From Pseudobdellovibrionaceae bacterium (GTDB lineage Bacteria; Bdellovibrionota; Bdellovibrionia; Bdellovibrionales; UBA1609), in the NCBI GenBank assembly GCA_023954155.1, contig JAMLIO010000005.1:124001-188000 (forward strand): a DNA stretch of 64,000 nucleotides, read 5' to 3'. Shown piece by piece: positions 1 through 64,000 of this stretch. Under the pieces are notes generated by a model. It was not told the DNA's origin. It was given only the letters and a program-made list of their open reading frames with translations, and searched no databases. The position numbers were made by a program, and so were the translations under genes. The stretch's first letter is position 1, and every line of letters begins with the position of its first letter.

Positions 1-222
1 TTAAAAGTCTCATGGCTTGAATTGTCTATATTTGATCTGAAGAGTATTTGGGTTCCCTGCAAGCATAATCAAATAAAGCTACTGCATTTATATTCCACAA
101 AAGTTTACGCTGTTCACTTCTTTAAGATGATACAGAATAGTTGTTAGGAGAGTTCTTTCTTCTGCAACTAGTTTTCTTAAATCAGAATTCAGTTGATCGT
201 CAGTTAAGTGTTTTAAGTTCAT
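1..222 (-). pseudogene. Decayed HNH endonuclease-family gene, N-terminal part, runs off window
   Basis: Reading from 222 leftwards, the first 44 codons (start MNLKHLTDDQLNSDLRKLV, then EERTLLTTILYHLKEV) resemble the N-terminus of the HNH endonuclease family that is multi-copy in Bdellovibrio-like genomes. The open frame stops at 88. A one-base shift just after HLKEV restores the expected continuation (RKLLWNINAVALFDYACR, EPKYSSDQI), which then meets an in-frame TAG followed by TIQAMRLL, again family-like. So there is at least one frameshift and one nonsense mutation. The rest of the gene lies outside the window. No clear ribosome binding site precedes 222. Family membership is from memory of the conserved YSSLFDYAxxxLxYS...RIxAMRLL pattern. 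Confidence 0.6.
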
Positions 223-270
223 GATTTGGTATCCAGGGTTAAACATATTTTGTAAGCTAGTGAATGCTTT

Positions 271-393
271 TTTTCTATTTCTATTTCTATTTCTATTTCT
301 ATTTCTATTTCTATTTCTATTTCTATTTCTATTTCTATTTCTATTTCTATTTCTATTTCTATTTCTATTTCTATTTCTATTTCTATTTCTATT
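271..393. repeat. Hexanucleotide tandem repeat (TTTCTA)n, about 20 units
   Basis: About 20 almost perfect copies of TTTCTA run without interruption. On the minus strand they read as an Asn-Arg dipeptide repeat inside an open frame (537 to 88) that continues into the HNH-like fragment. The unit is a multiple of three, so slippage changes length but not frame. The repeat lies 49 bp upstream of the presumed start of the HNH remnant, so it could equally be a promoter-spacing repeat. Confidence 0.95.
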
Positions 394-696
394 CAACACA
401 GATATACCACGAGTTTTAAAAATGTAATTTTCTAAGGTTTGAAGTGCAGTATAAATACCAGTATATAAGAGATATAAAGCAATTCTAAAGAAGCTCCGAA
501 TGCTTGAGACAAAAGTTTTGGGATAACTAAATAGCAATTATTGTCGGAGGTTTTAGGGATCAAGAAAATGTGTCAAATTATTTTTGTAATTTTATATTTT
601 GCGTTGGATATTTATGATGTAACATCATTTGGATTTTTAATTTTTATAGATGAAAATTTGAAGCAGAAATGAGAGCAATTTATTTAAAGTTTTTTT

Positions 697-903
697 ACTC
701 TGAACATTCATGAATATGAATATTTCACGGTCTGATAGAGACGATCTAGATTCTTCATTCAGAGAAAAATCTGAGTCGCTCAAATGACAGATACATGCTA
801 AACCATTTCACTCTGAATGTTCATAAATATGGACATCTGAAATGCTGATAACTACGATCTAAATTTTCTACTCTGAACGTTCACAAATCTAAACGTCTCG
901 CGA
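697..903. repeat. Degenerate direct repeat, three copies, in a gene-free stretch (538-915)
   Basis: Three diverged copies start with ACTCTGAAYRTTCAYRAAT at 697, 810 and 870. The first two continue in parallel for about 60 bp and both carry CGATCTARATT 45 bp after the repeat start. The third covers only the first 30 or so bases. The same opening (CCTGAACGTTCATAAA) appears near 28968. Nothing else was seen in 538-915. Confidence 0.6.
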
Positions 904-915
904 CTTAACTGCTTA

Positions 916-1389
916 TTAACCTACTTTTTTGAAAATATCTTGGTTATTTGTATTGGTGTTTGTGAACTCATACACCTCAGACACTTCAACGTTGGCATTA
1001 AAAGTTTTAAAAATTTCAAAAGTAGTGGGGGACACCAGAATTAAAAGTTCATCGTCCTGTTTGGCATAAAATTCGGGATAAAAACAAGCCACATATTTCA
1101 TGTCCTTGTATTTGTAAAAGGCAATGCTCTCGTGACCTTGTGTGAATTTAAGTTGGCTTTTACCACAGTAAGTTTGAATCTGTGTCAGCAGCTCAATATT
1201 ATCCAAAGCATTGTCCAGCATAAAAGGAATATTGTATTTTTTGGTGGCCCATTTTTTATAGTCTTCAAAGTTTAGGGCTCCTGACTTTAAACCATAAAAT
1301 AAAGGTGAGCATCCCATAGGAGCTTTGTCCTTAAGCTCGGCATATTTTTGTGCACTGACGTTTAAAGCCTCACACCACGATTCCAACAT
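916..1389 (-). CDS. Hypothetical protein, 157 aa
   Basis: A soluble-looking protein without signal peptide or membrane segment. The start at 1389 is supported by an AAGAGGG ribosome binding site a few bases upstream. The sequence is rich in aromatic and charged residues (GLKSGALNFEDYKKW, YKDMKYVACFYPEFY) and ends in an Asn/Thr-rich tail (TNTNTNN). I do not recognise the family. It stands alone between two repeat-rich, gene-free stretches, so context gives no hint of function. Start and length look sound; coding status is likely because of the good binding site and balanced composition. Confidence 0.65.
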   Translation of the reverse strand: MLESWCEALNVSAQKYAELKDKAPMGCSPLFYGLKSGALNFEDYKKWATKKYNIPFMLDNALDNIELLTQIQTYCGKSQLKFTQGHESIAFYKYKDMKYVACFYPEFYAKQDDELLILVSPTTFEIFKTFNANVEVSEVYEFTNTNTNNQDIFKKVG

Positions 1390-1523
1390 ACATCCCTCTT
1401 TTCTGTAGCGATATTAAATTATCGGTAAAACGAACCCGTAATTGAGCTAAGACAGGAAATATAGCCTTTGGCATGGGATTTATTTCCCCTATCTGTATTT
1501 AAACCCATACAGGTAAATAGTGT

Positions 1524-1633
1524 TGCTAGAAAGTCCAAGAAATATCTTGGAAATCTAGGATTTTGCAAGAAAGCCTAAGAAATGTTGGAGATCTAGAGTT
1601 CTGCCAAAAAATCTAAGTGACGATGGAGTATAG
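1524..1633. repeat. Degenerate tandem repeat, ~40-bp unit
   Basis: Successive blocks reading GCTAGAAAGTCCAAGAAATA, GCAAGAAAGCCTAAGAAATG and GCCAAAAAATCTAAGTGACG begin at 1524, 1565 and about 1602, each followed by similar GGA(A/G)ATCTAG-type sequence. They are diverged copies of one unit. They form part of the 1390-2008 stretch, which contains no confident gene. Confidence 0.45.
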
Positions 1634-1759
1634 TCTTATTAAGAGGTTCTAGCGCTGAGTGAGCTTCCTGTGGGGCACGATCTCTACCTAGCTCATAATA
1701 AATGCCATTGCCAGAAGGCTGAAAAGCCTCTAAAAAGTGTAGGAGATATCACAGGTTAA

Positions 1760-1978
1760 AGGGCTTGGAAATGGAGCGAAAGCAGCGACTTTGATAAACT
1801 CTCACCTAGGGAGGCACGTCTTTTGAAATGGAATCAAAAGTTACGGCTTCAACACTACGAGTGTTGGCTCCCTAGAGAGGCTCGCTATTTGAAATGGAAA
1901 AGAGACGCTCCTAAGAACGAAGAAGATAATAAAGCTAAAAGGCTATTAAATGGAATCTATAGTATATTTGGATCATAA
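1760..1978 (+). other. Stop-free stretch without start codon, internally repeated; possible gene remnant
   Basis: Between stops at 1757 and 1976 lies a 72-codon open stretch with no ATG, GTG or good TTG start. Its translation looks protein-like and contains the motif PREARLLKWNQK and, 65 bases later, PREARYLKWKRD, then KAKRLLNGIYSIFGS. At DNA level these are 36-bp direct repeats (about 1806-1841 and 1871-1906). It could be the 3' remnant of a decayed gene. No family recognised. Confidence 0.3.
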
Positions 1979-2057
1979 TGAGACAAAACTATCATCGACG
2001 AGGGAAAAGTGTCACAGCAAAGCGTAAGATGTTATTTGGATCATAATGCGACAACTC
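1965..2057 (+). repeat. Short direct repeat: echo of the cysteine desulfurase 5' coding region
   Basis: The segment TATTTGGATCATAATGNGAC occurs at 1965 and again at 2033, 68 bp apart, and similarity extends a few bases further (ACAAAACT against ACAACTCCT). The second copy encodes YLDHNAT near the N-terminus of the cysteine desulfurase. The first copy, in the frame starting ATG at 1950, reads MESIVYLDHNETK and soon hits a stop. Confidence 0.7.
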
Positions 2058-3184
2058 CTATAGACGAAGAGTTGATGGGGTACATTGGTGAGTTTCTGCC
2101 GTATTGGGGAAACCCTAGCTCCATATACACCTCGGCCCGCGAGCCCAAGCGCATCCTTCGTGAAACCCGACGCAAACTTGCGGAACTGATCGGCTCCCAC
2201 CCTCTAGAACTGATCTTTACCAGTGGGGGAAGTGAAGCCAACAATCTGGCCCTTAAAGGTCTGCTTGAGCATTTCAAAACTTTAGGCAAGGACACGCTAG
2301 TGACCTCAGCTGTAGAGCACCCCAGTGTTTTAAATACCGTAAAGGCCATCGCCAAGTGGGGATGGAATGTCGAGATCATACCTGTGAACAGACAAGGAGA
2401 GTTGGATATTAAGCAGTATCAAAAAGTTCTTGCGACCCAAAAAGTGGGACTTGTCTCTTTCATGGCCGCGAATAACGAGACGGGAGTCATTTTTCCCATC
2501 AAAGACCTATGTCAAATGGCTCATGAGTATGGTGCTCTTTTTCACTGTGATGCGGTTCAATTCTTTGGAAAAAAAGAGTTCTGCCTTAAAGACTTAAATG
2601 TGGATTTGGCTTCTTTTTCAGCGCATAAATTTTATGCCTTAAAAGGTTGCGGAATACTTTATTGTCGTAAAGGTCTGCCTCTTGAAAGCCTTATCCATGG
2701 CGGAGGACAGGAGCGTTCCCGTAGAGCAGGCACAGAAAACATTTTAGCCATCGCCGCCCTTGGTTTTATGCTTGACAAGATTCCAGATATTCTAAGCCGT
2801 TTGCAAGAGGTTGAAAAACTGCGCGATCATTTTGAAGCTCAAGTCAAAGAGAAGATCGCAGACATAGACATCACTGCCCACGGGCAGAGCCGCTTGTGTA
2901 ACACCTCTCACTTGATCATTTCGGGTGTTGATGGTGAGAACATGTTGATCAACCTAGACCTTAAGGGGTTTGAAGTCAGCACGGGGGCCGCTTGCAGCGC
3001 GGGAAGCCCCGAACCCAGCCCTGTGCTTTTAGCTATGGGAATCTCAAAAGCCGAAGCCCAAAGTTCACTGCGAGTCAGCCTAGGAAAAGCCACAACCCTA
3101 GAGCACATCGAGAGTTTTGTTCAAACACTTGTCGACACAGTAGAAAAGCTTAGAGAGTTAAGCGGGTACAAGTCCCAGATATAA
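2009..3184 (+). CDS. Cysteine desulfurase, NifS/IscS family
   Basis: A PLP-dependent class V aminotransferase-fold enzyme that takes sulfur from L-cysteine as a protein persulfide for Fe-S clusters and thiolated tRNA. The 391 aa match the family. The N-terminal motif YLDHNATTPID, the PLP-binding lysine about residue 207 (SAHKFYALKG) and the active-site cysteine about residue 329 in an ACSAGSPEPS loop are all visible. The start is GTG at 2009, preceded by AGGGAAAA. No iscU, iscA or iscR neighbour is present, so it is a stand-alone gene; MnmA, a typical sulfur acceptor, is encoded at 38337. Its last eight codons belong to a tandem repeat that continues downstream, so the C-terminal residues (GYKSQI) may be recently altered. 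NifS versus IscS subtype cannot be fixed by eye. Confidence 0.93.
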   Translation: MSQQSVRCYLDHNATTPIDEELMGYIGEFLPYWGNPSSIYTSAREPKRILRETRRKLAELIGSHPLELIFTSGGSEANNLALKGLLEHFKTLGKDTLVTSAVEHPSVLNTVKAIAKWGWNVEIIPVNRQGELDIKQYQKVLATQKVGLVSFMAANNETGVIFPIKDLCQMAHEYGALFHCDAVQFFGKKEFCLKDLNVDLASFSAHKFYALKGCGILYCRKGLPLESLIHGGGQERSRRAGTENILAIAALGFMLDKIPDILSRLQEVEKLRDHFEAQVKEKIADIDITAHGQSRLCNTSHLIISGVDGENMLINLDLKGFEVSTGAACSAGSPEPSPVLLAMGISKAEAQSSLRVSLGKATTLEHIESFVQTLVDTVEKLRELSGYKSQI

Positions 3185-3325
3185 TAAGATCAAGCCATAG
3201 TTAAGCGGCACAAAACCCAGACATGATAAGCTCAAGTCATAGTTAAGCGGCACAAAACCCAGACATGATAAGCTCAAGTCATAGTTAAGCGGATACGAAT
3301 CCCAGATATGATGAGTTGAAAGCGA
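3158..3325. repeat. 42-bp tandem repeat, four copies, starting inside the desulfurase gene
   Basis: Copies begin with TTAAGCGG at 3158, 3201, 3243 and 3285 and contain CCCAGAYATRATRAG and CAAGYCATAG. Copies two and three are nearly identical; the outer ones diverge. The first copy spans the desulfurase stop codon, so the array is an amplification of the gene's 3' end. Confidence 0.9.
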
Positions 3326-3399
3326 GAGTAATCAAGTAAAGATATCCAATAGCTTTTTTGCAAAAGTAGGGCTTCTTTTTGTCACTTTAAGGTGGGGCT

Positions 3400-3427
3400 T
3401 GATGGCTTGAGCTTGTCATGTCTAGGA
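3400..3427 (-). repeat. Inverted partial copy of the 42-bp unit
   Basis: GATGGCTTGAGCTTGTCATG followed by TCTAGG is the reverse complement of the CAGACATGATAAGCTCAAGT part of the 42-bp unit with a few changes. With the direct copies it could form a stem in RNA reading through from the desulfurase gene. The remaining intergenic sequence 3326-3519 shows nothing else. Confidence 0.6.
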
Positions 3428-3519
3428 TCTGTGAGGCCATCTCTCACTTGAAGTCTTGGATATAACCTATTGAAATATCATATAAATACAGAAATTTAAT
3501 GGGCTCATAATAGAAAATT

Positions 3520-4692
3520 ATGGCTTCTTTGGTGGTCTTTATATTGCATATCTTACATATGATGATGAAATCGCTATTGGGCCTTGGTGCCTCCTTATTA
3601 TTATTGTGGTCTTCGTTGAGCTTTGCTCAATCTGTAAGTCTTGTGGACTGTGAAAGAGTTCGTTGTCTGACTCCTCAAGATGAAAAAGTACAAAGACAAC
3701 AAGATCAAAAGTTGGCCCAACATAAAGTTAATGCCACACCTCAGTCTGCATCGGCCTCGCAATCAGTGGCATCGACATCTGGTCATACATCTAAATCGCA
3801 GTTAAAAAATAAATCCAACTCCGCAACTCAGAGCAAGTCAGGTTCCAACACCACATCTTTAAAAACATCAAATGCATCGGCCTCATCTAATGCCTCAGAA
3901 GTTTTAAACAGAGACTCTATGACGTTACAAGAACAGCAGACCTACTTTGCGCAAAACCCTTGGAGTTTTGTGTTAGACGTTGGTGCTTATAGAAGTCTAG
4001 ATGAGCTTTCGGACTACTATTCTACTTATTCTGTATCAGGCCAATATCAATTTAAAAAGAATGTCTTTTTAAGCTTCAACCTAGGTTATGATTCGATCCT
4101 TTATTCCGCTTTTGATAAGTCTTTTGTATTTAATGGAGAGAGTTCCAACCCAAGACTTTATGGACTTACAGATTTACGCCTTGGTGTGAGTTTACCAGGT
4201 TATATCAGACTAGATGAAATTCAATCCATTGTGACTTTTAGCTCAAGACTGACTTTGCCTACATCTATGCGCTCACGTGATAAGTCTTTAGTGGCGCAAC
4301 TTGTAAGTACAGCCCAAATGCGCACACGGCTCACACCTAAATTGATGTCTGCGGTGAGTGCCTCTTTGGTGCTGGCTCACTTTAAATATGATGATGGGGA
4401 TGCCATGGGCTATGAGGTGAATTCACCTTTGGGCACAGTACTAGGAGCGTCTTTAAGTTATAACGTTTGGAAGAAAATCAGTATGTATGGAGCTTTTTCG
4501 GCTCACGCTAGATACGACTATGACTCCAACCTGGATTGGATTGAAACGGTCAATGCAGGGGTATTATTTCCCATTGGTGATAAGATACAAATGAATTTAG
4601 ATTATATGTGGCGCGATCGTGCGATCACTAACGATAGATTATTTGACAACAATAAAAGTTATTACAGTTTAGGACTGTCTTATAGCATTTAA
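3520..4692 (+). CDS. Predicted outer-membrane beta-barrel protein, Ser-rich N-terminal linker
   Basis: A 390-aa protein with a long Sec signal peptide (core LLGLGASLLLLWSSLSFAQ, cleavage near residue 37), a Ser/Thr/Lys/Gln-rich low-complexity linker (about residues 70-125), and a C-terminal part of alternating aromatic strands ending in Tyr-Ser-Leu-Gly-Leu-Ser-Tyr-Ser-Ile, as in barrels. An in-frame run of ATG codons from 3559 is an alternative start that would shorten the N-terminus to a normal signal peptide; neither start has a convincing binding site. It lies 43 bp upstream of the giant metalloprotease gene and probably forms a unit with it. The same arrangement recurs at 9074-13324. Function unknown; an export or anchoring partner of the protease is inference. 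Confidence 0.7.
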   Translation: MASLVVFILHILHMMMKSLLGLGASLLLLWSSLSFAQSVSLVDCERVRCLTPQDEKVQRQQDQKLAQHKVNATPQSASASQSVASTSGHTSKSQLKNKSNSATQSKSGSNTTSLKTSNASASSNASEVLNRDSMTLQEQQTYFAQNPWSFVLDVGAYRSLDELSDYYSTYSVSGQYQFKKNVFLSFNLGYDSILYSAFDKSFVFNGESSNPRLYGLTDLRLGVSLPGYIRLDEIQSIVTFSSRLTLPTSMRSRDKSLVAQLVSTAQMRTRLTPKLMSAVSASLVLAHFKYDDGDAMGYEVNSPLGTVLGASLSYNVWKKISMYGAFSAHARYDYDSNLDWIETVNAGVLFPIGDKIQMNLDYMWRDRAITNDRLFDNNKSYYSLGLSYSI

Positions 4693-4735
4693 AACAACGG
4701 CGAACCGTGGTTTTGAATCATAAAGGAGAAAAAGT

Positions 4736-7700
4736 ATGAAACTAAAGCTAACCCTAATGTTATTCTCAGCAGCCTTTGTTTTGCAGACGGGATGTGTGAA
4801 AAAGCGACCAGATATGATCTCGCCAGCACACACGGACCCCGAGCAGTTCAGAGAAATTCCTAAAGGTGGAGACATTGATTCATTTTTAAATGCAATTGAT
4901 GACCCTGCTGTATCACATGTGAAAGCTGAAAGCGTTTCAGGACACGTGATCATCACAGGCGAAACGGCAACTATAGGTGATCTTTCAGACGCAGCAAGTG
5001 TGAGAATTTCTCCTGATGCAGGATTTGAGTTTCCGCATTACGTTGAGTTTCAGACCAATGCTCCTTTATTGGCTTCACACATTGATCAAATCAAGCTATT
5101 TGGTAAGGCAGGTACGGAATATAAAGTTCGTTATGAGCTGACCCCCAAGTATTTAAAAATTTATAAAGAGATCCCTGCCAAAGACATGACTCACTACGAG
5201 GCCCCTTATAGTAAAAAGATGGGCAATGACACATGGTGGGTTCCTGTTGGTGGTTATGGTATCAGCTATTTCAGCAGACAGCATGTGGTGAATGCCGATA
5301 AAAGAAAGACCAATGTGATTGATTTTTATCCAGTGGCCCCAGAAAACTATAAGACTGCAACCCACTATAAATTAGATAAAGAGTCGTTCATCCCTTTTAC
5401 TCGTGTTTCAAAGAGCAACTTATTTCCGTTTGAATACTTTAAAGGAGATTGGTATTTTGCAACAACCATCGTATCGACTCGTCAAGGTCAAGAATCCTCA
5501 ATGGGATACTTTGATGCAGGTATGGACTCATCTTTAAGAGCCCAAGCCACACGCATTAAGTTTTTACGCGGTAAAGACTTCTTACGTGCGGTGAACGTGG
5601 TTGTGGATGACAGAGCCCATATCCCTGAAGACCAACTTAACGACGCCTTAAACATTCCAGCCGAGTGGTATGACTTCCGTGTTAAAACCGACGGAAAATT
5701 TGAAAGTTTAGCCGAAGAGATTTTTCCTGCAAACGACTTTAACCAAAGAAGATATGTAGGATTGGATTTTAAACTGGTAAAGGCCATTGCTGTGGATGGA
5801 AACTCTGCAAGTCAAACTGCAGACTATTTTCGTGGTTTGGAGTTATCAGATATTAAATTTTCTAAAGATACATTTAGCTTTACAGTTCACACTGTGGCTA
5901 GTGGTATCAAAAGAAGATACTCTTTTATGAGACTTAAAGAGTCTGATTATAAACCTAGAGTGTACTTTAAAGAAGACTCTAAGGTGTTTGGGCTATTTAA
6001 AACGCAAAAGTTTAAATTGATTGATATTAACAATTATGGTGAAGGGGACTCTGAAAAAGACGTTCTGATCAATAGATTTAACCCTAATAAGAACATCACG
6101 TTTAGATTTTCGACTTTAACACCTAAATTAGCTCAGGGTGAAACCGATGTCTACGGCCTAAAAATTGATTATAGAAAAATCGGAGCCAACTCTGTAGCCT
6201 ACTGGAACCGTGTGTTTGAACTTGTGGGTGCCAAATCCAGAGTGCATCTTGATGACCAAGATGATAACGAGCTTGGGGACTTTGAATATAACACCATCAA
6301 TATCATCACCAACCTTGCAAATGATGGATCGGGTGGTGTGGGACCGACTATTGCTGATCCTACAACAGGTGAGATCATCAATGGTACAGTCAACGTGTAT
6401 GTGGCAACCACCATTGCCAATATTTCTAGGGACTTGAATAAAGTTTTAAATATTGAAAGAGGTTTAATCAGTGACACGGTCTTTTCTGAAGACATCAGTA
6501 AACGCGAGATCATGAAGGGATTTGTGGCTGAAGTCAGACACTTCTGTCCAGACCTTGTGTCTTATGCGCGTAAGACTAAAAAACAAATTTTTAACGACTC
6601 TTTAACAGACAGACCTTATATCAATGCCTGTTTGGAAAAGATTGCCCCTAAGCGTATCGAAGCCATCACGGTGCACGAGATGGGACACACGCTAGGGTTA
6701 CGTCATAACTTTTATGGTTCTTATGATAAAGACAACTCGATTGCTTCGACTCAAGAACTCAAAGAGCTTTTCCCAGTTCATCGTTTCCAAGATTTGCATA
6801 AGTATTTACCTGAGGACAGGTTCTTAGGTAGAACTTCATCTTCAATGGATTACTTTCAGACATGGTTCTCTGGTGATAACGGTATTATGAACATCACACC
6901 GTCCTACTCAGACTTTTATGCGATAGCCTACTCTTATGCAGAAAAGATTCCTGTGGCAGGAAGTAACAAGCTTGCATTTAAGCCTATCAATACAAATACG
7001 GATCTAAGTTCACAAAAGTCAGGCTTACGTCCTACCTTGTACTGTACTGATGAGCAAGCCATGTTCCGTGCTGATGGAACGCAAGTGATTGACCCAGCCT
7101 GCGCACTGCATGACTACGGTCAGTCTTACAAAGAGATCATTGAGTACCATTTTGATAGATACAGAAATGATGTGGTTGTAGGTATGAAAAAGATCGGTCG
7201 TCAGCACTTTACGGCAAGTGGTGGTGTGCGTGGTAATGCCTTGGTGGGAATGTCGGCAGTATACTCTAACTGGAGATATAACTTACGATCTTACCTTTCA
7301 GATCCTAATGATGCGACATTACTCAACTACGATGAAGCTAAGTTTGAAAATTTGATGAATTCCATCAAGAATGGAAAGTCCAAACTGGCTGGGGATGTGG
7401 GAATTTCTGACTTGTACTACAAGTACATGATGGAAATTTTAAATATGACCAATTACTATTGTGTGACCAAAAACATCCAAACTGGTAAGATCAACATCCG
7501 TGAATTTAGTGATGTACAAGAGAAGTTCATTAACGATTCTGATGATCTTACTGTTACGTCTTGTAAGGATCAGGTGGTTGTAAGTGGTTTAAAAGATCCT
7601 GAATATAATGAAGAGGTGATCACTGAGTTAGGTATTCCAGTGAATAACATCCGTTTTTCTAAAAAACTTGAAGACACTGTGGACACTCCAGACATTATTG

Positions 7701-8812
7701 GTGTGGGTGGCGATCGTGTCATGGTGGGTGAACTGCTTTCGGGTATCAACCATAAGCTTCTTAGACCTACTGCAAGTGTGGGTCTTGTGGCCACTGTTTT
7801 ACATGAGCCAAAGTTTTACAAAGATTTTAAAGCTAGAACTATGGAGCGTTTCTTTGTGGGTCTAGATATTTCTGATCGTGTGAATTACGCTTTAAAAGAA
7901 GCGGGATCTTCATTACAAGTTGAGGACACAAAGCGATTTAAAAAGTTTAAAGAAGAGTCTAATATTTATATGACTCAGCTGATTTCGCTACTGAAGTCCA
8001 ACATTGGTTCGAATGGAGTGACAAAGACTGCACAACTACGTGACTTTAACATCATGCCTGCTCAGCACAGATTAGAAATCCCTGGTGGGGCTTACTCTGT
8101 AAAAGTAGGACCTGTGTATTACTACACGGGAGTTCAAAATCAGTTTGCGGGACTTTTGATTGATAGATACAAAACTATGAATAACCCGCTTTATGTGAAC
8201 TTTGGAACAACACCTACCGTTCAAAATGCGTTTGAAGCTGTACTGGATTTGACCACAAATTTACCTTTGGGTATTGAAGCCAGAAGTGACTATGTCTCTA
8301 AGGTGACAGATCTCAATACTTTATTTGTAAACTTGCAAAGAATTATTGAAGAGAGCCGAGGAGATCAAGAGATGATCAAAGAGGTCAGTCTTGCGGTATC
8401 GCCTTATGGTCAGGCCATCAATGAGATGTCTATGCTTTCACAAGTGGTTATGGCAGGAAAGCAGTCTGGAAAGGCAGAGATCGAAGTTGAAATCGAAGTA
8501 GAAGGTGAAGAGCAGCCACAAAAACGTGTGATCAATGTAGCAGAAGCGGAAGCCATTTTGAAAAGGCTTTCTGAATCAGGCTTTGCTGGTGAACTTCAAA
8601 CTCAATTCGGTATCACGATTCCAGTTACACAGATGGGTCTTGTGAAAAACTATCTGCAAGTCAAACTTCCTGGAGCTGTAGGTCTTTGGCAGGAGCGTGT
8701 TCCTGAGAACATCAACTACGTGCAAGACTTTGAACAGCAAGAGGCTACTTTTTATAAGCAGCAGCTTGAGTCAGTGATTAAGCAGTTCGCAGGCCTTGAT
8801 GTGACTAGGTAA
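4736..8812 (+). CDS. Giant lipoprotein zinc metalloprotease (Met-zincin type)
   Basis: A 1358-aa predicted lipoprotein. The signal peptide ends in LQTGC, with lipidated Cys20. The metzincin zinc site HEMGHTLGLRH starts at residue 647, with three His ligands and catalytic Glu, and the Met-turn SSMDY follows at about residue 704. About 95 residues before the zinc site comes VGPTIADPTTGEIINGTV, a landmark also found in the paralogue at 9947. These features fit the EcxA/DUF4953-like Met-zincins; that assignment is from memory. An acidic Glu/Val repeat occurs near residues 1248-1262. AAGGAG precedes the ATG. It likely acts at the outer membrane or in the periplasm as an endopeptidase; substrate unknown. 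Its neighbour upstream is an outer-membrane barrel, and a hairpin terminator follows the stop. Confidence 0.85.
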   Translation: MKLKLTLMLFSAAFVLQTGCVKKRPDMISPAHTDPEQFREIPKGGDIDSFLNAIDDPAVSHVKAESVSGHVIITGETATIGDLSDAASVRISPDAGFEFPHYVEFQTNAPLLASHIDQIKLFGKAGTEYKVRYELTPKYLKIYKEIPAKDMTHYEAPYSKKMGNDTWWVPVGGYGISYFSRQHVVNADKRKTNVIDFYPVAPENYKTATHYKLDKESFIPFTRVSKSNLFPFEYFKGDWYFATTIVSTRQGQESSMGYFDAGMDSSLRAQATRIKFLRGKDFLRAVNVVVDDRAHIPEDQLNDALNIPAEWYDFRVKTDGKFESLAEEIFPANDFNQRRYVGLDFKLVKAIAVDGNSASQTADYFRGLELSDIKFSKDTFSFTVHTVASGIKRRYSFMRLKESDYKPRVYFKEDSKVFGLFKTQKFKLIDINNYGEGDSEKDVLINRFNPNKNITFRFSTLTPKLAQGETDVYGLKIDYRKIGANSVAYWNRVFELVGAKSRVHLDDQDDNELGDFEYNTINIITNLANDGSGGVGPTIADPTTGEIINGTVNVYVATTIANISRDLNKVLNIERGLISDTVFSEDISKREIMKGFVAEVRHFCPDLVSYARKTKKQIFNDSLTDRPYINACLEKIAPKRIEAITVHEMGHTLGLRHNFYGSYDKDNSIASTQELKELFPVHRFQDLHKYLPEDRFLGRTSSSMDYFQTWFSGDNGIMNITPSYSDFYAIAYSYAEKIPVAGSNKLAFKPINTNTDLSSQKSGLRPTLYCTDEQAMFRADGTQVIDPACALHDYGQSYKEIIEYHFDRYRNDVVVGMKKIGRQHFTASGGVRGNALVGMSAVYSNWRYNLRSYLSDPNDATLLNYDEAKFENLMNSIKNGKSKLAGDVGISDLYYKYMMEILNMTNYYCVTKNIQTGKINIREFSDVQEKFINDSDDLTVTSCKDQVVVSGLKDPEYNEEVITELGIPVNNIRFSKKLEDTVDTPDIIGVGGDRVMVGELLSGINHKLLRPTASVGLVATVLHEPKFYKDFKARTMERFFVGLDISDRVNYALKEAGSSLQVEDTKRFKKFKEESNIYMTQLISLLKSNIGSNGVTKTAQLRDFNIMPAQHRLEIPGGAYSVKVGPVYYYTGVQNQFAGLLIDRYKTMNNPLYVNFGTTPTVQNAFEAVLDLTTNLPLGIEARSDYVSKVTDLNTLFVNLQRIIEESRGDQEMIKEVSLAVSPYGQAINEMSMLSQVVMAGKQSGKAEIEVEIEVEGEEQPQKRVINVAEAEAILKRLSESGFAGELQTQFGITIPVTQMGLVKNYLQVKLPGAVGLWQERVPENINYVQDFEQQEATFYKQQLESVIKQFAGLDVTR

Positions 8813-8828
8813 TTTCTTCAGATTGTAT

Positions 8829-8984
8829 TTAATTATAGTAGAGCTTATAGCGCGAAACGTTATAAGCTCTTTTTTTAGATAAATTAAGATTTTTAACCCG
8901 ATGCGGCTCAAATCTACTACGTTTTAATTCATCGTCAAAAATTCCTAATCTTGCCGCCATTTTTCTATCCAATTCTTGATCCAT
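8829..8984 (-). CDS. Possible small protein, 51 aa
   Basis: An antisense-strand frame starting ATG at 8984 encodes a highly charged peptide (MDQELDRKMAARLGIFDDEL, then KRSRFEPHR and LSKKRAY). The composition is protein-like, but no ribosome binding site is visible and the 3' end overlaps the terminator hairpin of the preceding gene. It may be a real small gene or the end of a decayed one. Apart from it, 8813-9073 holds only the terminator. Confidence 0.3.
   Translation of the reverse strand: MDQELDRKMAARLGIFDDELKRSRFEPHRVKNLNLSKKRAYNVSRYKLYYN
8840..8876 (+). terminator. Rho-independent terminator
   Basis: An inverted repeat AGAGCTTATA / TATAAGCTCT around a ~11-nt loop is followed directly by seven T residues. 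It lies 28 bp after the stop of the metalloprotease gene and would end the first barrel-protease module. Confidence 0.85.
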
Positions 8985-9073
8985 AAGTAATCGTTATAGA
9001 TTGTGTTAATTAAAAGTATTTAACAAGCCCCGTAAAAAAGTCTAGATTCTAGCGTTGGGAGGGGCGGTAAGAA

Positions 9074-9916
9074 ATGGATTTCTTTTACCACAAGCGGCAA
9101 GCTGTTCTTGCATTAGGGATGATGATTGGGATGATGGTTTTTGGCCATACATCTTGGGCACAAACACTCGAAGAACAACGGCTGCAATCAAGACAAAAAT
9201 TTAATTTTCTAAATGATGTGACTTTGGATACCAACCCACAGCCCTTAGACGCTATAGATAACAGCAGTGGGATGACCTACACTCTGGGCATTAAGTATTC
9301 ACCTGAAACGATCAAAAGATCCAACGTTTGGCTTTTAACCAGAATCTCTAAAAGATTTAACGGCGAAGAGATATTGGGTCTTTTAGACACCATTATCAGA
9401 TTTGAAAAGTCAGTGGATCCATTCATGGGATGGGCGCCTAGGTTTCGTGTGGATGTCACATTACCGACAAACGAATTTATGCACGAACAAACAAGCTTTG
9501 TAGGTGCGGGAAGCGCACAAGTGCGTTTGGGACGAAGTCTACTGACTCCTAAACTTTACTTTTTGTGGCTGAACACTTTGAGATGGAACTTCCACCAATA
9601 TCGCGTGTCTGAAATTGGAGCCGTCAACATTCAAAACACCTTATCCAGTTTTGGTGTGGCTAACTACTCTGTAACTGAAAAGTTACAAGTAGGAGCTGAG
9701 TTTGGATGGTCATGGGCCAGAACCTATGGTGGCAATATCAGAAATAACTATTTATTAGGAGGTTATGCCTCTTACGTGATCACTCCTGAGTGGAGTGCTA
9801 CGATGGGTGCGAGCACACAAGCTAGCCCCCTTACTGCTGATGGACAAAGTTCAAACATTAAGTTTTTTAACGAGAGATTTACAACCACATACTTAAGTGT
9901 CACACACTTTATGTAG
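9074..9916 (+). CDS. Predicted outer-membrane protein, partner of second metalloprotease
   Basis: A 280-aa protein with a signal peptide (VLALGMMIGMMVFGHTSWAQ, cleavage about residue 30) and a beta-strand-rich body with alternating hydrophobic residues (LYFLWLNTLRWNFHQY, YLLGGYASYVITPEWSATMG), ending in a hydrophobic-aromatic strand (TYLSVTHFM). A strong GGGAGGGG lies upstream of the ATG. The next gene, a lipoprotein metalloprotease, starts 30 bp downstream, so the two are almost certainly co-transcribed. It is the positional counterpart of the barrel at 3520, although the two are not obviously alike along their length. A role in exporting or holding the protease is inference. Confidence 0.7.
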   Translation: MDFFYHKRQAVLALGMMIGMMVFGHTSWAQTLEEQRLQSRQKFNFLNDVTLDTNPQPLDAIDNSSGMTYTLGIKYSPETIKRSNVWLLTRISKRFNGEEILGLLDTIIRFEKSVDPFMGWAPRFRVDVTLPTNEFMHEQTSFVGAGSAQVRLGRSLLTPKLYFLWLNTLRWNFHQYRVSEIGAVNIQNTLSSFGVANYSVTEKLQVGAEFGWSWARTYGGNIRNNYLLGGYASYVITPEWSATMGASTQASPLTADGQSSNIKFFNERFTTTYLSVTHFM

Positions 9917-9946
9917 TGGGTTTGTTTCTAGGGAGGGGAAAAGTCA

Positions 9947-12900
9947 ATGAAACAAATACCAAACACAATCCTTAAAGTTATAGGTGCCGTAGCCATGGCT
10001 TCAGGCCTTATTGCTTGTGGTGCTGAACGAGAGCACAAGCCTTTACCAAAAATTGAAGTTTTTAGTAAAAGCAGTATTGATACGGAAGCCGAGTATCTGT
10101 ATGTGCCTTCGACAGATCAGGTGTCTAGATCTACCAATCAGGGACGACCTTATTGGCAAGGTGATGCGAGAATCGTAAAGCTGCGTTTTGAGAAGAACCA
10201 TCTTGTGGCTTATGCTCAAGAAAAAGACGACAGATTCTCTGACAACACGACCAACAACAAGCCTGTGTTTCGAATTCCTATTCGTCACATCGACTATCGT
10301 GAAATGCGTGATCCTTTTGGTGAAGGCACAAACATAGAAGAAGAGAACAACTATATTGACTGGTCAAAGCGCAAATACTTTGAGCCTAAACCTGAGCAGT
10401 TCGCTTTTACAGATGTGAATATGTTGCCATCTGAATTTGGTAAGATATTTGGTTATGAGTGTTCGTCTATGACAGGACAGTCTGAACTTAATTTTGATGT
10501 GAAAGACTCTGGCATTGATATCGTGATCAAAAGAGACTACCGCACCAATTACTTCTGTGACACATCGGTGATGGACCTATTTGACCTGTCTTGGTCAGAG
10601 GTGACTCACTACTCTTTAGTACCTATGAAAAATTTAATTGCAGAAGACTATGACCCCATTATCTATAAAAGAGATTGGGAAAATACCTTTGGTTTCTTTC
10701 AAACATTAGATCAAAAGTATGACAGTGCTAACAGTCCTACTCAGAACGAAGAAGTTTACTATATGAATCGTTGGAACCCCCAACGTAAAGAAGTGGTTTA
10801 CCATCTTGATCCTAAGTTTGAAAAACCAGAAAACAAATCTATCAAAGAAGCGACTTTGATTGGGTTTGAGCGTTTAAATAAAGGCCTAGAAGAAGCAGGT
10901 GTGAACTTTAGACTTGTTGTGAAAGAAGGTCCACAAGACATGCTTCCTGGGGACTTACGTTACACATCTGTTGTGATCGTGGAAGATCCACTGGCTGTGG
11001 GTCTATTGGGTTACGGTCCGTCTGTGGCTAACCCTAGAACGGGAGAACTGGTTCAAGCTAGAACCGTGATGTACCCAGGGGTGATGAAACAATTTATCCG
11101 TATGGCTTATGATGAAGTGTTAAGGCTTGAAGCTGAGCGCGAAAAGCAAGCTTTAGCGGGCAATAAGCTTTTAGCTCAAGATGCCAACATCGTAAATCAG
11201 TTGCGTGATTTTGCTCAAGGCAGTGTAGAGGTCAGACAACAGACAGCATGGAAACCACATCGTGGAGACATGTCCCACTTAGCTCTTGCTGCTACAAGTA
11301 CTGTGGAGCCGTCTTCTACAGATGATGGAGAAGAACAAGGGGAACCTAGACTAGGAACCTTAGATCGTAACATCTTTGATAAACCTCCTGTTGTGGATAA
11401 TAGAGGAGTCTTATCACAAGATTTTGTAAAGCGCGGAGACTGGATGTTGTTTGACAGAACCGCTCATGCCTTACGTTCTATGTTTCAAGGATTCCAAAAT
11501 CAAAATGATCCTGAGAAATTTGATATTGATCAGTTAGATATCATTGATTTTTACTCTAGAAACAATATGACTCCTGCCAGAGAGCAAACCTTTATTGATA
11601 TTGCAGACACTGTACTTAGAGATGAGGTTTTGGCTTTAGGACAAAAAGTACCTTGGGATAAACTAGATGAGTCCGTGCGTGCTCAGATTGTAGACCTTGT
11701 GATGCCTTATGTATGGATTCCTACATTCATCCATGAAGTTGGACACAATTTAGGTTTACGTCATAACTTTGCGGGTTCTGAAGATAGAGATAATTTTTAC
11801 TCTCTACAAGAGTTAGCTGATCGTGGGATCACTTCAGATATGGGTTCTCCATACGCTTCAATGATGGAGTACACTAAATCTGAAATCACCTCTCTTAGAG
11901 TTCCTGGAAAGTATGACATTGCAGCCTTAAGATACGGCTACAATCAACAAGTGGAATTAGAAGATGGAAGCCTTGTCCCTGTAGGCAAAGGACAAATCCC
12001 TGCGGATTTAGGAACATTGAAGGCTTATGAGTACTGTTCAGATGAAGGTGTGTCTTTAAACCCTAACTGTAATCGTTTTGATGAAGGTGTGGGATATGCA
12101 GAGATCGCCAAGTCTTTGATCAGCTCTTATGAAGATATGTATAAACTGCGTAACTTCAGAAATGGCAGAGCTAACTTTTCCATGATTGATGACATCTATT
12201 ACGCTGCAAGAATCAATGGGACCTTTAGGTCTTTAAGACTCATGCTAGAAAGATTCAGCGATATTCTTATGGATTACGATCTGGACATGCAAACAGTGGA
12301 AGAGATCGAGTGGCTTAAAGAAATGAATGACGGAGCTAAGATCGCATCGGACTTTTTTGTAAAAATCTTATCCGAGCCAGACTTGAACTGTCTATTGACT
12401 CAAAACGGTCAGTTCAGCCAAATGATCTCTTATAAAGAAATCAAAACTTTAACTGGTAGCTTTAATGCGAAAGACTGTTTTGGAATCACAGGTCTTAACA
12501 CTCAGTTTGCCATTATTGGACAAGTGGGACGTAAGTTTGAAGACGAGAAGTACAGAGACAACCCCAACATTTACTTAGATCAGATTGATGTTCGTGGGGT
12601 GTGGATTGATAAGCTTATTGCCTTGAAATATCTTGTGGCTAGAAACTTAAACAACTTCTCTTTTGACAAGAGATCACTGAGTTACCTAGATCACCCTGAA
12701 GTAGGTACAGAGATCAATAACGTGATCAAAAACTTACTGATTGGGGATGTGGTGACAAAAACCACGGTGACTTTCTCTGATGGTAGCACTTTGGATGACT
12801 TTGAATATGGTCATACCTTCTCTAATGGTTATGAGATTACAAAACCTCTGACCAATTGGGTGGGTAGATACCTTGGAATCAGACATGAAAAGATTGATCT

Positions 12901-13324
12901 GATTGAAGCTGTGGGACAAGTCTTAGCCAAAGAGATCACTCAAGGTGAAACATCTTTGAATAACGAAAACTTCAAAGAAAGTATTCGTGTGTACGAAAGA
13001 ATGCCTGAAGATGGTCGTCCTTCTGATGAGTTCGAAGTGTACCGTGTGGGACCAAGAAACTACATCATTTCTGAAGACAATGAAGTGGGATCACAAGCCT
13101 TCAAGCGCCTTGGTCTTATGGATTTATATGATAAGTTCAGTCGTGAAGACTTGATTCAGATCTACACTTTAATCTCAAGAGGCATTCCGCTTCCTGCCAC
13201 AGCCACTGAAGAGCAAAAAGCGGTCTATGCTTCAGGTGAAGCGAATGTGTACCTCTACCTTGTGGGTGAAATGCCAACTAGAGATTACTACTACAAGCTG
13301 TTAAGGCAGTCTCTAAACATCTAA
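9947..13324 (+). CDS. Giant lipoprotein zinc metalloprotease, paralogue of 4736
   Basis: A 1125-aa predicted lipoprotein with the signal peptide ending GLIAC (Cys24). The zinc site HEVGHNLGLRH starts at residue 596, followed by NFAGSED, and the Met-turn SMMEY lies at about 638-642. Upstream is GYGPSVANPRTGELVQART, matching the equivalent segment in the first protease. Both share the Met-zincin layout, with a long N-terminal region before the catalytic domain and several hundred residues after it. A good GGGAGGGG site precedes the ATG. The stop overlaps that of the convergent gene at 13321. It is likely an outer-membrane or periplasmic endopeptidase. Two copies in a row suggest either different substrates or a duplicated module. 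Confidence 0.85.
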   Translation: MKQIPNTILKVIGAVAMASGLIACGAEREHKPLPKIEVFSKSSIDTEAEYLYVPSTDQVSRSTNQGRPYWQGDARIVKLRFEKNHLVAYAQEKDDRFSDNTTNNKPVFRIPIRHIDYREMRDPFGEGTNIEEENNYIDWSKRKYFEPKPEQFAFTDVNMLPSEFGKIFGYECSSMTGQSELNFDVKDSGIDIVIKRDYRTNYFCDTSVMDLFDLSWSEVTHYSLVPMKNLIAEDYDPIIYKRDWENTFGFFQTLDQKYDSANSPTQNEEVYYMNRWNPQRKEVVYHLDPKFEKPENKSIKEATLIGFERLNKGLEEAGVNFRLVVKEGPQDMLPGDLRYTSVVIVEDPLAVGLLGYGPSVANPRTGELVQARTVMYPGVMKQFIRMAYDEVLRLEAEREKQALAGNKLLAQDANIVNQLRDFAQGSVEVRQQTAWKPHRGDMSHLALAATSTVEPSSTDDGEEQGEPRLGTLDRNIFDKPPVVDNRGVLSQDFVKRGDWMLFDRTAHALRSMFQGFQNQNDPEKFDIDQLDIIDFYSRNNMTPAREQTFIDIADTVLRDEVLALGQKVPWDKLDESVRAQIVDLVMPYVWIPTFIHEVGHNLGLRHNFAGSEDRDNFYSLQELADRGITSDMGSPYASMMEYTKSEITSLRVPGKYDIAALRYGYNQQVELEDGSLVPVGKGQIPADLGTLKAYEYCSDEGVSLNPNCNRFDEGVGYAEIAKSLISSYEDMYKLRNFRNGRANFSMIDDIYYAARINGTFRSLRLMLERFSDILMDYDLDMQTVEEIEWLKEMNDGAKIASDFFVKILSEPDLNCLLTQNGQFSQMISYKEIKTLTGSFNAKDCFGITGLNTQFAIIGQVGRKFEDEKYRDNPNIYLDQIDVRGVWIDKLIALKYLVARNLNNFSFDKRSLSYLDHPEVGTEINNVIKNLLIGDVVTKTTVTFSDGSTLDDFEYGHTFSNGYEITKPLTNWVGRYLGIRHEKIDLIEAVGQVLAKEITQGETSLNNENFKESIRVYERMPEDGRPSDEFEVYRVGPRNYIISEDNEVGSQAFKRLGLMDLYDKFSREDLIQIYTLISRGIPLPATATEEQKAVYASGEANVYLYLVGEMPTRDYYYKLLRQSLNI

Positions 13325-14229
13325 TTTTGGATGTCTTCGGTCAGCTCTTTAGGTAGGGCTGGCGGAAGAGCTGAAAAATCAGGTGGCTCTAAATGTTGTT
13401 GTGATTTTAAAAGCTCAGGGTGTTTCGCTCTGAGCTTTCTTATTTCAGAAAAAAGTTTAAGGTGATCATTATAACTGACCTCAATGGGAATAAATCCATT
13501 AGGATAAGAAATCATGTGATAGTATTTATTGGCCATAACTAAACCTGTGTTCATCCCAGCCGTTGCAATGATCATGGTCTCAAGAATAGGAATACCCACA
13601 GTAAACTGACTGATCTCCATCAGAGGCACTGTGCCTGTGGAACCCACTAAAGCAAGTTTAGCTCCGATGGTCACAGCAGAACTGAGTCCCCAGTACATTA
13701 AGCCTTTTTTCATCACTGCTTTTTTGGGTGAGGTCTCCCATAAGTGAGGGAAGTACACCTGTGTGCGATCACGAACATCTAAGGCGATGATCTCTCCTGA
13801 CTCTAGCATTTTAAAATCTTTGAACTGCTCTTGGCCGTTAAGCAGTCTTGCAATGGTGCGCCCTTCAAAGGTCACTACATGATAAAGTTTCCCTTCCGCG
13901 GTCAAGCCAATAGCAGAGTTGGCTGTTGTGGATTTGAATTCAAAGTCTAAAGTAAAATCGATCCATTTTTCTAAACGCAGTTTGCCTCTTTGCTGAGGAC
14001 CGATGTCGTTGTTTTGTCTAAACACATCTACATTGTTAAAAAAGATGGCGTTGGTGTTTTGATATAAAAGGTTATTTAAATAATCTGAACAGATATTTTT
14101 ACCATAAGCAGCATGTGAAAAGCATAAAAGTGAAGCGAAACAAAGTGCTGCCAGTCTTATTTTGTGCCCACTATGAGGGTCCACACAGTGCTGTGTAGCC
14201 TTAGACATGGCTCTTAAATATTGAAACAT
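13321..14229 (-). CDS. Hypothetical exported/membrane protein, 302 aa
   Basis: The N-terminus has a charged lead then a hydrophobic signal segment (LAALCFASLLCFSHAAYG). A central hydrophobic stretch, about residues 170-235 (MYWGLSSAVTIGAKLALVG, then VGIPILETMIIATAGMNTGL), may span the membrane two or three times. The C-terminus is Pro-rich (PPDFSALPPALPKEL). No family recognised. The annotated ATG gives a long pre-signal region; ATG at residue 8 is an alternative. It is convergent with, and overlaps by four bases, the metalloprotease gene. The 183 bp upstream separate it from lpdA on the same strand. Confidence 0.6.
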   Translation of the reverse strand: MFQYLRAMSKATQHCVDPHSGHKIRLAALCFASLLCFSHAAYGKNICSDYLNNLLYQNTNAIFFNNVDVFRQNNDIGPQQRGKLRLEKWIDFTLDFEFKSTTANSAIGLTAEGKLYHVVTFEGRTIARLLNGQEQFKDFKMLESGEIIALDVRDRTQVYFPHLWETSPKKAVMKKGLMYWGLSSAVTIGAKLALVGSTGTVPLMEISQFTVGIPILETMIIATAGMNTGLVMANKYYHMISYPNGFIPIEVSYNDHLKLFSEIRKLRAKHPELLKSQQHLEPPDFSALPPALPKELTEDIQN

Positions 14230-14350
14230 AAACTTACCCCTAGGATGAGTATCTCATGCCATAGGGATAGAAATGTTGGGTATTCATGGGTTTAAAATTG
14301 TAATCTTTTTATGCAACAAAACAAATGCAGTTGAGTACATAAACAAGGTT

Positions 14351-14439
14351 AAAACTGCCCAGCCGCCTTTATTAAAGCTGCCTAGCGGTCTTATTGCCAA
14401 GTACAGCCTCTATTAAAACTGTCTAGCGGCCTTATTGAC
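14351..14439. repeat. Echo of the lpdA 3' end, three copies
   Basis: The lpdA 3' end on the plus strand reads AAAACTGTCTAGCGGCCTTATT (from 14414). Two diverged copies lie immediately downstream of the gene: AAAACTGCCCAGCCGCC plus TTTATT at 14351, and AAAGCTGCCTAGCGGTC plus TTATT near 14374. The repeats cover the codons for the last residues (AARQF) and the stop. Confidence 0.75.
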
Positions 14440-15813
14440 GTCAAGAGCTGCCTCTCGCATAACTTCTGACAAAGTAGGGTGAGCATGGAAGCTTCTTGCG
14501 ATGTCTTCTGCACTTGCCCCAAATTCCATAGCCACCACAGCTTCTGCAATCATGTCTGAGGCTCTGGGACCTAGAATATGAACACCTAAAATCTGATCGG
14601 TTTCTTTGTCTGCTAGAATTTTCACTTGGCCGTCTGTGCACCCTAAGGACTTGGCTCTGCCGTTTGCAGTGAATGGAAACTTACCTGCATTGTAAGCGAT
14701 CTTTTTGTCTTTAAGTTCTTCTTCAGTGTAGCCCACGCTGGCAAGCTCAGGCCATGTGTAAATGACAGAAGGCACAGTCATGTAATTCACATGACCTGGG
14801 AGCCCAGCCAAAGTTTCTGCCACGGCCACGCCTTCTTCTTCAGCTTTATGAGCCAGCATTGGTCCAGGAATCAAATCACCAATAGCATAAATATTAGGAA
14901 CTGTGGTTTGGTAATGAGAGTTGACCATCACAAAGCCTGCTTTATTTTTTTCAATCCCAAGGTCTTCTAACCCTAGTCCCTCAGAATAAGGACGACGACC
15001 AGTAGCGACCAGTACGGTGTCTACAACTAACTTTTGCTTTTCACCTGTTTTTACACCTTCGTACTCGACTTCGACTTTATTATTTTTATTCACTTGAGCG
15101 CTGTTCACTTTAGCTTCAAGTACAAATTCCATACCTTGTTTGGTTAAGCTTCGTTGTAAAAGCTTGGACGTGGCAGTGTCACTGGAGGCCGCAATTTTAG
15201 ATCCGTATTCAATCACTGTGACTTTAGAACCTAAGCGTTTCCACACTGACCCCAATTCAAGCCCAATCACGCCTGCCCCGATCACCACAAGATGTTCTGG
15301 GATCACAGGCAAAGATAAAGCACCAGTGGAGGACACAATATTTTGTTCATCAATTTCTATTCCAGGTAAAGTGTTAGCGGCGGATCCCGTAGCTAGAAGT
15401 ATGTTTTTGGTTTCAAGGGAAGTGGTTTCGCCAGAATCTAGTCGGACTTCCACAGTGTTGGCATTTTTAATCTTTCCAAAACCATAAAAGGTTTCGACCT
15501 TATTTTTTTTCATCAAGTAAGCCACACCTGAAGTCAGATCAGAAACCACTTTGTCTTTGCGACCCATCATGCGGTCTAAGTTAATTTTAATTCCAGAAAC
15601 CGTTAAACCATGATCTTCAAACTCTTCCTGGGCTTGAATGTAGTGCTCGCTGGAATCCAGAAGAGCTTTAGAAGGAATGCACCCAATGTTAAGACAAGTG
15701 CCCCCTAAAGTTTTACGTTTTTCGATGATAGCGACCTTAAGCCCCAGTTGGGATGCTCGTATTGCTGAAGTGTATCCACCTGGTCCTGCACCGATCACGA
15801 CTAAATCAAACAT
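14413..15813 (-). CDS. lpdA: Dihydrolipoyl dehydrogenase (E3)
   Basis: A 466-aa flavoprotein that reoxidises dihydrolipoyl groups of 2-oxo acid dehydrogenase complexes with NAD+. Visible are the FAD-binding GAGPGGYTSA, the redox disulfide GGTCLNIGCIPSK (Cys40, Cys45), a second Rossmann motif VIGAGVIGLELG, the FAD motif YAIGDLIPGPMLAHKAEEEG, and the C-terminal His445-Glu450 pair (AHPTLSEVMRE). It sits 31 bp behind sucB and closes the sucA-sucB-lpdA operon, so it serves the 2-oxoglutarate dehydrogenase complex and perhaps also pyruvate dehydrogenase. Its 3' end is echoed downstream. Confidence 0.97.
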   Translation of the reverse strand: MFDLVVIGAGPGGYTSAIRASQLGLKVAIIEKRKTLGGTCLNIGCIPSKALLDSSEHYIQAQEEFEDHGLTVSGIKINLDRMMGRKDKVVSDLTSGVAYLMKKNKVETFYGFGKIKNANTVEVRLDSGETTSLETKNILLATGSAANTLPGIEIDEQNIVSSTGALSLPVIPEHLVVIGAGVIGLELGSVWKRLGSKVTVIEYGSKIAASSDTATSKLLQRSLTKQGMEFVLEAKVNSAQVNKNNKVEVEYEGVKTGEKQKLVVDTVLVATGRRPYSEGLGLEDLGIEKNKAGFVMVNSHYQTTVPNIYAIGDLIPGPMLAHKAEEEGVAVAETLAGLPGHVNYMTVPSVIYTWPELASVGYTEEELKDKKIAYNAGKFPFTANGRAKSLGCTDGQVKILADKETDQILGVHILGPRASDMIAEAVVAMEFGASAEDIARSFHAHPTLSEVMREAALDVNKAARQF

Positions 15814-15844
15814 GAATGCCTCTCTCTTTTATTTTGTAATAGAG

Positions 15845-17101
15845 TTAAATTTCTAGCACAAGACGGCTCGGATCTTCTAGTGCTTCTTTGATTTTAACTA
15901 AAAAGCTAACAGACTCTTTACCGTCAATGATTCTATGATCGTAGGAAAGAGCCAAATACATCATAGGACGAATTTGAATTTCACCATCAATCACTACGGG
16001 ACGCTCTTCAATCTTGTGCATTCCCAAGATGGCACTTTGAGGAGGATTCAAAATTGGAGTCGACATCAAAGAACCATACACCCCACCGTTACTGATGGTA
16101 AAAGTTCCTCCGTTGAGCTCATCAATGGTCAATTTGTTACTTTGAGCTTTTTGTCCAAAGTTTTTCACTTGAGCTTCAATTTCAGCAATAGATAAAAGAT
16201 CAGCGTCTTTGATCACAGGAACAACAAGCCCTCTGGGACCACCCACAGCAATGCCCATATTGACGAAGTCATTATAAATGAACTCTTCGCCATCAATGTA
16301 AGCGTTCACGGCAGGGAAGTCGCGTAAGGCCGCCACAGCTGCTTTTACAAAAAATCCCATAAAGCCTAAGCGGATGCCGTATTTTTTTTCAAAGGCGTCT
16401 TTGTACTTAGAACGAAGCTCCATGACGGCGGTCATGTCCACTTCATTAAACGTAGTCAAAATTGCGGCGGTCTGTTGAGCTTGCACTAGTCTTTCTGCAA
16501 TACGTTTGCGAATGTTACTCATCTTTTCACGACGAGAGTCCCTAGCCGTAAAAGTTCTTACTGTCGGTGTAGGCGTTGACTTAGCTACACTGCTTTCTGA
16601 AGTTTTAGCTTGAGAAACAGAACCACTTTGAGCGGCCTTTTGGGCATCGTCTTTGGTGATGCGTCCATGAGGGCCAGTACCTGAAATTTTAGACGCGTCT
16701 AAATGATTCTCTTCCACGACACGACGGGTAGCAGGACTCAGAGTGTCTGCCATAGGAGATGTTCTAGATGGAGTAGCGGGAGGAGTAGATGTTGATGTAG
16801 AAGACTCTGCTTTGCTGCTACTGTTTTTTTCTGTGTCTGCTGATTTTGCAGAAGCGCTAGGTGCTGCGGAAGTGTCAATGGTTCCGACCACCGCTCCGAT
16901 GGCTACGGTCTCATCAGCAGGAGTGAGAACATCTAGTTTTCCTGCTTTTTCTGCAACGACTTCGACACTGGCTTTGTCAGTCTCTAGGACCAACAGGACA
17001 TCGTTCTGTTCTACGAAGTCACCAGACGACTTTTGCCATTCAGAAATGATCGCTTCTGTGATGGATTCACCGACTGTTGGGATTTTAATTTCAAGTTTCA
17101 C
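15845..17101 (-). CDS. sucB: Dihydrolipoamide succinyltransferase (E2 of 2-oxoglutarate dehydrogenase)
   Basis: The core acyltransferase of the complex, moving succinyl from E1-bound lipoate to CoA. Domains in order: lipoyl domain (residues 1-75, lipoylated Lys43 in [10 protein letters not shown]), a Ser/Thr/Ala/Pro-rich linker, a peripheral subunit-binding domain ([20 protein letters not shown]), a second flexible linker, and the catalytic domain with SYDHRIIDG (His389, Asp393). I chose GTG at 17101 because AAAGGAG sits six bases upstream and the protein then starts at the canonical [14 protein letters not shown]; the open frame continues to a TTG at 17119. It lies 19 bp after sucA and 31 bp before lpdA. 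Confidence 0.95.
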
Positions 17102-17120
17102 GAATACTCCTTTTAACAAA

Positions 17121-19868
17121 TTATGAATTTAAATCTAAGCTGCCTTGTATGATCTCTTCTTGCTCTTTTTTGTGCAATGAAGGCGAGCCTGTTGCGGGAC
17201 TCGCACGATCAATGCGACCTACATAGTACACAGGAAGGTCGGCCTTTTTGATGGCTTGAAGAGACTGACGAATTCGAGGCATGATAAACGAATAGGCTCC
17301 CATATTTTGCGGTTCCTCTTGGGCCCAAATGATCTCTCTTAGATTGGGGTAAGACTTTATCACCTCAGCCACTTGAGAATCTGGGTAAGGGTAAAGCTGC
17401 TCGATACGCACTAAAGCCACCTCTTCTGATAAAAGATCAGAGGCTTCTAGGTCAAAGTAGATTTTACCTGAACATAAAACAAGGCGTTTGACCTTGTCTT
17501 TTTTAAGAGACCTAGGATCGTCTAACACTTCCATAAAGCGACCCTCAGTTAAGTCTTCGACTTTGGATACGGCTTTAGGATGACGAAGCAGATATTTTGG
17601 AGACATCACCACCAGAGGCTTTCTAAAATCACGCTTCACCTGACGTCTCATCGCATGAAACAGTTGGTGAGGAAGAGTGAAGTTACAGACCTGCATATTG
17701 TACTGAGCACACAGCTGTAAGAATCGTTCCAAACGAGCACTGGAATGTTCTGGTCCTTGACCTTCATAACCATGAGGCAGAAGTAAAACTAAACCGTTCA
17801 TCTGGTGCCACTTGGCTTCACCACTGGAAATAAACTGGTCAATGATGATCTGTGCTCCGTTGGCAAAGTCTCCAAACTGCGCTTCCCAAATGGTTAAGAA
17901 CGTGGGGTCTTGAATCGAATTGCCGTATTCAAAACCTAAAACAGCATATTCAGAAAGAGAGGAGTTATAAACACAGAACTCTTTTTCTGGATTTAAATTT
18001 TTAAGAGGGCTGTAAGGTGCGCCTGTCTGAGTGTCAAAGTACTCAGAGTGACGATGCGTGAAGGTTCCACGAATGCAATCTTGACCTGTTAAGCGCACAG
18101 AAGTGCCCTCTACAACCAAAGATCCATAAGCTAAAAGTTCTACCAATCCCCATTCCATATTGCCGTTTTGCCACATCTCTTCTCGTGCCTTTAACAGACG
18201 CTTGACCTTAGGGTGGAGGTTAAATTCAGCAGGAGGGTGAACAAGTGATTTTAACACCTTTTCCAAAGTCTTTTTAGAAGTGGCCGTTTTCACTGGCGCA
18301 GAAAAGTCCTTTGCTGTACCTCTTTTGAAACCTTCCCAAAATTCGGTTAAGGGGAGGGGCTTCACTTCAGGAGGTTCAGCACGCACTTCATCTAACACTT
18401 TTTGCAAATTATCCATCTTTTCATCGTAAAAACTTTTAGCGTCTTTAGCATCGAAGAGACCTTCGTCATTCAATTTATTTTTATAAATTTCAAAAGTTGT
18501 AGGATGTTTTTTAATCACATCATACATTTTGGGCTGTGTGAACGCGGGTTCATCACCTTCGTTATGTCCAAAACGACGATAACCCACGATTTCAATCACC
18601 ACATCTTGTTTGAACTGTTGGCGGAAACGCACGGCCATATCCATGGCTCTGACACAAGCTTCAACATCATCCCCATTGACCAAGATGATGGGAGCCTTAA
18701 TGGATTTGGCAATATCAGAACAGTACTCTGTACTGCGCGCATCACTGGGACTTGTGGTAAAGCCTACTTGGTTGTTCATAACGATATGTATGGTTCCGCC
18801 CACAGTGTAGCCTTTAAGTTGAGAAAGTTGAAACGTTTCACTGACCACACCTTGTCCAATCACGGCGGCGTCACCGTGGATCAGAACAGGAACCACTTTT
18901 TTTCTTTCGGCTGTGTCTTTAAGAAATCTTTGTTGAGCGCGAACAATACCTAGAACTACTGGATTGACTGCCTCTAAGTGGCTAGGGTTAAAAGCTAAAG
19001 AGATTCTTACATCTCCATTTTTGGTTTTCTTTATAGAGTTATAGCCCAAGTGATACTTCACATCGGCATCGTAACCTAACTCTGGGCTTGACCCCATGTG
19101 GCCGTCAAACTCCGCAAAGATATACTTCAGTGCTTTTTCCATAAAGTTGGCTAGCACGTTGATACGACCACGATGGGCCATCCCAATAGTGACTCCTTCA
19201 ACTCCAAGGCTAGCTCCCTTTTCACATAGGTATTCTAAAGCGGGGATCAGAGAGTCACAGCCTTCAATAGAAAATCGTTTTGTACCTACGTATCTGGTGT
19301 GCAAAAACTTTTCTAAGGTTTCGGTGCGAGTCAGTTGTTTTAAAAGATTTTGTTTTTGCTCTTTAGACAGTTGGAACTCTGACTTTTCGATCTCTTTGGT
19401 GAACCATTCCCTGACTTCGGGGTTACATTCAGCCACTTGAATAGCAAGAGTACCGCAGTACCATTTCTCTAGGTGATCAATGATTTGGCTTAAGGTTTGT
19501 TTTTTTAAACCAACAATACCACCCATATCAAATTGCTTATTGGTGTCTATTTCATCTAAACGGAATCGTTTGAAATCTAAAAATGTGGTTTTGCGTTTTT
19601 GCAATCCCAGAGGATCAAGGTTGGCTTTGAGATGGCCATAGTCTCTATAGGCTTGAATCAGCTCATACACACCCAACTCTGGAGAATTTTCTGAAAAATC
19701 GATAGGCCCACTGTGCTCACTGTAAGTGGGACGACCTTGAGCAAACTCCACTCCCTCAAAGAACTTTTGCCAAACTGGGTCCACACTGTCTGGGTCAGCC
19801 TTGTACTGTTCCATCAAGGCTTCTACATATTCCAAGTTGGATCTGTTCATATAAGGAAACTTTTCCAT
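17121..19868 (-). CDS. sucA: 2-oxoglutarate dehydrogenase E1 component
   Basis: A thiamine-diphosphate enzyme that decarboxylates 2-oxoglutarate and succinylates E2 lipoate; TCA cycle. The 915 aa are the usual length. Family features are an N-terminal E2-binding helix ([20 protein letters not shown]), the [13 protein letters not shown] segment, [15 protein letters not shown], the ThDP/Mg region [19 protein letters not shown], and a transketolase-like C-terminal half ([22 protein letters not shown]). It is first in the operon with sucB and lpdA. The preceding minus-strand gene (SPFH protein) ends 15 bp upstream, so transcription may include it. Confidence 0.97.
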
Positions 19869-19883
19869 TTTTTTATTACCTCA

Positions 19884-20852
19884 CTAGTGATTTAATCTGC
19901 TACCAGTATTTTTTGAAAGCACTTCTTGAATGGTTCCTATGGCTCCAAGTGCGGTGGAAGATTCATAAGGAACAAAGACCTTGTCTCCGTCCTGAGTGAC
20001 AAATTTTTCAAAAGCTTCAATGTAGGCGTTAGCCACTAAAAACTGTGTGGACAATGTAGCATCCCCTGTAGCTTTTGTGACCGCGTTTAAGGCTTCCATT
20101 TTTGCTTGAGCAATCTGTGCAATGGCTTGAGACTCACCCTCGGCCCGACGGATACGAGCTTCACGATCCCCTTCGGCGATATTGATCTGTTCAATCTTTT
20201 GTCCTTCAGAACGAGCAATACGAGCTTGTTTGTCTCCCTCAGCTTGAAGAACTTGGGCTCGGCGCTCACGTTCGGCTTGCATTTGTTTTTCCATGGCCTG
20301 TTGGATGTCACGAGGTGGAGTAATGTTTCTTAATTCCACACGATTGACCTTAGTGCCCCACTTGTCAGTGGCTTCATCTAGGATTTGTTTTAATTTTGAG
20401 TTGATCACATCACGAGAGGCTAAAGTGTGATCTAAGTCCATTTCACCAATTACGTTTCTTAAAGAAGTTTGAGCCAATTGAGCCACTGCAGAAGGTAGAT
20501 TTTCGATTTCATAAACCGCTTTTACAGGATCAGTGATTTGAATGTACATGATTGCATCTATGCTAATAGAAACGTTGTCTTTGGTGATTACGCTTTGCTC
20601 GGGAATATCTAAAACTCTTTCACGTAAATCAATACGGTGAGTGATATAAAGCATTCCTGAGTCCGCCCACTTCATGCCTCTGGGTGCGTCGATAAAAGGG
20701 ATGATAAAATTGGGTCCACTAGAAAGAATTTTATGAAAGGAGCCCAATCTTTCTACAACCAGAGTTTGGTTTTGATTGACGATGTAGATGCCTCTTAAAA
20801 TAAAGATAACGACCACACCTAAAAGCCCAAGGGCGACGACTGTTCCACTCAT
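19884..20852 (-). CDS. SPFH/stomatin-family membrane protein (QmcA/paraslipin-like)
   Basis: A 322-aa protein with a single N-terminal membrane anchor (VVALGLLGVVVIFILRGIYIV), an SPFH/PHB domain (about residues 25-190), then a long charged coiled-coil rich in Glu, Arg and Ala (residues 190-260), and a C-terminal tail. Stomatin-like proteins form oligomeric cages in membrane microdomains and regulate proteases and membrane fluidity. AAGGAG precedes the ATG. An NfeD-family gene lies 119 bp upstream on the same strand, and the NfeD-SPFH pairing is conserved across bacteria. Close to sucA downstream, so it may be expressed together with the TCA genes. Confidence 0.9.
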   Translation of the reverse strand: MSGTVVALGLLGVVVIFILRGIYIVNQNQTLVVERLGSFHKILSSGPNFIIPFIDAPRGMKWADSGMLYITHRIDLRERVLDIPEQSVITKDNVSISIDAIMYIQITDPVKAVYEIENLPSAVAQLAQTSLRNVIGEMDLDHTLASRDVINSKLKQILDEATDKWGTKVNRVELRNITPPRDIQQAMEKQMQAERERRAQVLQAEGDKQARIARSEGQKIEQINIAEGDREARIRRAEGESQAIAQIAQAKMEALNAVTKATGDATLSTQFLVANAYIEAFEKFVTQDGDKVFVPYESSTALGAIGTIQEVLSKNTGSRLNH

Positions 20853-20971
20853 TTTAACTCCTTTTTTGCAGCCCTGTTTTTAACAGGACTAGATTTGAGA
20901 TCAAGGTTAGAAAAACCTAACCATAAATATGCGAAATCCTTTTGACTATTTTGAGGAAAATAAGAGAAAAA

Positions 20972-21409
20972 TCAATCCTCAACTCGGGACACATAAACTT
21001 TATTTCCAGAGACACGATCTACGATGACCTTTGTGCCTTTAGGAATAAATCCCCCTTGTCGGCTGGGAAGAGCGGTCCACTCATCTGCATAAATTTTAAT
21101 ATAACCTTTGTTGTTCTCGTCAATATCAGCCAAAGCTAGGGCGGTTTGTCCAATCAGCGAGTCTGAACCTGTGAGATAACGTTTCTTTCTAAACTGCGGA
21201 CGGATGAATTTGAACGACACAAAGTAGAGAAGAGTGGCAATCAGTGAAAAAATCACCAGCTCCCATGTGAAACTGAGATAAGGAGCGACTAAAGCTGTAC
21301 CCAAAGCGGCACCACCTAGTGGAAAAAGAAAAAAAGTGGGAGCAAAGGCTTCTAGTCCAAGCAAAATCAGCCCAATCAGCAGATACATGTGCCAGTCAGC
21401 AATTGTCAT
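20972..21409 (-). CDS. NfeD-family membrane protein
   Basis: A short NfeD of 145 aa. It starts MTIADWHMYLLIGLILLG, has two to four membrane segments in the first 75 residues, a basic loop (FKFIRPQFRKKRYLTG) and a C-terminal OB-fold-like domain (about residues 85-145, ending VDRVSGNKVYVSRVED). The start at 21409 is chosen because TGGAGGACCT lies just upstream; the open frame extends to 21523 but the extra 38 residues are not family-like. NfeD proteins partner SPFH proteins, here the next gene. The truncated short form lacks the ClpP-like protease domain of long NfeDs. Confidence 0.88.
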   Translation of the reverse strand: MTIADWHMYLLIGLILLGLEAFAPTFFLFPLGGAALGTALVAPYLSFTWELVIFSLIATLLYFVSFKFIRPQFRKKRYLTGSDSLIGQTALALADIDENNKGYIKIYADEWTALPSRQGGFIPKGTKVIVDRVSGNKVYVSRVED

Positions 21410-21639
21410 GAGGTCCTCCAAAAGATGGGTCATGGGGTTTATATGCAGTTTGCCGATGTTCCCAAGGAAGATCAACTGATTAAGTGAGCCAGAGTGAGAC
21501 AAAAATGAAAGCTTAAAAACCAAGCTGTGGCTTTAAAACACGGATTGTAAATGCGGTGTCTGTGATCGCTGGAGAGGGCTCATTGTGCATGAGCATGAAA
21601 GTTAAAAGATGCTTTTTTAAGCGCAACTTTTTAAGCTTT

Positions 21640-21657
21640 AGGAGGTTATAGATGTAG
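21640..21657 (+). promoter_or_regulatory. Start-stop element (ribosome binding site + ATG TAG) upstream of 21679
   Basis: AGGAGG at 21640-21645 is followed six bases later by ATG (21652) and immediately by TAG. This is an ideal initiation site for a one-codon reading frame, 22 bp before the real start at 21679, which has its own AGGAGG. Such start-stop sites can hold ribosomes and influence the downstream gene; here this is inference. Confidence 0.5.
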
Positions 21658-21678
21658 TGCAAAACTCAAGGAGGTTTT

Positions 21679-22071
21679 ATGAGAATCACTGTAACTGCTC
21701 TTAAAAGGATTTTGTTATTGTCTGTCGTGACCGCTTTTTTACTGCCTCAAGCAGGTATGGCTAAATCCCACAAAGGACATAAGGACTTTGGCAAAAAAGG
21801 CCCTTGTATGAAGGTGAAATGCCGTGGCCTTGAAGGGGAAGCGCTTCAGAGCTGCATGGAAGAAAAAAAGACCTGCATGCAGGCTCATTTTGACGAGAAG
21901 CTAGAAAATGCCGAAAAAAAAGGCATTACGGCTGAAAAGAAAGAAAAATGGGTCAAGAGGCTTGAGCACCGCGCGAATAAGCGAGAAGAACGCGGAGCCA
22001 GCACCGAGGAGCTTGCCCCTCTGAAAGAGAAGATAGAGCGTGTAAAGGCCTTAAAAGAGAGCAAGAAGTAA
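21679..22071 (+). CDS. Small secreted Lys/Glu-rich helical protein, 130 aa
   Basis: A signal peptide (ILLLSVVTAFLLPQAGMA, cleavage about residue 28) precedes a mature part that is about one third Lys plus Glu, with four Cys in two pairs (PCMKVKCRG, SCMEEKKTCMQ) and a predicted continuous helix to the end (ENAEKKGITAEKKEKW, ELAPLKEKIERVKALKE). A CxxxC pattern, if metal- or disulfide-bonded, would close the N-terminal part. AAGGAGG lies directly upstream of the ATG. No family recognised. It precedes rpsN by 90 bp without a visible terminator. Confidence 0.7.
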   Translation: MRITVTALKRILLLSVVTAFLLPQAGMAKSHKGHKDFGKKGPCMKVKCRGLEGEALQSCMEEKKTCMQAHFDEKLENAEKKGITAEKKEKWVKRLEHRANKREERGASTEELAPLKEKIERVKALKESKK

Positions 22072-22161
22072 AAATACCAGCCAAGGGCTTGACATAAAGC
22101 GCGGTATTGCGAGATAAATCCACTTTTGAATGAACTATAATTTTCAGGTTTTGGAGAATGA

Positions 22162-22467
22162 ATGGCAAAGAAATCGAGCATAATTAAGAATCAACAAAAG
22201 GCGGAAATTGCTTCTCGTTACCGCGCTAAACGTGCTGAGCTTCGTAAAATTCTTGGCAGCCCTACGGCAAGTTGGGAAGAAAAAGAAGAGGCTCGCAAAA
22301 AGATGAACCGTCTGCCAAGACGCTCTATTGAAATTCGTGTGGCTAACAGATGTGCGTTAACAGGTCGTCCTCGTGGCAACCTCAGAAAGTTTGGTCTTTC
22401 TAGAATCGCCTTCCGTGATATGGCTAACCGTGGTTTAATTCCAGGCGTCACCAAGTCAAGCTGGTAA
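22162..22467 (+). CDS. rpsN: 30S ribosomal protein S14, zinc-independent type
   Basis: A 101-aa S14 of the long, C-minus form. It has MAKKSSIIKNQQK at the N-terminus and the C-terminal signature NRCALTGRPRGNLRKFGL followed by SRIAFRDMANRGLIPG and KSSW; the four zinc-binding Cys of the short form are absent. S14 binds 16S rRNA in the 30S head. It is encoded alone rather than in the spc operon, which is common for extra S14 copies. Whether another copy exists elsewhere cannot be seen. A clear terminator follows. Confidence 0.95.
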   Translation: MAKKSSIIKNQQKAEIASRYRAKRAELRKILGSPTASWEEKEEARKKMNRLPRRSIEIRVANRCALTGRPRGNLRKFGLSRIAFRDMANRGLIPGVTKSSW

Positions 22468-22499
22468 AACTGAGCCTAAAGATTTTTAAATCTAAAAAA

Positions 22500-22528
22500 A
22501 ACACTCTCCACCGAGGGTGTTTTTTTTA
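22500..22528 (+). terminator. Rho-independent terminator after rpsN
   Basis: AACACTC and GGGTGTT pair across an eight-base loop, followed by a run of T residues. It lies 33 bp after the rpsN stop. Confidence 0.9.
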
Positions 22529-22549
22529 TTTTAAGAAAAGAGTTGTCTG

Positions 22550-22578
22550 TTGTCGTCTCTTAACTCTGTGGATAAAAT
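22550..22578 (+). promoter_or_regulatory. Candidate promoter for umuDC
   Basis: TTGTCG, a 17-bp spacer and TAAAAT form a plausible sigma-70-type promoter. The expected transcription start, about seven bases on, coincides with the umuD ATG at 22585, so the mRNA could be leaderless; indeed no ribosome binding site is visible. No LexA-type box was recognised. Confidence 0.35.
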
Positions 22579-22584
22579 GTAAGT

Positions 22585-22989
22585 ATGGCCAGCGGACTCT
22601 TTGGTATCAGTGAAGACCATTTAGAAAAGTATCAATCCTTAGATGAACGTCTTATCCGTGATCGAGCGGCCACTTTCTTTTTTGAAGCTTCAGGCGAGGC
22701 CATGAGTCCTTTGATTATGGAAAAGGACATCTTAATTGTAGACCGTTCTATCCAGCCTGTATCAGGTTGCATTGTGATTGTGCAAATAGAAGGGGAGCTT
22801 TTGTGTCGACGGCTCCAGATCACAGACCATGAAGTGGGGCTGTATGCAGAAAACTCTCAGCACACCCCTTTGATCTTAAGGGATGAACAAGATCTGCAGG
22901 TGTTTGGGGTGGTGACCTCGGTCGTGCGTGACATTTTACCTAGAGCGACACACGTGTTGGGTCCTCAAAGAAAGGATGGTTTTCGTTGA
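22585..22989 (+). CDS. umuD: UmuD'-like protein lacking cleavage arm and both catalytic residues
   Basis: A 134-aa member of the S24/LexA-UmuD fold. Against E. coli UmuD it begins at about residue 22, right at the Cys24-Gly25 self-cleavage site, so the removable arm is absent and the product is UmuD'-length. ASGEAMSPL aligns with ASGDSM, placing Ala39 where the nucleophile Ser60 should be. EGELLCRRLQ aligns with DGEFTVKKLQ, placing Arg75 where general-base Lys97 should be. The C-terminal LQVFGVVTSVV matches the family. The protein should therefore act as a constitutive accessory subunit of polymerase V without RecA-stimulated processing. An in-frame stop upstream rules out a longer start. It overlaps umuC by four bases. 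The alignment was made by eye. Confidence 0.88.
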   Translation: MASGLFGISEDHLEKYQSLDERLIRDRAATFFFEASGEAMSPLIMEKDILIVDRSIQPVSGCIVIVQIEGELLCRRLQITDHEVGLYAENSQHTPLILRDEQDLQVFGVVTSVVRDILPRATHVLGPQRKDGFR

Positions 22990-24269
22990 GCGCTACGAGA
23001 GCCAAAGTCTATGCTCTGGTGGACTGCAATTCTTTTTTTTGCAGTTGTGAACGTCTATTTCGGCCTGACTTAGAAGGCAAGCCCGTGGGGGTTTTATCTA
23101 ATAATGATGGATGCTTTGTCTCTAGAACTCCAGAGCTTAAGGCCCTAGGGGTAGGGATGGCCCAGCCTTACTTTCAGGTTAAAGACCTATGTCAAAAGCA
23201 TAAGGTGGCGGTGTTCTCGGCCAACTTTTCTTTATACACCAATATTTCTCACCGAGTGATGATGGTGCTTTCTGAAATGGCACCTATTGTTGAAGTGTAT
23301 TCTGTGGATGAAGCATTCTTAGACCTTACAGGGGTAAGGGATGTAGAACGTCTTGCCACCACTATTAAACAAGAAGTATTTAGAAAAGTAGGCATACCTG
23401 TAAGCGTAGGTCTAGGTTCTTCTAAGACTTTGGCTAAAGTGGCCAACCAATGGGCCAAAAGTCATCCCGAGACTACAAATGGAGTGATGTCCCTTCTTGA
23501 TCCCACAATTCGGGAACAGGTTTTAGGGGAATTCGAAGTAGGGGAAGTGTGGGGAGTGGGACGTGCTTCACAGAGCAAGATGTATAGTCTAGGAATCACA
23601 ACAGCCAAAGACTTTCGTGATTATAAAAACGAAAAGACCATTCAAAAAATGTTCACTCGTGTCGGGGCTGAGAGGCAAAGAGAGCTGCGCGGAGAGGCTA
23701 TTTTTGAATTAGATAATGTTTCCATTCCTAGTCAAAGCATTGTGTGCAGTCGTTCCTTTGGCAACCCTGTTTTGAGTTTAGATGAGCTTAAAGAATCAGT
23801 CGCTCATTTTGCATCTTATGCGTGCGAAAAGTTACGTCGACAAAAAAGTGCCACGCAAAGATTTTCGGTATTTATTCGCTCTTCAAGTTTTATTGCTTTT
23901 GAACAACAGATCCGAAGTGGCCAGTCCATTAACCTTGATGTTCCTACTTCAGATACGCTAAAGGTGATCCGTTATGCCATGCGCGCTTTAGAAAAGTTAT
24001 ATCAAGCAGGTTATAAATATAAGAAAGCAGGTGTGGGACTTTACAGCATACGTTCCCAAGAGCAGTATCAGTTAAGTTTAGTTGAATCGTCAGACACGCC
24101 GAAATCTCAAAGGCTGATGCAGGCCGTGGATGAGATCAATTCTAAAGAGGGCTCAGGCACCATTGCGGCAGGAGTGTGTTTTTTAACTCCTAAAAAATGG
24201 ATCATGAACCATAAGAATCGCTCTCCGAGATATGTGAGTGGTTGGTCTGAGCTGCGTAAAGTGAAATAA
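22986..24269 (+). CDS. umuC: DNA polymerase V catalytic subunit (Y-family)
   Basis: A 427-aa Y-family translesion polymerase. Catalytic motifs are YALVDCNSFFCSCERLF (first metal-binding Asp) and VYSVDEAFLDLTG (second acidic pair). VLSNNDGCFVSRTPELK in the fingers and a little-finger and UmuC-type C-terminal region ending PRYVSGWSELRKVK are also visible. The likely start is TTG at 22986 overlapping the umuD stop (TTGA), indicating translational coupling. It works with the UmuD'-like protein encoded just before. The short gap to the carbonic anhydrase gene (59 bp) has no terminator. Confidence 0.95.
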   Translation: MSATRAKVYALVDCNSFFCSCERLFRPDLEGKPVGVLSNNDGCFVSRTPELKALGVGMAQPYFQVKDLCQKHKVAVFSANFSLYTNISHRVMMVLSEMAPIVEVYSVDEAFLDLTGVRDVERLATTIKQEVFRKVGIPVSVGLGSSKTLAKVANQWAKSHPETTNGVMSLLDPTIREQVLGEFEVGEVWGVGRASQSKMYSLGITTAKDFRDYKNEKTIQKMFTRVGAERQRELRGEAIFELDNVSIPSQSIVCSRSFGNPVLSLDELKESVAHFASYACEKLRRQKSATQRFSVFIRSSSFIAFEQQIRSGQSINLDVPTSDTLKVIRYAMRALEKLYQAGYKYKKAGVGLYSIRSQEQYQLSLVESSDTPKSQRLMQAVDEINSKEGSGTIAAGVCFLTPKKWIMNHKNRSPRYVSGWSELRKVK

Positions 24270-24328
24270 AATATTGTAAGACGCTTTTTTTGCTTGTAGT
24301 GATGTAGGTAAGATAGAAAAGAGGCGTT

Positions 24329-24961
24329 ATGAAAAAAGAAATCGCAAAACTGATGCGAGGCTTTAAAGAGTTCCAAAAAAATGTTTACAACACGAAAGGC
24401 TCTGTTTATGAAGAGTTATCTAAAGGGCAAAACCCCAAGACTTTGGTCATAGGATGTTCAGACTCTCGAGTGGACCCTGCGCATTTAAGTTCGACAGACC
24501 CTGGAGAACTTTTTGTTGTGCGCAATGTGGCCAACCTAGTACCTCCTTTTGAGGAGCCCGTGGGAAGTCTACATGGTGTGAGTGCGGCTATCGAGTTTGC
24601 GGTGGTGAATCTTAAAGTGGAGTATCTTTTTATTCTGGGTCACAGACAGTGTGGCGGAATCAAGGCGTTGCTTTTCCCCGAAGAGACTCAAGCAGGTGGG
24701 TTTGTGCAGCAGTGGATGAGCATTGCTGAGAGTGCTAAGCAAAGGACCCTAGAAACTTTGAACACGGATGATGCCACCGAGTTATGTCGTCATTGTGAAA
24801 AAGAAGGGGTGAGAGTGTCCATTGAAAATCTAAAAACCTTTCCCTTTGTGGCAAAGGCTTTAGATGAAGGCACACTTAAAATTTTAGGATTGTATTTTGA
24901 TCTAGAAACAGGCGAGTTGTGGTCTCTAGATCACGAAACATCAGAGTTTCAATTGGTTTAA
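24329..24961 (+). CDS. Beta-class carbonic anhydrase
   Basis: A 210-aa zinc enzyme interconverting CO2 and bicarbonate. Zinc ligands are in CSDSRVDP (Cys43, with Asp45-Arg47 dyad) and GHRQCGGIKA (His and Cys). The motif VRNVANLVPP and the C-terminal LGLYFDLETGELW are typical of the bacterial beta class. AGAGGCG precedes the ATG. The stop overlaps by four bases that of the convergent gene at 24958. It probably supplies bicarbonate for carboxylations. Confidence 0.95.
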   Translation: MKKEIAKLMRGFKEFQKNVYNTKGSVYEELSKGQNPKTLVIGCSDSRVDPAHLSSTDPGELFVVRNVANLVPPFEEPVGSLHGVSAAIEFAVVNLKVEYLFILGHRQCGGIKALLFPEETQAGGFVQQWMSIAESAKQRTLETLNTDDATELCRHCEKEGVRVSIENLKTFPFVAKALDEGTLKILGLYFDLETGELWSLDHETSEFQLV

Positions 24962-25521
24962 AATTGCAACATGGTGGTGAGCATATAAGAAGTCTGCTTG
25001 TGTTCAAACTCCACCTCTACGCCCCCAATATCGAAAGCTATATCACGAACGGAACTCATGTAGCGGATCTCGGCACCAACATGAAAGAAGTTGGTGACTT
25101 TAAACATAGCTCCGCCAAACACTTGCAAGGACACTCCAAATCCTGATTCATCTATGGGCTTGATGGTGTAAAGTCCTGCGGTTAAACCCCCTCCGATATA
25201 GGGGTTGACCATGTATTTGCCTCCTGTGATGTCGGCCGCAATGTTAAGGCCTAGATGCTGAGACTGTAGGGTGAATCCTACACCACCACTGTCATCTTCG
25301 TTTTCTCTTATGGCGCCTTCAATTTCTAGGGTTACAGGCCCAATGCTCATTCCAAGAGCAACAATAAGGGGTTGTAAGGCGGTGTGCTCCAGATCCACAC
25401 TCCCACCAACGGTGGTCTCTTGAACAGTCGTTTTTGAGCCTAAAGCTCCTGAGATTTTAAGATAGTTGGCATGTGCTATAAACGGAAACGCGCTCACTAA
25501 GAAAATGAAGAGATGTTTCAT
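24958..25521 (-). CDS. Small outer-membrane beta-barrel protein
   Basis: A 187-aa protein with a Sec signal (HLFIFLVSAFPFIAHA) and a body of alternating strands with Gly and aromatics (NPYIGGGLTAGLYTI, GVSLQVFGGAMFKVTNFFHV), ending YMLTTMLQF with the C-terminal Phe recognised by the barrel-assembly machinery. It is similar in style to OmpA/OmpW-size eight-stranded barrels. Function unknown. A roughly 50-bp piece of this gene recurs at 43371. Confidence 0.75.
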   Translation of the reverse strand: MKHLFIFLVSAFPFIAHANYLKISGALGSKTTVQETTVGGSVDLEHTALQPLIVALGMSIGPVTLEIEGAIRENEDDSGGVGFTLQSQHLGLNIAADITGGKYMVNPYIGGGLTAGLYTIKPIDESGFGVSLQVFGGAMFKVTNFFHVGAEIRYMSSVRDIAFDIGGVEVEFEHKQTSYMLTTMLQF

Positions 25522-25835
25522 AAAGCCCCCATAAGTGGTTTTAATAGGTTAAGTTATAAACAGAATATATCATTAAAAAAAATTAGAATATCTTAGTCGT
25601 CTGGCCCTCACCATAATTAGCAAAAGGTCCAGAGAGTACAGGGTGGGTTTGCGCCCATCTTTTGTATATTTATAGTTTTATCCTGAAAACAAAGGGGGGC
25701 GTGTAATGATGAGGCTGTCGTGCCCCATAATATCGCTGGTATTTTTGCCACGGACGACAGCAACAGAGTGAGTTCTTGGATGAGACCATCCCGCTGTCCC
25801 ATAGAATATTTAGCGAGTAGGGGATGGGCCTCTAT
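25522..25835. other. Gene-free stretch
   Basis: The 314 bp between the minus-strand barrel gene and the minus-strand CDF transporter gene hold only a weak 61-codon frame (25617-25802, minus) without a binding site. No hairpin terminator or repeat stands out. The promoter of the barrel gene must lie near 25530-25600. Confidence 0.5.
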
Positions 25836-26798
25836 TTAGTGTTTGTGGGAATGTGTTTTAAGTGAGGACTGAGACAGACTGCACGACTCGACCTCAGGGG
25901 CATCATTCCAATCAATGGCAACGGTGGCATGTTCGATATTAAAGTGAGCGTGAAGCTCTTGCTCTACGGCTTGAGCCACCGCCCTTGCATGTTGATCTTC
26001 GGTGGGGCGAACATGTAAGGTGGCCAGTGGACGGCCTGAGGTGATCAGCCAAACGTGGACATGGCTAATGCTTTGTAGGTGAGGGACATGTTCTTTTAAA
26101 TGCCGTTCAATGTCTGTGGGCAAGGCATCTGGAGGAGCGCCTTCAAGAAGAATATGTAAAGAACTTCCTAATAAACCCCAAGCACTTTTAAGAATCAAAA
26201 GAGAAACCACAATAGATAAGATCGGGTCAATAGGGGTCCAGTCCGTCAGATAGATCACAAGGGCGGCTACAATAGCTCCTACAGAACCTAAAAGATCTCC
26301 AAGAACGTGTAAAACGGCTCCCTTGATATTGACATGCTCACTGCCTCCACGGGTCAGATACCAAAGGACAAACAGGTTGACGAGTAAACCTAAAACCGCA
26401 ACCCCTAACATGGGACCCGCTAAGACTTCTGGGGGCTTGGTGAAGCGGTGGTAGGCCTCGTAGGCAATCCAAATAACAATGATAAAAAGCGTAAGGGCGT
26501 TGATAAACCCTGCAAGTACTTCAAAGCGCAGATATCCAAAGGTGCGGTTTTGATCTGCCACACGACGCCCAAATCTAAAGGCAGCATAGGCAAGAGCTAG
26601 GGCTGCGGCATCGGTGAACATGTGTCCTGCATCGGCCAGTAAGGCTAAGGAGCCTGACAGTACACCCCCGATAGCCTCTATAATCATAAACACAAAGATA
26701 ACGCAAAAAGCGACCAGCACCTTTTTCTCGTCATTGGGGCCTGTGTGGTGAGATGAACTATGAGAGTGATGATGGCCATGATGGTGATGATGTGACAT
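25836..26798 (-). CDS. Cation diffusion facilitator, zinc/divalent metal exporter (CzcD/ZitB type)
   Basis: A 320-aa inner-membrane exporter. It begins with a His-rich metal-binding tail (MSHHHHHGHHHSHSSSHH), then six membrane segments with paired HxxxD metal sites in segments II and V (GHMFTDAAALALA and HVLGDLLGSVG). A cytoplasmic domain (about residues 215-305) of ferredoxin-like fold follows, with HVHVWLITSGRPLATLHV, and another His tail. It pumps Zn2+ or related ions out using the proton gradient. It is divergent from the ATPase gene at 26915, with 116 bp between. Confidence 0.93.
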   Translation of the reverse strand: MSHHHHHGHHHSHSSSHHTGPNDEKKVLVAFCVIFVFMIIEAIGGVLSGSLALLADAGHMFTDAAALALAYAAFRFGRRVADQNRTFGYLRFEVLAGFINALTLFIIVIWIAYEAYHRFTKPPEVLAGPMLGVAVLGLLVNLFVLWYLTRGGSEHVNIKGAVLHVLGDLLGSVGAIVAALVIYLTDWTPIDPILSIVVSLLILKSAWGLLGSSLHILLEGAPPDALPTDIERHLKEHVPHLQSISHVHVWLITSGRPLATLHVRPTEDQHARAVAQAVEQELHAHFNIEHATVAIDWNDAPEVESCSLSQSSLKTHSHKH

Positions 26799-26914
26799 GA
26801 AAACCCCAAATTCAGCAAAAGGCTCTTTTTAACAGAACCTCTTATAAAGAATAACGGTCCCCTCAGGGTGAGTCAAATCTGGAAAAGCTGTCGGAAGTTC
26901 TTTACTATGTCTCT

Positions 26915-28435
26915 ATGAATTTAGAATTTGCGCAAACCCCAAATGGAAGTCGTATAGGAATTTTAAGTGAATTGGCCAACCGCCACGGTCTGATCACAGG
27001 CGCAACGGGCACAGGTAAAACCATCACTTTACAGGTCTTGGCGGAACAATTTAGCACAGCAGGAGTTCCTGTTTTTGTAGCGGATGTGAAAGGGGACCTT
27101 TCGGGGATTTCACAGCCTGGAACTCTATCTGAAAAACTTAAAAACCGATTGACCTCTTTAAATATTCCAGAGCCTGAGGTAATGGCTTCTCCCGCCCTGT
27201 TTTGGGATGTGTTTGGTAAAAGTGGTCATCCTGTGCGTACTACAATCTCTGAAATGGGTCCTACTCTGTTAAGCCGATTGATGAATCTGAACGACACTCA
27301 GGCTTCAGTGTTACAAGTGCTGTTTAAAATTGCAGACGAAGCGGAACTACTTTTGATTGATATCAAAGACTTAAACGCCTTATTGATGTTTGCTCAAGAA
27401 AATAAAGACGCTCTTAAGGCTCAGTACGGACATCTTTCGCCTGCATCTATTGGAACCATTCAACGCGCACTTTTAACTCTTGAAGAGCGTGGAGCTAAAA
27501 AGTTTTTTGGTGAACCTGCTTTTGACATTCATGACCTTTTACAAACTGACTCTCAAGGTCGTGGGTATGTGCATGTGCTTGCTGCTGATCAACTTTTGCA
27601 GACTCCTATTGTGTATTCGACATTTTTATTGTGGATGTTGTCAGAGCTTTTTGAAAACCTTCCTGAAGTGGGGGACTTGGACAAACCCAAATTGGTGTTC
27701 TTTTTTGACGAAGCTCATTTGCTTTTTAAAGATGCACCCAAGGTGCTTGTGGAAAAGATTGAACAGGTGGTCAGATTGATTCGCTCTAAGGGTGTGGGGG
27801 TGTACTTTGTTTCACAAAACCCCATGGATATTCCTGAAACTGTTCTGGGACAGCTTGCTCACCGTGTGCAACATGCTCTGAGGGCCTTTACGCCTTCGGA
27901 TCAAAAGGCCGTCAAAGTGGCGGCACAAACTTTAAGGCAAAACCCTGAGTTTTCCGCTGAAGAGGCCATCACGCAATTAGGTGTGGGTGAGGCTTTGGTT
28001 TCTGTTTTGGATGTTAAAGGTGCGCCTACGGTTGTCGAGCGTGCATTTATTTTTCCGCCTGCAAGTCAAATGGGACCGATCACTCCAGAAGCACGAGCCG
28101 TGCTGATGAGCCAGTCCCCTGTGGCAGGACATTATGAAAAAGAAGTGGATCGCGTTTCTGCTTTTGAGGTTTTAGCTGAGCAAAAGAAAAACACAGACCC
28201 GAGTGAGGGCGCTAAGACCCCAGTCGGAGTTCCTACTTCAGCTTCTCCGCAGCCCAATAATGTTCTTAAAGAGATTCTGTTTGGTAAAACAGGACCGCGT
28301 GGTGGGCGTCACGCAGGCCTTGTTGAAAAAGCCGCCACCAGTGCCGTGCGAAGTGTGGCCACCAGTATGGCCCGCGAGTTCAGCCGAGGTCTTTTGGGTT
28401 CTCTTATGGGTGGAAGCTCAAAACGTAAAAGATAA
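26915..28435 (+). CDS. HerA-like/DUF853 ATPase (YjgR family)
   Basis: A 506-aa P-loop ATPase of the HerA-FtsK superfamily. Walker A GATGTGKT is at residues 29-36, Walker B within KLVFFFDEAHLLF near residue 264, and an Arg/Gln-containing sensor region (VYFVSQNPMDIPETVLGQL) follows. The DUF853 pattern includes PVFVADVKGDLSGIS early and SPVAGHYEKEVDR late. The C-terminal tail is Gly/Arg/Ser-rich. The cellular role of this family is not established. The ATG at 26915 has no strong binding site but fits the family N-terminus. Confidence 0.88.
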   Translation: MNLEFAQTPNGSRIGILSELANRHGLITGATGTGKTITLQVLAEQFSTAGVPVFVADVKGDLSGISQPGTLSEKLKNRLTSLNIPEPEVMASPALFWDVFGKSGHPVRTTISEMGPTLLSRLMNLNDTQASVLQVLFKIADEAELLLIDIKDLNALLMFAQENKDALKAQYGHLSPASIGTIQRALLTLEERGAKKFFGEPAFDIHDLLQTDSQGRGYVHVLAADQLLQTPIVYSTFLLWMLSELFENLPEVGDLDKPKLVFFFDEAHLLFKDAPKVLVEKIEQVVRLIRSKGVGVYFVSQNPMDIPETVLGQLAHRVQHALRAFTPSDQKAVKVAAQTLRQNPEFSAEEAITQLGVGEALVSVLDVKGAPTVVERAFIFPPASQMGPITPEARAVLMSQSPVAGHYEKEVDRVSAFEVLAEQKKNTDPSEGAKTPVGVPTSASPQPNNVLKEILFGKTGPRGGRHAGLVEKAATSAVRSVATSMAREFSRGLLGSLMGGSSKRKR

Positions 28436-28585
28436 CTAGAATTTCTATGTATTGATTATAAGAATAAAATTATTGAATGTTGAAGTGTCTTAGATCAGGC
28501 TCGTATGCACATTACGTTAAATGAATAAAGATTTTGTAACTATAAAAATACATTTAAGCTAAAAGCCATATCATTTAAAAATAAA

Positions 28586-28615
28586 AAGGCTTCGGGGGGA
28601 TAATCCTGAAGCCTT
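28586..28615 (-). terminator. Terminator downstream of tRNA-Ala
   Basis: AAGGCTTC and GAAGCCTT form a perfect eight-base stem. On the minus strand it is followed by TTTTTATTTTT, so it would end the tRNA transcript. On the plus strand a weaker T-rich tail follows, so it may also serve the ATPase gene. The rest of 28436-28739 is featureless. Confidence 0.8.
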
Positions 28616-28739
28616 ACTTTTTAACTCAAATCACCAACTTTTCCTTGATTGTGACACGTGTTGAAATACGTAGCTCACCCGCCAACTCTTTTCTAGCTGG
28701 CATCCATCCGTCCCAAAAGTTGCTTATTGGTCGAATTGG

Positions 28740-28812
28740 TGGACCTGACAGGGATCGAACCTGCGACCTCAAACATGCCATGCTCGCGCTCTCCCAACTG
28801 AGCTACAGGCCC
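28740..28812 (-). tRNA. tRNA-Ala (anticodon GGC)
   Basis: Read on the minus strand, GGGCCTG pairs with CAGGTCC as acceptor stem, GCTC/GAGC form the D stem, CGAGC/GTTTG the anticodon stem around the loop ATGGCAT, and GCAGG/CCTGT the T stem with TTCGATC. The anticodon GGC reads GCC and GCU alanine codons. The discriminator base is A. The 3' CCA is not encoded. Confidence 0.95.
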
Positions 28813-29043
28813 ACAAACGAAGTTTTATCTATGTCATTAAATGCTAGGCTAGGGCAGTGTGTTGGCAACGCGTTATAGAGCTGTGTGTGTCTGAAGAGAC
28901 AGGTGAAGTGGGTTGTGACTTTAAGCGTTTATAAAGTGAGCAAAAATATCTTTTCCGAGGCAATTTACCCTGAACGTTCATAAAATGGGCGTGCGCTTTC
29001 TGGAAAAAAAGTGCTATAAAACTACTAAATTAAGAGGTGATAT

Positions 29044-29427
29044 ATGAAAAAGATTATTTTTACAGAAACGGCTCCAGCTCCTGTAGGGCCCTACTCGCAA
29101 GCGGTTCAGTTTGGTCAGGTTCTTTTTTGCTCAGGCCAAATTCCTATTGACCCTAAAACTAACGAAGTGCTTAAGGGCAGCATTGAAGAGCAAACAGAAC
29201 TTGTGATGGAAAACGTAGGCGCAGTTCTTAAGGCTGCGGGGCTCGGATTTGAAGATGTTATTAAAACTAGCATTTTTATTACAGATATGGGCAACTTTCC
29301 TCGTATTAACCAAGTGTATGCGAAGTACTTTCCTGAAGTGGCTCCTGCAAGATCGTGCGTGGCTGTTAAAGAATTGCCGAAGAGTGTGGACGTAGAAATA
29401 GAAGTGATTGCAGGATTTCCAAATTAG
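29044..29427 (+). CDS. ridA: RidA-family enamine/imine deaminase
   Basis: A 127-aa YjgF/YER057c/UK114 protein. It hydrolyses reactive enamines and imines released by PLP enzymes such as threonine dehydratase. Family marks are PVGPYSQAV near the N-terminus, LFCSGQIPIDP, the substrate-binding Arg in PARSCVAVKELPKSVDVE, and the C-terminal EIEVIAG. The length is exactly typical. AGAGGTG lies upstream of the ATG. The DUF218 gene starts 16 bp downstream, so the two probably share a transcript. Confidence 0.96.
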   Translation: MKKIIFTETAPAPVGPYSQAVQFGQVLFCSGQIPIDPKTNEVLKGSIEEQTELVMENVGAVLKAAGLGFEDVIKTSIFITDMGNFPRINQVYAKYFPEVAPARSCVAVKELPKSVDVEIEVIAGFPN

Positions 29428-29442
29428 TCCTAGCATAAACTT

Positions 29443-29991
29443 ATGCTAAGAGTATGGAAGCTCCTTCTTATTTGTATTACTGTTCTCTGTTTGCTTCTGG
29501 CGGTGTGGATCGGTATTGATTCCTACCGCTTACGTTATCAAAAAGTGACCTCGTGGTATCAAGATTCTAAAGGGGACTGCGCAATAGTTTTAACTGGTGG
29601 TCCTGGACGAGTGCGTGAGGGCTTTGACCTGTTGCAAAGAGGGGATGTGCGCAAGCTCATCATTTCAGGGGTCAATCCTGATGTGCGTCTGTTAGACATC
29701 TTCCCCCAGCGTCCCTTTTACCCTTCAGTGCAGAGTTTTAATGTGATCTTAGAAAGTCATTCTCGCACCACTTTTGGAAACCAGACCCACAGTCTGCCTC
29801 TGCTGAAAAAATTAGGCTGTGTGAATGTGCTACTGGTAACCTCACAAGTGCACATGCCTAGAGCCCATAGGCTGTTCACCAAAAAATCCGAGGGATTTCA
29901 TTTTATTAAACATAGCACTTATGCTGAACCCTCGCTGCGCGCCACACTCTATGAATCTTTAAAAAAGGTGTCCTATGAAATTCTTTTTTAA
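29443..29991 (+). CDS. DUF218/YdcF-family protein, membrane-anchored
   Basis: A 182-aa protein with an N-terminal membrane anchor (LLLICITVLCLLLAVWIGI) and a DUF218 domain: AIVLTGGPGRVREGFDLL, KLIISGVNP, LESHSRTTFGNQTH and LLVTSQVHMPRAHRLF. In the family these surround a conserved acidic/His pocket; some members act in cell-envelope polysaccharide or undecaprenyl-phosphate metabolism (ElyC/SanA-like). It is the first gene of a chain overlapping a 44-codon frame that in turn overlaps the LolC-like gene. No clear binding site at the ATG. The exact role is unknown. Confidence 0.85.
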   Translation: MLRVWKLLLICITVLCLLLAVWIGIDSYRLRYQKVTSWYQDSKGDCAIVLTGGPGRVREGFDLLQRGDVRKLIISGVNPDVRLLDIFPQRPFYPSVQSFNVILESHSRTTFGNQTHSLPLLKKLGCVNVLLVTSQVHMPRAHRLFTKKSEGFHFIKHSTYAEPSLRATLYESLKKVSYEILF

Positions 29992-30109
29992 AACTGGTTG
30001 GGAGTGGAGCATTGTTAGTTTAATTGGCTGTGGAACAATGTCAGTAGTAGGGGCTGAGGCAAAGGCTAAGATCATTTTCAAATCCAAGGGATACCCAAAT
30101 GATTTTTGA
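29975..30109 (+). CDS. Possible small exported peptide bridging two genes, 44 aa
   Basis: It starts ATG at 29975 inside the end of the DUF218 gene, after AAAAAAGGTG, and ends at 30109, ten bases inside the LolC-like gene. The peptide has a basic start and a hydrophobic core (WSIVSLIGCGTMSVVGAEAKA) like a short signal peptide or tail-less membrane peptide. It might be a real peptide, or simply couple translation of the two flanking genes. No homologue is recognised. Confidence 0.4.
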   Translation: MKFFFKTGWEWSIVSLIGCGTMSVVGAEAKAKIIFKSKGYPNDF

Positions 30110-31307
30110 TCTATTCAAAGCCTATTTTTTTTCTAAAAAAAGTGGAAGTTCAGTGAAGCTGATGGCATGGCTGAGTTTAATCGGTATGAGCATTGGTGTT
30201 TTTGGTTTGGTTTTGGTTTTAAGTGTTATGGGTGGGTTTAATGAAAATATCCAAGAGCGTCTTTTGGCTTACGACGCTCATGTAGTGGTCTACACCAATG
30301 ACTCCACCTCTGAAAAGATCATGGAGGTCTTAACGCCTAAGTATGCTGATGCCGAAATTCAGAGATTTGAAACTCAAGATCTCATCCTGCGTACTCATAC
30401 AGGAATTTTTCAAGGAGCAACTGCCAGAGGACTTTCTAAAGACAGGCTTTTGAGTGTGATTGTGGAAAACGTCAATTCTTTTTCCGCTGGAGAAGAAATC
30501 AGAAAGTTTGATGTGGTGATGAACTTTGATCTGGCCACCTCTTTGGGAGCACTTGAAGGGGACATCATTGATGTCATCCCGCCTGAAACTTTGCTTAAGT
30601 CCTTAGATGGGAATTTGAATTTATCACAAGTGAAATTGATTGGAACATTTTTTACTCAGCAAGCCGCAAGCAAAGAGTCTAAGATGCTTTTATATATGAT
30701 TGATGATTCGTCAGCGTCCCACTTCCATACGCATCCGCAAAATATTAAAAAAGGATATGAGATTCTTCTCTCTGATCCTTTAAGCTCTACTGCTGTCAAA
30801 AATCGTTTACATAAACAGGGTTATCAAGACGTGGAAACTTGGCAAGATCGTAACTCCAGTCTTCTGATGGCGTTAAAATTAGAAAAGTTAGCCATGACTC
30901 TATTTATGGGGCTCAGTGCTGTGATCACAAGCTTGTCGATGATGACCGTGCTTTTATTATTGATTCATAAAAAGCGACAAGAAATGGGCATCCTGATGTC
31001 TATGGGACTGTCTGGACAAAAGGTGCGTATGATCTTTGGGTGCATTGGACTGTTACTCAGCTTAACAGGAGTGCTCATGGGGCTTGTGCCAGGGGTTTTG
31101 GTGTGTTGGTTTATAGACACTTATCCTCTACAGATTTTGCCTTCCATCTATCAAGACCCTTATCTGCCAGCACGACTCGACCATTGGCTGATCTTAAGTG
31201 TGACCTTCTTCTGTCTGATTATTTGTGTTTTAAGTATGATTGTTCCGATTTTTAAGATCTCTAAACTGACTCCTACTGAAGCCTTACGTCCTGCTGTATT
31301 AGATTGA
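30099..31307 (+). CDS. LolC/LolE-type ABC transporter permease
   Basis: A 402-aa inner-membrane permease of the MacB/FtsX type. The first membrane segment (LMAWLSLIGMSIGVFGLVLV) follows the family start MIFDLFKAYFFSKKSG. A periplasmic domain (about 45-260) follows, then three membrane segments in the last 150 residues (AVITSLSMMTVLLLLIH, GLLLSLTGVLMGLVPGVLV, LILSVTFFCLIICVLSMIV), ending ISKLTPTEALRPAVLD. The family releases lipoproteins from the inner membrane to LolA. The LolD ATPase is not adjacent. AAGGGA precedes the ATG. Confidence 0.88.
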   Translation: MIFDLFKAYFFSKKSGSSVKLMAWLSLIGMSIGVFGLVLVLSVMGGFNENIQERLLAYDAHVVVYTNDSTSEKIMEVLTPKYADAEIQRFETQDLILRTHTGIFQGATARGLSKDRLLSVIVENVNSFSAGEEIRKFDVVMNFDLATSLGALEGDIIDVIPPETLLKSLDGNLNLSQVKLIGTFFTQQAASKESKMLLYMIDDSSASHFHTHPQNIKKGYEILLSDPLSSTAVKNRLHKQGYQDVETWQDRNSSLLMALKLEKLAMTLFMGLSAVITSLSMMTVLLLLIHKKRQEMGILMSMGLSGQKVRMIFGCIGLLLSLTGVLMGLVPGVLVCWFIDTYPLQILPSIYQDPYLPARLDHWLILSVTFFCLIICVLSMIVPIFKISKLTPTEALRPAVLD

Positions 31308-31373
31308 GACGGTACAAGAAAATTCTTGCCAGAAATCTAAACTTTTTAAGTCTAAAAGGCGAAAAGTATCATT

Positions 31374-32288
31374 ATGATGAAGTCTAAAAAAGCTATTTTA
31401 TTAAGTATGTGCGTCATGGTGTGTTTGCTGTTTTATCAAAACTGTTCGACCACCTCGAATATTCACCAAAACCAAAGAACTATCAGCTTGAAATCTAAAG
31501 TTGATATTCAGATTTTAGATGATGGCGGAAGCCCATTTTTAAGTTGGAATTTTGAGCCTGGTAATGAGGTGTATTTAAAAATCTCTCCTCGCAAAGGACA
31601 ATTCTGCCAACGTAGCACCTACTTAAGAAAAGACTTTGAAACCAAGTGGTCAAACCTAATCAGTTCTTTGAAGCCTGTGCGTGGAAGTGCAGCGACCAAT
31701 ACAGTAAAGAGCATATTTAAAATTAAAGTAGACGGTTATGAAATTTCTGTAAGGTCAGAAGACGCTAAGCAGCTGTTGACCCTAATGGAAGAGACTAAAC
31801 TTAATCATCAATTAAGTGTAACTAATTGTGATAAGATGGCGTGGAGCTTTAATAAGATCACCATTGAAACATTAGCCACCACACCTAATCAATCTAAGTA
31901 TTTGCAAGTGTTAAAATTGCGCTCTCTAGGTGGCAATGCTGCGGATGTGTCTTTAAAAGAAGAGCCTATTGATATTAAGCACAATTCTAAAGATGCGTTC
32001 TGTGATTATGTTTACAGAGAGTATGACAATAACTTCCCCATGCTAAGTCTTATGTTTGCCGCTAACGAGATCAAATCATTAAGCGAAAACAACAGTCGTG
32101 GACTTGCGAGTTTAAAAGAGGTGGCTGAAGAAGCTGAAACAGTGGACAGCAATTTGCTGGTCACCATTGATGGTTTCCGTAAGGTGACGATTCCTGCCAA
32201 CTCTGAACTTCGTGCTTCTTTATCGCAATTCATTCGTGGAGTGAAAGCTTCCAAGCGATCTAAAAAATCTTGCGGCTATGCCATGTAA
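31374..32288 (+). CDS. Predicted lipoprotein, 304 aa
   Basis: The signal sequence (ILLSMCVMVCLLFYQNCS) ends in a YQNC lipobox, a form I associate with Bdellovibrio-type lipoproteins; lipidated Cys about residue 24. The mature part shows no known domain. It contains four or five Cys and a C-terminal stretch rich in Ser and Lys (KASKRSKKSCGYAM). It stands alone, 66 bp after the LolC-like permease. The binding site is weak, and the ATG pair at 31374/31377 gives two possible starts. The following 152 bp (32289-32440) hold only a loose CCCACG/CGTGGG hairpin. Confidence 0.65.
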   Translation: MMKSKKAILLSMCVMVCLLFYQNCSTTSNIHQNQRTISLKSKVDIQILDDGGSPFLSWNFEPGNEVYLKISPRKGQFCQRSTYLRKDFETKWSNLISSLKPVRGSAATNTVKSIFKIKVDGYEISVRSEDAKQLLTLMEETKLNHQLSVTNCDKMAWSFNKITIETLATTPNQSKYLQVLKLRSLGGNAADVSLKEEPIDIKHNSKDAFCDYVYREYDNNFPMLSLMFAANEIKSLSENNSRGLASLKEVAEEAETVDSNLLVTIDGFRKVTIPANSELRASLSQFIRGVKASKRSKKSCGYAM

Positions 32289-32440
32289 GGGCTGAGTTCT
32301 AGTATTAGATGCTGCTTAAGTCATTGTGTCCCACGAGGTTGCTACCGTGCTGGCGTGGGGATTAGACTTAAAAGCTACGGCTCACTTACAAGTGGTCGTG
32401 ACCCTTATAAAGAAGAGAACATAACAAGAACTACAATTCT

Positions 32441-33277
32441 TTAAAAACTTTCACTGTCTCTTAAGGCCGCATTAAGTGAGGTCTTAAGATCAGTGTTCGT
32501 ACTTCTTGTGCCAATGATCAGAGCACTTGGAATCATATATGTTCCGCTTTTGAATGTCTTAGGGGATGATCCTGGAATCACAATAGAGTTTTTAGGTACA
32601 CGTCCACGATGGATCACTTCACTGTCACCTGTGACATCAATGATGCGTGTAGAGCCAGTGATGGTCACACCTGCCCCAATGACAGCCCCTTCTTCTATGA
32701 TAGCCCCTTCAACGATGATGCTTCGACTGCCTACAAAAACATTATCTTCAATGATCACGGGAGAAGCTTGTAAGGGCTCTAGAACCCCACCAATTCCCAC
32801 ACCACCAGAAAGATGCACGTTGGCTCCAATTTGTGCACAAGAGCCGACTGTGGCCCATGTGTCCACCATAGTGCCTGAACCCACGTAAGCGCCGATATTC
32901 ACATAGCTGGGCATAAGGATGGCACCTGGGCACACATAGGCGCCTTTTCTGACTACAGCATGAGGTACGACTCTTACACCTTCTGTCCCATTCCATTGCT
33001 TTAAAGGAATTTTATCTACAAATTTTAAAAGTCCCATGTCTTGAACTTTCATTTTTTTAATGCGGAAGTAAAGCAAAATGGCCTTTTTCGCCCATTGATG
33101 CACTTCCCATGTGCCATTGATCTTTTCACATACCCTAAGTTCACCCGTATCCAGAAGATCAATAGTGGCTTTGATGGCATCAATAGAATCCTTAGAGATG
33201 TCATCAAATTTATTGCCAGAAAATACAGCTTCAAACTCTCTTTCAATAAGGGGTTTTAAAGTCTCTACAGATAACAA
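32441..33277 (-). CDS. dapD: Tetrahydrodipicolinate N-succinyltransferase
   Basis: A 278-aa trimeric left-handed beta-helix enzyme of the succinylase branch of lysine/diaminopimelate synthesis, acting on tetrahydrodipicolinate with succinyl-CoA. Residues about 100-235 form hexapeptide repeats (GAYVCPGAILMPSYVNIGAY, GSGTMVDTWATVGSCAQIG, VFVGSRSIIVEGAIIEEGAV). The typical GVGIGGVLEPLQ motif is present. The length matches the family. It is 31 bp downstream of the peptidase gene on the same strand, a set with MurI that handles peptidoglycan precursors and fragments. Confidence 0.96.
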   Translation of the reverse strand: MLSVETLKPLIEREFEAVFSGNKFDDISKDSIDAIKATIDLLDTGELRVCEKINGTWEVHQWAKKAILLYFRIKKMKVQDMGLLKFVDKIPLKQWNGTEGVRVVPHAVVRKGAYVCPGAILMPSYVNIGAYVGSGTMVDTWATVGSCAQIGANVHLSGGVGIGGVLEPLQASPVIIEDNVFVGSRSIIVEGAIIEEGAVIGAGVTITGSTRIIDVTGDSEVIHRGRVPKNSIVIPGSSPKTFKSGTYMIPSALIIGTRSTNTDLKTSLNAALRDSESF

Positions 33278-33308
33278 AGGGAACTCCTTTTTTAATTTTT
33301 AATCGAAG

Positions 33309-33983
33309 TTAGTTTTTACCAAAACGGCGTTCACAAGCCTTAAGAGCAGCGTGCAGTGCGCGCACATGCACATCACTGATGATGCTTTGATCTAGGCCGC
33401 GTTCAATTTCGTAGGTGAGAGTGGGAATGCCACGGTCATCGGCGGCATAAGCGCCTAAACTTCCTGGGGTGGGGTAACCAATGTCAGGTACAATATCGTA
33501 TTGGGTGACTTCTTGGATGGCCTCTGCCACTACAGAGCAATCGCCGTTGACGTTGAGCATAGGCTTCCAGCAGTGAAGGGTGATGATAAAATCAGGCGGA
33601 GTATTTTCTATAAACTGCACCAGAGCTTGATTCTCAGGTTCACTGCACGCTTCTTTGCCAGGGTAGTAACGGACCTTTTCAAACTCTGCGGTCCAATTTT
33701 TTGTGGGGAGATTTCTATTAAGATCCACCCCACGTGCATTTTGTCGAGTCAAAATCAAATTTCCATCCACATTTAAAGTGGGCACAAGTGTGAGGTGCAA
33801 TTTATAAGGAAACTCTTTAGCCTCCATCAAATCTTTAAGTAAACCTAACGCAGCCGTGGTCCCTTCAATCTCATCCCCATGCACAGTTCCTAAAACAAAA
33901 ATCTTAGGATCGGCTTCTTTACCCCATTCATAAGCTAAAATCGGTTTCTTCAGAGCCGTTTCACCAAACATATAAGTCTTCAT
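33309..33983 (-). CDS. M14-type zinc carboxypeptidase, MpaA-like murein-peptide amidase
   Basis: A 224-aa small M14 peptidase. Zinc ligands are in GTVHGDEIEG (His35, Glu38) and IITLHCW; the substrate-binding segment is NARGVDLNRNLPT, and the catalytic Glu lies in TLTYEIERG. The size and the NxRGxDLNRN pattern fit MpaA, which cuts the gamma-D-Glu-mDAP bond in recycled murein peptides, better than succinylglutamate desuccinylases. The position next to dapD and near murI supports a peptidoglycan role. No signal peptide, so cytoplasmic. Product assignment is moderately sure. Confidence 0.82.
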   Translation of the reverse strand: MKTYMFGETALKKPILAYEWGKEADPKIFVLGTVHGDEIEGTTAALGLLKDLMEAKEFPYKLHLTLVPTLNVDGNLILTRQNARGVDLNRNLPTKNWTAEFEKVRYYPGKEACSEPENQALVQFIENTPPDFIITLHCWKPMLNVNGDCSVVAEAIQEVTQYDIVPDIGYPTPGSLGAYAADDRGIPTLTYEIERGLDQSIISDVHVRALHAALKACERRFGKN

Positions 33984-34087
33984 AAAAAATCCACTCCGTA
34001 AATCTTTAGATCATCACGAACAAATTCTGAAAAGTTGAAACTCAAATACTAGTCATAAAACCCTATCCAGTAAAGTAGTACTGCGAA

Positions 34088-34234
34088 ACTCCTTCTCTTG
34101 GGGCTGAGAATTTATATACCTCCTCAAAATGCTCAGACAGTGACGTTTGGCATGATTTTGCGTTCGCAAAATCATGCCAAGCCGAACTCGCATTTCGATA
34201 AGGTATATAAATTCTCAGCCCCAAGAGAAGGAGT
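34088..34234. repeat. Foldback element E1 (79-nt core, 34-bp perfect arms)
   Basis: Arms 34088-34121 and 34201-34234 are perfect reverse complements over 34 bp. Between them is a 79-nt core (34122-34200) that contains a perfect 16-bp hairpin (34147-34180, starting TTGGCATGATTTTGCG, two-base loop). The core recurs nearly unchanged in element E2 at 48008 while the arms are unrelated. E1 lies between the minus-strand genes murI and the MpaA-like gene. The whole stretch 33984-34303 has no other feature. Confidence 0.92.
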
Positions 34235-34303
34235 GAGCTCGGTGGAAGTGGGTTTTGCAAGTGTGATGATTTTAGAATTTGAGAGATATTTTTGTACGTG
34301 ATT

Positions 34304-35152
34304 TTAAATGTTGACCAGTTCAAATTGATTTAAGTTCCACTCTGGGAAGGCTTTTAGGGCTATGGATTTGAAATGTTCAGAGTCATCAGTCAGGCAGATC
34401 AGGCTTGAGCTTTTTTTTGCTTGTGAGGGACTCAGTTCTTTTTGTTCTAATGCCTGCTTGATCTTTTGAGTTAAAGCGATGGCCGAGTCGATGATTTGGA
34501 TGGAGACGCCCTTAGTGATTAAATGTTTTTCTAAACTTGCCTTTAAAAGAGGATAGTGTGTGCAGCCCAGAATAAGGGTGTCGACTTGGGCTTGTATGAT
34601 ATCGTCTAAATACAGATCAAATACAGTGTGAGTAAGAGGGCTGTCCCACAGGCCTTCTTCCACTAAAGGAACTAAAAGTGGACAGGCCGTGGCTGTGTAT
34701 ATGTGGTCAGAAGATAACTTTTGCAGAGCCTTTTCGTAAGACTTCCCCCCGACAGTAGCACGAGTGGCCCAGAGACCAATTTTTTTTGTTTTTGAAACCC
34801 TTAGAGCAGTTTCTGCTCCTGGCTCAATCACGCCAAACACTTTGATCTGAGAGGGCACTTGCAGTGCGTGTAAGATTGTAGATGCTGAATTGCAGGCCAC
34901 CACTAAGGCCTTGATGTTTTTGTTTTCTAAAAAGAAATTTAAATTTTGTTCGACGTAACGTTTGATGGTCTGAGGGGACTTGCTTCCATAAGGTAAACGG
35001 GCGGTGTCCCCAAGGTAAATGAAAGTTTCGTTGGGAAAGGCGGATTCAAGTTCTTTTAAAACAGTCAGACCGCCAATGCCTGAGTCAAAGACTCCGATAG
35101 GGCGGTCATCAAAAGTACTGTTGGTAAAGCCTTGAAACTTATCAGTGGTCAT
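34304..35152 (-). CDS. murI: Glutamate racemase
   Basis: A 282-aa cofactor-independent racemase making D-glutamate for peptidoglycan. The two catalytic Cys lie in VVACNSAST and LGCTHYPLL. The N-terminal GVFDSGIGGLTVLKEL and YLGDTARLPYGSKSP are diagnostic. It is encoded four bases downstream of the GMP reductase-type gene, so in one operon with it, and E1 lies downstream. Confidence 0.96.
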   Translation of the reverse strand: MTTDKFQGFTNSTFDDRPIGVFDSGIGGLTVLKELESAFPNETFIYLGDTARLPYGSKSPQTIKRYVEQNLNFFLENKNIKALVVACNSASTILHALQVPSQIKVFGVIEPGAETALRVSKTKKIGLWATRATVGGKSYEKALQKLSSDHIYTATACPLLVPLVEEGLWDSPLTHTVFDLYLDDIIQAQVDTLILGCTHYPLLKASLEKHLITKGVSIQIIDSAIALTQKIKQALEQKELSPSQAKKSSSLICLTDDSEHFKSIALKAFPEWNLNQFELVNI

Positions 35153-35155
35153 GAA

Positions 35156-36199
35156 TTACATATTTAAACCATGAGCACGGCTTTCGTAAAGTCCCGAGGG
35201 AGTCATGCGCATAAAATGCGAGTTCTCTCTGATCTCAGAAATTTGCGACGCGTTCACATAGGTCATCCCACTGCGCAGTCCACCCATAAGCTCTTCCACC
35301 ACTGTGGCTGCGGGCCCCTTCACGCTGATCTGGTGGGATTCCCCTTCGGCAGCCATCCCTTTAGGCACGCCACCACGCCAGCTGGCTTGCGCTGATTTAG
35401 AGGCCATTCCACGATATAGCTTTTTACCTTGTTTGATATCCCCTGGAGTTTCTAAAGTGCCTGCCAGTAAAGAACCTAACATCACGCTGCTGGCTCCTGC
35501 GGCAAAGGCCTTAACGATATCCCCAGAGGTTTTGATTCCTCCATCGGCGATGACAGGAACATCGTACTTATCTGCTTCTAAACTGCAAAGGGCAATGGCT
35601 GTCAGCTGAGGCATACCACAGCCAGTGATGATGCGAGTGGTGCACATAGATCCTGGTCCAATGCCCACCTTAATGGCGTCAGCTCCAGCATTGATTAAAT
35701 CCAGAGTTCCCTGAGGTGTGGCCACATTACCTGCAATGACCTCCACATGGCTCCAACGTCTTTTGATCTCTTCAAGCATTTCAATCATGGCCACACTGTG
35801 ACCATGAGCAATGTCGATGGTGATCACAGGCACTCCTGCATCAATCAGCTTTTCAGCACGTTCAAGTTCAGAGGTTTGAACTCCCACACTAGCAGAAAAT
35901 TTAGTGATACCATGGCCGATGAGTTCTTTGGCTTGAGCCACTTGGTCTTCGATAGAGATAAAACGGTGTAAAATGGCAAAGGCTCCGATGTCATTCATGG
36001 CTTTGACCATGGCCATCTCGGTGACGGTGTCCATGTTGGCACTGATCACAGGAGTGGGGCAGGTGATGTTTTTGGTAATCTTTGAAGTCAAATCGGGATC
36101 ACGACGTGATTTCATGGTGGATTTATTAGGGACAATCAAAACGTCATCAAACGTGAGTCCTACTTCTGGCAAATCTTTGCGATGATAAAATTTAGACAT
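35156..36199 (-). CDS. guaC: GMP reductase-type IMPDH/GMPR family enzyme
   Basis: A 347-aa TIM-barrel enzyme lacking the CBS domains of ordinary IMP dehydrogenase. The catalytic loop is [15 protein letters not shown] and the FDDVLIVP start is family-typical. The end of the barrel has [10 protein letters not shown] followed by GMAAEGES, where the AEG triad is closer to GMP reductase (GMP to IMP, NADPH) than to IMP dehydrogenase. The length equals that of E. coli GuaC. An IMP dehydrogenase without CBS domains remains possible. Its start overlaps the membrane protein gene at 36192 by eight bases. Confidence 0.8.
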
Positions 36200-36923
36200 A
36201 TTCTTTTCCCTCCGTCACATCTAAATAAGTCTTAAAAATATAAGAGTGAGTGATTAAATTTAATAAAGTGTAAATAAGAACCTGAGCCACACGCCCCTGC
36301 GGTTCAAACATCAAGCTAGCATGGGCATACACAGAGTCCACTACCATTGGCGTTATGGTGGTGAGCACGATCATCACACCAATGAATCCTACTTTTTTTA
36401 AAGGGATGGCGTCTAAGGAAAGGCGTAATGGATCTAGGCTTCGATCCTGATGGAAGCGAGGATGGAAAAAAATAAAAAGCGAGGCGAGCCTAAAGCGAGC
36501 CTCCATCACAAAACCAGGCAGAACCAAAGCTAAAAACCAAAGGCTAACATGGATCAGGATTCGGAGTTGGGCGGTGACGTATTCCGCGAAATTCAGGGCA
36601 ACAAAATCCAGAAAAGAGCTTTGAGTGAGTCCCTGTTTTTTTCCTAACTGATGATAGATCATAAAGCTCACGCTCACAGAATAAAACATCCATACCAAAG
36701 CGTACCAAACTTGGGTGATAATACGGACCTGAATGTCCTTTAAAGGGGAAAGAGACTGAACGGGGAGCAGGTCGATCAGAAGGTAAGCCGACGCAGTAAG
36801 GCCCAGAGTCATTAAGACTACGCCTGGAAACAAAACTCTTAGGAAATGCAGTGTTTTTATACGGGTGAACACTTGTCTAAGCCTAGCTGGCCTTTGGGCC
36901 ATTAGGAAGTAAAAAAGTCTCAA
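36192..36923 (-). CDS. Hypothetical polytopic membrane protein
   Basis: A 243-aa protein with five or so hydrophobic segments (LFPGVVLMTLGLTASAYLLI, VWYALVWMFYSVSVSFMIY, VSLWFLALVLPGFVMEARF, VGFIGVMIVLTTITPMVV, LIYTLLNLITHSYIF) and a basic N-terminus. No family recognised. It overlaps the downstream gene start and probably shares its transcript. It diverges from the gene at 36955 with only 31 bp between, so the two promoters must overlap or lie within the coding regions. Confidence 0.7.
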   Translation of the reverse strand: MRLFYFLMAQRPARLRQVFTRIKTLHFLRVLFPGVVLMTLGLTASAYLLIDLLPVQSLSPLKDIQVRIITQVWYALVWMFYSVSVSFMIYHQLGKKQGLTQSSFLDFVALNFAEYVTAQLRILIHVSLWFLALVLPGFVMEARFRLASLFIFFHPRFHQDRSLDPLRLSLDAIPLKKVGFIGVMIVLTTITPMVVDSVYAHASLMFEPQGRVAQVLIYTLLNLITHSYIFKTYLDVTEGKEYV

Positions 36924-36954
36924 TTTTAGATGTTTTGACGCCGATAGACTTAAT

Positions 36955-38247
36955 GTGAAGTCGAATATTTTAGCAATTTTACTTTCAGGCGGGGTGATGC
37001 TCAGTGCTGGGGCGGTGGACGTTCCTAAAGCTTATGCAAATAAAGCCAAAGACCGTCCTCCTGTGACCACAAAGACTTTACCTGAAACCGCAAAAGCCAC
37101 AACCAAAACAGGAGGGGCGGGAACAGACACTCCCCTTTGGAAGCAAAAAATTGTGGTGAATATCAAAACAGGAGAAAGAACCACTATCGAAGACGTGATG
37201 GCGCGAAAGACTGCGGCCACATCCACGATCAACGGAATACCTGCTCCTGGTGGGGGCTACTATTATACTCCAGGGCCTGCAAACCGACCTGTCACAGTTC
37301 CTACTTCGGGTGCCGTAGCAGGGAGTACAGTGGGTGGCACGAATGGGCTTGGTTTTATCAATCAGGATATGATGGGTGGAAGCATGATCCTTTTAAGTGG
37401 AGCGTCTTTATTCCAACCTCTAGCTAATTTTGGTGGTGGAAAAAATGATGAGGTCTGCCTAGAGTGCGCTAAGCAGGGACCATACACTCCTCCAGCTAGT
37501 GATCCTAATTTAACAAATGAAAACACCATCCCTCCAGAGATTCGTCCTGGTTATGAGCTTTTAGTACCTATTTTTAATGAACTGGGGGAGTTTCCATTTA
37601 CTGTTGATGGAACTTACAACGCGGAATACTTTGCGGCTTTGTATGATGTTTTGATGAGAGAGCCTTTTTCAGAATTGTCGGACCTAGCTAAAGATGAAAT
37701 GGCAAGCTATTGCCCTAATTACTCCAACCTTGATGATTTGAAAAAGAAAGCTCTAGTCATGTTGATGTTTTCTAATATGATGAAAAATAAAAATGGAAAG
37801 TACGAGCCTCGCCGTATTGTAGACTCCACCAACAACGGTCAGACCGAAAAAGGTTATGGTTTGTGTGGCATTCGACCTGAATTTGCCCAGAGCCGTCTGC
37901 AACATGATTACAAAAACGTGATCAAAAACAGAGGGACCTATCAAGTGTCTTCATCACAAGTGAGCCGAAGCAGTTATGCCTTACAGGATTTTGGCGTGGC
38001 CTACAGTTCAGTGGAAGATCTGTATCATGCCCAGAATAACATTCGCTTATGTGTGATGGAAATGCACTACACGGCTGTCATCCATGCTCAAAACCCTTCA
38101 GGTGAGGTCAAACCTTTCACCCATAAGATGGAATTTCTTGCCGATACGGCCACCAAAGAAAAGTTTAAAAACTACTCTTTATGCAAAACCACCGCGAGTG
38201 GCGAAACTCCTCCCGATACTTCAGGCGGTGGAACCGTTATCAATTAG
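36955..38247 (+). CDS. Hypothetical secreted protein, 430 aa
   Basis: It starts at GTG 36955 with a signal peptide (ILAILLSGGVMLSAGAV, cleavage near AYA). A Lys/Thr/Pro-rich region follows, then a Gly-rich stretch with one hydrophobic segment (residues 105-160, GGSMILLSGASLFQPLANFG). The C-terminal globular half has several Cys (VCLECAKQ, SYCPNY, GYGLCGIRPEF, RLCVMEMHY, YSLCKT). The tail is Gly/Thr/Pro. The C-terminal half looks SCP/CAP-like, with HAQNNIR spacing loosely like LYHAQNNIRLCVMEMHYTAV, but I cannot confirm this. No operon partner is evident. Confidence 0.65.
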   Translation: MKSNILAILLSGGVMLSAGAVDVPKAYANKAKDRPPVTTKTLPETAKATTKTGGAGTDTPLWKQKIVVNIKTGERTTIEDVMARKTAATSTINGIPAPGGGYYYTPGPANRPVTVPTSGAVAGSTVGGTNGLGFINQDMMGGSMILLSGASLFQPLANFGGGKNDEVCLECAKQGPYTPPASDPNLTNENTIPPEIRPGYELLVPIFNELGEFPFTVDGTYNAEYFAALYDVLMREPFSELSDLAKDEMASYCPNYSNLDDLKKKALVMLMFSNMMKNKNGKYEPRRIVDSTNNGQTEKGYGLCGIRPEFAQSRLQHDYKNVIKNRGTYQVSSSQVSRSSYALQDFGVAYSSVEDLYHAQNNIRLCVMEMHYTAVIHAQNPSGEVKPFTHKMEFLADTATKEKFKNYSLCKTTASGETPPDTSGGGTVIN

Positions 38248-38336
38248 GCCCAACTAGGCTCCTTATGGCGTGGTCTTAATTACAAAAACCACAAAAGAGT
38301 TTTCAGCCTAAGGGTTATTTGCTATACCCTTGGGCC

Positions 38337-39482
38337 ATGGAGACACGAGTCAAAACCTCTGCAACGATAAACAGCGATCCGCTCAAATACGATCACAAAA
38401 AGCCACGAGTGCTTGTGGCGATGAGTGGGGGCGTGGACAGTTCTGTGGCTGCGGCCATACTTGTCGAGCAAGGATACGAGGTGATTGGCTGCACCATGCA
38501 GGTGTGGGACTACACTAAAAATCAAGGTTCATCTTGCAGCACAGAAGAAGGGTATGGCACGTGCTGTTCAAGCACTGATGTGGACGATGCGCGTTCAGTG
38601 GCGGATCGGTTGGGAATTCCCTTTTACGTATTAAATTGTGAAAGTGAATTTGAAGCGAAGGTGATTGATCCCTTTGTAGCTTCTTATCTTAAAGGTGAAA
38701 CCCCCATTCCTTGTGTGAATTGCAACACGCATTTGAAGTTTGATCATCTGGTGAAAAAGATGAAGGCCTTAGACTGCGACTATATCGCTACAGGACATTA
38801 CGCCCAAGTGCGCGAAGAAAATGGAGTCAAAAAGATCATCACCAGTTCTGATGATTGGAAAGACCAGACCTATTTTTTATTTACTCTTGATCCTGAAGTT
38901 TTAAATTATTTGATGTTCCCAGTGGGCGAAATGCAAAAACCCGATGTCAGAAAGTACGCTGAAGACAAAGATCTGATTGTGGCTCGCAAAAAAGACTCTA
39001 CAGGAATCTGTTTTGTAGGTAAGGGAAGTTACGCGGAATTTGTGGAGGGGCGTGTGTCTAAAGACTTGCTGCCAGAAGGGGAGATCAGACTTTACCCTTC
39101 AGGTGAAGTGCTGGGACATCACGCAGGTGTGCATAATTTCACTTATGGTCAGCGCAAACGTTTAGGTGTGCACAGCCAGGTGCCTCTTTATGTTAAAAAA
39201 ATTGAACCTGACACTAAAACGGTCTGGTTATGTGAAGACCAGTATCTTTACGAAGATGAAATGCAGGTTAGAAACGTCAACCTTCTTGATGAAATCGGGG
39301 ACAATGAAACTTTAAATGTTAAAATTCGTTTCCAACATCGAGGGGCTAAGGCCATAGTTCATAAAAATCCTTCAGGAGTTTTAAGTGTAAAGTTCTTTGA
39401 ACCACAACGCTCTATTACTCCTGGACAAGCCGCTGTGTTTTACAGGGACAAACAGCTTATTGGGGGAGGCTGGATTGTCTGA
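38337..39482 (+). CDS. mnmA: tRNA-specific 2-thiouridylase
   Basis: A 381-aa enzyme that makes the 2-thiouridine at position 34 of Lys, Glu and Gln tRNAs, using sulfur delivered from a cysteine desulfurase. The ATP PP-loop is [15 protein letters not shown], the first catalytic Cys is in [13 protein letters not shown], the second in [13 protein letters not shown], with GHYAQV and [10 protein letters not shown] also conserved. The N-terminus carries about 22 residues before the PP-loop strand. ATG at 38337 was chosen; the frame also opens at a TTG at 38319. It overlaps mtaB. Confidence 0.96.
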
Positions 39483-40836
39483 CCTATCTGAAACACCTAG
39501 CGCGCCACATAAGGACCAAGACCTCACTTATAAGATTCACACTTTTGGTTGTAAGGTGAACACCTACGATACCAGTTTATTGCAAAGTAAAATCTCTGCT
39601 TTAAAACCCAATGAGGGTGAAAAAGAAGTTCATGTGCATATCTTAAACTCCTGTGCTGTGACCCATGAGGCCACTAAAGAAGCAGGAAAGCTGGCGCGCA
39701 CATTAAAGCGACAAGATAAAAACGCCATGGTGGTGCTCACGGGTTGTGCGGCCCAGGTGGATAAGAAGTTTTTTAAAGACAACCAAGATATAGATTTGAT
39801 TGTGGGAAATTCCCATAAAGGGGATTTGGAAGGGTTGATCCTTAAAAAGCTCAACCACGAAATGGATGAAAAGACCCATCAAAGCAATATCTTTAAAAAA
39901 GAAGACTTAGAATTTGGTGCAGGTCTTGAAGCCTCCCATACGCGGGCCTTTTTAAAGATTCAGGATGGGTGCAACAGTTTTTGTTCGTTCTGTGTGATCC
40001 CTTTTGCACGTGGTAAGAGCCGCAGTGTGGAGATTCAAAAGCTTGTGGGCAAGGTCAACGAGTTTTACGAAAAGGGTCTGCGCGAGGTCATTCTTACGGG
40101 TGTGCATGTCGGAGACTATGAAGATCAAGATAAGAGACTTGAAGATCTCATTGAAGCTCTCCTTGCTGATACGGATATGCCGCGCTTTAGGCTTACAAGC
40201 CTTGAGCCCATTGAGCTTTCAGATCGTCTTTTAGACTCTTATAAAAACCCTAGGATGTGTCCGCATTTTCATATGAGCATCCAATCCGCCCAGACCCGTG
40301 TTTTAAAAGACATGAAACGAAAGTACACCGCAGAAGACGTCAAGCGCAGTCTACAAAAGATTGCCCAGTATGTTCCTAATGCCTTTGTCGGAATGGATGT
40401 GATTGTGGGGTTTCCTGGAGAGACTGAGGCTGAATTTAGGGAGACCTATGACCGTCTGGCCTCTTTGCCCTGGACCCGCATCCATGTATTTCCTTATAGC
40501 CCACGTCCTCAGACAAGAGCCCTTATGATGGAAGGGGGGCATGATCGTTCTTTAATTTTGGAAAGGTCAAAGCAGTTACGAGAACTCAGTCATCAGCGTT
40601 GGAACTCAGAGGCGATGAAACAGGTCGGAACCACCAAAGAGGTCCTTCTGTTATCTAAAAACACGGACCAATACACGCATTCCCTGAGTAGAGACTATTG
40701 GAATGTTCTGATAGACGAGTCTGATCTGCAAAAGGCCACCCTAGATCCTATGAGCCAAGAGCTTAAGGTGCAGATCACCGAAGCTTTCCCTACCCATAAT
40801 GGTCAGGGCTATTTAAAAGCTCGTGTGGTGTTATAG
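39475..40836 (+). CDS. mtaB: tRNA t6A37 methylthiotransferase
   Basis: A radical-SAM methylthiotransferase, 453 aa. It has an N-terminal UPF0004 domain with three Cys ([25 protein letters not shown]), a radical-SAM cluster motif [17 protein letters not shown], and a C-terminal TRAM-like domain. The pattern fits MtaB (2-methylthio-t6A37 in ANN-reading tRNAs) better than MiaB or RimO. The start is TTG at 39475, overlapping the mnmA stop by eight bases, with GGGGGAGG just upstream; the frame opens earlier at 39397 but inside mnmA. Coupled expression of two anticodon-loop modification enzymes. Confidence 0.92.
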
Positions 40837-40994
40837 CCAGATAAAATAAAAAATATGTATCAAAATAAAACAAAATATAAAAAGAGAACAGCTAAATAGA
40901 GCCTGTTGGCCTATACTGTAGGTTGATGTCCCTCTTATTTTAAGAGTATAATGGACATGTACTTATAGATTAAAAGTTATTTAAGGGACGTAGT

Positions 40995-41579
40995 ATGTGT
41001 AAAATGACTTTTGTGTTTTTAATGCTGAGTTTTTTTTATATGCCCAAGGCCTATGCGTGTCGTATGGACCAGCCACCTACTTATAAAGTCAACTTGAGTT
41101 ACGACAAAATGATTAAAAACGACATGGTGATTGAACTTGTCGAAGTGGAATCGAATAAGAAAGAGTATCTGCTTGATGACACAGGATATTTGGGAGCCTA
41201 TTTGGCTTTTGCGCGTCTGACAACAAACAAAGATGCAGAGACAGTAAAGCTTTTTAAAGAACGACTAGATAAACTTAAAAGCAGTCTTATGCCCTATGAT
41301 AATGGCTTAGAGATCAGTAAAAAGATCAAAGAACTTAAAAGCATCAGTAGCATGCTAGACAGTGAAACCATCACCACTAAAGAGTTGATCGTCAAATGGC
41401 TGGAACTGAAGTCCACCCTAGATAAAAATGAATTACAGATCTTGGTTCGACAAAAAAAGGCCCTCAATCAGGAGTGGTCCGCCAAAGAGATCAATGTCGA
41501 ACAAGTTCGTCTTCCTGCATATTCCATTCCCAATGCTAGAGGATGCTCAGGACGATTAACGGGATTTAAACTTCAGTAA
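40995..41579 (+). CDS. Hypothetical secreted protein, 194 aa
   Basis: The signal peptide is TFVFLMLSFFYMPKAYA, cleaved before CRMDQ, so a lipoprotein-like Cys is possible although the -3 position is not classical. The mature part is helical and Lys/Leu-rich with predicted coiled coil (LFKERLDKLKSSLMP, LKSISSMLDSETITTKEL). Only the first and last regions contain Cys (CRMD, RGCSGR), suggesting a disulfide. No family recognised. Upstream 40837-40994 has no other feature. Confidence 0.6.
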   Translation: MCKMTFVFLMLSFFYMPKAYACRMDQPPTYKVNLSYDKMIKNDMVIELVEVESNKKEYLLDDTGYLGAYLAFARLTTNKDAETVKLFKERLDKLKSSLMPYDNGLEISKKIKELKSISSMLDSETITTKELIVKWLELKSTLDKNELQILVRQKKALNQEWSAKEINVEQVRLPAYSIPNARGCSGRLTGFKLQ

Positions 41580-41670
41580 TCCTATATTTTTTGCAAGAAT
41601 CTTCTAAGGCCATTTCAAAAGTGACCTAAATCTTTTAAATTACCTACAACAATGACTTTGAGGTGTAGGT

Positions 41671-42378
41671 ATGAAGTGGTCTATGATGTTTGTCAGTCTG
41701 TTTTGTGTTTCTCTTTCGGCTCAGGCGTCCTTACATGGCGCTCTACAAAGATTTCCAGTAAAAGATAAACCTCTATATCCTTTAAGTGCTGTGGGTCTTG
41801 TTGAAAATTTTTGCTCTGGGACTTTGATTGCTCCCAATAAAGTTCTTACTGCCGCCCACTGTCTGTATGATATTGAAACGGATCAATATATGCCTGTGAA
41901 GACCTTCCATTTGGGACAAAATGGGATCAGCCATTTAGGGCAGTCTATCAAGGTGACTTCTATAAAACCACATCCGATTTATGTGGCTACAGGCCTTCCT
42001 GCCTTTGATGTGGGGATCATCACTTTAGAACGTGCTGTCTCTGAATTTGTTGTGCCTGTAGTGGCTGATACGATGTTAGGATGGGACTTAAATTCAGAAA
42101 CTCTAGCTTATGAGCGGATCAGTGTGATTGCGGGCTACCCAGGAGATCAGCTTCTGGGAAACATGTGGTATGTGGTCTGCTTGCTTGAAAAAAACATTCA
42201 CAACCTTTCGCGTGCCCATTACAACTGCGACACTTTTGGGGGCATGAGCGGAAGCGCTCTTATTGTGTATAATCAAAGCGGCCCACAGATCATTGGCGTT
42301 CACACCAATGGGGGAGCAGAGAAGAACTTTGGAGTTTTGATCTTCCCTGAGCTTTTAGAGTTTATTAAATCTAATTGA
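41671..42378 (+). CDS. Secreted trypsin/V8-like serine protease
   Basis: A 235-aa S1-type protease with signal peptide (MMFVSLFCVSLSAQA). The catalytic triad is visible as LTAAHCLYD (His63), AFDVGIITL (Asp113) and GGMSGSALIV (Ser193). The short length, few Cys and GxSGSAL pattern resemble the glutamyl endopeptidase/V8 branch (S1B). It starts almost directly after the signal without an obvious pro-region, apart from about 20 residues (LHGALQRFPVKDKPLYPLSA). An exported hydrolase, presumably for prey or environmental protein. Confidence 0.9.
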   Translation: MKWSMMFVSLFCVSLSAQASLHGALQRFPVKDKPLYPLSAVGLVENFCSGTLIAPNKVLTAAHCLYDIETDQYMPVKTFHLGQNGISHLGQSIKVTSIKPHPIYVATGLPAFDVGIITLERAVSEFVVPVVADTMLGWDLNSETLAYERISVIAGYPGDQLLGNMWYVVCLLEKNIHNLSRAHYNCDTFGGMSGSALIVYNQSGPQIIGVHTNGGAEKNFGVLIFPELLEFIKSN

Positions 42379-42481
42379 TTTTTAGATTGAGAAATATATC
42401 TAGCCAGATTTTTTTTTCTAAAAATAGCAAGAGTTATATTCCTATCGAGTCCTTTGAAATAGACGAGTGATTGGACGATGT

Positions 42482-43261
42482 TTAATTTGCAGTTCTAGAA
42501 GTTCCGCCTCGACCATTGCCGCCGCCAGATGTTCCAACGCGTTCTTGGAATCTGACTTCCGTGGCATACAAATTTGTAAGGGCCTGAGCACGCGCAGTTC
42601 TAAGATGAGGACTTAAAGAGCTGCACATGTCATTTTTGTCGTAACGTCGAAGTAGATCAGCTCCAGACTGTCTTTTTAGAGAATTGCTGTCTAATGTTCC
42701 TTCGTTCATCTGGTGAAAAAGGTCATCGCTATAGAGACGGTTAATACCTTTAAAATAGTTTTCAACCATTTTTTCCCATTTATCACTTGGCGTAGAACTT
42801 TTTGTGCAATCAATATCCGCCATGATGTTTATACCTAGGGCACCACCACGGACTCTTGAAATCCTTGGCGGGTCTTTTTGCATATCTCTAGGGTACATTT
42901 TTACAGAGTCTAAATGTTCTTTTTCAAAAACACAGGTGAGTTCACCGTCGGGAGTGATGATGGTGCGTTTCACATTGCCACGATGAGTATAGGAATCTAA
43001 ATAAGCAAAGTCATTTTCTACCTTAAAGTCAAATCCATCGGCGGGCACAAGACTATAATGGGTGTTGCCCCCTGGAAGGTTAGGTTTATAGTTTTTGACG
43101 TCATAACCTGGGACGGATTTTTCAAACCCATAAAGCGAGCTTTTATAAAACTGTTCTGATTGATTCAAACATTGAAGAAGTTTTGCAGAGTCCATGGCAA
43201 GGGCCATTTGGGGAATGGAAAATGCAGTTAAAAGTAGTGTGATCAGTGTGTGACGTCCCAT
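42482..43261 (-). CDS. Hypothetical secreted protein, 259 aa
   Basis: A signal peptide (LITLLLTAFSIPQMALA) then a mature domain with paired Cys (KLLQCLNQSEQFYK, LTCVFEKEHL, ADIDCTKSS, KNDMCSSLSP) and a Gly/Arg-rich end (GTSGGGNGRGGTSRTAN). No known domain. A GGAGACTTC site precedes the ATG. It is convergent with the serine protease gene. Function unknown. Confidence 0.65.
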   Translation of the reverse strand: MGRHTLITLLLTAFSIPQMALAMDSAKLLQCLNQSEQFYKSSLYGFEKSVPGYDVKNYKPNLPGGNTHYSLVPADGFDFKVENDFAYLDSYTHRGNVKRTIITPDGELTCVFEKEHLDSVKMYPRDMQKDPPRISRVRGGALGINIMADIDCTKSSTPSDKWEKMVENYFKGINRLYSDDLFHQMNEGTLDSNSLKRQSGADLLRRYDKNDMCSSLSPHLRTARAQALTNLYATEVRFQERVGTSGGGNGRGGTSRTAN

Positions 43262-43370
43262 GTTTGAAGTCTCCTGTGGAAAATAGCTATAAAGGCGTAT
43301 CGGACCATTGAAGCCACCTTTAAACTGGATATAGGACTTGGGGTTTCATGCCACTTACACTAGTTCCCCC

Positions 43371-43421
43371 TCACATGTATTTGCCTCCTGTGATGTCGGC
43401 AGCCATGTTATGTGTAGATGC
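43371..43421 (-). repeat. Dispersed ~50-bp echo of the outer-membrane gene at 24958
   Basis: The sequence ATGTATTTGCCTCCTGTGAT followed by GTCGGC at about 43374 is identical to bases near 25210, and the similarity continues with differences to GTAGATGCT. At 25210 it lies antisense within the barrel gene coding for residues near NPYIGGG. Here it is in the 43262-43543 intergenic stretch, with no surrounding open frame, so it is a stray fragment. The rest of that stretch shows nothing. Confidence 0.75.
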
Positions 43422-43561
43422 TATTTTACGCCAGTTCCCCTCGACCAAGGGACTTTCACCCCCTAGAGCATTTATAAAAATTACTCTTTTGGGCAATGGA
43501 TTGAGTTCCTAAGGGTTTTGTGGCATATAAAGGTCCATAAAAGTTGGACACGGAGTCCTTG

Positions 43562-44263
43562 ATGAGATCCTTAAATAATTTATTTAAAAATTCAGACTAT
43601 CTTGAGCTTGCGCTCATTCATCGTAGTTTTCCGTTTAAGAACAAAAAACTAGACAGCATGGGACATAATGAACGACTGGAGTTCTTAGGGGACTCTATTT
43701 TAGGTCTGATTGTGGCCTCTAAACTTATGGCCTTGTTTCCAGATGCAGAAGAAGGGATTTTATCGCAAATGCGCGCCTCTCTAGTCAGTGAAGAGGCCTT
43801 AGCCGATGTGGCCAAATCCTTAGGGCTAAACGAAGAGCTTAAGCTCTCCTTTCAAGAAGAACGAAATGGGGGGCGAGAAAAAAGCCGTATTTTAGGTTCC
43901 GCATTTGAAGCACTAGTGGGAGCTCTATTTTTAGACTCAGGTTACGAGGCCGCACGTAAATTTGTACTGGAAGTGTATAAAGAGCGTTGGCCTGAAAGTG
44001 AGTCGCGGCAAGGGTGGGACAAAGATTACAAGACCCAACTTCAAGAGCTTTCACAAAAGCTTTCACAAAATGTACCCCAGTATCAAGTCCTTGAAGAGGT
44101 GGGGCCAGATCACAATAAAGAATTTAAGGTGGAAGTGCGTGTATTAGACAAGAACTTTGTAGGACTGGCAAAGTCCAAAAAACAGGCCGAGCAAAATGCG
44201 GCTCAAAGTGCTCTAGTAAGCCTAAGTCAAAATGGCAGTGGCAATATGGAGATGAAACTATGA
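43562..44263 (+). CDS. rnc: Ribonuclease III
   Basis: A 233-aa double-strand-specific endonuclease that processes rRNA and mRNA. The signature HNERLEFLGDSILGLIVA carries the metal-binding Glu and Asp; the second acidic site is in SAFEALVGALFLDSGY, and a C-terminal dsRNA-binding domain (about 155-225) follows (YKTQLQELSQ, KSKKQAEQNAAQSAL). I chose ATG at 43562 because GGAG lies six bases upstream; the frame also opens at TTG 43544. It is first of an rnc-era-der cluster, the standard rnc-era linkage. Confidence 0.96.
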   Translation: MRSLNNLFKNSDYLELALIHRSFPFKNKKLDSMGHNERLEFLGDSILGLIVASKLMALFPDAEEGILSQMRASLVSEEALADVAKSLGLNEELKLSFQEERNGGREKSRILGSAFEALVGALFLDSGYEAARKFVLEVYKERWPESESRQGWDKDYKTQLQELSQKLSQNVPQYQVLEEVGPDHNKEFKVEVRVLDKNFVGLAKSKKQAEQNAAQSALVSLSQNGSGNMEMKL

Positions 44264-44338
44264 GTTTAAAACGTCGTAGGTCGCTGTGCTGTCCGTGTTT
44301 TCAAGTCGGAGAAAAACTATAATGGTGGAGATCATGTT

Positions 44339-45253
44339 ATGAGTTTAAGATGTGGTTATGTAGCTGTGGTGGGACTTCCCAATGCAGGCAAAAGTACGCT
44401 GGTCAATGCTCTGGTTGGAGAAAGGGTCTCTATTGTGAGCTCGAAACCTCAGACCACACGTCAGCGCGTGACAGGAGTGTACACGGGCGACAAAGAGCAG
44501 GTGATCTTTTTTGATGCTCCAGGTTTTATTCAAGCCGATTCGGGTCTTAATAAATTCATTCAAAGTGAGTGGGAGTCTTCTATCGAAGAGGCCGATGTGG
44601 TTTTAGGAGTGTTAAATATTGATGCGGACTCAGAAGCCCATATTGATCGTGTGATTGAAAATTTAAAATCTATTGAGCGTCCCAAGTTGGCGTTCATCAA
44701 CAAGGTCGACTTAAAAAAAGATGTCCGACGGCTTTTTATGCTCGAAGAAAAATTAAGACAAGCAGGCATTGAGTATCTGTTTGGCTCAGCATCCAAACTG
44801 AAAGACGATCTTAAAGAAACTCTGTTAAAAAAGATTGTCGAGCATCTTCCAGAGCAGGATTATTTTTTATGTGATACAGATGTTTACACACTGCAGACCT
44901 TAAGAGAGATGACCTCAGAGATCATTCGTGAAAAGTGCTTTTTGACACTGGCTCAAGAGATTCCTTATCAACTGGCCGTGCATGTTAGACTTTTTGAAGA
45001 GAACTCGCATTGCATTCGTATTTTTGCAGAGATATGGGTGTCTAAGGAAAGATACAAAAAGATGGTGGTTGGAGCCCAAGGTTCAAAGATTGTTAGAATC
45101 GGTACTTTGGCTCGCAAAGACATTCAGACTTTGGTAAGACAAAAGGTGTTCTTGGATCTTAATGTGAAGGTCAAAGAAAATTGGAACAAGAACCAACAGA
45201 TCATGAAGGAGTTAGGTTATGACATCAGAAAACCAGAATCTGCCACAATCTAA
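44339..45253 (+). CDS. era: GTPase Era
   Basis: A 304-aa ribosome-assembly GTPase binding 16S rRNA. G1 is GLPNAGKST, G2 region SSKPQTTRQRVTG, G3 FFDAPGF, G4 NKVD. The C-terminal KH domain carries VVGAQGSKIVRIGTLARKD. The gene follows rnc by 75 bp and overlaps der by 35 bp. The first ten bases of the gene (ATGAGTTTAA) also occur right at the rnc stop (44260). Confidence 0.97.
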   Translation: MSLRCGYVAVVGLPNAGKSTLVNALVGERVSIVSSKPQTTRQRVTGVYTGDKEQVIFFDAPGFIQADSGLNKFIQSEWESSIEEADVVLGVLNIDADSEAHIDRVIENLKSIERPKLAFINKVDLKKDVRRLFMLEEKLRQAGIEYLFGSASKLKDDLKETLLKKIVEHLPEQDYFLCDTDVYTLQTLREMTSEIIREKCFLTLAQEIPYQLAVHVRLFEENSHCIRIFAEIWVSKERYKKMVVGAQGSKIVRIGTLARKDIQTLVRQKVFLDLNVKVKENWNKNQQIMKELGYDIRKPESATI

Positions 45254-46607
45254 TCAAAAACTTCTTAAGGTAGGTCTTGTTGGCCGTCCTAATGTGGGTA
45301 AAAGTTCTTTATTTAACTACTTGACCCGCTCACGTTCTGCCGTGGTTAAGGACGAGCCAGGGGTGACTAGAGACATTAAAAAGGGACTGGCTCAGTGGTG
45401 GGGCAAAGAGTTCCATGTTTTTGATACGGGAGGAGTTACTGAACAGGCAGAGGGTCTTTTTGAAATTGTAAAAAAACAGTCTGAAGAGATTTTAAGCAGT
45501 TTAGATGTGATCCTTTTTGTAATGGATGGCAAGTATGGCTACCATCATGATGATCATGCGCTTTTGCAAATGATCAAAAAAACAGGTCGCCCCTATAAGT
45601 GCATCATCAATAAGGTCGACCGCCCCGATGAGGCTGAGATCATCACCGCTGAATTTTATGAACTGGGTGAGACTGAATTTTTGCCTATTTCAGTAGAACA
45701 CCAAGACGGCGTTCATGAACTGATCGAATGGGTCTTAGAGCATGAGGATAATGAAATTTTAGACGACGAAGCTCCACAGAGTGTAAGGCTGTCCATTGTC
45801 GGCAAACCCAACGTGGGTAAAAGCTCTCTTGTAAATTGCATTTTAGGAGAAGAGGCCCAAGTCGTTTATGATATGCCTGGTACAACTGTCGATGCGGTAG
45901 ACCACGATTTTATTTATAATGACAGAAAGTACACGATTGTGGACACAGCAGGTATTCGTCGTCAATCCAAACGTGAGGATGGGATTGAGTTCATTTCGGC
46001 TGTAAAAAGTTACGAGGCCATTGATCGTTCGGACATTGTTTTACTAGTTATTGATGGAACTTTGGGACCGACTAAACAAGATTCTAAAATCATTGAGTAT
46101 CTATTTGAAAATCATAAACCCGCCATTTTGGTTTTAAACAAATCTGACTTGGCTAAAGAGCAATCCAAGACCTATCGTGAGGATTTAAAGGCCAGCCTTG
46201 CCAGACAGTTCCACTTTTTTGAAGATGTCAGATTCACCTTTACCAATGCCAAAGAAGGGCATGGGATTCCTGCGCTTTTTAAATTGATAGAAAAGACATG
46301 GCAGGATTTAAACATTCGTATTCCCACTTCGCAGCTCAATAAGTTTTTTACTGAAACCATTCGTAAAGCTCCAGCGCCCGTGTATGGCACTAAGGATGTG
46401 AAGTTTTACTACCTCACACAGACCCATCAGCGCCCGCCTAGCTTTATTGCTTTTGCCAATCGCCCAGAAGGGGTGAGTCCTTCCTACCGTCGATTTTTAT
46501 CTAAAAGAATCAAAGAGCAGTGGGACATTATGGGTATACCTATCCGTATTTTCGCTATGAAAAGTGGTGGCGGGGGTAAGAAATTTGGTGGTGATAAGTC
46601 TGTATGA
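45219..46607 (+). CDS. der: GTPase Der (EngA)
   Basis: A 462-aa double-GTPase for 50S subunit maturation. The first domain has GRPNVGKSSLFNYL and FDTGGV; the second, from about residue 190, has GKPNVGKSSLVNCIL, VDTAGIRRQSK and NKSD. The KH-like C-terminal domain ends Lys/Gly-rich (MKSGGGGKKFGGDKSV). The start lies 35 bp inside era, and the stop overlaps the transporter start (ATGA), pointing to tight coupling. Confidence 0.97.
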   Translation: MTSENQNLPQSNQKLLKVGLVGRPNVGKSSLFNYLTRSRSAVVKDEPGVTRDIKKGLAQWWGKEFHVFDTGGVTEQAEGLFEIVKKQSEEILSSLDVILFVMDGKYGYHHDDHALLQMIKKTGRPYKCIINKVDRPDEAEIITAEFYELGETEFLPISVEHQDGVHELIEWVLEHEDNEILDDEAPQSVRLSIVGKPNVGKSSLVNCILGEEAQVVYDMPGTTVDAVDHDFIYNDRKYTIVDTAGIRRQSKREDGIEFISAVKSYEAIDRSDIVLLVIDGTLGPTKQDSKIIEYLFENHKPAILVLNKSDLAKEQSKTYREDLKASLARQFHFFEDVRFTFTNAKEGHGIPALFKLIEKTWQDLNIRIPTSQLNKFFTETIRKAPAPVYGTKDVKFYYLTQTHQRPPSFIAFANRPEGVSPSYRRFLSKRIKEQWDIMGIPIRIFAMKSGGGGKKFGGDKSV

Positions 46608-47941
46608 AGATGGCTCCTCGCTATAGCATCTACTTTATCACCATCTCCATGGCTCTGGGTTTAGGGAACATCTGGAGATTTCCCTATCTGATTCATGATT
46701 ACGGAGCAGGGGCTTTCCTTATCATCTACGCCCTTTTGTCTTTGTTTATCGGTGTACCTTTAGTGGTGAGTGAGATTCTTTTAGGGAAGGCCCATCGTGA
46801 CAGAGACTATGGGTCTTCAAGCCGCGTGCTAAAAAGTGTTTTTTTTGACCGAAGCCTTAAGGGACTGTATTGGGTTCCTGCTGTTTTATCTTTGCTCGTG
46901 CTATCCTATTACTGTTTACTGAGCAGTTGGATTTTACATTACGTGTGTCAGGCGTTTTACTGCATTTTGTATAAGAAGCCCTTTATTGCTGAAGAAGTGT
47001 TTATGCAAATCAGCTCTCGTCCGTGGTTGCAGATGCTTCTATGTAGTGTGCACATGCTTTTGACTTTTTTATTTATGAATAAGGGTGAGAAGTTTAAAAT
47101 CAATAGACTAACGGCTTTAGTCATCCCGAGTTTTGTAATGTTTGTGGGTTACATTGTTTATAACTTCTATACTTACGAAGACATTTATGAAACGGCTAAG
47201 CGACTTCTTTATCCTAATTTTAATCAACTTAATAAAGCCTCGCTGAATTTCGCTTTAGGGCAGATGCTCTTCACCCTGAGTTTAGGGTTTGGCATCTTAC
47301 TCAGTTTTGGAAAAAGTTTAAAGGCAGACGCTTCTGTTCCCCAGGTGTCTGCACGTTTGGGTTTGATGGACAGTGTGGTTTCCGTGTTGATGGCCTTTGT
47401 GCTGTTCCCCATGATTTTAAGTCTGGGATATGTGGGTGCAGGGTCAGAGATTCTTTTTTCAGTTTTACCTTATTACTTCCAATCCCAAGAGCTAAGCCTA
47501 TACTACACCTTAATCTTTTATCTTTTAATTTATCTTGTGGCTCTTTTTGCGGGGTTGGGACTGATGGAGTCTGTGGCCATGAACTTATATGAGGGCTTAA
47601 GTTTAACCAAAGTCAAAGCCATCACAATATCTTGCAATGGAGTTTTTTTACTCGGCTCTGGAATCATTTTATTAAATCAATTCTCTAAAAGTGTAGAAAG
47701 ATTTGGTTATAGTAATGTCATCACCTTTGTAGACGATATTTTAATCAACTTTGTTTTACCATTATCCACAATCTTAATTTCAGTCAGGGCCTATAAATTC
47801 CTTAACCGCAAATTCGTAGAAGGCGAATTCATCCGCAATGAAGGCCCCTCTACATGGCGCTTCTTCATCTACTGGCGCTTCATCATCTTATACGGATTCC
47901 CCCTAGTCTACATCATCTCTCTTCTTATTCGTTTCACCTAA
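46604..47941 (+). CDS. Neurotransmitter:sodium symporter (SNF/NSS) family transporter
   Basis: A 445-aa polytopic protein with about eleven to twelve membrane segments. The first holds the sodium- and substrate-binding GLGNIWRFPYL of the LeuT fold, followed by DYGAGAFLIIY and VPLVVSEILLG. Bacterial members import amino acids with Na+. The gene overlaps der by four bases but is functionally unrelated. The 3' 28 bases of the coding region are part of foldback element E2, whose opposite arm carries an inverted copy. Confidence 0.9.
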   Translation: MKMAPRYSIYFITISMALGLGNIWRFPYLIHDYGAGAFLIIYALLSLFIGVPLVVSEILLGKAHRDRDYGSSSRVLKSVFFDRSLKGLYWVPAVLSLLVLSYYCLLSSWILHYVCQAFYCILYKKPFIAEEVFMQISSRPWLQMLLCSVHMLLTFLFMNKGEKFKINRLTALVIPSFVMFVGYIVYNFYTYEDIYETAKRLLYPNFNQLNKASLNFALGQMLFTLSLGFGILLSFGKSLKADASVPQVSARLGLMDSVVSVLMAFVLFPMILSLGYVGAGSEILFSVLPYYFQSQELSLYYTLIFYLLIYLVALFAGLGLMESVAMNLYEGLSLTKVKAITISCNGVFLLGSGIILLNQFSKSVERFGYSNVITFVDDILINFVLPLSTILISVRAYKFLNRKFVEGEFIRNEGPSTWRFFIYWRFIILYGFPLVYIISLLIRFT

Positions 47942-48175
47942 ACTTGGCCTTGAAGTTATGGGGTGGCCCCACTTGAGTGAACTCTTTTTTAATTTTTGAT
48001 TGTGTGTACTCAAAATGCTCAGACAGTGACGTTTGGCATGCCTTTGCGTTCGCAAAAACACGCCAAGCCGAACTCGCATTTCGACCACACACAATCAAAA
48101 ATTAAAAAGGAGTTCACTCAAGTGGTGTGGATGTTTCAAGGTCAAGTTTAGGTGAAACGAATAAGAAGAGAGATG
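47914..48175. repeat. Foldback element E2 (same 79-nt core as E1, ~90-bp arms)
   Basis: The left arm (47914-48007) and right arm (48087-48175) are reverse complements in two blocks, an outer one of about 41 bp with one mismatch and an inner one of about 39 bp with one mismatch. The middle differs by five bases in length. The core 48008-48086 is 79 nt long, like E1, and differs from it only at the ends and within the inner hairpin stem. The left arm includes the transporter stop codon. It sits between two convergent genes and could also act as a bidirectional terminator. Confidence 0.92.
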
Positions 48176-48177
48176 GA

Positions 48178-48909
48178 TTAAAAGTTGATTCCGATATTGC
48201 CGCCGATCCAGAAGACGTCGCCGCTTAAGTAGACGCCTGTAAGTCCGCCACCACCGCTCCCGCTGGGGATGTTTTCGTTTTCGTTGGGAAAGTTGGCGTA
48301 ATGGTAAAGAACAGTGAGGCCTGCAAAGTTTCTGCGGCGATTGAACATGTATTCAAAGCCAAAACCCACATCATAAGTAAAAGAACCGTCTAGACCCTGA
48401 AGGACACTAAACGAAGTATTGGTCTGTCTGCGAATTTGAGAGAATCCACCAAGAATAAAGGGGTTAAGATCTCCTAGGGAGCGGGTCATATTTTGTGTGT
48501 TTAAAAAGTATTTAGCGTGGGCCGACCATGTATTCATGCGTACTCGAGAGTTAATCCTAGTGGCCCCATCGGGAATGGTCTGTTGGTGGGTGGTGGTGTA
48601 GAAGGTGCCCTGTAGAGCAAAGCGTAAAGAGAAAAAATAAGAGGCAGAAATGCCTAACATAGGGTCGCGGGTGTTGTATTTAGCTAGATTTCCTGTGTGC
48701 ATGTGCATGCCTAAGATTCCTGCCACACTGAGCATTCGACCGTACTTAAAAAAGTTAATGTCGGCCTCTTCGGAGGTGGCCTCTACGAACTCGCTATAAT
48801 CCGCAAAGGGATCATAGTTATCTTCGTAGTTCATCTCATCTTGTGCCCAAGCTGTGTGCGAAAACGTGCTAAGAATCAGTGCGAAAATTAGTGAGTACCT
48901 TAAGCCCAT
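48178..48909 (-). CDS. Outer-membrane beta-barrel protein
   Basis: A 243-aa protein with a signal peptide (LIFALILSTFSHTAWA), an acidic N-terminus (DEMNYEDNYDPFADYSE) and barrel-like strands (LALQG-type alternation such as YFFSLRFALQGTFYTTTH and FTYDVGFGFEYMF). It ends in VFWIGGNIGINF with C-terminal Phe. A family of small Bdellovibrio-type barrels is likely; no specific function. Its 3' end abuts E2. It diverges from purM with 97 bp between. Confidence 0.75.
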   Translation of the reverse strand: MGLRYSLIFALILSTFSHTAWAQDEMNYEDNYDPFADYSEFVEATSEEADINFFKYGRMLSVAGILGMHMHTGNLAKYNTRDPMLGISASYFFSLRFALQGTFYTTTHQQTIPDGATRINSRVRMNTWSAHAKYFLNTQNMTRSLGDLNPFILGGFSQIRRQTNTSFSVLQGLDGSFTYDVGFGFEYMFNRRRNFAGLTVLYHYANFPNENENIPSGSGGGGLTGVYLSGDVFWIGGNIGINF

Positions 48910-49006
48910 AGCGTTAGTATAAACAACTCTTGCTTAAACTGAAACGTCTAGCTCTTTTGTAATGTAAGAACGAGACAAAGGCAGGGGATTGTGATAGTCC
49001 TAAGTC

Positions 49007-50005
49007 ATGGACTATAAAAAAAGTGGTGTGGATATAGAAAAGGGGGACCAGTTTGTAGACTGGATCCGTGCAACACAACCTAGGAACGCGCCTCATGCGG
49101 ATAAAATCATCAGTGGCGTGGGTGGCTTTGCGGGGGTCTTTCGGGCCGCCTTTGAGCACATGCAAGACCCCTGTCTTGTGGCCTCCACTGACGGCATTGG
49201 CACTAAGCTTTTATTAGGGGTGGAGTACAACCGCATCAGAGACTTGGGCCAAGACCTTGTGGCCATGTGTGTGAATGATCTGATCTGTTGCGGAGCCGAC
49301 CCTCTGTTTTTTCTAGATTATTATGCCTGCGGAAAATTAGATTTGGGCCAAGCCCAAGAGTTTGTCGCAGGTGTACGTGAAGCCTGCTTAAAGTCAGGGC
49401 TCTTTCTCTTAGGTGGAGAGACCGCAGAAATGCCAGGCCTTTATGAAGGCCGACATTTTGACAGCGCAGGTTTTGCAGTGGGGGTGGTGGATCGCAGTCA
49501 AATTCTAGGTCCCGAAAGAGTCAAGGCTGGGGATGTGGTGGTGGCCATTGAGTCTTCTGGTTTTCATAGCAATGGCTATTCTTTACTTAGAAAAGTCTTT
49601 GAAAAGGACATGGAAGACTGGGTGGACCAGCTCCTAAAGCCCACACATTTGTATCCTGCTCTGGCAGAGCAATTTAAACGTAATGACTTACATGTTCATG
49701 GCATTGCCAACATCACAGGCGGTGGAATGTCCAATATCCCTAGGTGTTTAGGGGATAGTCTTAAAGTAGAACTTACTCCGTGGATCTTGCCTGAGATTGT
49801 GGCAGAGGTACAAAAGCGCACGGGGATGAAGGACGAAGACCTGTATTTGACACTCAACTGCGGAGTGGGGCTTGCGGTGATTTTACCTGACTCCGAAGCT
49901 GACACTTTGATTCAAATTGCAAGAAAAGAAGGCTTTAGTTCATGGCGTATGGGTCGTGTGCTAGAAAAAGATTCTCCTACAGATAAGGATTGGTATTTTG
50001 TCTAA
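49007..50005 (+). CDS. purM: Phosphoribosylformylglycinamidine cyclo-ligase (AIR synthetase)
   Basis: A 332-aa enzyme for step 5 of purine synthesis (FGAM to AIR with ATP). Conserved segments are MDYKKSGVDIEKGD, STDGIGTKLLL, AMCVNDLICCGADPLFFLDY, LLGGETAEMPG and SSGFHSNGYSLLRKV. It is first gene of the pur operon. The binding site at the ATG is weak. The stop overlaps the purN start by eight bases. Confidence 0.97.
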   Translation: MDYKKSGVDIEKGDQFVDWIRATQPRNAPHADKIISGVGGFAGVFRAAFEHMQDPCLVASTDGIGTKLLLGVEYNRIRDLGQDLVAMCVNDLICCGADPLFFLDYYACGKLDLGQAQEFVAGVREACLKSGLFLLGGETAEMPGLYEGRHFDSAGFAVGVVDRSQILGPERVKAGDVVVAIESSGFHSNGYSLLRKVFEKDMEDWVDQLLKPTHLYPALAEQFKRNDLHVHGIANITGGGMSNIPRCLGDSLKVELTPWILPEIVAEVQKRTGMKDEDLYLTLNCGVGLAVILPDSEADTLIQIARKEGFSSWRMGRVLEKDSPTDKDWYFV

Positions 50006-50591
50006 AAATATAAACCCTCAAGACTTCCAAGATCAGCCGCAAAAGTGGGCCTTATTTTTTTCTGGACGTGGTAATAATATGCGCGCCCTTTTACGAGTCC
50101 ATCCTGAAGGGGCGCCTCGTCCTTTCTTGGTCTGTAACAATGCGAAGGCCGAGGGCATAGCCAAGGCCAAGGAACTAGGGTACGAACCCCATCTGATCAA
50201 GGCTCCCTATGATTACAAGGCTTTAGCGCAATTACTTCAAGAGCAAGGTGTGACCCATATATTTCTTCTTGGATATATGCGAATCGTTCCTTCGTCTTTT
50301 GCCAGCCAGTGGGCTAACAGAATCTTCAATTTACATCCTAGTCTGCTCCCGCTATATCCTGGATTAGACAGCATCAAGCGGGCCTTTTTAAATCATGACG
50401 ACATCGGAGTGACCATTCACCATGTGACTGAAGGTGTGGATGAGGGTGAGGCCGTGATGCAGAAGTGTGTGTTTCCTAAAGGGAGCTATTCACACATGAC
50501 TTTTTCTGAGGTCGAAGACTTTGTGCACCGTTGGGAGTATCAAATGGTCACTGAATTTTATTTAAATACACTTCAAGGACAGCAAACATGA
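49998..50591 (+). CDS. purN: Phosphoribosylglycinamide formyltransferase
   Basis: A 197-aa folate-dependent GAR transformylase (step 3). Signatures are FFSGRGNNMRALL, a formyl-folate region HIFLLGYMRIVP, and the catalytic triad-bearing FNLHPSLLPLYPG and GVTIHHVTEGVDEGE. The start is TTG at 49998 within the purM end, with AAGGA upstream. It overlaps the next gene by four bases. Confidence 0.95.
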   Translation: MSKNINPQDFQDQPQKWALFFSGRGNNMRALLRVHPEGAPRPFLVCNNAKAEGIAKAKELGYEPHLIKAPYDYKALAQLLQEQGVTHIFLLGYMRIVPSSFASQWANRIFNLHPSLLPLYPGLDSIKRAFLNHDDIGVTIHHVTEGVDEGEAVMQKCVFPKGSYSHMTFSEVEDFVHRWEYQMVTEFYLNTLQGQQT

Positions 50592-51814
50592 ATCCCAATC
50601 AAAACTATGATGTGTTGATCTTTTCTATCTTTGGTCGAAACACCTGGCTAGCGGCTCAACTTAGAGCCCTGGGTTATACCGTTGCTTTTTTGGATTTAAC
50701 TAGTCTTTTTCAAAAGGGCACACCTGAAGACTGGGAAGGTCCTTTTCCGCAGGTGTTCACAGACACCATGGAAAGATCCTATTGCCAAAGCCTTACAGAT
50801 CAAGACGAGTACGAGGTCCTGCTTCGTGGCCCTAGTATAAGAATTAAAAAATTAGGACTGTTTGAATTTAAAGCCGACCATTCACGTTATTTGGTTCACA
50901 AATGGGGACAAGAGGGACTTTGGTTTCATGAAACTGAAGAGATGCCTTTTTTAGAACCCCCTAAAAATTTAAAATATCCTTCGCTGTGGTTAAAGGGACT
51001 TCTTAAAGAGTGGCGCTCTACAACCCTAAACCCTATGCGTGAGTCCCTATATTTAAACACACCTGAGTTCCCCTTAAGCTCTCACTACGTGGTAAGACAT
51101 CCTTCAAGAGAGGGATACTTAAATAACAGTGCCTGGCTTGAGACCGTGGGAGTGGACATTGTGCCTGTGTCCTCTTGGTGGAAGTGTGCCCAAGAGAGCA
51201 ATAAAAAGTGGGTGCTTAAATTTGAAAACGACATGGTCAAAGCCCAAGCCGATCATTTGATCATTGGGCTTTCTAGTTATGAACTGCACAGATTTTCAGG
51301 GCAATTGGATTTAGGCCAGAACAAAATGAAGGTCCCCAAAGGGTTTTGGACCAGATGGACAGGAACCTGTGCCAGCACGGAGAAGCTTGCGTTTGTGCCT
51401 AGCTATTCTATGTACTTGTCTGATTTAGAAATGGGTCTATGTAATGAAAATTTAATTATAGTGATCAAGCGTCCGAACCAACAGATTGACGTTTGGGCTT
51501 GTATCACAACGGAAGTGTTTTCTGAACAGAGCTTTGTGGAAAACACCCAAAATGAAATCCTTAAAAACTTAAAGAACTTTGTTCCAGAGTTTTTTGATCT
51601 CAAACTTGACAGTCCAAGGCTGGGTTCTGACTTGTATTCCTTTTGGCCTGTGTATGATAAAACTTTACCCACCCTAAAAGGCAAACGCAGTTTGATCTTA
51701 GACAACCCCGAGGTCTGGCCAGGATTAGATAATTATTCCAGATACGTTTTTCAAAAAAACATCATACAGAGTTTTAAAGATGACATCGAAGTCGATAAGG
51801 GAGTGGAGCTGTGA
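50588..51814 (+). CDS. Orphan protein embedded in the purine operon, degenerate Rossmann/FAD-oxidoreductase-like
   Basis: A 408-aa protein I do not recognise. It begins DVLIFSIFGRNTWLAAQLRA followed by LGYTVAFLDLTS, the layout of a dinucleotide-binding beta-alpha-beta unit, but the glycines of GxGxxG are replaced (FGRNT). A later ADHLIIGLSSYEL and a C-terminal RSLILDNPEVWPGLD resemble the strands near the end of amine-oxidase-type flavoproteins. It overlaps purN and purB by four bases each, so it is made together with purine enzymes. Possible roles: an electron-transfer protein without cofactor, or a regulator. Family assignment is a guess. Confidence 0.6.
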   Translation: MNPNQNYDVLIFSIFGRNTWLAAQLRALGYTVAFLDLTSLFQKGTPEDWEGPFPQVFTDTMERSYCQSLTDQDEYEVLLRGPSIRIKKLGLFEFKADHSRYLVHKWGQEGLWFHETEEMPFLEPPKNLKYPSLWLKGLLKEWRSTTLNPMRESLYLNTPEFPLSSHYVVRHPSREGYLNNSAWLETVGVDIVPVSSWWKCAQESNKKWVLKFENDMVKAQADHLIIGLSSYELHRFSGQLDLGQNKMKVPKGFWTRWTGTCASTEKLAFVPSYSMYLSDLEMGLCNENLIIVIKRPNQQIDVWACITTEVFSEQSFVENTQNEILKNLKNFVPEFFDLKLDSPRLGSDLYSFWPVYDKTLPTLKGKRSLILDNPEVWPGLDNYSRYVFQKNIIQSFKDDIEVDKGVEL

Positions 51815-53100
51815 TTGAACGATATACTCTGCCCGCCATGCAGGCCATTTGGGATTTAGAAAATAGATTTAAATGTATGCAAGAGGTGGAAGTGGCCGTC
51901 GCCCTTGTGCAAGCGGACTTAAACATTATTCCTAAACAGGCGGCCCAAGACATTGCAGCGAAGTCTAAGTTCAGTGTACCCAGAATTGCTGAAATAGAAG
52001 CGGAAACAAAACACGATGTGATCGCCTTTGTTTCTAACTTAGCTGAAAACGTCGGGGACTCAGGAAAATACATTCATTATGGGCTTACCTCTTCGGATGT
52101 GATTGATACGGCTACCAGTTTACAAATCAAAAAAGCGGGCGAACTGGTGTCACAAAAAATTGTAGACCTTAAAGCGGCCTTAAAAAAATTGATTTTAGAA
52201 CATAGCTCGACTCTTTGTAGTGGCCGTACCCATGGGATGCACGCTGAGCCCACGACTTTTGGTATGAAACTTCTTGGGTTTTATGTAGAGCTTAGCCGTA
52301 ATGAACAGAGATTTTCTGCTGCGATTGAGCAAGCTAGCATTGGTAAACTCAGTGGGGCCGTAGGCACATATTCTGTGCTAGACCGAGATGTTGAAGTGAA
52401 TGTTTGTAAAGCTCTTGGCCTTACGCCTGAAACAGTAGCCACTCAGGTCATCCCCAGGGATCGTCATGCCGAGGTGATCTATGCGATCAGTATGTTAGGG
52501 GCTGGACTTGAGCGTCTTTCTGTAGAGTTAAGACATTTACAGCGTACAGAAGTGGCAGAGGTGTATGAGGGATTTAGTAAAGGTCAAAAAGGATCTTCAG
52601 CCATGCCTCATAAAAAAAATCCCATCAGTGCTGAAAATCTTACGGGTATAGCAAGACTTCTGCGTGGATATTTGGTCGCGGCTCATGAAAACATTGCCTT
52701 ATGGCATGAACGCGACATCAGTCACTCTTCTGTAGAACGAGTGATCTTTCCTGATGCGTTTATTTTGATTCACTATGCTTTAGATCGTATGACTCAAGTC
52801 TTAGGTCGTTTAGAAGTGGACAAAGAACGCATGAAAAAAAATATGGATGGATCAAACGGTCACCTGTTCTCATCGCATGTACTGCTCGCTTTGATAGAAA
52901 CAGGACTTAGCCGTGAAGACGCCTATAAGATCGTGCAACGAAATGCTCACGCTTTGCAAGTGGGTGAGCATTTGCGGGATAAACTCTTGCAAGACCCAGA
53001 GGTGTCGTCGCGTGTGAATGCTCAAACTTTAGATCAGATCTTTTCGGGTCAAAGACATATCGAATCCATTCAAAAAATTATTCCTAGAGTTCTAGGTTAA
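51811..53100 (+). CDS. purB: Adenylosuccinate lyase
   Basis: A 429-aa fumarase-superfamily enzyme cleaving SAICAR and adenylosuccinate with release of fumarate. The signature is GSSAMPHKKNPISAENL; substrate segments include HYGLTSSDVIDTATSLQ and GRTHGMHAEPTTFG. It starts at GTG 51811 in a GTGA overlap. The next gene follows after 14 bp with its own GAGGAG. Confidence 0.97.
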   Translation: MIERYTLPAMQAIWDLENRFKCMQEVEVAVALVQADLNIIPKQAAQDIAAKSKFSVPRIAEIEAETKHDVIAFVSNLAENVGDSGKYIHYGLTSSDVIDTATSLQIKKAGELVSQKIVDLKAALKKLILEHSSTLCSGRTHGMHAEPTTFGMKLLGFYVELSRNEQRFSAAIEQASIGKLSGAVGTYSVLDRDVEVNVCKALGLTPETVATQVIPRDRHAEVIYAISMLGAGLERLSVELRHLQRTEVAEVYEGFSKGQKGSSAMPHKKNPISAENLTGIARLLRGYLVAAHENIALWHERDISHSSVERVIFPDAFILIHYALDRMTQVLGRLEVDKERMKKNMDGSNGHLFSSHVLLALIETGLSREDAYKIVQRNAHALQVGEHLRDKLLQDPEVSSRVNAQTLDQIFSGQRHIESIQKIIPRVLG

Positions 53101-53114
53101 GAGGAGTAAAAAGT

Positions 53115-53864
53115 ATGACACAGGTGCAGTCACAACACTTTAAGCGAGGCGACCTGCAGTACGAAGGCAAAGCCAAACAGGCCTATGCGGTCAAAGGCGA
53201 TGAGGATAAGATGTGGCTGAGCTTTAAAGATTCTCTGACAGCGTTTAACGCTTTGAAAAAAGGATCGTTTGAAGACAAAGGCAAGGTGAATCTGTCAATC
53301 ACCGAGATCATCTTTAATGAACTTCATAAACATGACATCAAAACCCATTGGGTCACACGCGTTGGGGACACCGATCTTGTGGTGCAGAAACTAGAGATGA
53401 TTCCTCTAGAGGTTGTGATAAGGAATGTTTTGGCGGGAAGCACAGCTAAAAAATTTGAAATGCAGTCTGGAGAGGTTTTAAATCCTCCAATTTATGAACT
53501 CTTTTATAAAAATGATGCCCTAGGTGACCCTTTTATCAATGATTCACAAGCTCTATTTTTAAAGGCAGTCACATCTCAAGAGGATTTACTACGTATTCAA
53601 AAGATCGCTTTAAAGATCAATGAGATTTTGCAAAATATATTTAAAGCGATAGATATTCAGCTTGTAGATTTTAAAATTGAATTTGGTTGGGGCAAAGATG
53701 GAGAGATTCATTTAGGGGATGAAATCTCACCTGACAGCTGCCGTTTGTGGGAGATCGGCACAGGCAAAGTTTTAGATAAAGATCGGTTTCGTAAAGACAT
53801 GGGCGAGGTCAAAGAGTCTTACGAAGTGGTTTTAAGTCGTTTACAAGAAAAGTTTAAGGCATAA
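53115..53864 (+). CDS. purC: SAICAR synthetase
   Basis: A 249-aa ATP-dependent ligase joining aspartate to CAIR (step 8). Motifs are YEGKAKQAYAVKG at the N-terminus, VVIRNVLAGSTAKK, LVDFKIEFG and LGDEISPDSCRLWE. The length is typical of the short bacterial form. AAGAGGAG precedes the ATG. Confidence 0.97.
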   Translation: MTQVQSQHFKRGDLQYEGKAKQAYAVKGDEDKMWLSFKDSLTAFNALKKGSFEDKGKVNLSITEIIFNELHKHDIKTHWVTRVGDTDLVVQKLEMIPLEVVIRNVLAGSTAKKFEMQSGEVLNPPIYELFYKNDALGDPFINDSQALFLKAVTSQEDLLRIQKIALKINEILQNIFKAIDIQLVDFKIEFGWGKDGEIHLGDEISPDSCRLWEIGTGKVLDKDRFRKDMGEVKESYEVVLSRLQEKFKA

Positions 53865-53874
53865 GGGTGGTGTT

Positions 53875-54120
53875 ATGAAGTTTGGGATTCAAGTTTTACC
53901 TAAAAAAGAAGTATTAGACAGTCAGGGACGTGCAGTGGAAGATGTCTTTAAAAAAGAAGGCTTTAAGCTTAAGTCCTGCACTGTGGGCAAATACATTGAA
54001 ATTGAACTGGCAGAATCTAATGACGACAAGGCCCTACAGCAGATCAAAAAGATGTCTGAGTATGTGCTTTATAACCCCTTGATTGAAACCATTCAGATTG
54101 AAAAATTAGAAGTAAGATAA
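53875..54120 (+). CDS. purS: FGAM synthase subunit PurS
   Basis: An 81-aa subunit that links glutaminase PurQ and the small PurL in three-part FGAM synthase. It reads VLPKKEVLDSQGRAVEDVF, then a short strand pair ending NPLIETIQIEKLEV. Its presence between purC and purQ matches Gram-positive-type operons and agrees with the short PurL encoded downstream. Confidence 0.93.
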   Translation: MKFGIQVLPKKEVLDSQGRAVEDVFKKEGFKLKSCTVGKYIEIELAESNDDKALQQIKKMSEYVLYNPLIETIQIEKLEVR

Positions 54121-54129
54121 GGAAAGACT

Positions 54130-54798
54130 ATGTCGACTCAAAAAGTAGGTGTGACACGTTTTCTGGGTACAAATTGTGACCGTGACATTTGGAAGGCCTG
54201 CGAAAATCTAGGATTAACACCCGAGTGGCTGTGGCATGAAGATCAGTTTAACATTGAGGATTACCGTGCCCTCATTATTCCTGGAGGATTCAGTTACGGG
54301 GATTATCTACGCTGTGGGGCTTTGGCCGCAAAAAGTGCAGTGATGAAGTCTGTAACAGAAGCAGCTAAAAAGGGTGTTCCTATTTTGGGGATATGTAACG
54401 GTTTTCAGATTCTTTGTGAAACTAAGCTTTTGCCAGGGGTTTTGCTGCGTAACGAAGGTCTAAAATTTATTGATGATTGGGTGGAACTTAAAGCCAGCAC
54501 ACAGAATAAAAATTGGAATTTTCCTAAAACCCTTAAGATGCCTATTGCTCATGGTGAAGGTCGTTATTTTATAGATTCTGAAAGTTTAAAAAAACTGCAA
54601 GACCGTGATCAGATTTGGGTCACCTACGCATCTTCGAATCCCAATGGCTCCGTGCAAGACATCGCGGGCGTGATTGGTTCTGTGGATGATAAAACTATGA
54701 ACATTGGTGGGCTGATGCCTCATCCAGAAAGAGCGATGAAAGACTGGATGGGTTCTACAGACGGGCAAACTTTATTGGCTCAATTTTTACAGGTGTAA
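54130..54798 (+). CDS. purQ: FGAM synthase subunit PurQ (glutaminase)
   Basis: A 222-aa class I glutamine amidotransferase giving ammonia to PurL. The nucleophile Cys is in LGICNGFQIL, the His-Glu pair in MPHPERAM. IPGGFSYGDYLRCGALAA is the family motif. It lies nine bases after purS and two before purL. Confidence 0.96.
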   Translation: MSTQKVGVTRFLGTNCDRDIWKACENLGLTPEWLWHEDQFNIEDYRALIIPGGFSYGDYLRCGALAAKSAVMKSVTEAAKKGVPILGICNGFQILCETKLLPGVLLRNEGLKFIDDWVELKASTQNKNWNFPKTLKMPIAHGEGRYFIDSESLKKLQDRDQIWVTYASSNPNGSVQDIAGVIGSVDDKTMNIGGLMPHPERAMKDWMGSTDGQTLLAQFLQV

Positions 54799-54800
54799 CC

Positions 54801-57119
54801 ATGAACTTAGAAGAAAAAATATCTTACTACCGTTTGAATAAAGAAGAGTACAACAAGATCTGTGACCTTTTAGGACGAGAGCCTCAAGGTGTAGAATGGG
54901 CTTTATTTTCTGCCCTATGGAGTGAGCATTGCAGTTATAAAAGTTCAAGACGCCACTTTAAAAAATTCTTTGCAGAATCTCCAAGACTTGTTGAAGGCTT
55001 TGGTGAAAATGCAGGCGTGATTGATTTAGGTGAAGGGGAAAGAGTCGGCTTTAAAATGGAAAGCCACAATCACCCGTCCTTCATCGAACCGTATCAAGGA
55101 GCCGCCACAGGTGTGGGTGGAATTTTAAGAGATATTTTTACGATGGGGGCTCGTCCTATTGCTTTAGGAAACTATCTTTGTTTTGGCAGATCTGATGCCC
55201 CTCGAATGCAAGATTTAGTCAGTGGTGTGGTCAGTGGTATTGCAGGTTATGGAAACTGCGTGGGTGTACCGAATGTGACAGGACAAACGGAATTTCACTC
55301 TAGTTATGATGAGAACATTTTGGTCAATGCTTTTGCTTTAGGTTATTTTGGTAAAGAAGATGTGTTAGTCACCTCTAAAGCAAAAGGTGAGGGCAACTAT
55401 GTGGTGTACGTGGGGGCCAAGACAGGTCGAGACGGAATCCATGGCGCAAGTATGGCCAGTGAATCCTTTGAAGACGGCGATGAGAGCAAGCGTCCCACCG
55501 TGCAGATCGGGGACCCCTTCTTTGAAAAACTTTTGATTGAAAGCTGTTTGGATGTGATCAATCAAAATCTAGTGGTGGCCATTCAAGATATGGGAGCTGC
55601 GGGCTTAACAAGCTCAAGTTTTGAGATGTCCTCTAAAGGGGGAGTAGGGCTAGATATGAGTCTGGATCAAGTTCCTCTTCGTGATGCCTCTATGAGCCCT
55701 GAAGACATTTTACTTTCTGAAAGCCAAGAACGTATGCTCTTGGTGTGCCTACCTGAAAAATTTGAAGCTCTTAAAAAGGTCTTTCACAAATGGAACCTGG
55801 AAGCTACAAAAATTGGAGAGGTGGTTAAGGACAAAAAGATCACTCTGCGTTGGCATGGTGAGGTCTTAACTTCTCTTGATCCTGATCTTTTGGTGGAGAA
55901 CTCTCCTAATTATGAGCGTAAATTTATTCCTTATAGTGGGATTAAAAATTCTAAAGTGGTGGAGTTCAGTCAGCCTCCCGAATTTTATCTGCGTGATCTC
56001 TTTACTCAGATTCAGGCGACCAGTCGTCAGTGGATCTATAGACAGTATGATCAGCGTGTGGGGGCCAATACGGCAAGAGACTGCGGTGACGATGTGGGTG
56101 TGGTGATGTTGCCTGAAACCCAAAGACCACTAGGTATTGTTTTAGGGTGTCGTCCTGCACTGATGCGTGGGGATGCCTATGTCGGGGCACAAGACGCCAT
56201 CTTTTATCCTGCTATTGAGTTAGCTCTTAAAGGGCTTGAACCCTTAGCGGTGACAGACTGTTTGAATTACGGCAACCCTGAAAAAGAAAATGTCATGACG
56301 GATTTTGTGGCCTCTATTGAAGGCATAAGTTCGGCGTGTCGTGCTTTGAAGGCCCCTGTGATCAGCGGGAATGTGAGTTTTTATAACGAAACCAGAGGTC
56401 AAAACATCACACCTACGCCTAGCACAGGGCTTGTGGGTTTAGGGGAAGACATCGCGCATGTCCCTCATAGCACTTGGCAGAAAGAAGGGGATGTCATTTA
56501 TAAAATCACTTCACCTGATGCCGTGAAGTGGTCAGGGTATTTTTATGACCAAAGTTTAGAGGTAGAACAACAAAAGACACGAGGAAAAGCCCTTGCAAAT
56601 GATGCGGCCCCCTCTATGACATTAACTGCAAGTGGTGGGTCTAATGCTACGACGGCTATTGCAACAACAGGAACAACAAGTGGTGGAGTGAGCGGAGCCT
56701 TAAATGTGGAGGCTCTTGCGGGTTTTGTGAAGGGGCTCACGTCCTTGGTGCGCCAGTTTACTCCTAGCTCTTCTAAAATAGTGGGCAAGTATGGGCTGCT
56801 TTATACTTTATTCAAGATGAATGGTGAAAATTCACAGTTTTCATCTTATTTGCAAATAGATTTTGACAGCGAGAGCCTTTTCCGTGAAAAACTATACGAA
56901 GTGGTGCTGGCTTTGTCTGCTGACAAGGTCGAAGAGTTTGAAAACTTTGTGTCCACAACACATCCTGATTGGCAGATGCAAAAGATAGGTCAAGTGACTA
57001 AGAGTGATAAGATCGTCATTGCAGATGCTAGTGGGCAAGAGCTTCAAACTTTTTCAAGCAAAGATCTTGGCATCCAGTATAAAAAAGGATGGTCCAATGC
57101 ATTCTCAAGATTGCAATAG
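54801..57119 (+). CDS. purL: FGAM synthase subunit PurL (small type)
   Basis: A 772-aa ATP-dependent amidotransferase subunit. The N-terminal half is well conserved: LWSEHCSYKSSRRHFK, KMESHNHPSFIEPYQGAATG, GIHGASMASESFE and DMGAAGLTSSSFEM. ALTDCLNYGNPE-type (AVTDCLNYGNPEKENVM) opens the second half. Between about residues 595 and 640 there is an Ala/Thr/Ser/Gly-rich insertion (ASGGSNATTAIATTGTTSGG), and the usual SEGGLAVAL segment after it is replaced by GKYGLLYTLF. The C-terminal half is thus divergent. It is likely still active with PurS and PurQ. Confidence 0.93.
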   Translation: MNLEEKISYYRLNKEEYNKICDLLGREPQGVEWALFSALWSEHCSYKSSRRHFKKFFAESPRLVEGFGENAGVIDLGEGERVGFKMESHNHPSFIEPYQGAATGVGGILRDIFTMGARPIALGNYLCFGRSDAPRMQDLVSGVVSGIAGYGNCVGVPNVTGQTEFHSSYDENILVNAFALGYFGKEDVLVTSKAKGEGNYVVYVGAKTGRDGIHGASMASESFEDGDESKRPTVQIGDPFFEKLLIESCLDVINQNLVVAIQDMGAAGLTSSSFEMSSKGGVGLDMSLDQVPLRDASMSPEDILLSESQERMLLVCLPEKFEALKKVFHKWNLEATKIGEVVKDKKITLRWHGEVLTSLDPDLLVENSPNYERKFIPYSGIKNSKVVEFSQPPEFYLRDLFTQIQATSRQWIYRQYDQRVGANTARDCGDDVGVVMLPETQRPLGIVLGCRPALMRGDAYVGAQDAIFYPAIELALKGLEPLAVTDCLNYGNPEKENVMTDFVASIEGISSACRALKAPVISGNVSFYNETRGQNITPTPSTGLVGLGEDIAHVPHSTWQKEGDVIYKITSPDAVKWSGYFYDQSLEVEQQKTRGKALANDAAPSMTLTASGGSNATTAIATTGTTSGGVSGALNVEALAGFVKGLTSLVRQFTPSSSKIVGKYGLLYTLFKMNGENSQFSSYLQIDFDSESLFREKLYEVVLALSADKVEEFENFVSTTHPDWQMQKIGQVTKSDKIVIADASGQELQTFSSKDLGIQYKKGWSNAFSRLQ

Positions 57120-57246
57120 TGTAAAGCTACCTGTGTTAAAAAATATCTTCACAGACAAGATCAAAAATGTAAGTGATACGAATGAGGCCATCTCTGTGGA
57201 ATCAAAAGCGCAGAGATCTTATCAACACAGTTCCGTAGAAGCTACG

Positions 57247-58641
57247 ATGGACTTTTCCAAACGCAGTTGGAAAGAAGAGTGCGCCGTCTTTGGTATTTGG
57301 GATGATCCCGAAGCCAGTCACATGACTTACCTAGGGCTTTTTGCTCAACAACATCGTGGTCAAGAGGCTGCAGGTATAGTGACTCTCACCGAAGAGGGAC
57401 AACACCTCAGACAAAAAGGCCCAGGCCTTGTCGGAGAAGTGTTTAGCGAGCAAGATCTCAAAAACCTTAAAGGGCGCTGTGCTGTGGGACATGTGCGATA
57501 CTCCACCACAGGCAACAATGACACTCACAATATTCAACCCCTTACTGCAAGTTTGCTTAATGGTCCGTTAGCGGTGGCGCATAATGGAAATATTGTAAAC
57601 GAAAGATCTATACGCAATCAACTCAAGCAAGAAGGGTCTATCTTTCAAGGGACTTCTGACACCGAAGTGCTTTTGCATCTTTTGTCTAAAGACCCAAGAA
57701 ATGATCTTTTTGAATGTATGAAATCCTCTTTGCAAAAATTAGATGGGGCTTTTAGTTTTGTGGTTTTAAGTAAAGACAGTATGGTCATTGCCCGTGACCC
57801 CAGAGGATTTCGACCTCTGGTCTTAGGTAGAAGACCTCACGAGCAAGGGCAAAGTTGGGTGGTGGCTTCAGAAACCTGTGCCTTTGATCTTATTGGAGCC
57901 GAGTTTGTCAGAGAAGTGGAACCAGGAGAGATCATCAGTATCAGTAAGGAAGGATTTGTTTCTGAGTTTTATTCAGAAAATAAAAAGTATGCGCAATGTA
58001 TTTTTGAACACGTGTACTTTGCTCGTCCAGATTCCAATGTTTTTGGTTTAAGTGTCTATAAGTCCAGAAAAGAATTTGGACGGGCTTTAGCCAAAGAAAA
58101 TCCAGTGCAAGCTGACCTTGTGATTCCTGTTCCTGACAGTGGGATTGCCGCAGCTTTGGGTTATAGTGAAGAGAGTGGAATCCCTTTTGATCTGGGGATT
58201 ATCAGAAATCACTACATAGGCAGAACCTTTATTCAGCCTACACAAAGTATTAGAAGTTTTGGTGTGAAGATCAAACTTAATCCTCAGTCTGATGTTTTAA
58301 AGGGAAAACGTGTGATTGTGATTGATGACTCTTTAGTGCGCGGGACCACCAGTAAAAAGATCATCCGTTTGGTGAGACAAGCAGGTGCTAAAGAGGTGCA
58401 TTTTCGTGTAGCTTGTCCTCCGACCATCAGCCCTTGTTATTATGGGGTGGACACCCCTGAAAAAGATCAACTGATTGCGTCCAAACACTCGGTGGACCAG
58501 ATCCAAGAGTACATCGAGGCGGACACCTTGGGGTATTTAAGTCATGAAGGCATGATGAAGGCCGTAGACAGCGCGCCGCGCGGAGGATTTTGCTCTGCGT
58601 GCTTCACCGCAGATTATCCTGCGGGTTTGCCTGAGGCCTAA
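57247..58641 (+). CDS. purF: Amidophosphoribosyltransferase
   Basis: The first committed enzyme of purine synthesis (PRPP plus glutamine to phosphoribosylamine), 464 aa with the proposed start. The catalytic Cys12 is in KEECAVFGIWDDPEA, followed by QQHRGQEAAGI; the PRPP loop is VIVIDDSLVRGTTSKK. ATG at 57247 gives an 11-residue propeptide, the length cut off in Bacillus PurF. The frame is open further up: ATG at 57097 with AAAGGA overlaps purL and would add 50 residues of unconserved sequence, so the start is uncertain. Late Cys residues (FRVACPPTISPCY, GFCSACF) may hold an Fe-S cluster as in Bacillus. Confidence 0.92.
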   Translation: MDFSKRSWKEECAVFGIWDDPEASHMTYLGLFAQQHRGQEAAGIVTLTEEGQHLRQKGPGLVGEVFSEQDLKNLKGRCAVGHVRYSTTGNNDTHNIQPLTASLLNGPLAVAHNGNIVNERSIRNQLKQEGSIFQGTSDTEVLLHLLSKDPRNDLFECMKSSLQKLDGAFSFVVLSKDSMVIARDPRGFRPLVLGRRPHEQGQSWVVASETCAFDLIGAEFVREVEPGEIISISKEGFVSEFYSENKKYAQCIFEHVYFARPDSNVFGLSVYKSRKEFGRALAKENPVQADLVIPVPDSGIAAALGYSEESGIPFDLGIIRNHYIGRTFIQPTQSIRSFGVKIKLNPQSDVLKGKRVIVIDDSLVRGTTSKKIIRLVRQAGAKEVHFRVACPPTISPCYYGVDTPEKDQLIASKHSVDQIQEYIEADTLGYLSHEGMMKAVDSAPRGGFCSACFTADYPAGLPEA

Positions 58642-58681
58642 AACTTATCTATATTTAGTGGGGACATTTGGGGGAGGTCTT

Positions 58682-59167
58682 ATGAAGAATTTCGTTTTGT
58701 TTATTCTTGCCAAGACATTTTTAGTTTTTGCAGTCACGTTTATAGTTTCTGGTTTTGGGGCCTATGCCAGTACAACAAAGACAGAGTTAATATGTGTCTT
58801 CAGTCACCCACAGATGGTTGTGGTCTTTGACCCTGACGAGAGCACTGTGACTTACACCGATGAGTTTGAAGCAGGATTGATTCTTACTAACTACGGAAGT
58901 CTGGTTCCTAACATTCCCTCCAGTAGGAATCCTGATGTTTATAAAGCGACTCCAGGCAGTAGATATAAAATCGTAGGACCCACTGGAGACTTAATTTTAG
59001 ATTTAACATTTAATTATAAAGGCTTTGATGGCAGCAGCGAGATGTCTTATCCCTTTGAAGCTATTTTTTATGACCACCGCTACAACGATCAATTTGGTGG
59101 GGGCTGTTACACCGAAAACGCTCTACCCATCTTCTTTGACGACATCATCAGCGAAATCCAGAACTAA
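58682..59167 (+). CDS. Hypothetical secreted protein, 161 aa
   Basis: A signal peptide (VLFILAKTFLVFAVTFIVSG, cleavage about FGAYA) and a beta-rich mature part with Cys at both ends (ELICVFSHPQMVVVF, GGGCYTENALP). ATG at 58682 was chosen for GGGGGAGG directly upstream; the frame opens at 58658. No family recognised. It follows purF by 40 bp and precedes foldback element E3. Confidence 0.65.
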   Translation: MKNFVLFILAKTFLVFAVTFIVSGFGAYASTTKTELICVFSHPQMVVVFDPDESTVTYTDEFEAGLILTNYGSLVPNIPSSRNPDVYKATPGSRYKIVGPTGDLILDLTFNYKGFDGSSEMSYPFEAIFYDHRYNDQFGGGCYTENALPIFFDDIISEIQN

Positions 59168-59216
59168 GCTCTCTCACATATAGAGTTTGTGGTGATCCCA
59201 CTTTTTATTTCTGAAA

Positions 59217-59380
59217 GGCGTTGTTGTTTGGGAGGTCTTAGAAGACATATCCCTCTGACAATAGGCACGCCCATCCATGGGCTCTTCCAGTATTTGCCCT
59301 GCGGGCAAAACGCGTCACGCTTACTGGAGGCCAATTGTTAGAGGGATATGTCTTCTAAGACCTCCCAAACAACAACTGCC
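59217..59380. repeat. Foldback element E3 (71-nt core, ~46-bp arms)
   Basis: Arms 59217-59262 and 59334-59380 are reverse complements with one mismatch and one indel. The 71-nt core (59263-59333) begins AGGCACGCCCATCCATGGGC and ends CTTACTGGAGGCCA. It folds further: TTTGCCC/GGGCAAA, GCCCA/TGGGC and CCAGTA/TACTGG are internal pairs. The same core, inverted, is found in E4. Between E3 and the IS (59381-59514) no gene was seen. Confidence 0.92.
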
Positions 59381-59540
59381 TGTGTGATGGTGTTTAAGTT
59401 GGGATATAGCTGTCTCTGCTCCGGTTTAATTTCACCATCAACTTCTTCTCTGTCTTTTAAATCGGACTTTTTTTGTTGCTTTCATTTGATTTTCCTTTAC
59501 GATCTGTATTTGCTTGACGGGGCCCCAGTTTTAGAACCAA

Positions 59541-60359
59541 TTATAATACGACTAGTCGACATTCAAGCTCCTTATTTTCCGGTGTAAATGTTTCTGGTGC
59601 CGGAGGTCTATACCCAAGAGAGCTATGAGGTCTTTTCGTGTTGTAATGTCTTCGCCATGTTTCAATCATTACTTGAGCCTCTTTTAAAGAGTAAAAAATC
59701 TCTCCATTTAAAAGCTCATCTCTTAGTTTTCCGTTAAAAGACTCAACATAACCGTTTTCCCAAGGACTTCCAGGCTGGATAAAAAGAGGCTTTAATTCGA
59801 GTTTGTTAAACCACATCCTTAAGTTTGTGGCGATAAACTCTGGCCCATTATCAGATCTTATATGCTCAGGAACCCCTCTCTTGATAAAAAGCTCAGCCAG
59901 TGCGTCTTGAACATCTTCTGAAGTCATTTTTCGTTTAACTTTGATCACAAGACTCTCCCTTGTAAATTCATCGATCACATTAAAAAGCTTGATTGTCTTT
60001 CCGTTATGAGTTTTATCCATCATAAAATCGTAAGACCATACGTGATTTGGTCTTTCTGGCCTCAGTCTTATGCAAGAGCCTTCTTGATCCCAAAGTCGCG
60101 CTCTTTTTTTTTGCTTCTTTGGTACCTTAAGGCCTAGAGCTCTCCAGATTCTAAAAACTCTTTTCTTATTGATCTCCCATCCTTTTTCTTGAAGAAGAGC
60201 GGTCACTCTCTTATATCCATAGCGGCCATAAAGCTGTGATAACTCTAAGATGTCTCTCGTAAGTCGGTCTTCCTCAGGTCTGTAAATAGCTGTGTATCGT
60301 TGGCTAGATCTGCTTTGGTTTAAAATTTTACAAGCCCGTCTTTCTGAGATATTGAACAC
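59541..60359 (-). CDS. IS3-family transposase OrfB (DDE integrase)
   Basis: The catalytic domain with the DDE triad: Asp in VWSYDFMMDKTHNG, Asp in HIRSDNGPEF and Glu in ENGYVESFNGKLRDELL, preceded by an HTH_21 segment (YGRYGYKRVTALLQEKGW). It ends KRPHSSLGYRPPAPETF, as usual. The family-like sequence extends upstream of the ATG at 60359 (SRKREAVEHAIEVFNISERR), to overlap orfA, so the active protein is likely an OrfAB fusion made by -1 frameshifting. It looks intact. Confidence 0.93.
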   Translation of the reverse strand: MFNISERRACKILNQSRSSQRYTAIYRPEEDRLTRDILELSQLYGRYGYKRVTALLQEKGWEINKKRVFRIWRALGLKVPKKQKKRARLWDQEGSCIRLRPERPNHVWSYDFMMDKTHNGKTIKLFNVIDEFTRESLVIKVKRKMTSEDVQDALAELFIKRGVPEHIRSDNGPEFIATNLRMWFNKLELKPLFIQPGSPWENGYVESFNGKLRDELLNGEIFYSLKEAQVMIETWRRHYNTKRPHSSLGYRPPAPETFTPENKELECRLVVL

Positions 60360-60400
60360 CTCGATGGCGTGTTCAACGGCTTCGCGTTTTCTTGACGGGC

Positions 60401-60682
60401 TTAGAAGTTTCCCCGGTTAATTTCCTTAAGCACGGAATTATCCAAGGCCAGATCAGCAACCAGCTTCTTAAGTCTTGTATTTTCGTTTTCAAGCTCTTTA
60501 AGCCTTCTTGCTTGGTCCACATCAAGACCTCCAAACTCCTTTCTCCAGCGATAAAAGGTTTGAATAGTGATGCTTGCTTTTTTGCAGGCTGCCTCTTGAG
60601 ATAGGCCTCGACCTTGCTCAATTTCAATATCTCGAAGAATTTTGACGATCTCCTCGGCACTTCGTTTTTTCTTTCCCGACAT
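60401..60682 (-). CDS. IS3-family transposase OrfA
   Basis: A 93-aa protein with an HTH_8/Tnp_1-type helix-turn-helix (AACKKASITIQTFYRWRKEF) and a leucine-zipper-like helix (RRLKELENENTRLKKLVADL). It starts MSGKKKRSAEEIVKIL and ends ALDNSVLKEINRGNF, which overlaps the orfB frame where frameshifting is expected. It binds the terminal repeats together with OrfB. Confidence 0.93.
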   Translation of the reverse strand: MSGKKKRSAEEIVKILRDIEIEQGRGLSQEAACKKASITIQTFYRWRKEFGGLDVDQARRLKELENENTRLKKLVADLALDNSVLKEINRGNF

Positions 60683-60732
60683 AAAACTTGCTCCTTTTCT
60701 CTTATAATCCTACCATATTAGTGGATTAGGTC

Positions 60733-61440
60733 TTGGGGGCCAGGTCAGGTAGAAGTTTAAACAGCACGGTCACTCATATGTTTGTATATGAGGGCGACTT
60801 AAGAATTATAGCGGATATCAACCCAAGTACGGGAAATATTGAGACGAGATATGTATATGTCTCACAATCGCACAGTCCAGACTATATGATGAGAGGTGGT
60901 CAAGAGTACCAGTTTGTCAAAGACCACTTAGGTAGTGTAAAATTAGTGGTAAGGGTCAGTGATGGCGTAGTTATGCAAAACATCACTTACGATGAGTTTG
61001 GAAGAGTGTTAAGCGATACGAATCCAGGCTTTCAGCCCTTTGGATTTGCAGGTGGAGTGTACGATGCTCAAACAGGCTTAACAAAGTTTGGAGTAAGAGA
61101 TTACGACGCAGAAGTGGGCAGATGGCTTACAAAGGACCCGATTTTATTCCATGGAGGAGATGCTAATCTTTATGGGTATGTGATGATGGATCCAATAAAT
61201 CTTGTCGATCCAGATGGTGAATTTGGTGTTGCACTTGCAGTTAGTGTTGGTGTTCTCTATGGATTATACCGTGCTTTTGATGCATATCAATATCATACGA
61301 ATCCAAGATATAAATTGGAAAAAGACATTAAAAACAAAGACAATGAATATGATCCAGATAGAAACAAGTGTGTGCCAGGATATAAAGAGCCAGGGAAAAG
61401 TAATAGGCACTATAAGTATATGGTAGCGAGGAATTATTAA
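60733..61440 (+). CDS. Orphan Rhs C-terminal fragment with variable tip 1
   Basis: An Rhs/YD-repeat protein remnant cut at its 5' side by the IS end; the open frame starts at a TTG inside the IS repeat, and ATG 60778 is a possible start. Conserved Rhs core spans to about residue 162: NIETRYVYVSQSHSPDY, KDHLGSVKLVVRVSDG, FGFAGGVYDAQTGLTKFGVR, WLTKDPILFHGGDANLYGY, NLVDPDG. The unique tip, residues 163-235, has a hydrophobic helix (FGVALAVSVGVLYGLYRAF) and a basic end (NRHYKYMVARNY). Such tips are usually toxins; this one resembles no domain known to me. Without the 5' part it is probably not secreted, unless it recombines with a full-length Rhs gene. Confidence 0.85.
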   Translation: MGARSGRSLNSTVTHMFVYEGDLRIIADINPSTGNIETRYVYVSQSHSPDYMMRGGQEYQFVKDHLGSVKLVVRVSDGVVMQNITYDEFGRVLSDTNPGFQPFGFAGGVYDAQTGLTKFGVRDYDAEVGRWLTKDPILFHGGDANLYGYVMMDPINLVDPDGEFGVALAVSVGVLYGLYRAFDAYQYHTNPRYKLEKDIKNKDNEYDPDRNKCVPGYKEPGKSNRHYKYMVARNY

Positions 61441-61571
61441 TGAAAAAATTTTTAGTATATGCGATTGGTGTAGTTTTCTTTGGGACAATAATGATTGTGT
61501 ATATGGAATGCAAAAGTCCCAAGCCCATACTTATAGCCCCAGAAGATACAAAAAGTATTTCTGCAGAATAA
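61440..61571 (+). CDS. Small membrane peptide after Rhs tip 1, possible immunity protein, 43 aa
   Basis: The ATG overlaps the Rhs stop (TAATG). The peptide is MKKFLVYAIGVVFFGTIMIV then YMECKSPKP and an acidic end (PEDTKSISAE): one membrane segment and a short tail. Position directly behind a polymorphic-toxin tip is where immunity genes lie, and the tip it follows has a membrane helix. The role is inferred from position only. Confidence 0.5.
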   Translation: MKKFLVYAIGVVFFGTIMIVYMECKSPKPILIAPEDTKSISAE

Positions 61572-61614
61572 CTAAAGATATTTACTATCTCACAATGAAG
61601 CAGATTAACCTAAT

Positions 61615-62214
61615 ATGATTAGAGGAGGTCAGGAGTACCAGTTTGTCAAAGACCACTTAGGTAGTGTAAAATTAGTAGTAAGGGTCAGTGATGGGAACAT
61701 CATACAGGCCTTAGAGTATGATGAGTTTGGAAGAGTGTTAAGCGATACGAATTCAGGCTTTCAGCCCTTTGGATTTGCAGGTGGAGTTTACGATGCTCAA
61801 ACAGGCTTAACAAAGTTTGGAGTGAGAGATTACGATGCTGAGGTGGGTAGATGGCTTACAAAGGACCCGATTTTATTCCATGGAGGAGACGTTAATCTTT
61901 ATGGGTATGTGCTGATGGATCCTGTGAATTCAATTGATCCTCTTGGAATGGGACCAATTGGTTTTGGTGCATGTGCAGCAATAGCTGCTATTTCAGGCTT
62001 TAGTTTGTTAAAAGATACCGCTAATCTTAAAAAACAGTTGGATGCTAATAGAAAAGAAGCAGCTACCTGTGATGGGTTGAGTGAAAGAAAGCTTGAGTTA
62101 GATCAAGAGTATTTGAGATTAAATCATCAATATGCAAAAGATCAGGGTTTTAACCAAGCATTAGGTACAGCAGTCGGTGTTGCTTGTATAGGGCTGATTG
62201 CTTCGCCATGGTAA
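61615..62214 (+). CDS. Orphan Rhs C-terminal fragment with variable tip 2
   Basis: The Rhs core restarts at about 61587, at a point equivalent to 60858 in the first fragment, and is almost identical in DNA up to the DPLG/DPDG boundary. The frame opens at ATG 61615 (MIRGGQEYQFVKDHLGSV). From residue about 112 a different tip follows, 88 aa long: two hydrophobic helices (GPIGFGACAAIAAISGFSLL, NQALGTAVGVACIGLIASPW) around a charged coiled-coil-like middle. No own ribosome binding site is seen. A displaced ('orphan') tip kept for recombination with a complete Rhs gene is the likely explanation. Confidence 0.85.
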   Translation: MIRGGQEYQFVKDHLGSVKLVVRVSDGNIIQALEYDEFGRVLSDTNSGFQPFGFAGGVYDAQTGLTKFGVRDYDAEVGRWLTKDPILFHGGDVNLYGYVLMDPVNSIDPLGMGPIGFGACAAIAAISGFSLLKDTANLKKQLDANRKEAATCDGLSERKLELDQEYLRLNHQYAKDQGFNQALGTAVGVACIGLIASPW

Positions 62215-62227
62215 GAAGGGGCCAAGG

Positions 62228-62506
62228 ATGTCATCTATATTTCTAACATTAAAAGTTGTTTATATTATTTGGCTGTTAATTACTATTTTTGGTTTTTTGT
62301 ATTTAACGAGAGGTTTTAGCTTAAATGAGAGATATAATTCATTACGTAATAAACCTCAAAAAAGCTTAGTTGATAAGTATGGATTGCGGAAAGTTAAAGA
62401 CATTAGAAATTTTATGTATTTTATGTTTTTTTTTAATGGTTCTTCTTATGATTTTCTTTCAATCCATAATGGATTTTTTCAGTTAGGAGTGGATAGGGTT
62501 AGTTAA
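62228..62506 (+). CDS. Small membrane protein after Rhs tip 2, possible immunity protein, 92 aa
   Basis: Starting at ATG 62228, after GAAGGGGCCAAGG, the protein opens with a membrane segment (TLKVVYIIWLLITIFGFLYL) and has a second hydrophobic stretch (NFMYFMFFFNGSSYDFL) near the end, with a basic stretch between. It lies 13 bp after tip 2. The position suggests an immunity protein, with no sequence-level proof. The frame opens earlier at 62198, inside the tip gene. Confidence 0.55.
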   Translation: MSSIFLTLKVVYIIWLLITIFGFLYLTRGFSLNERYNSLRNKPQKSLVDKYGLRKVKDIRNFMYFMFFFNGSSYDFLSIHNGFFQLGVDRVS

Positions 62507-62540
62507 GAAGACTTAAGATTATAGAAGTTATAATAATAAA

Positions 62541-62855
62541 GTGAGCCAGATGGTTGGCTGTCGAAAAGACTTAATTCTATTCCATGGAGGAGATGCTAAT
62601 CTTTATGGGTATGTGATAAATGACCCTGTAAATACCGTTGATCCTGAGGGTACGCAACCTCCTCCTAGGTTTGGTAGAAATCGAGGTGAAACGGCGCATC
62701 TTATTGGAGAATTTATACGTCCTTTTTTATATAAAACATGCCAGGAGGACGCTACTTTATGTCCGCGCAATAAAGAAGCAATGCAAAGAGCAGCTTGTGA
62801 GGAAGGAAATCCCAATATGAACCCGAAACCAGTGCCGCCATTTTATAGCAGATAA
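62541..62855 (+). CDS. Orphan Rhs C-terminal fragment with variable tip 3, degenerate
   Basis: Homology to the Rhs core begins near 62543 but is frameshifted: GWLSK appears in one frame and LILFHGGDANLYGYVINDP in another. From TVDPEG a third, different tip of about 68 residues follows (TQPPPRFGRNRGETAHLIGE, then FIRPFLYKTCQEDATLCPRN). It contains Cys, Pro and a basic region and ends KPVPPFYSR. No toxin family is recognised. Only about 20 codons of core remain, so it is a gene-less donor tip or pseudogene. No membrane-protein gene follows; an AGGAGG near 62870 leads only to a short frame. Confidence 0.65.
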   Translation: MSQMVGCRKDLILFHGGDANLYGYVINDPVNTVDPEGTQPPPRFGRNRGETAHLIGEFIRPFLYKTCQEDATLCPRNKEAMQRAACEEGNPNMNPKPVPPFYSR

Positions 62856-62977
62856 AGTTTAGAATATTAGGAGGAGTTGACCTTCCCCCAATTTTCATCC
62901 AGTCAGAAGGAATAAAATTTCTTACTCAGGATTTTTTAAATAAAGATTCATTATCCCGATTCAAACACAATCATACT

Positions 62978-63143
62978 GGCGTTGCTGTTTGGAAGGTCTT
63001 TAGAAGAGATATTTCTCTAACAAGAGGCCTCCAGTAAGCGTGACGCGTTTTGCCCGCAGGGCAAATACTGGAAGAGCCCATGGATGGGCGTGCCTCTTGT
63101 TAGAGAAATGTCTCTTCTAAAGATCTTCCAAATAGAAACTGCC
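62978..63143. repeat. Foldback element E4 (inverted copy of the E3 core)
   Basis: Arms 62978-63024 and 63096-63143 are reverse complements with a few mismatches. The 71-nt core (63025-63095) is the exact reverse complement of the E3 core except for one terminal base. The arms resemble those of E3 in the same left-right order: left arms start GGCGTTG and right arms end CTGCC, preceded by a base that has no partner. Arm changes between E3 and E4 are mostly matched on both sides (for example GGGAGG against GGAAGG, and ATCCCTCT against ATTTCTCT). Confidence 0.92.
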
Positions 63144-63148
63144 TACTC

Positions 63149-63205
63149 AGAGAGGGAGTACCAGTTTGTCAAAAGATCACTTAGGTAGTGCAAGGATCAG
63201 GGCGC
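63149..63205 (+). pseudogene. Rhs core fragment behind E4
   Basis: GAGTACCAGTTTGTCAAAAG and CACTTAGGTAGTG repeat the Rhs core bases found at 60903 and 61630, with one extra A that breaks the frame. The match stops within about 55 bp. This is a fourth remnant of the same Rhs core. The following 63206-63366 has no gene. Confidence 0.75.
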
Positions 63206-63366
63206 AAAAATGTCGTTTTGGTCTTTTGCGGGCATTTTCTGTCTTAGAAGGGGCCGAATTAAGGCGTAAAAACCTCATATATTTCAGTTATTTATGATCT
63301 TATAAATGGGACTAGGGGCTGGTTTAATTATTGCTTTCATATCCTATTGAAATTAGGAGGACTGCA

Positions 63367-64000
63367 ATGTCTCAACTAAAATATATGTTAAACGTTTTGC
63401 TTTTAAGTGCTGTGGTCACGGGTTTAGCGGCTTGTGATAATGATGGGGCTTTTAAAGCTGCGGATCTATCTATTAAAGAAGTGCCACAAAGTAAACCTGT
63501 TTTAACCGAAGAGCAAATTAAAGCTCTTTATGAGTTAAATCAAAAGCAAGCCCAAGAACTTAAACAAGAGATCGCTTTAAAAAATGAAGCCCTAGCCCAA
63601 CTTGAAAGTAAGCTAAATTCTGCCACATCAGAACTCAATGCTTTAAGCCAAAAGATGGTGGAATTGCTGGCTTCTGATAAAGACGCAGGCACTAAGTCTG
63701 AAGAGATGGTCAACTTGAAAGCTCAAATTGATGCTTTACAAGCCCAAATCGAAAGTGACCGTGCTCAATATGTTGAGGCCTTAGGTAAGGTCAACCGTAA
63801 TGAAGAGACTTTGATTGCGGAATTGGTTAAAGTTCGTCAAGAGATCAACAAGCTTAAAGAAAAGCAAGGTGGAATCACTGATGAAGAGATTCTAAATATC
63901 GAAAAGAATTTAACAGAGCAAATTGCAGGTCTAACAGCTCAGTTAGAAGAAAAACGTAAAGCCCTAGAAACTCAAATCACTGAACTTGAGCAAAAGGGTG
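63367..64000 (+). CDS. Coiled-coil lipoprotein, partial at window edge
   Basis: Starting at ATG 63367 after TAGGAGGA, the signal peptide (YMLNVLLLSAVVTGLAAC) ends in a perfect LAAC lipobox. The mature part, at least 190 aa here, is a long Glu/Lys/Gln/Leu-rich heptad-like coiled coil (ELNQKQAQELKQEIALKNEA, VKVRQEINKLKEKQGG, LTAQLEEKRKALETQITELE). The gene continues beyond base 64000. Such proteins usually anchor or space envelope structures, as Lpp does; no specific family is recognised. Confidence 0.85.
   Translation, partial: MSQLKYMLNVLLLSAVVTGLAACDNDGAFKAADLSIKEVPQSKPVLTEEQIKALYELNQKQAQELKQEIALKNEALAQLESKLNSATSELNALSQKMVELLASDKDAGTKSEEMVNLKAQIDALQAQIESDRAQYVEALGKVNRNEETLIAELVKVRQEINKLKEKQGGITDEEILNIEKNLTEQIAGLTAQLEEKRKALETQITELEQKG

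Follow-up and report, generated by a model that had tools for sequence, protein, structure and literature searches.

A dispersed palindromic repeat with a mirrored gene end as its arm in a Bdellovibrio-like bacterium, probably maintained by template switching

The window analysed here is a stretch of 64,000 nucleotides from a contig (JAMLIO010000005.1, positions 124,001 to 188,000) of a Pseudobdellovibrionaceae bacterium (assembly GCA_023954155.1, hereafter G000, with contigs designated C1, C2 and so on). Within this window, a large palindrome, designated as E2 (47914-48175), starts in the end of a transporter gene and extends toward a convergent gene. Its architecture is an assemblage of two arm tiers flanking a core of 81 bp. 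The features found at this locus are as follows:

46604..47941, + strand: transporter gene of the sodium:neurotransmitter symporter family (PF00209, E 3.7e-22), whose 3' end is the outer-arm source
47914..47954, + strand: left outer arm of E2, the ancestral gene end, where the stop codon is preceded by 25 coding nt and followed by 13 nt
47955..47968, + strand: E2 unmatched left patch of 14 nt, GTTATGGGGTGGCC
47969..48006, + strand: E2 inner left arm, complementary to the inner right arm at 37/38 positions
48007..48087, + strand: E2 conserved core, with ~40 occurrences in the genome
48088..48125, + strand: E2 inner right arm, pairing with 47969-48006 (37/38)
48126..48134, + strand: E2 unmatched right patch of 9 nt
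48135..48175, + strand: E2 outer right arm, in which the end of the transporter gene is newly copied in reverse (40/41)
48178..48909, - strand: convergent gene encoding a putative outer-membrane beta-barrel protein (Pfam match below cut-off)

The stop codon of the transporter ORF (TAA, 47939-47941) falls inside the outer left arm, and the last 28 bases of the gene (25 coding nt and the stop) are found reversed in the right arm. An earlier sequence-only reading of this DNA had described the right outer arm as an inverted duplicate of the transporter gene end, with a length difference of 5 bases in the middle of the arms. Both the coordinates and the 40/41 match were confirmed, and the length difference corresponds to the two unmatched patches, the left one being 14 nt long and the right one 9 nt. 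As the right arm stops 2 nt short of the stop codon of the convergent gene, the palindrome occupies the entire space between both genes. The predicted single-strand fold of E2 reaches -94.2 kcal/mol, as compared with -30.4 +/- 3.9 for 200 dinucleotide shuffles (z -16). Similarly, the outer arms align with a score of 38.5, while no more than 15.5 was reached when 1,122 mismatched left/right flank pairs were drawn from other copies.

The orthologous site was compared at family distance, a scale at which the absence of the core and right arm elsewhere can be read, but not the exact ancestral spacer. The C-terminus of the transporter aligns to its relatives without gaps up to their last residues. 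In seven relatives the convergent pair is closely spaced, with stop-to-stop distances of -4, -4, -4, +1, 42, 104 and 147 nt, versus 236 nt here, and all seven have either a spacing of 42 nt or less, which is too short for the core, or a genome with no core match. In four other relatives, the two stops are about 900-1,050 nt apart. The conserved position of the transporter end, together with the short distances in relatives, indicates that the gene end is ancestral and that the E2 core and right arm are new; an ancestral gene end and a new right arm are what the sequence-only reading had anticipated for this comparison. With 42-147 nt between stops in three of the seven relatives, part of the E2 left inner arm could be old intergenic DNA. 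Another copy of the repeat (C2:186782) is flanked by genes that we take, from reading their sequences, to be PpsR-like and LysR-like. The spacing at this locus is 176 nt, of which 161 belong to the element, and ranges from -6 to 61 nt in 14 of 19 relatives. Convergent gene pairs overlapping by exactly 4 nt, with a double stop such as TTAA, accounted for 9 of the 50 pairs in an ORF-based sample (G000:C1:1-400000 and the window).

E2 had been regarded as a second copy, and another one (E1) does occur in the window, but it is one of about 40 genome-wide occurrences of this core, hereafter core-A. Among the complete copies, 34 have their own near-perfect arms, extending about 28 to 83 bp beyond the core edge, and arm identity within copies is 98.7% over 1,500 aligned columns. 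Two further complete copies, one of them near a contig end, have mismatched arms and a mosaic appearance; apart from these two, no complete core-A without arms was found in the genome. In pairs of copies with identical 70-base cores, the arms are mostly unalignable. The nearly invariant parts of the E2 core belong to an internal loop, TCAGACAGTGACG (48019-48031) and CCGAACTC (48068-48075), and the apical stem between them is variable. Core-A arms have a common layout: TATATA adjoins the core, TTT occupies positions 15-17, and the left strand is rich in G/T. Inner arms gave a Mantel r of 0.14 (p 0.0045) and are too diverged to prove one ancestral arm. Copies are enriched behind genes, many of them lying directly 3' of a stop codon; both orientations are encountered in tandem gene settings, and some copies are located between divergent genes. 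Six contigs of this genome end in or near core copies (C2:6, C7:1, C10:1, C9:242, C13:120 and C5:762), and the right arm at C9:242 resembles the arms at C13:120, perhaps as the result of an assembly join caused by the repeat.

Two more repeat families, B and C, were identified in this genome and have the same build as core-A elements. Family B is characterized by a different core of 64 bp and comprises 15 copies, two of which are in the window. Family C, with about 20 or more copies, has conserved GAGCAATGCGTATCCGAC / GCCGAAGACGCTTTGCACCCG and variable outer and apical stems. The copies located in the window besides E2, and one family-C copy, are the following:

34088..34234, + strand: E1, the first copy in the window, with the same core as E2 and arms unrelated to those of E2
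59217-59382 and 62981-63139: family-B copies of the window, inverted to each other and 3.8 kb apart
G000:C1:124530-124767: family-C copy (L120), mirroring the end of an ABC exporter gene

Most other family-B copies have locus-specific arms of up to 103 bp. Three family-B copies (L088, L093 and L095) exhibit homologous arms that are 14-45% apart between copies and 0-8% within a copy, their cores being 4.5-7.7% apart, and a group of six family-B copies displays weak homogenisation (within-copy 0.14 vs between-copy 0.16-0.21). Two family-B copies have a 34-nt flank in common, which lies to one side of the core in one copy and to the other side in the second, a possible inversion of the core between them. 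In another part of the window (3209-3433), a 32-nt block occurs twice (3209 and 3251) and is followed by a diverged inverted copy (3402-3433).

Overlaps between arms and genes were seen on both sides of the elements. The sequence-only reading had suggested a check for other gene ends mirrored around the same core, and this revealed a DivIVA gene end mirrored around core-A at C1:581400 (24/27) and arms overlapping right-side genes by 22 and 19 nt, at C1:140089 and C13:18866. The ABC exporter gene end is likewise mirrored around a family-C core at C1:124530 (24/26). Where arms run into genes, as at E2 and these four loci, a local origin is clear. The broader proposal that the arms come from local DNA thus holds for the E2 outer arm and a few others, but not for inner arms in general, since arms of related copies are homologous and their layout is common; a local origin can be demonstrated for no more than the outer part of a few copies. 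The homologous arms found between copies, in family B and in another genome of the order (G014), and the common core-A layout indicate that the arms are retained along with the core, evolve rapidly and remain mirror images of each other. At one locus (L008, G000:C5:29074-29154), both convergent genes terminate within the arms (CAACAACTAG / CAACGACTAG), so that one gene may owe its last codons and stop to a mirrored copy.

Two other origins were rejected. Left inner arms are not, as a general rule, native terminators of the upstream gene, because the arm composition (A 0.20, C 0.15, G 0.23, T 0.42) is unlike that of 3' flanks in this genome, which is roughly A 0.33, C 0.18, G 0.18 and T 0.31. 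Insertion of cores into the loops of pre-existing long hairpins was dismissed because, in the 464 kb of this genome sampled as stretches for hairpin statistics, all ten long hairpins (10/10) hold one of the three repeat cores.

DNA searches with the core gave no match in 46 other genomes of the family and, across the order, revealed cores related to it in a second family. When named genomes were scanned with a looser pattern, such cores came up in assemblies of Bdellovibrionaceae, Pseudobdellovibrio and Bdellovibrionia. Scans with an exact pattern, of viral contigs as well as named genomes, had no match because that pattern was too strict, and a match obtained by pattern scan in Lewinella was devoid of arms and discarded as chance. 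With a core-only covariance model (E up to 0.001), 27 of the 141 genomes from the order had matches; they represent 19 genera and four families, and copy numbers resting on weak matches are to be read with care. Complementary arms extend beyond the model in 26 of 34 checked matches outside this genome and, as arms are not part of the model, they provide an independent check on its matches. Copies read in five genomes include some with perfect arms of ~30 bp and others with short arms, such as most of those in G033; G014 copies have an inner arm in common, with mirrored variation. Across families, the internal loop is nearly invariant, and helices covary with a score of 0.249, versus 0.115 for shuffles and at most 0.104 when slid. 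In one genome, a copy (L183, G112:C57) is apparently nested in another, core halves being present twice around a single set of arms. Searched against Rfam, the repeat elements had no match at gathering score, sub-threshold ones being mostly to microRNA hairpin models, and phages and plasmids gave no meaningful match to the element.

MITEs are short, non-coding, multi-copy sequences with inverted repeats at their ends, and the E2 repeat is alike in these respects. However, MITEs are defined by terminal inverted repeats (PMC3733652), whereas no common terminal repeat occurs here and arms differ from copy to copy; direct target-site duplications were not detected either, flank repeats being no longer than in shuffled pairs (p 0.16). 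Like REP/REPIN elements with RAYT and CGTC-tagged REPs, the E2 repeats are dispersed, mainly intergenic bacterial palindromes, and like CGTC REPs they are without a known transposase; yet REP families are defined by stems of 5-13 bp, while here the internal loop is conserved and arms are copy-specific (PMC2817692, PMC3116915, PMC3733652). CGTC-type REPs are further characterized by a terminal CGTC tag, a stem of 8-9 bp and a loop of 4-5 nt (PMC3733652). In this genome, CGTC (complement GACG) was found inside 33 of 34 cores, in a position that is not terminal and with far longer stems, and cores of the second family read TGCG in place of GACG; these elements do not qualify as CGTC-type REPs. 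The tag that GTAG-type REPs have at one end of a short palindrome was present in only 3 of 34 cores, and the elements do not belong to this type either. A Y1 (IS200/IS605-type) transposase was rejected as the mover, together with REP-RAYT membership, as PF01797 had no match in this genome and did have matches in control genomes. Integron attC identity was ruled out, the boxes RYYYAAC and GTTRRRY occurring in 0 of 34 cores. Finally, sponge mitochondrial hairpin elements are also small, mobile-looking intergenic hairpins with a scattered distribution, but their stems are conserved and their loops vary (PMC2800124), the reverse of the E2 repeat.

These observations identify E2 as a copy of a dispersed palindromic repeat, with a conserved asymmetric internal loop between long arms that are probably kept mirrored by template switching. 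In published work, this process is recognised by homogenised arms and inverted spacers (PMC8604942, PMC8794818). Quasipalindrome template switching makes reverse-complement copies and keeps stems perfect, as here, and it can invert the spacer between arms; it was described in RNA genes and short inverted repeats of yeast genes, whereas the present case concerns tens of dispersed copies with arms of 30-100 bp around one core in one genome (PMC8794818, PMC8604942). A polymerase stalled at the hairpin would switch template to the opposite arm, so that a change arising in one arm would come to be carried by both. Pairing of the inner arms at E2 would juxtapose the left flank (14 nt out) with the right flank (9 nt out), where the strand would switch, use 41 nt of left flank as template, consisting of the 13 nt beyond the gene, its stop codon and 25 coding nt, and return just before the stop codon of the neighbouring gene. 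In the three clear cases, the second tier starts at a distance of 9-17 nt from the inner arms (14/9 at E2, 17/10 at C4:62532 and 16/14 at C1:581400), which is where a switch across the foot of a hairpin already in place should put it. Arms are homogenised within copies and, at E2, comparison at family distance provides the ancestral sequence and identifies the copied segment as new. The suggestion of template switching at the core hairpin, already made from the E2 sequence alone, thus fits the pattern, and a switch across an existing hairpin, a step that we infer, appears to best explain the mirrored arms. Alternatively, a single step may have produced both tiers of E2, the middle being damaged afterwards. 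Core-A arm mismatches are not biased towards pairs able to wobble in RNA on either strand (6 vs 7); this lack of preference suggests that a DNA process rather than RNA selection keeps the arms matched. SbcD is part of a hairpin-cutting nuclease. It was found neither in this genome nor in any of the 27 genomes with core matches, and exceeded the cut-off in only one family of the order (f8). Its absence was rejected as a cause, the presence pattern being confounded by descent, and may be a background permitting such palindromes.

Identical cores carrying unrelated arms, as well as arms overlapping gene ends on either side, would also be produced if a bare core inserted and both inner and outer arms were then made by snap-back copying of the local flank, amounting to a 30-100 nt duplication of the target in inverted form. 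On this view, E2 would correspond to one inverted duplication of 93-98 nt of the old left flank, the middle of which has decayed, and relatives with 42-147 nt between stops make the required 67-nt ancestral spacer possible. We consider this scenario unlikely, given the homologous arms of several copies (family B and G014), the core-A arm layout, which is common to copies and unlike the genome's own 3' flanks, and the lack of any complete armless core besides the two mosaics. It is quite unlikely that an order-wide element is mobile in the form of folded single-stranded DNA or RNA, is recognised via its internal loop (CTCAGACATGCG / CCGAACTCG), and copies the target flank in inverted orientation on insertion; if true, this would be an insertion mode marked by inverted, not direct, target duplication.

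Selection on a transcribed hairpin, with compensatory changes keeping the arms paired, would agree with the near-invariance of the internal loop, the covariation of helices and the many copies immediately 3' of a stop codon, and may still apply to the core. As an explanation for the arms it is very unlikely: these are (near-)perfect over up to ~100 bp, more than selection on single pairs is expected to hold, G-U pairs are not enriched among their mismatches, and copies occur in both orientations in tandem gene settings. Although E2 lies between two convergent stop codons and copies are enriched behind genes, an ordinary bidirectional transcription terminator is highly improbable, since a native terminator in this genome consists of a short GC-rich stem with a T run behind it, a conserved core of 81 bp is unnecessary for termination, and gaps between divergent genes also hold copies. 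False inverted joins at repeats during assembly, which the draft contigs ending at copies and the two mosaic copies might evoke, are next to impossible: dozens of copies with different arms are internal to contigs, and the same build recurs in many independent assemblies, including the one-contig G091 and the ten-contig G085.

What is new here is a type of dispersed palindromic repeat in which the conserved part is the internal loop and the arms turn over by mirrored change, in a repeat family that spans an order of Bdellovibrio-like bacteria and is without an Rfam match. The conservation of this loop across families, with nothing matching it in Rfam, points to an undescribed recognised structure. 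At E2, a gene end has been recruited as an arm, at a site that relatives keep without it. The origin and upkeep of long perfect stems are a standing question, for which a single genome offers arm turnover in dozens of natural replicates, with cores that are nearly identical. Repeats of the E2 type would thus record how DNA copying makes and maintains palindromes.
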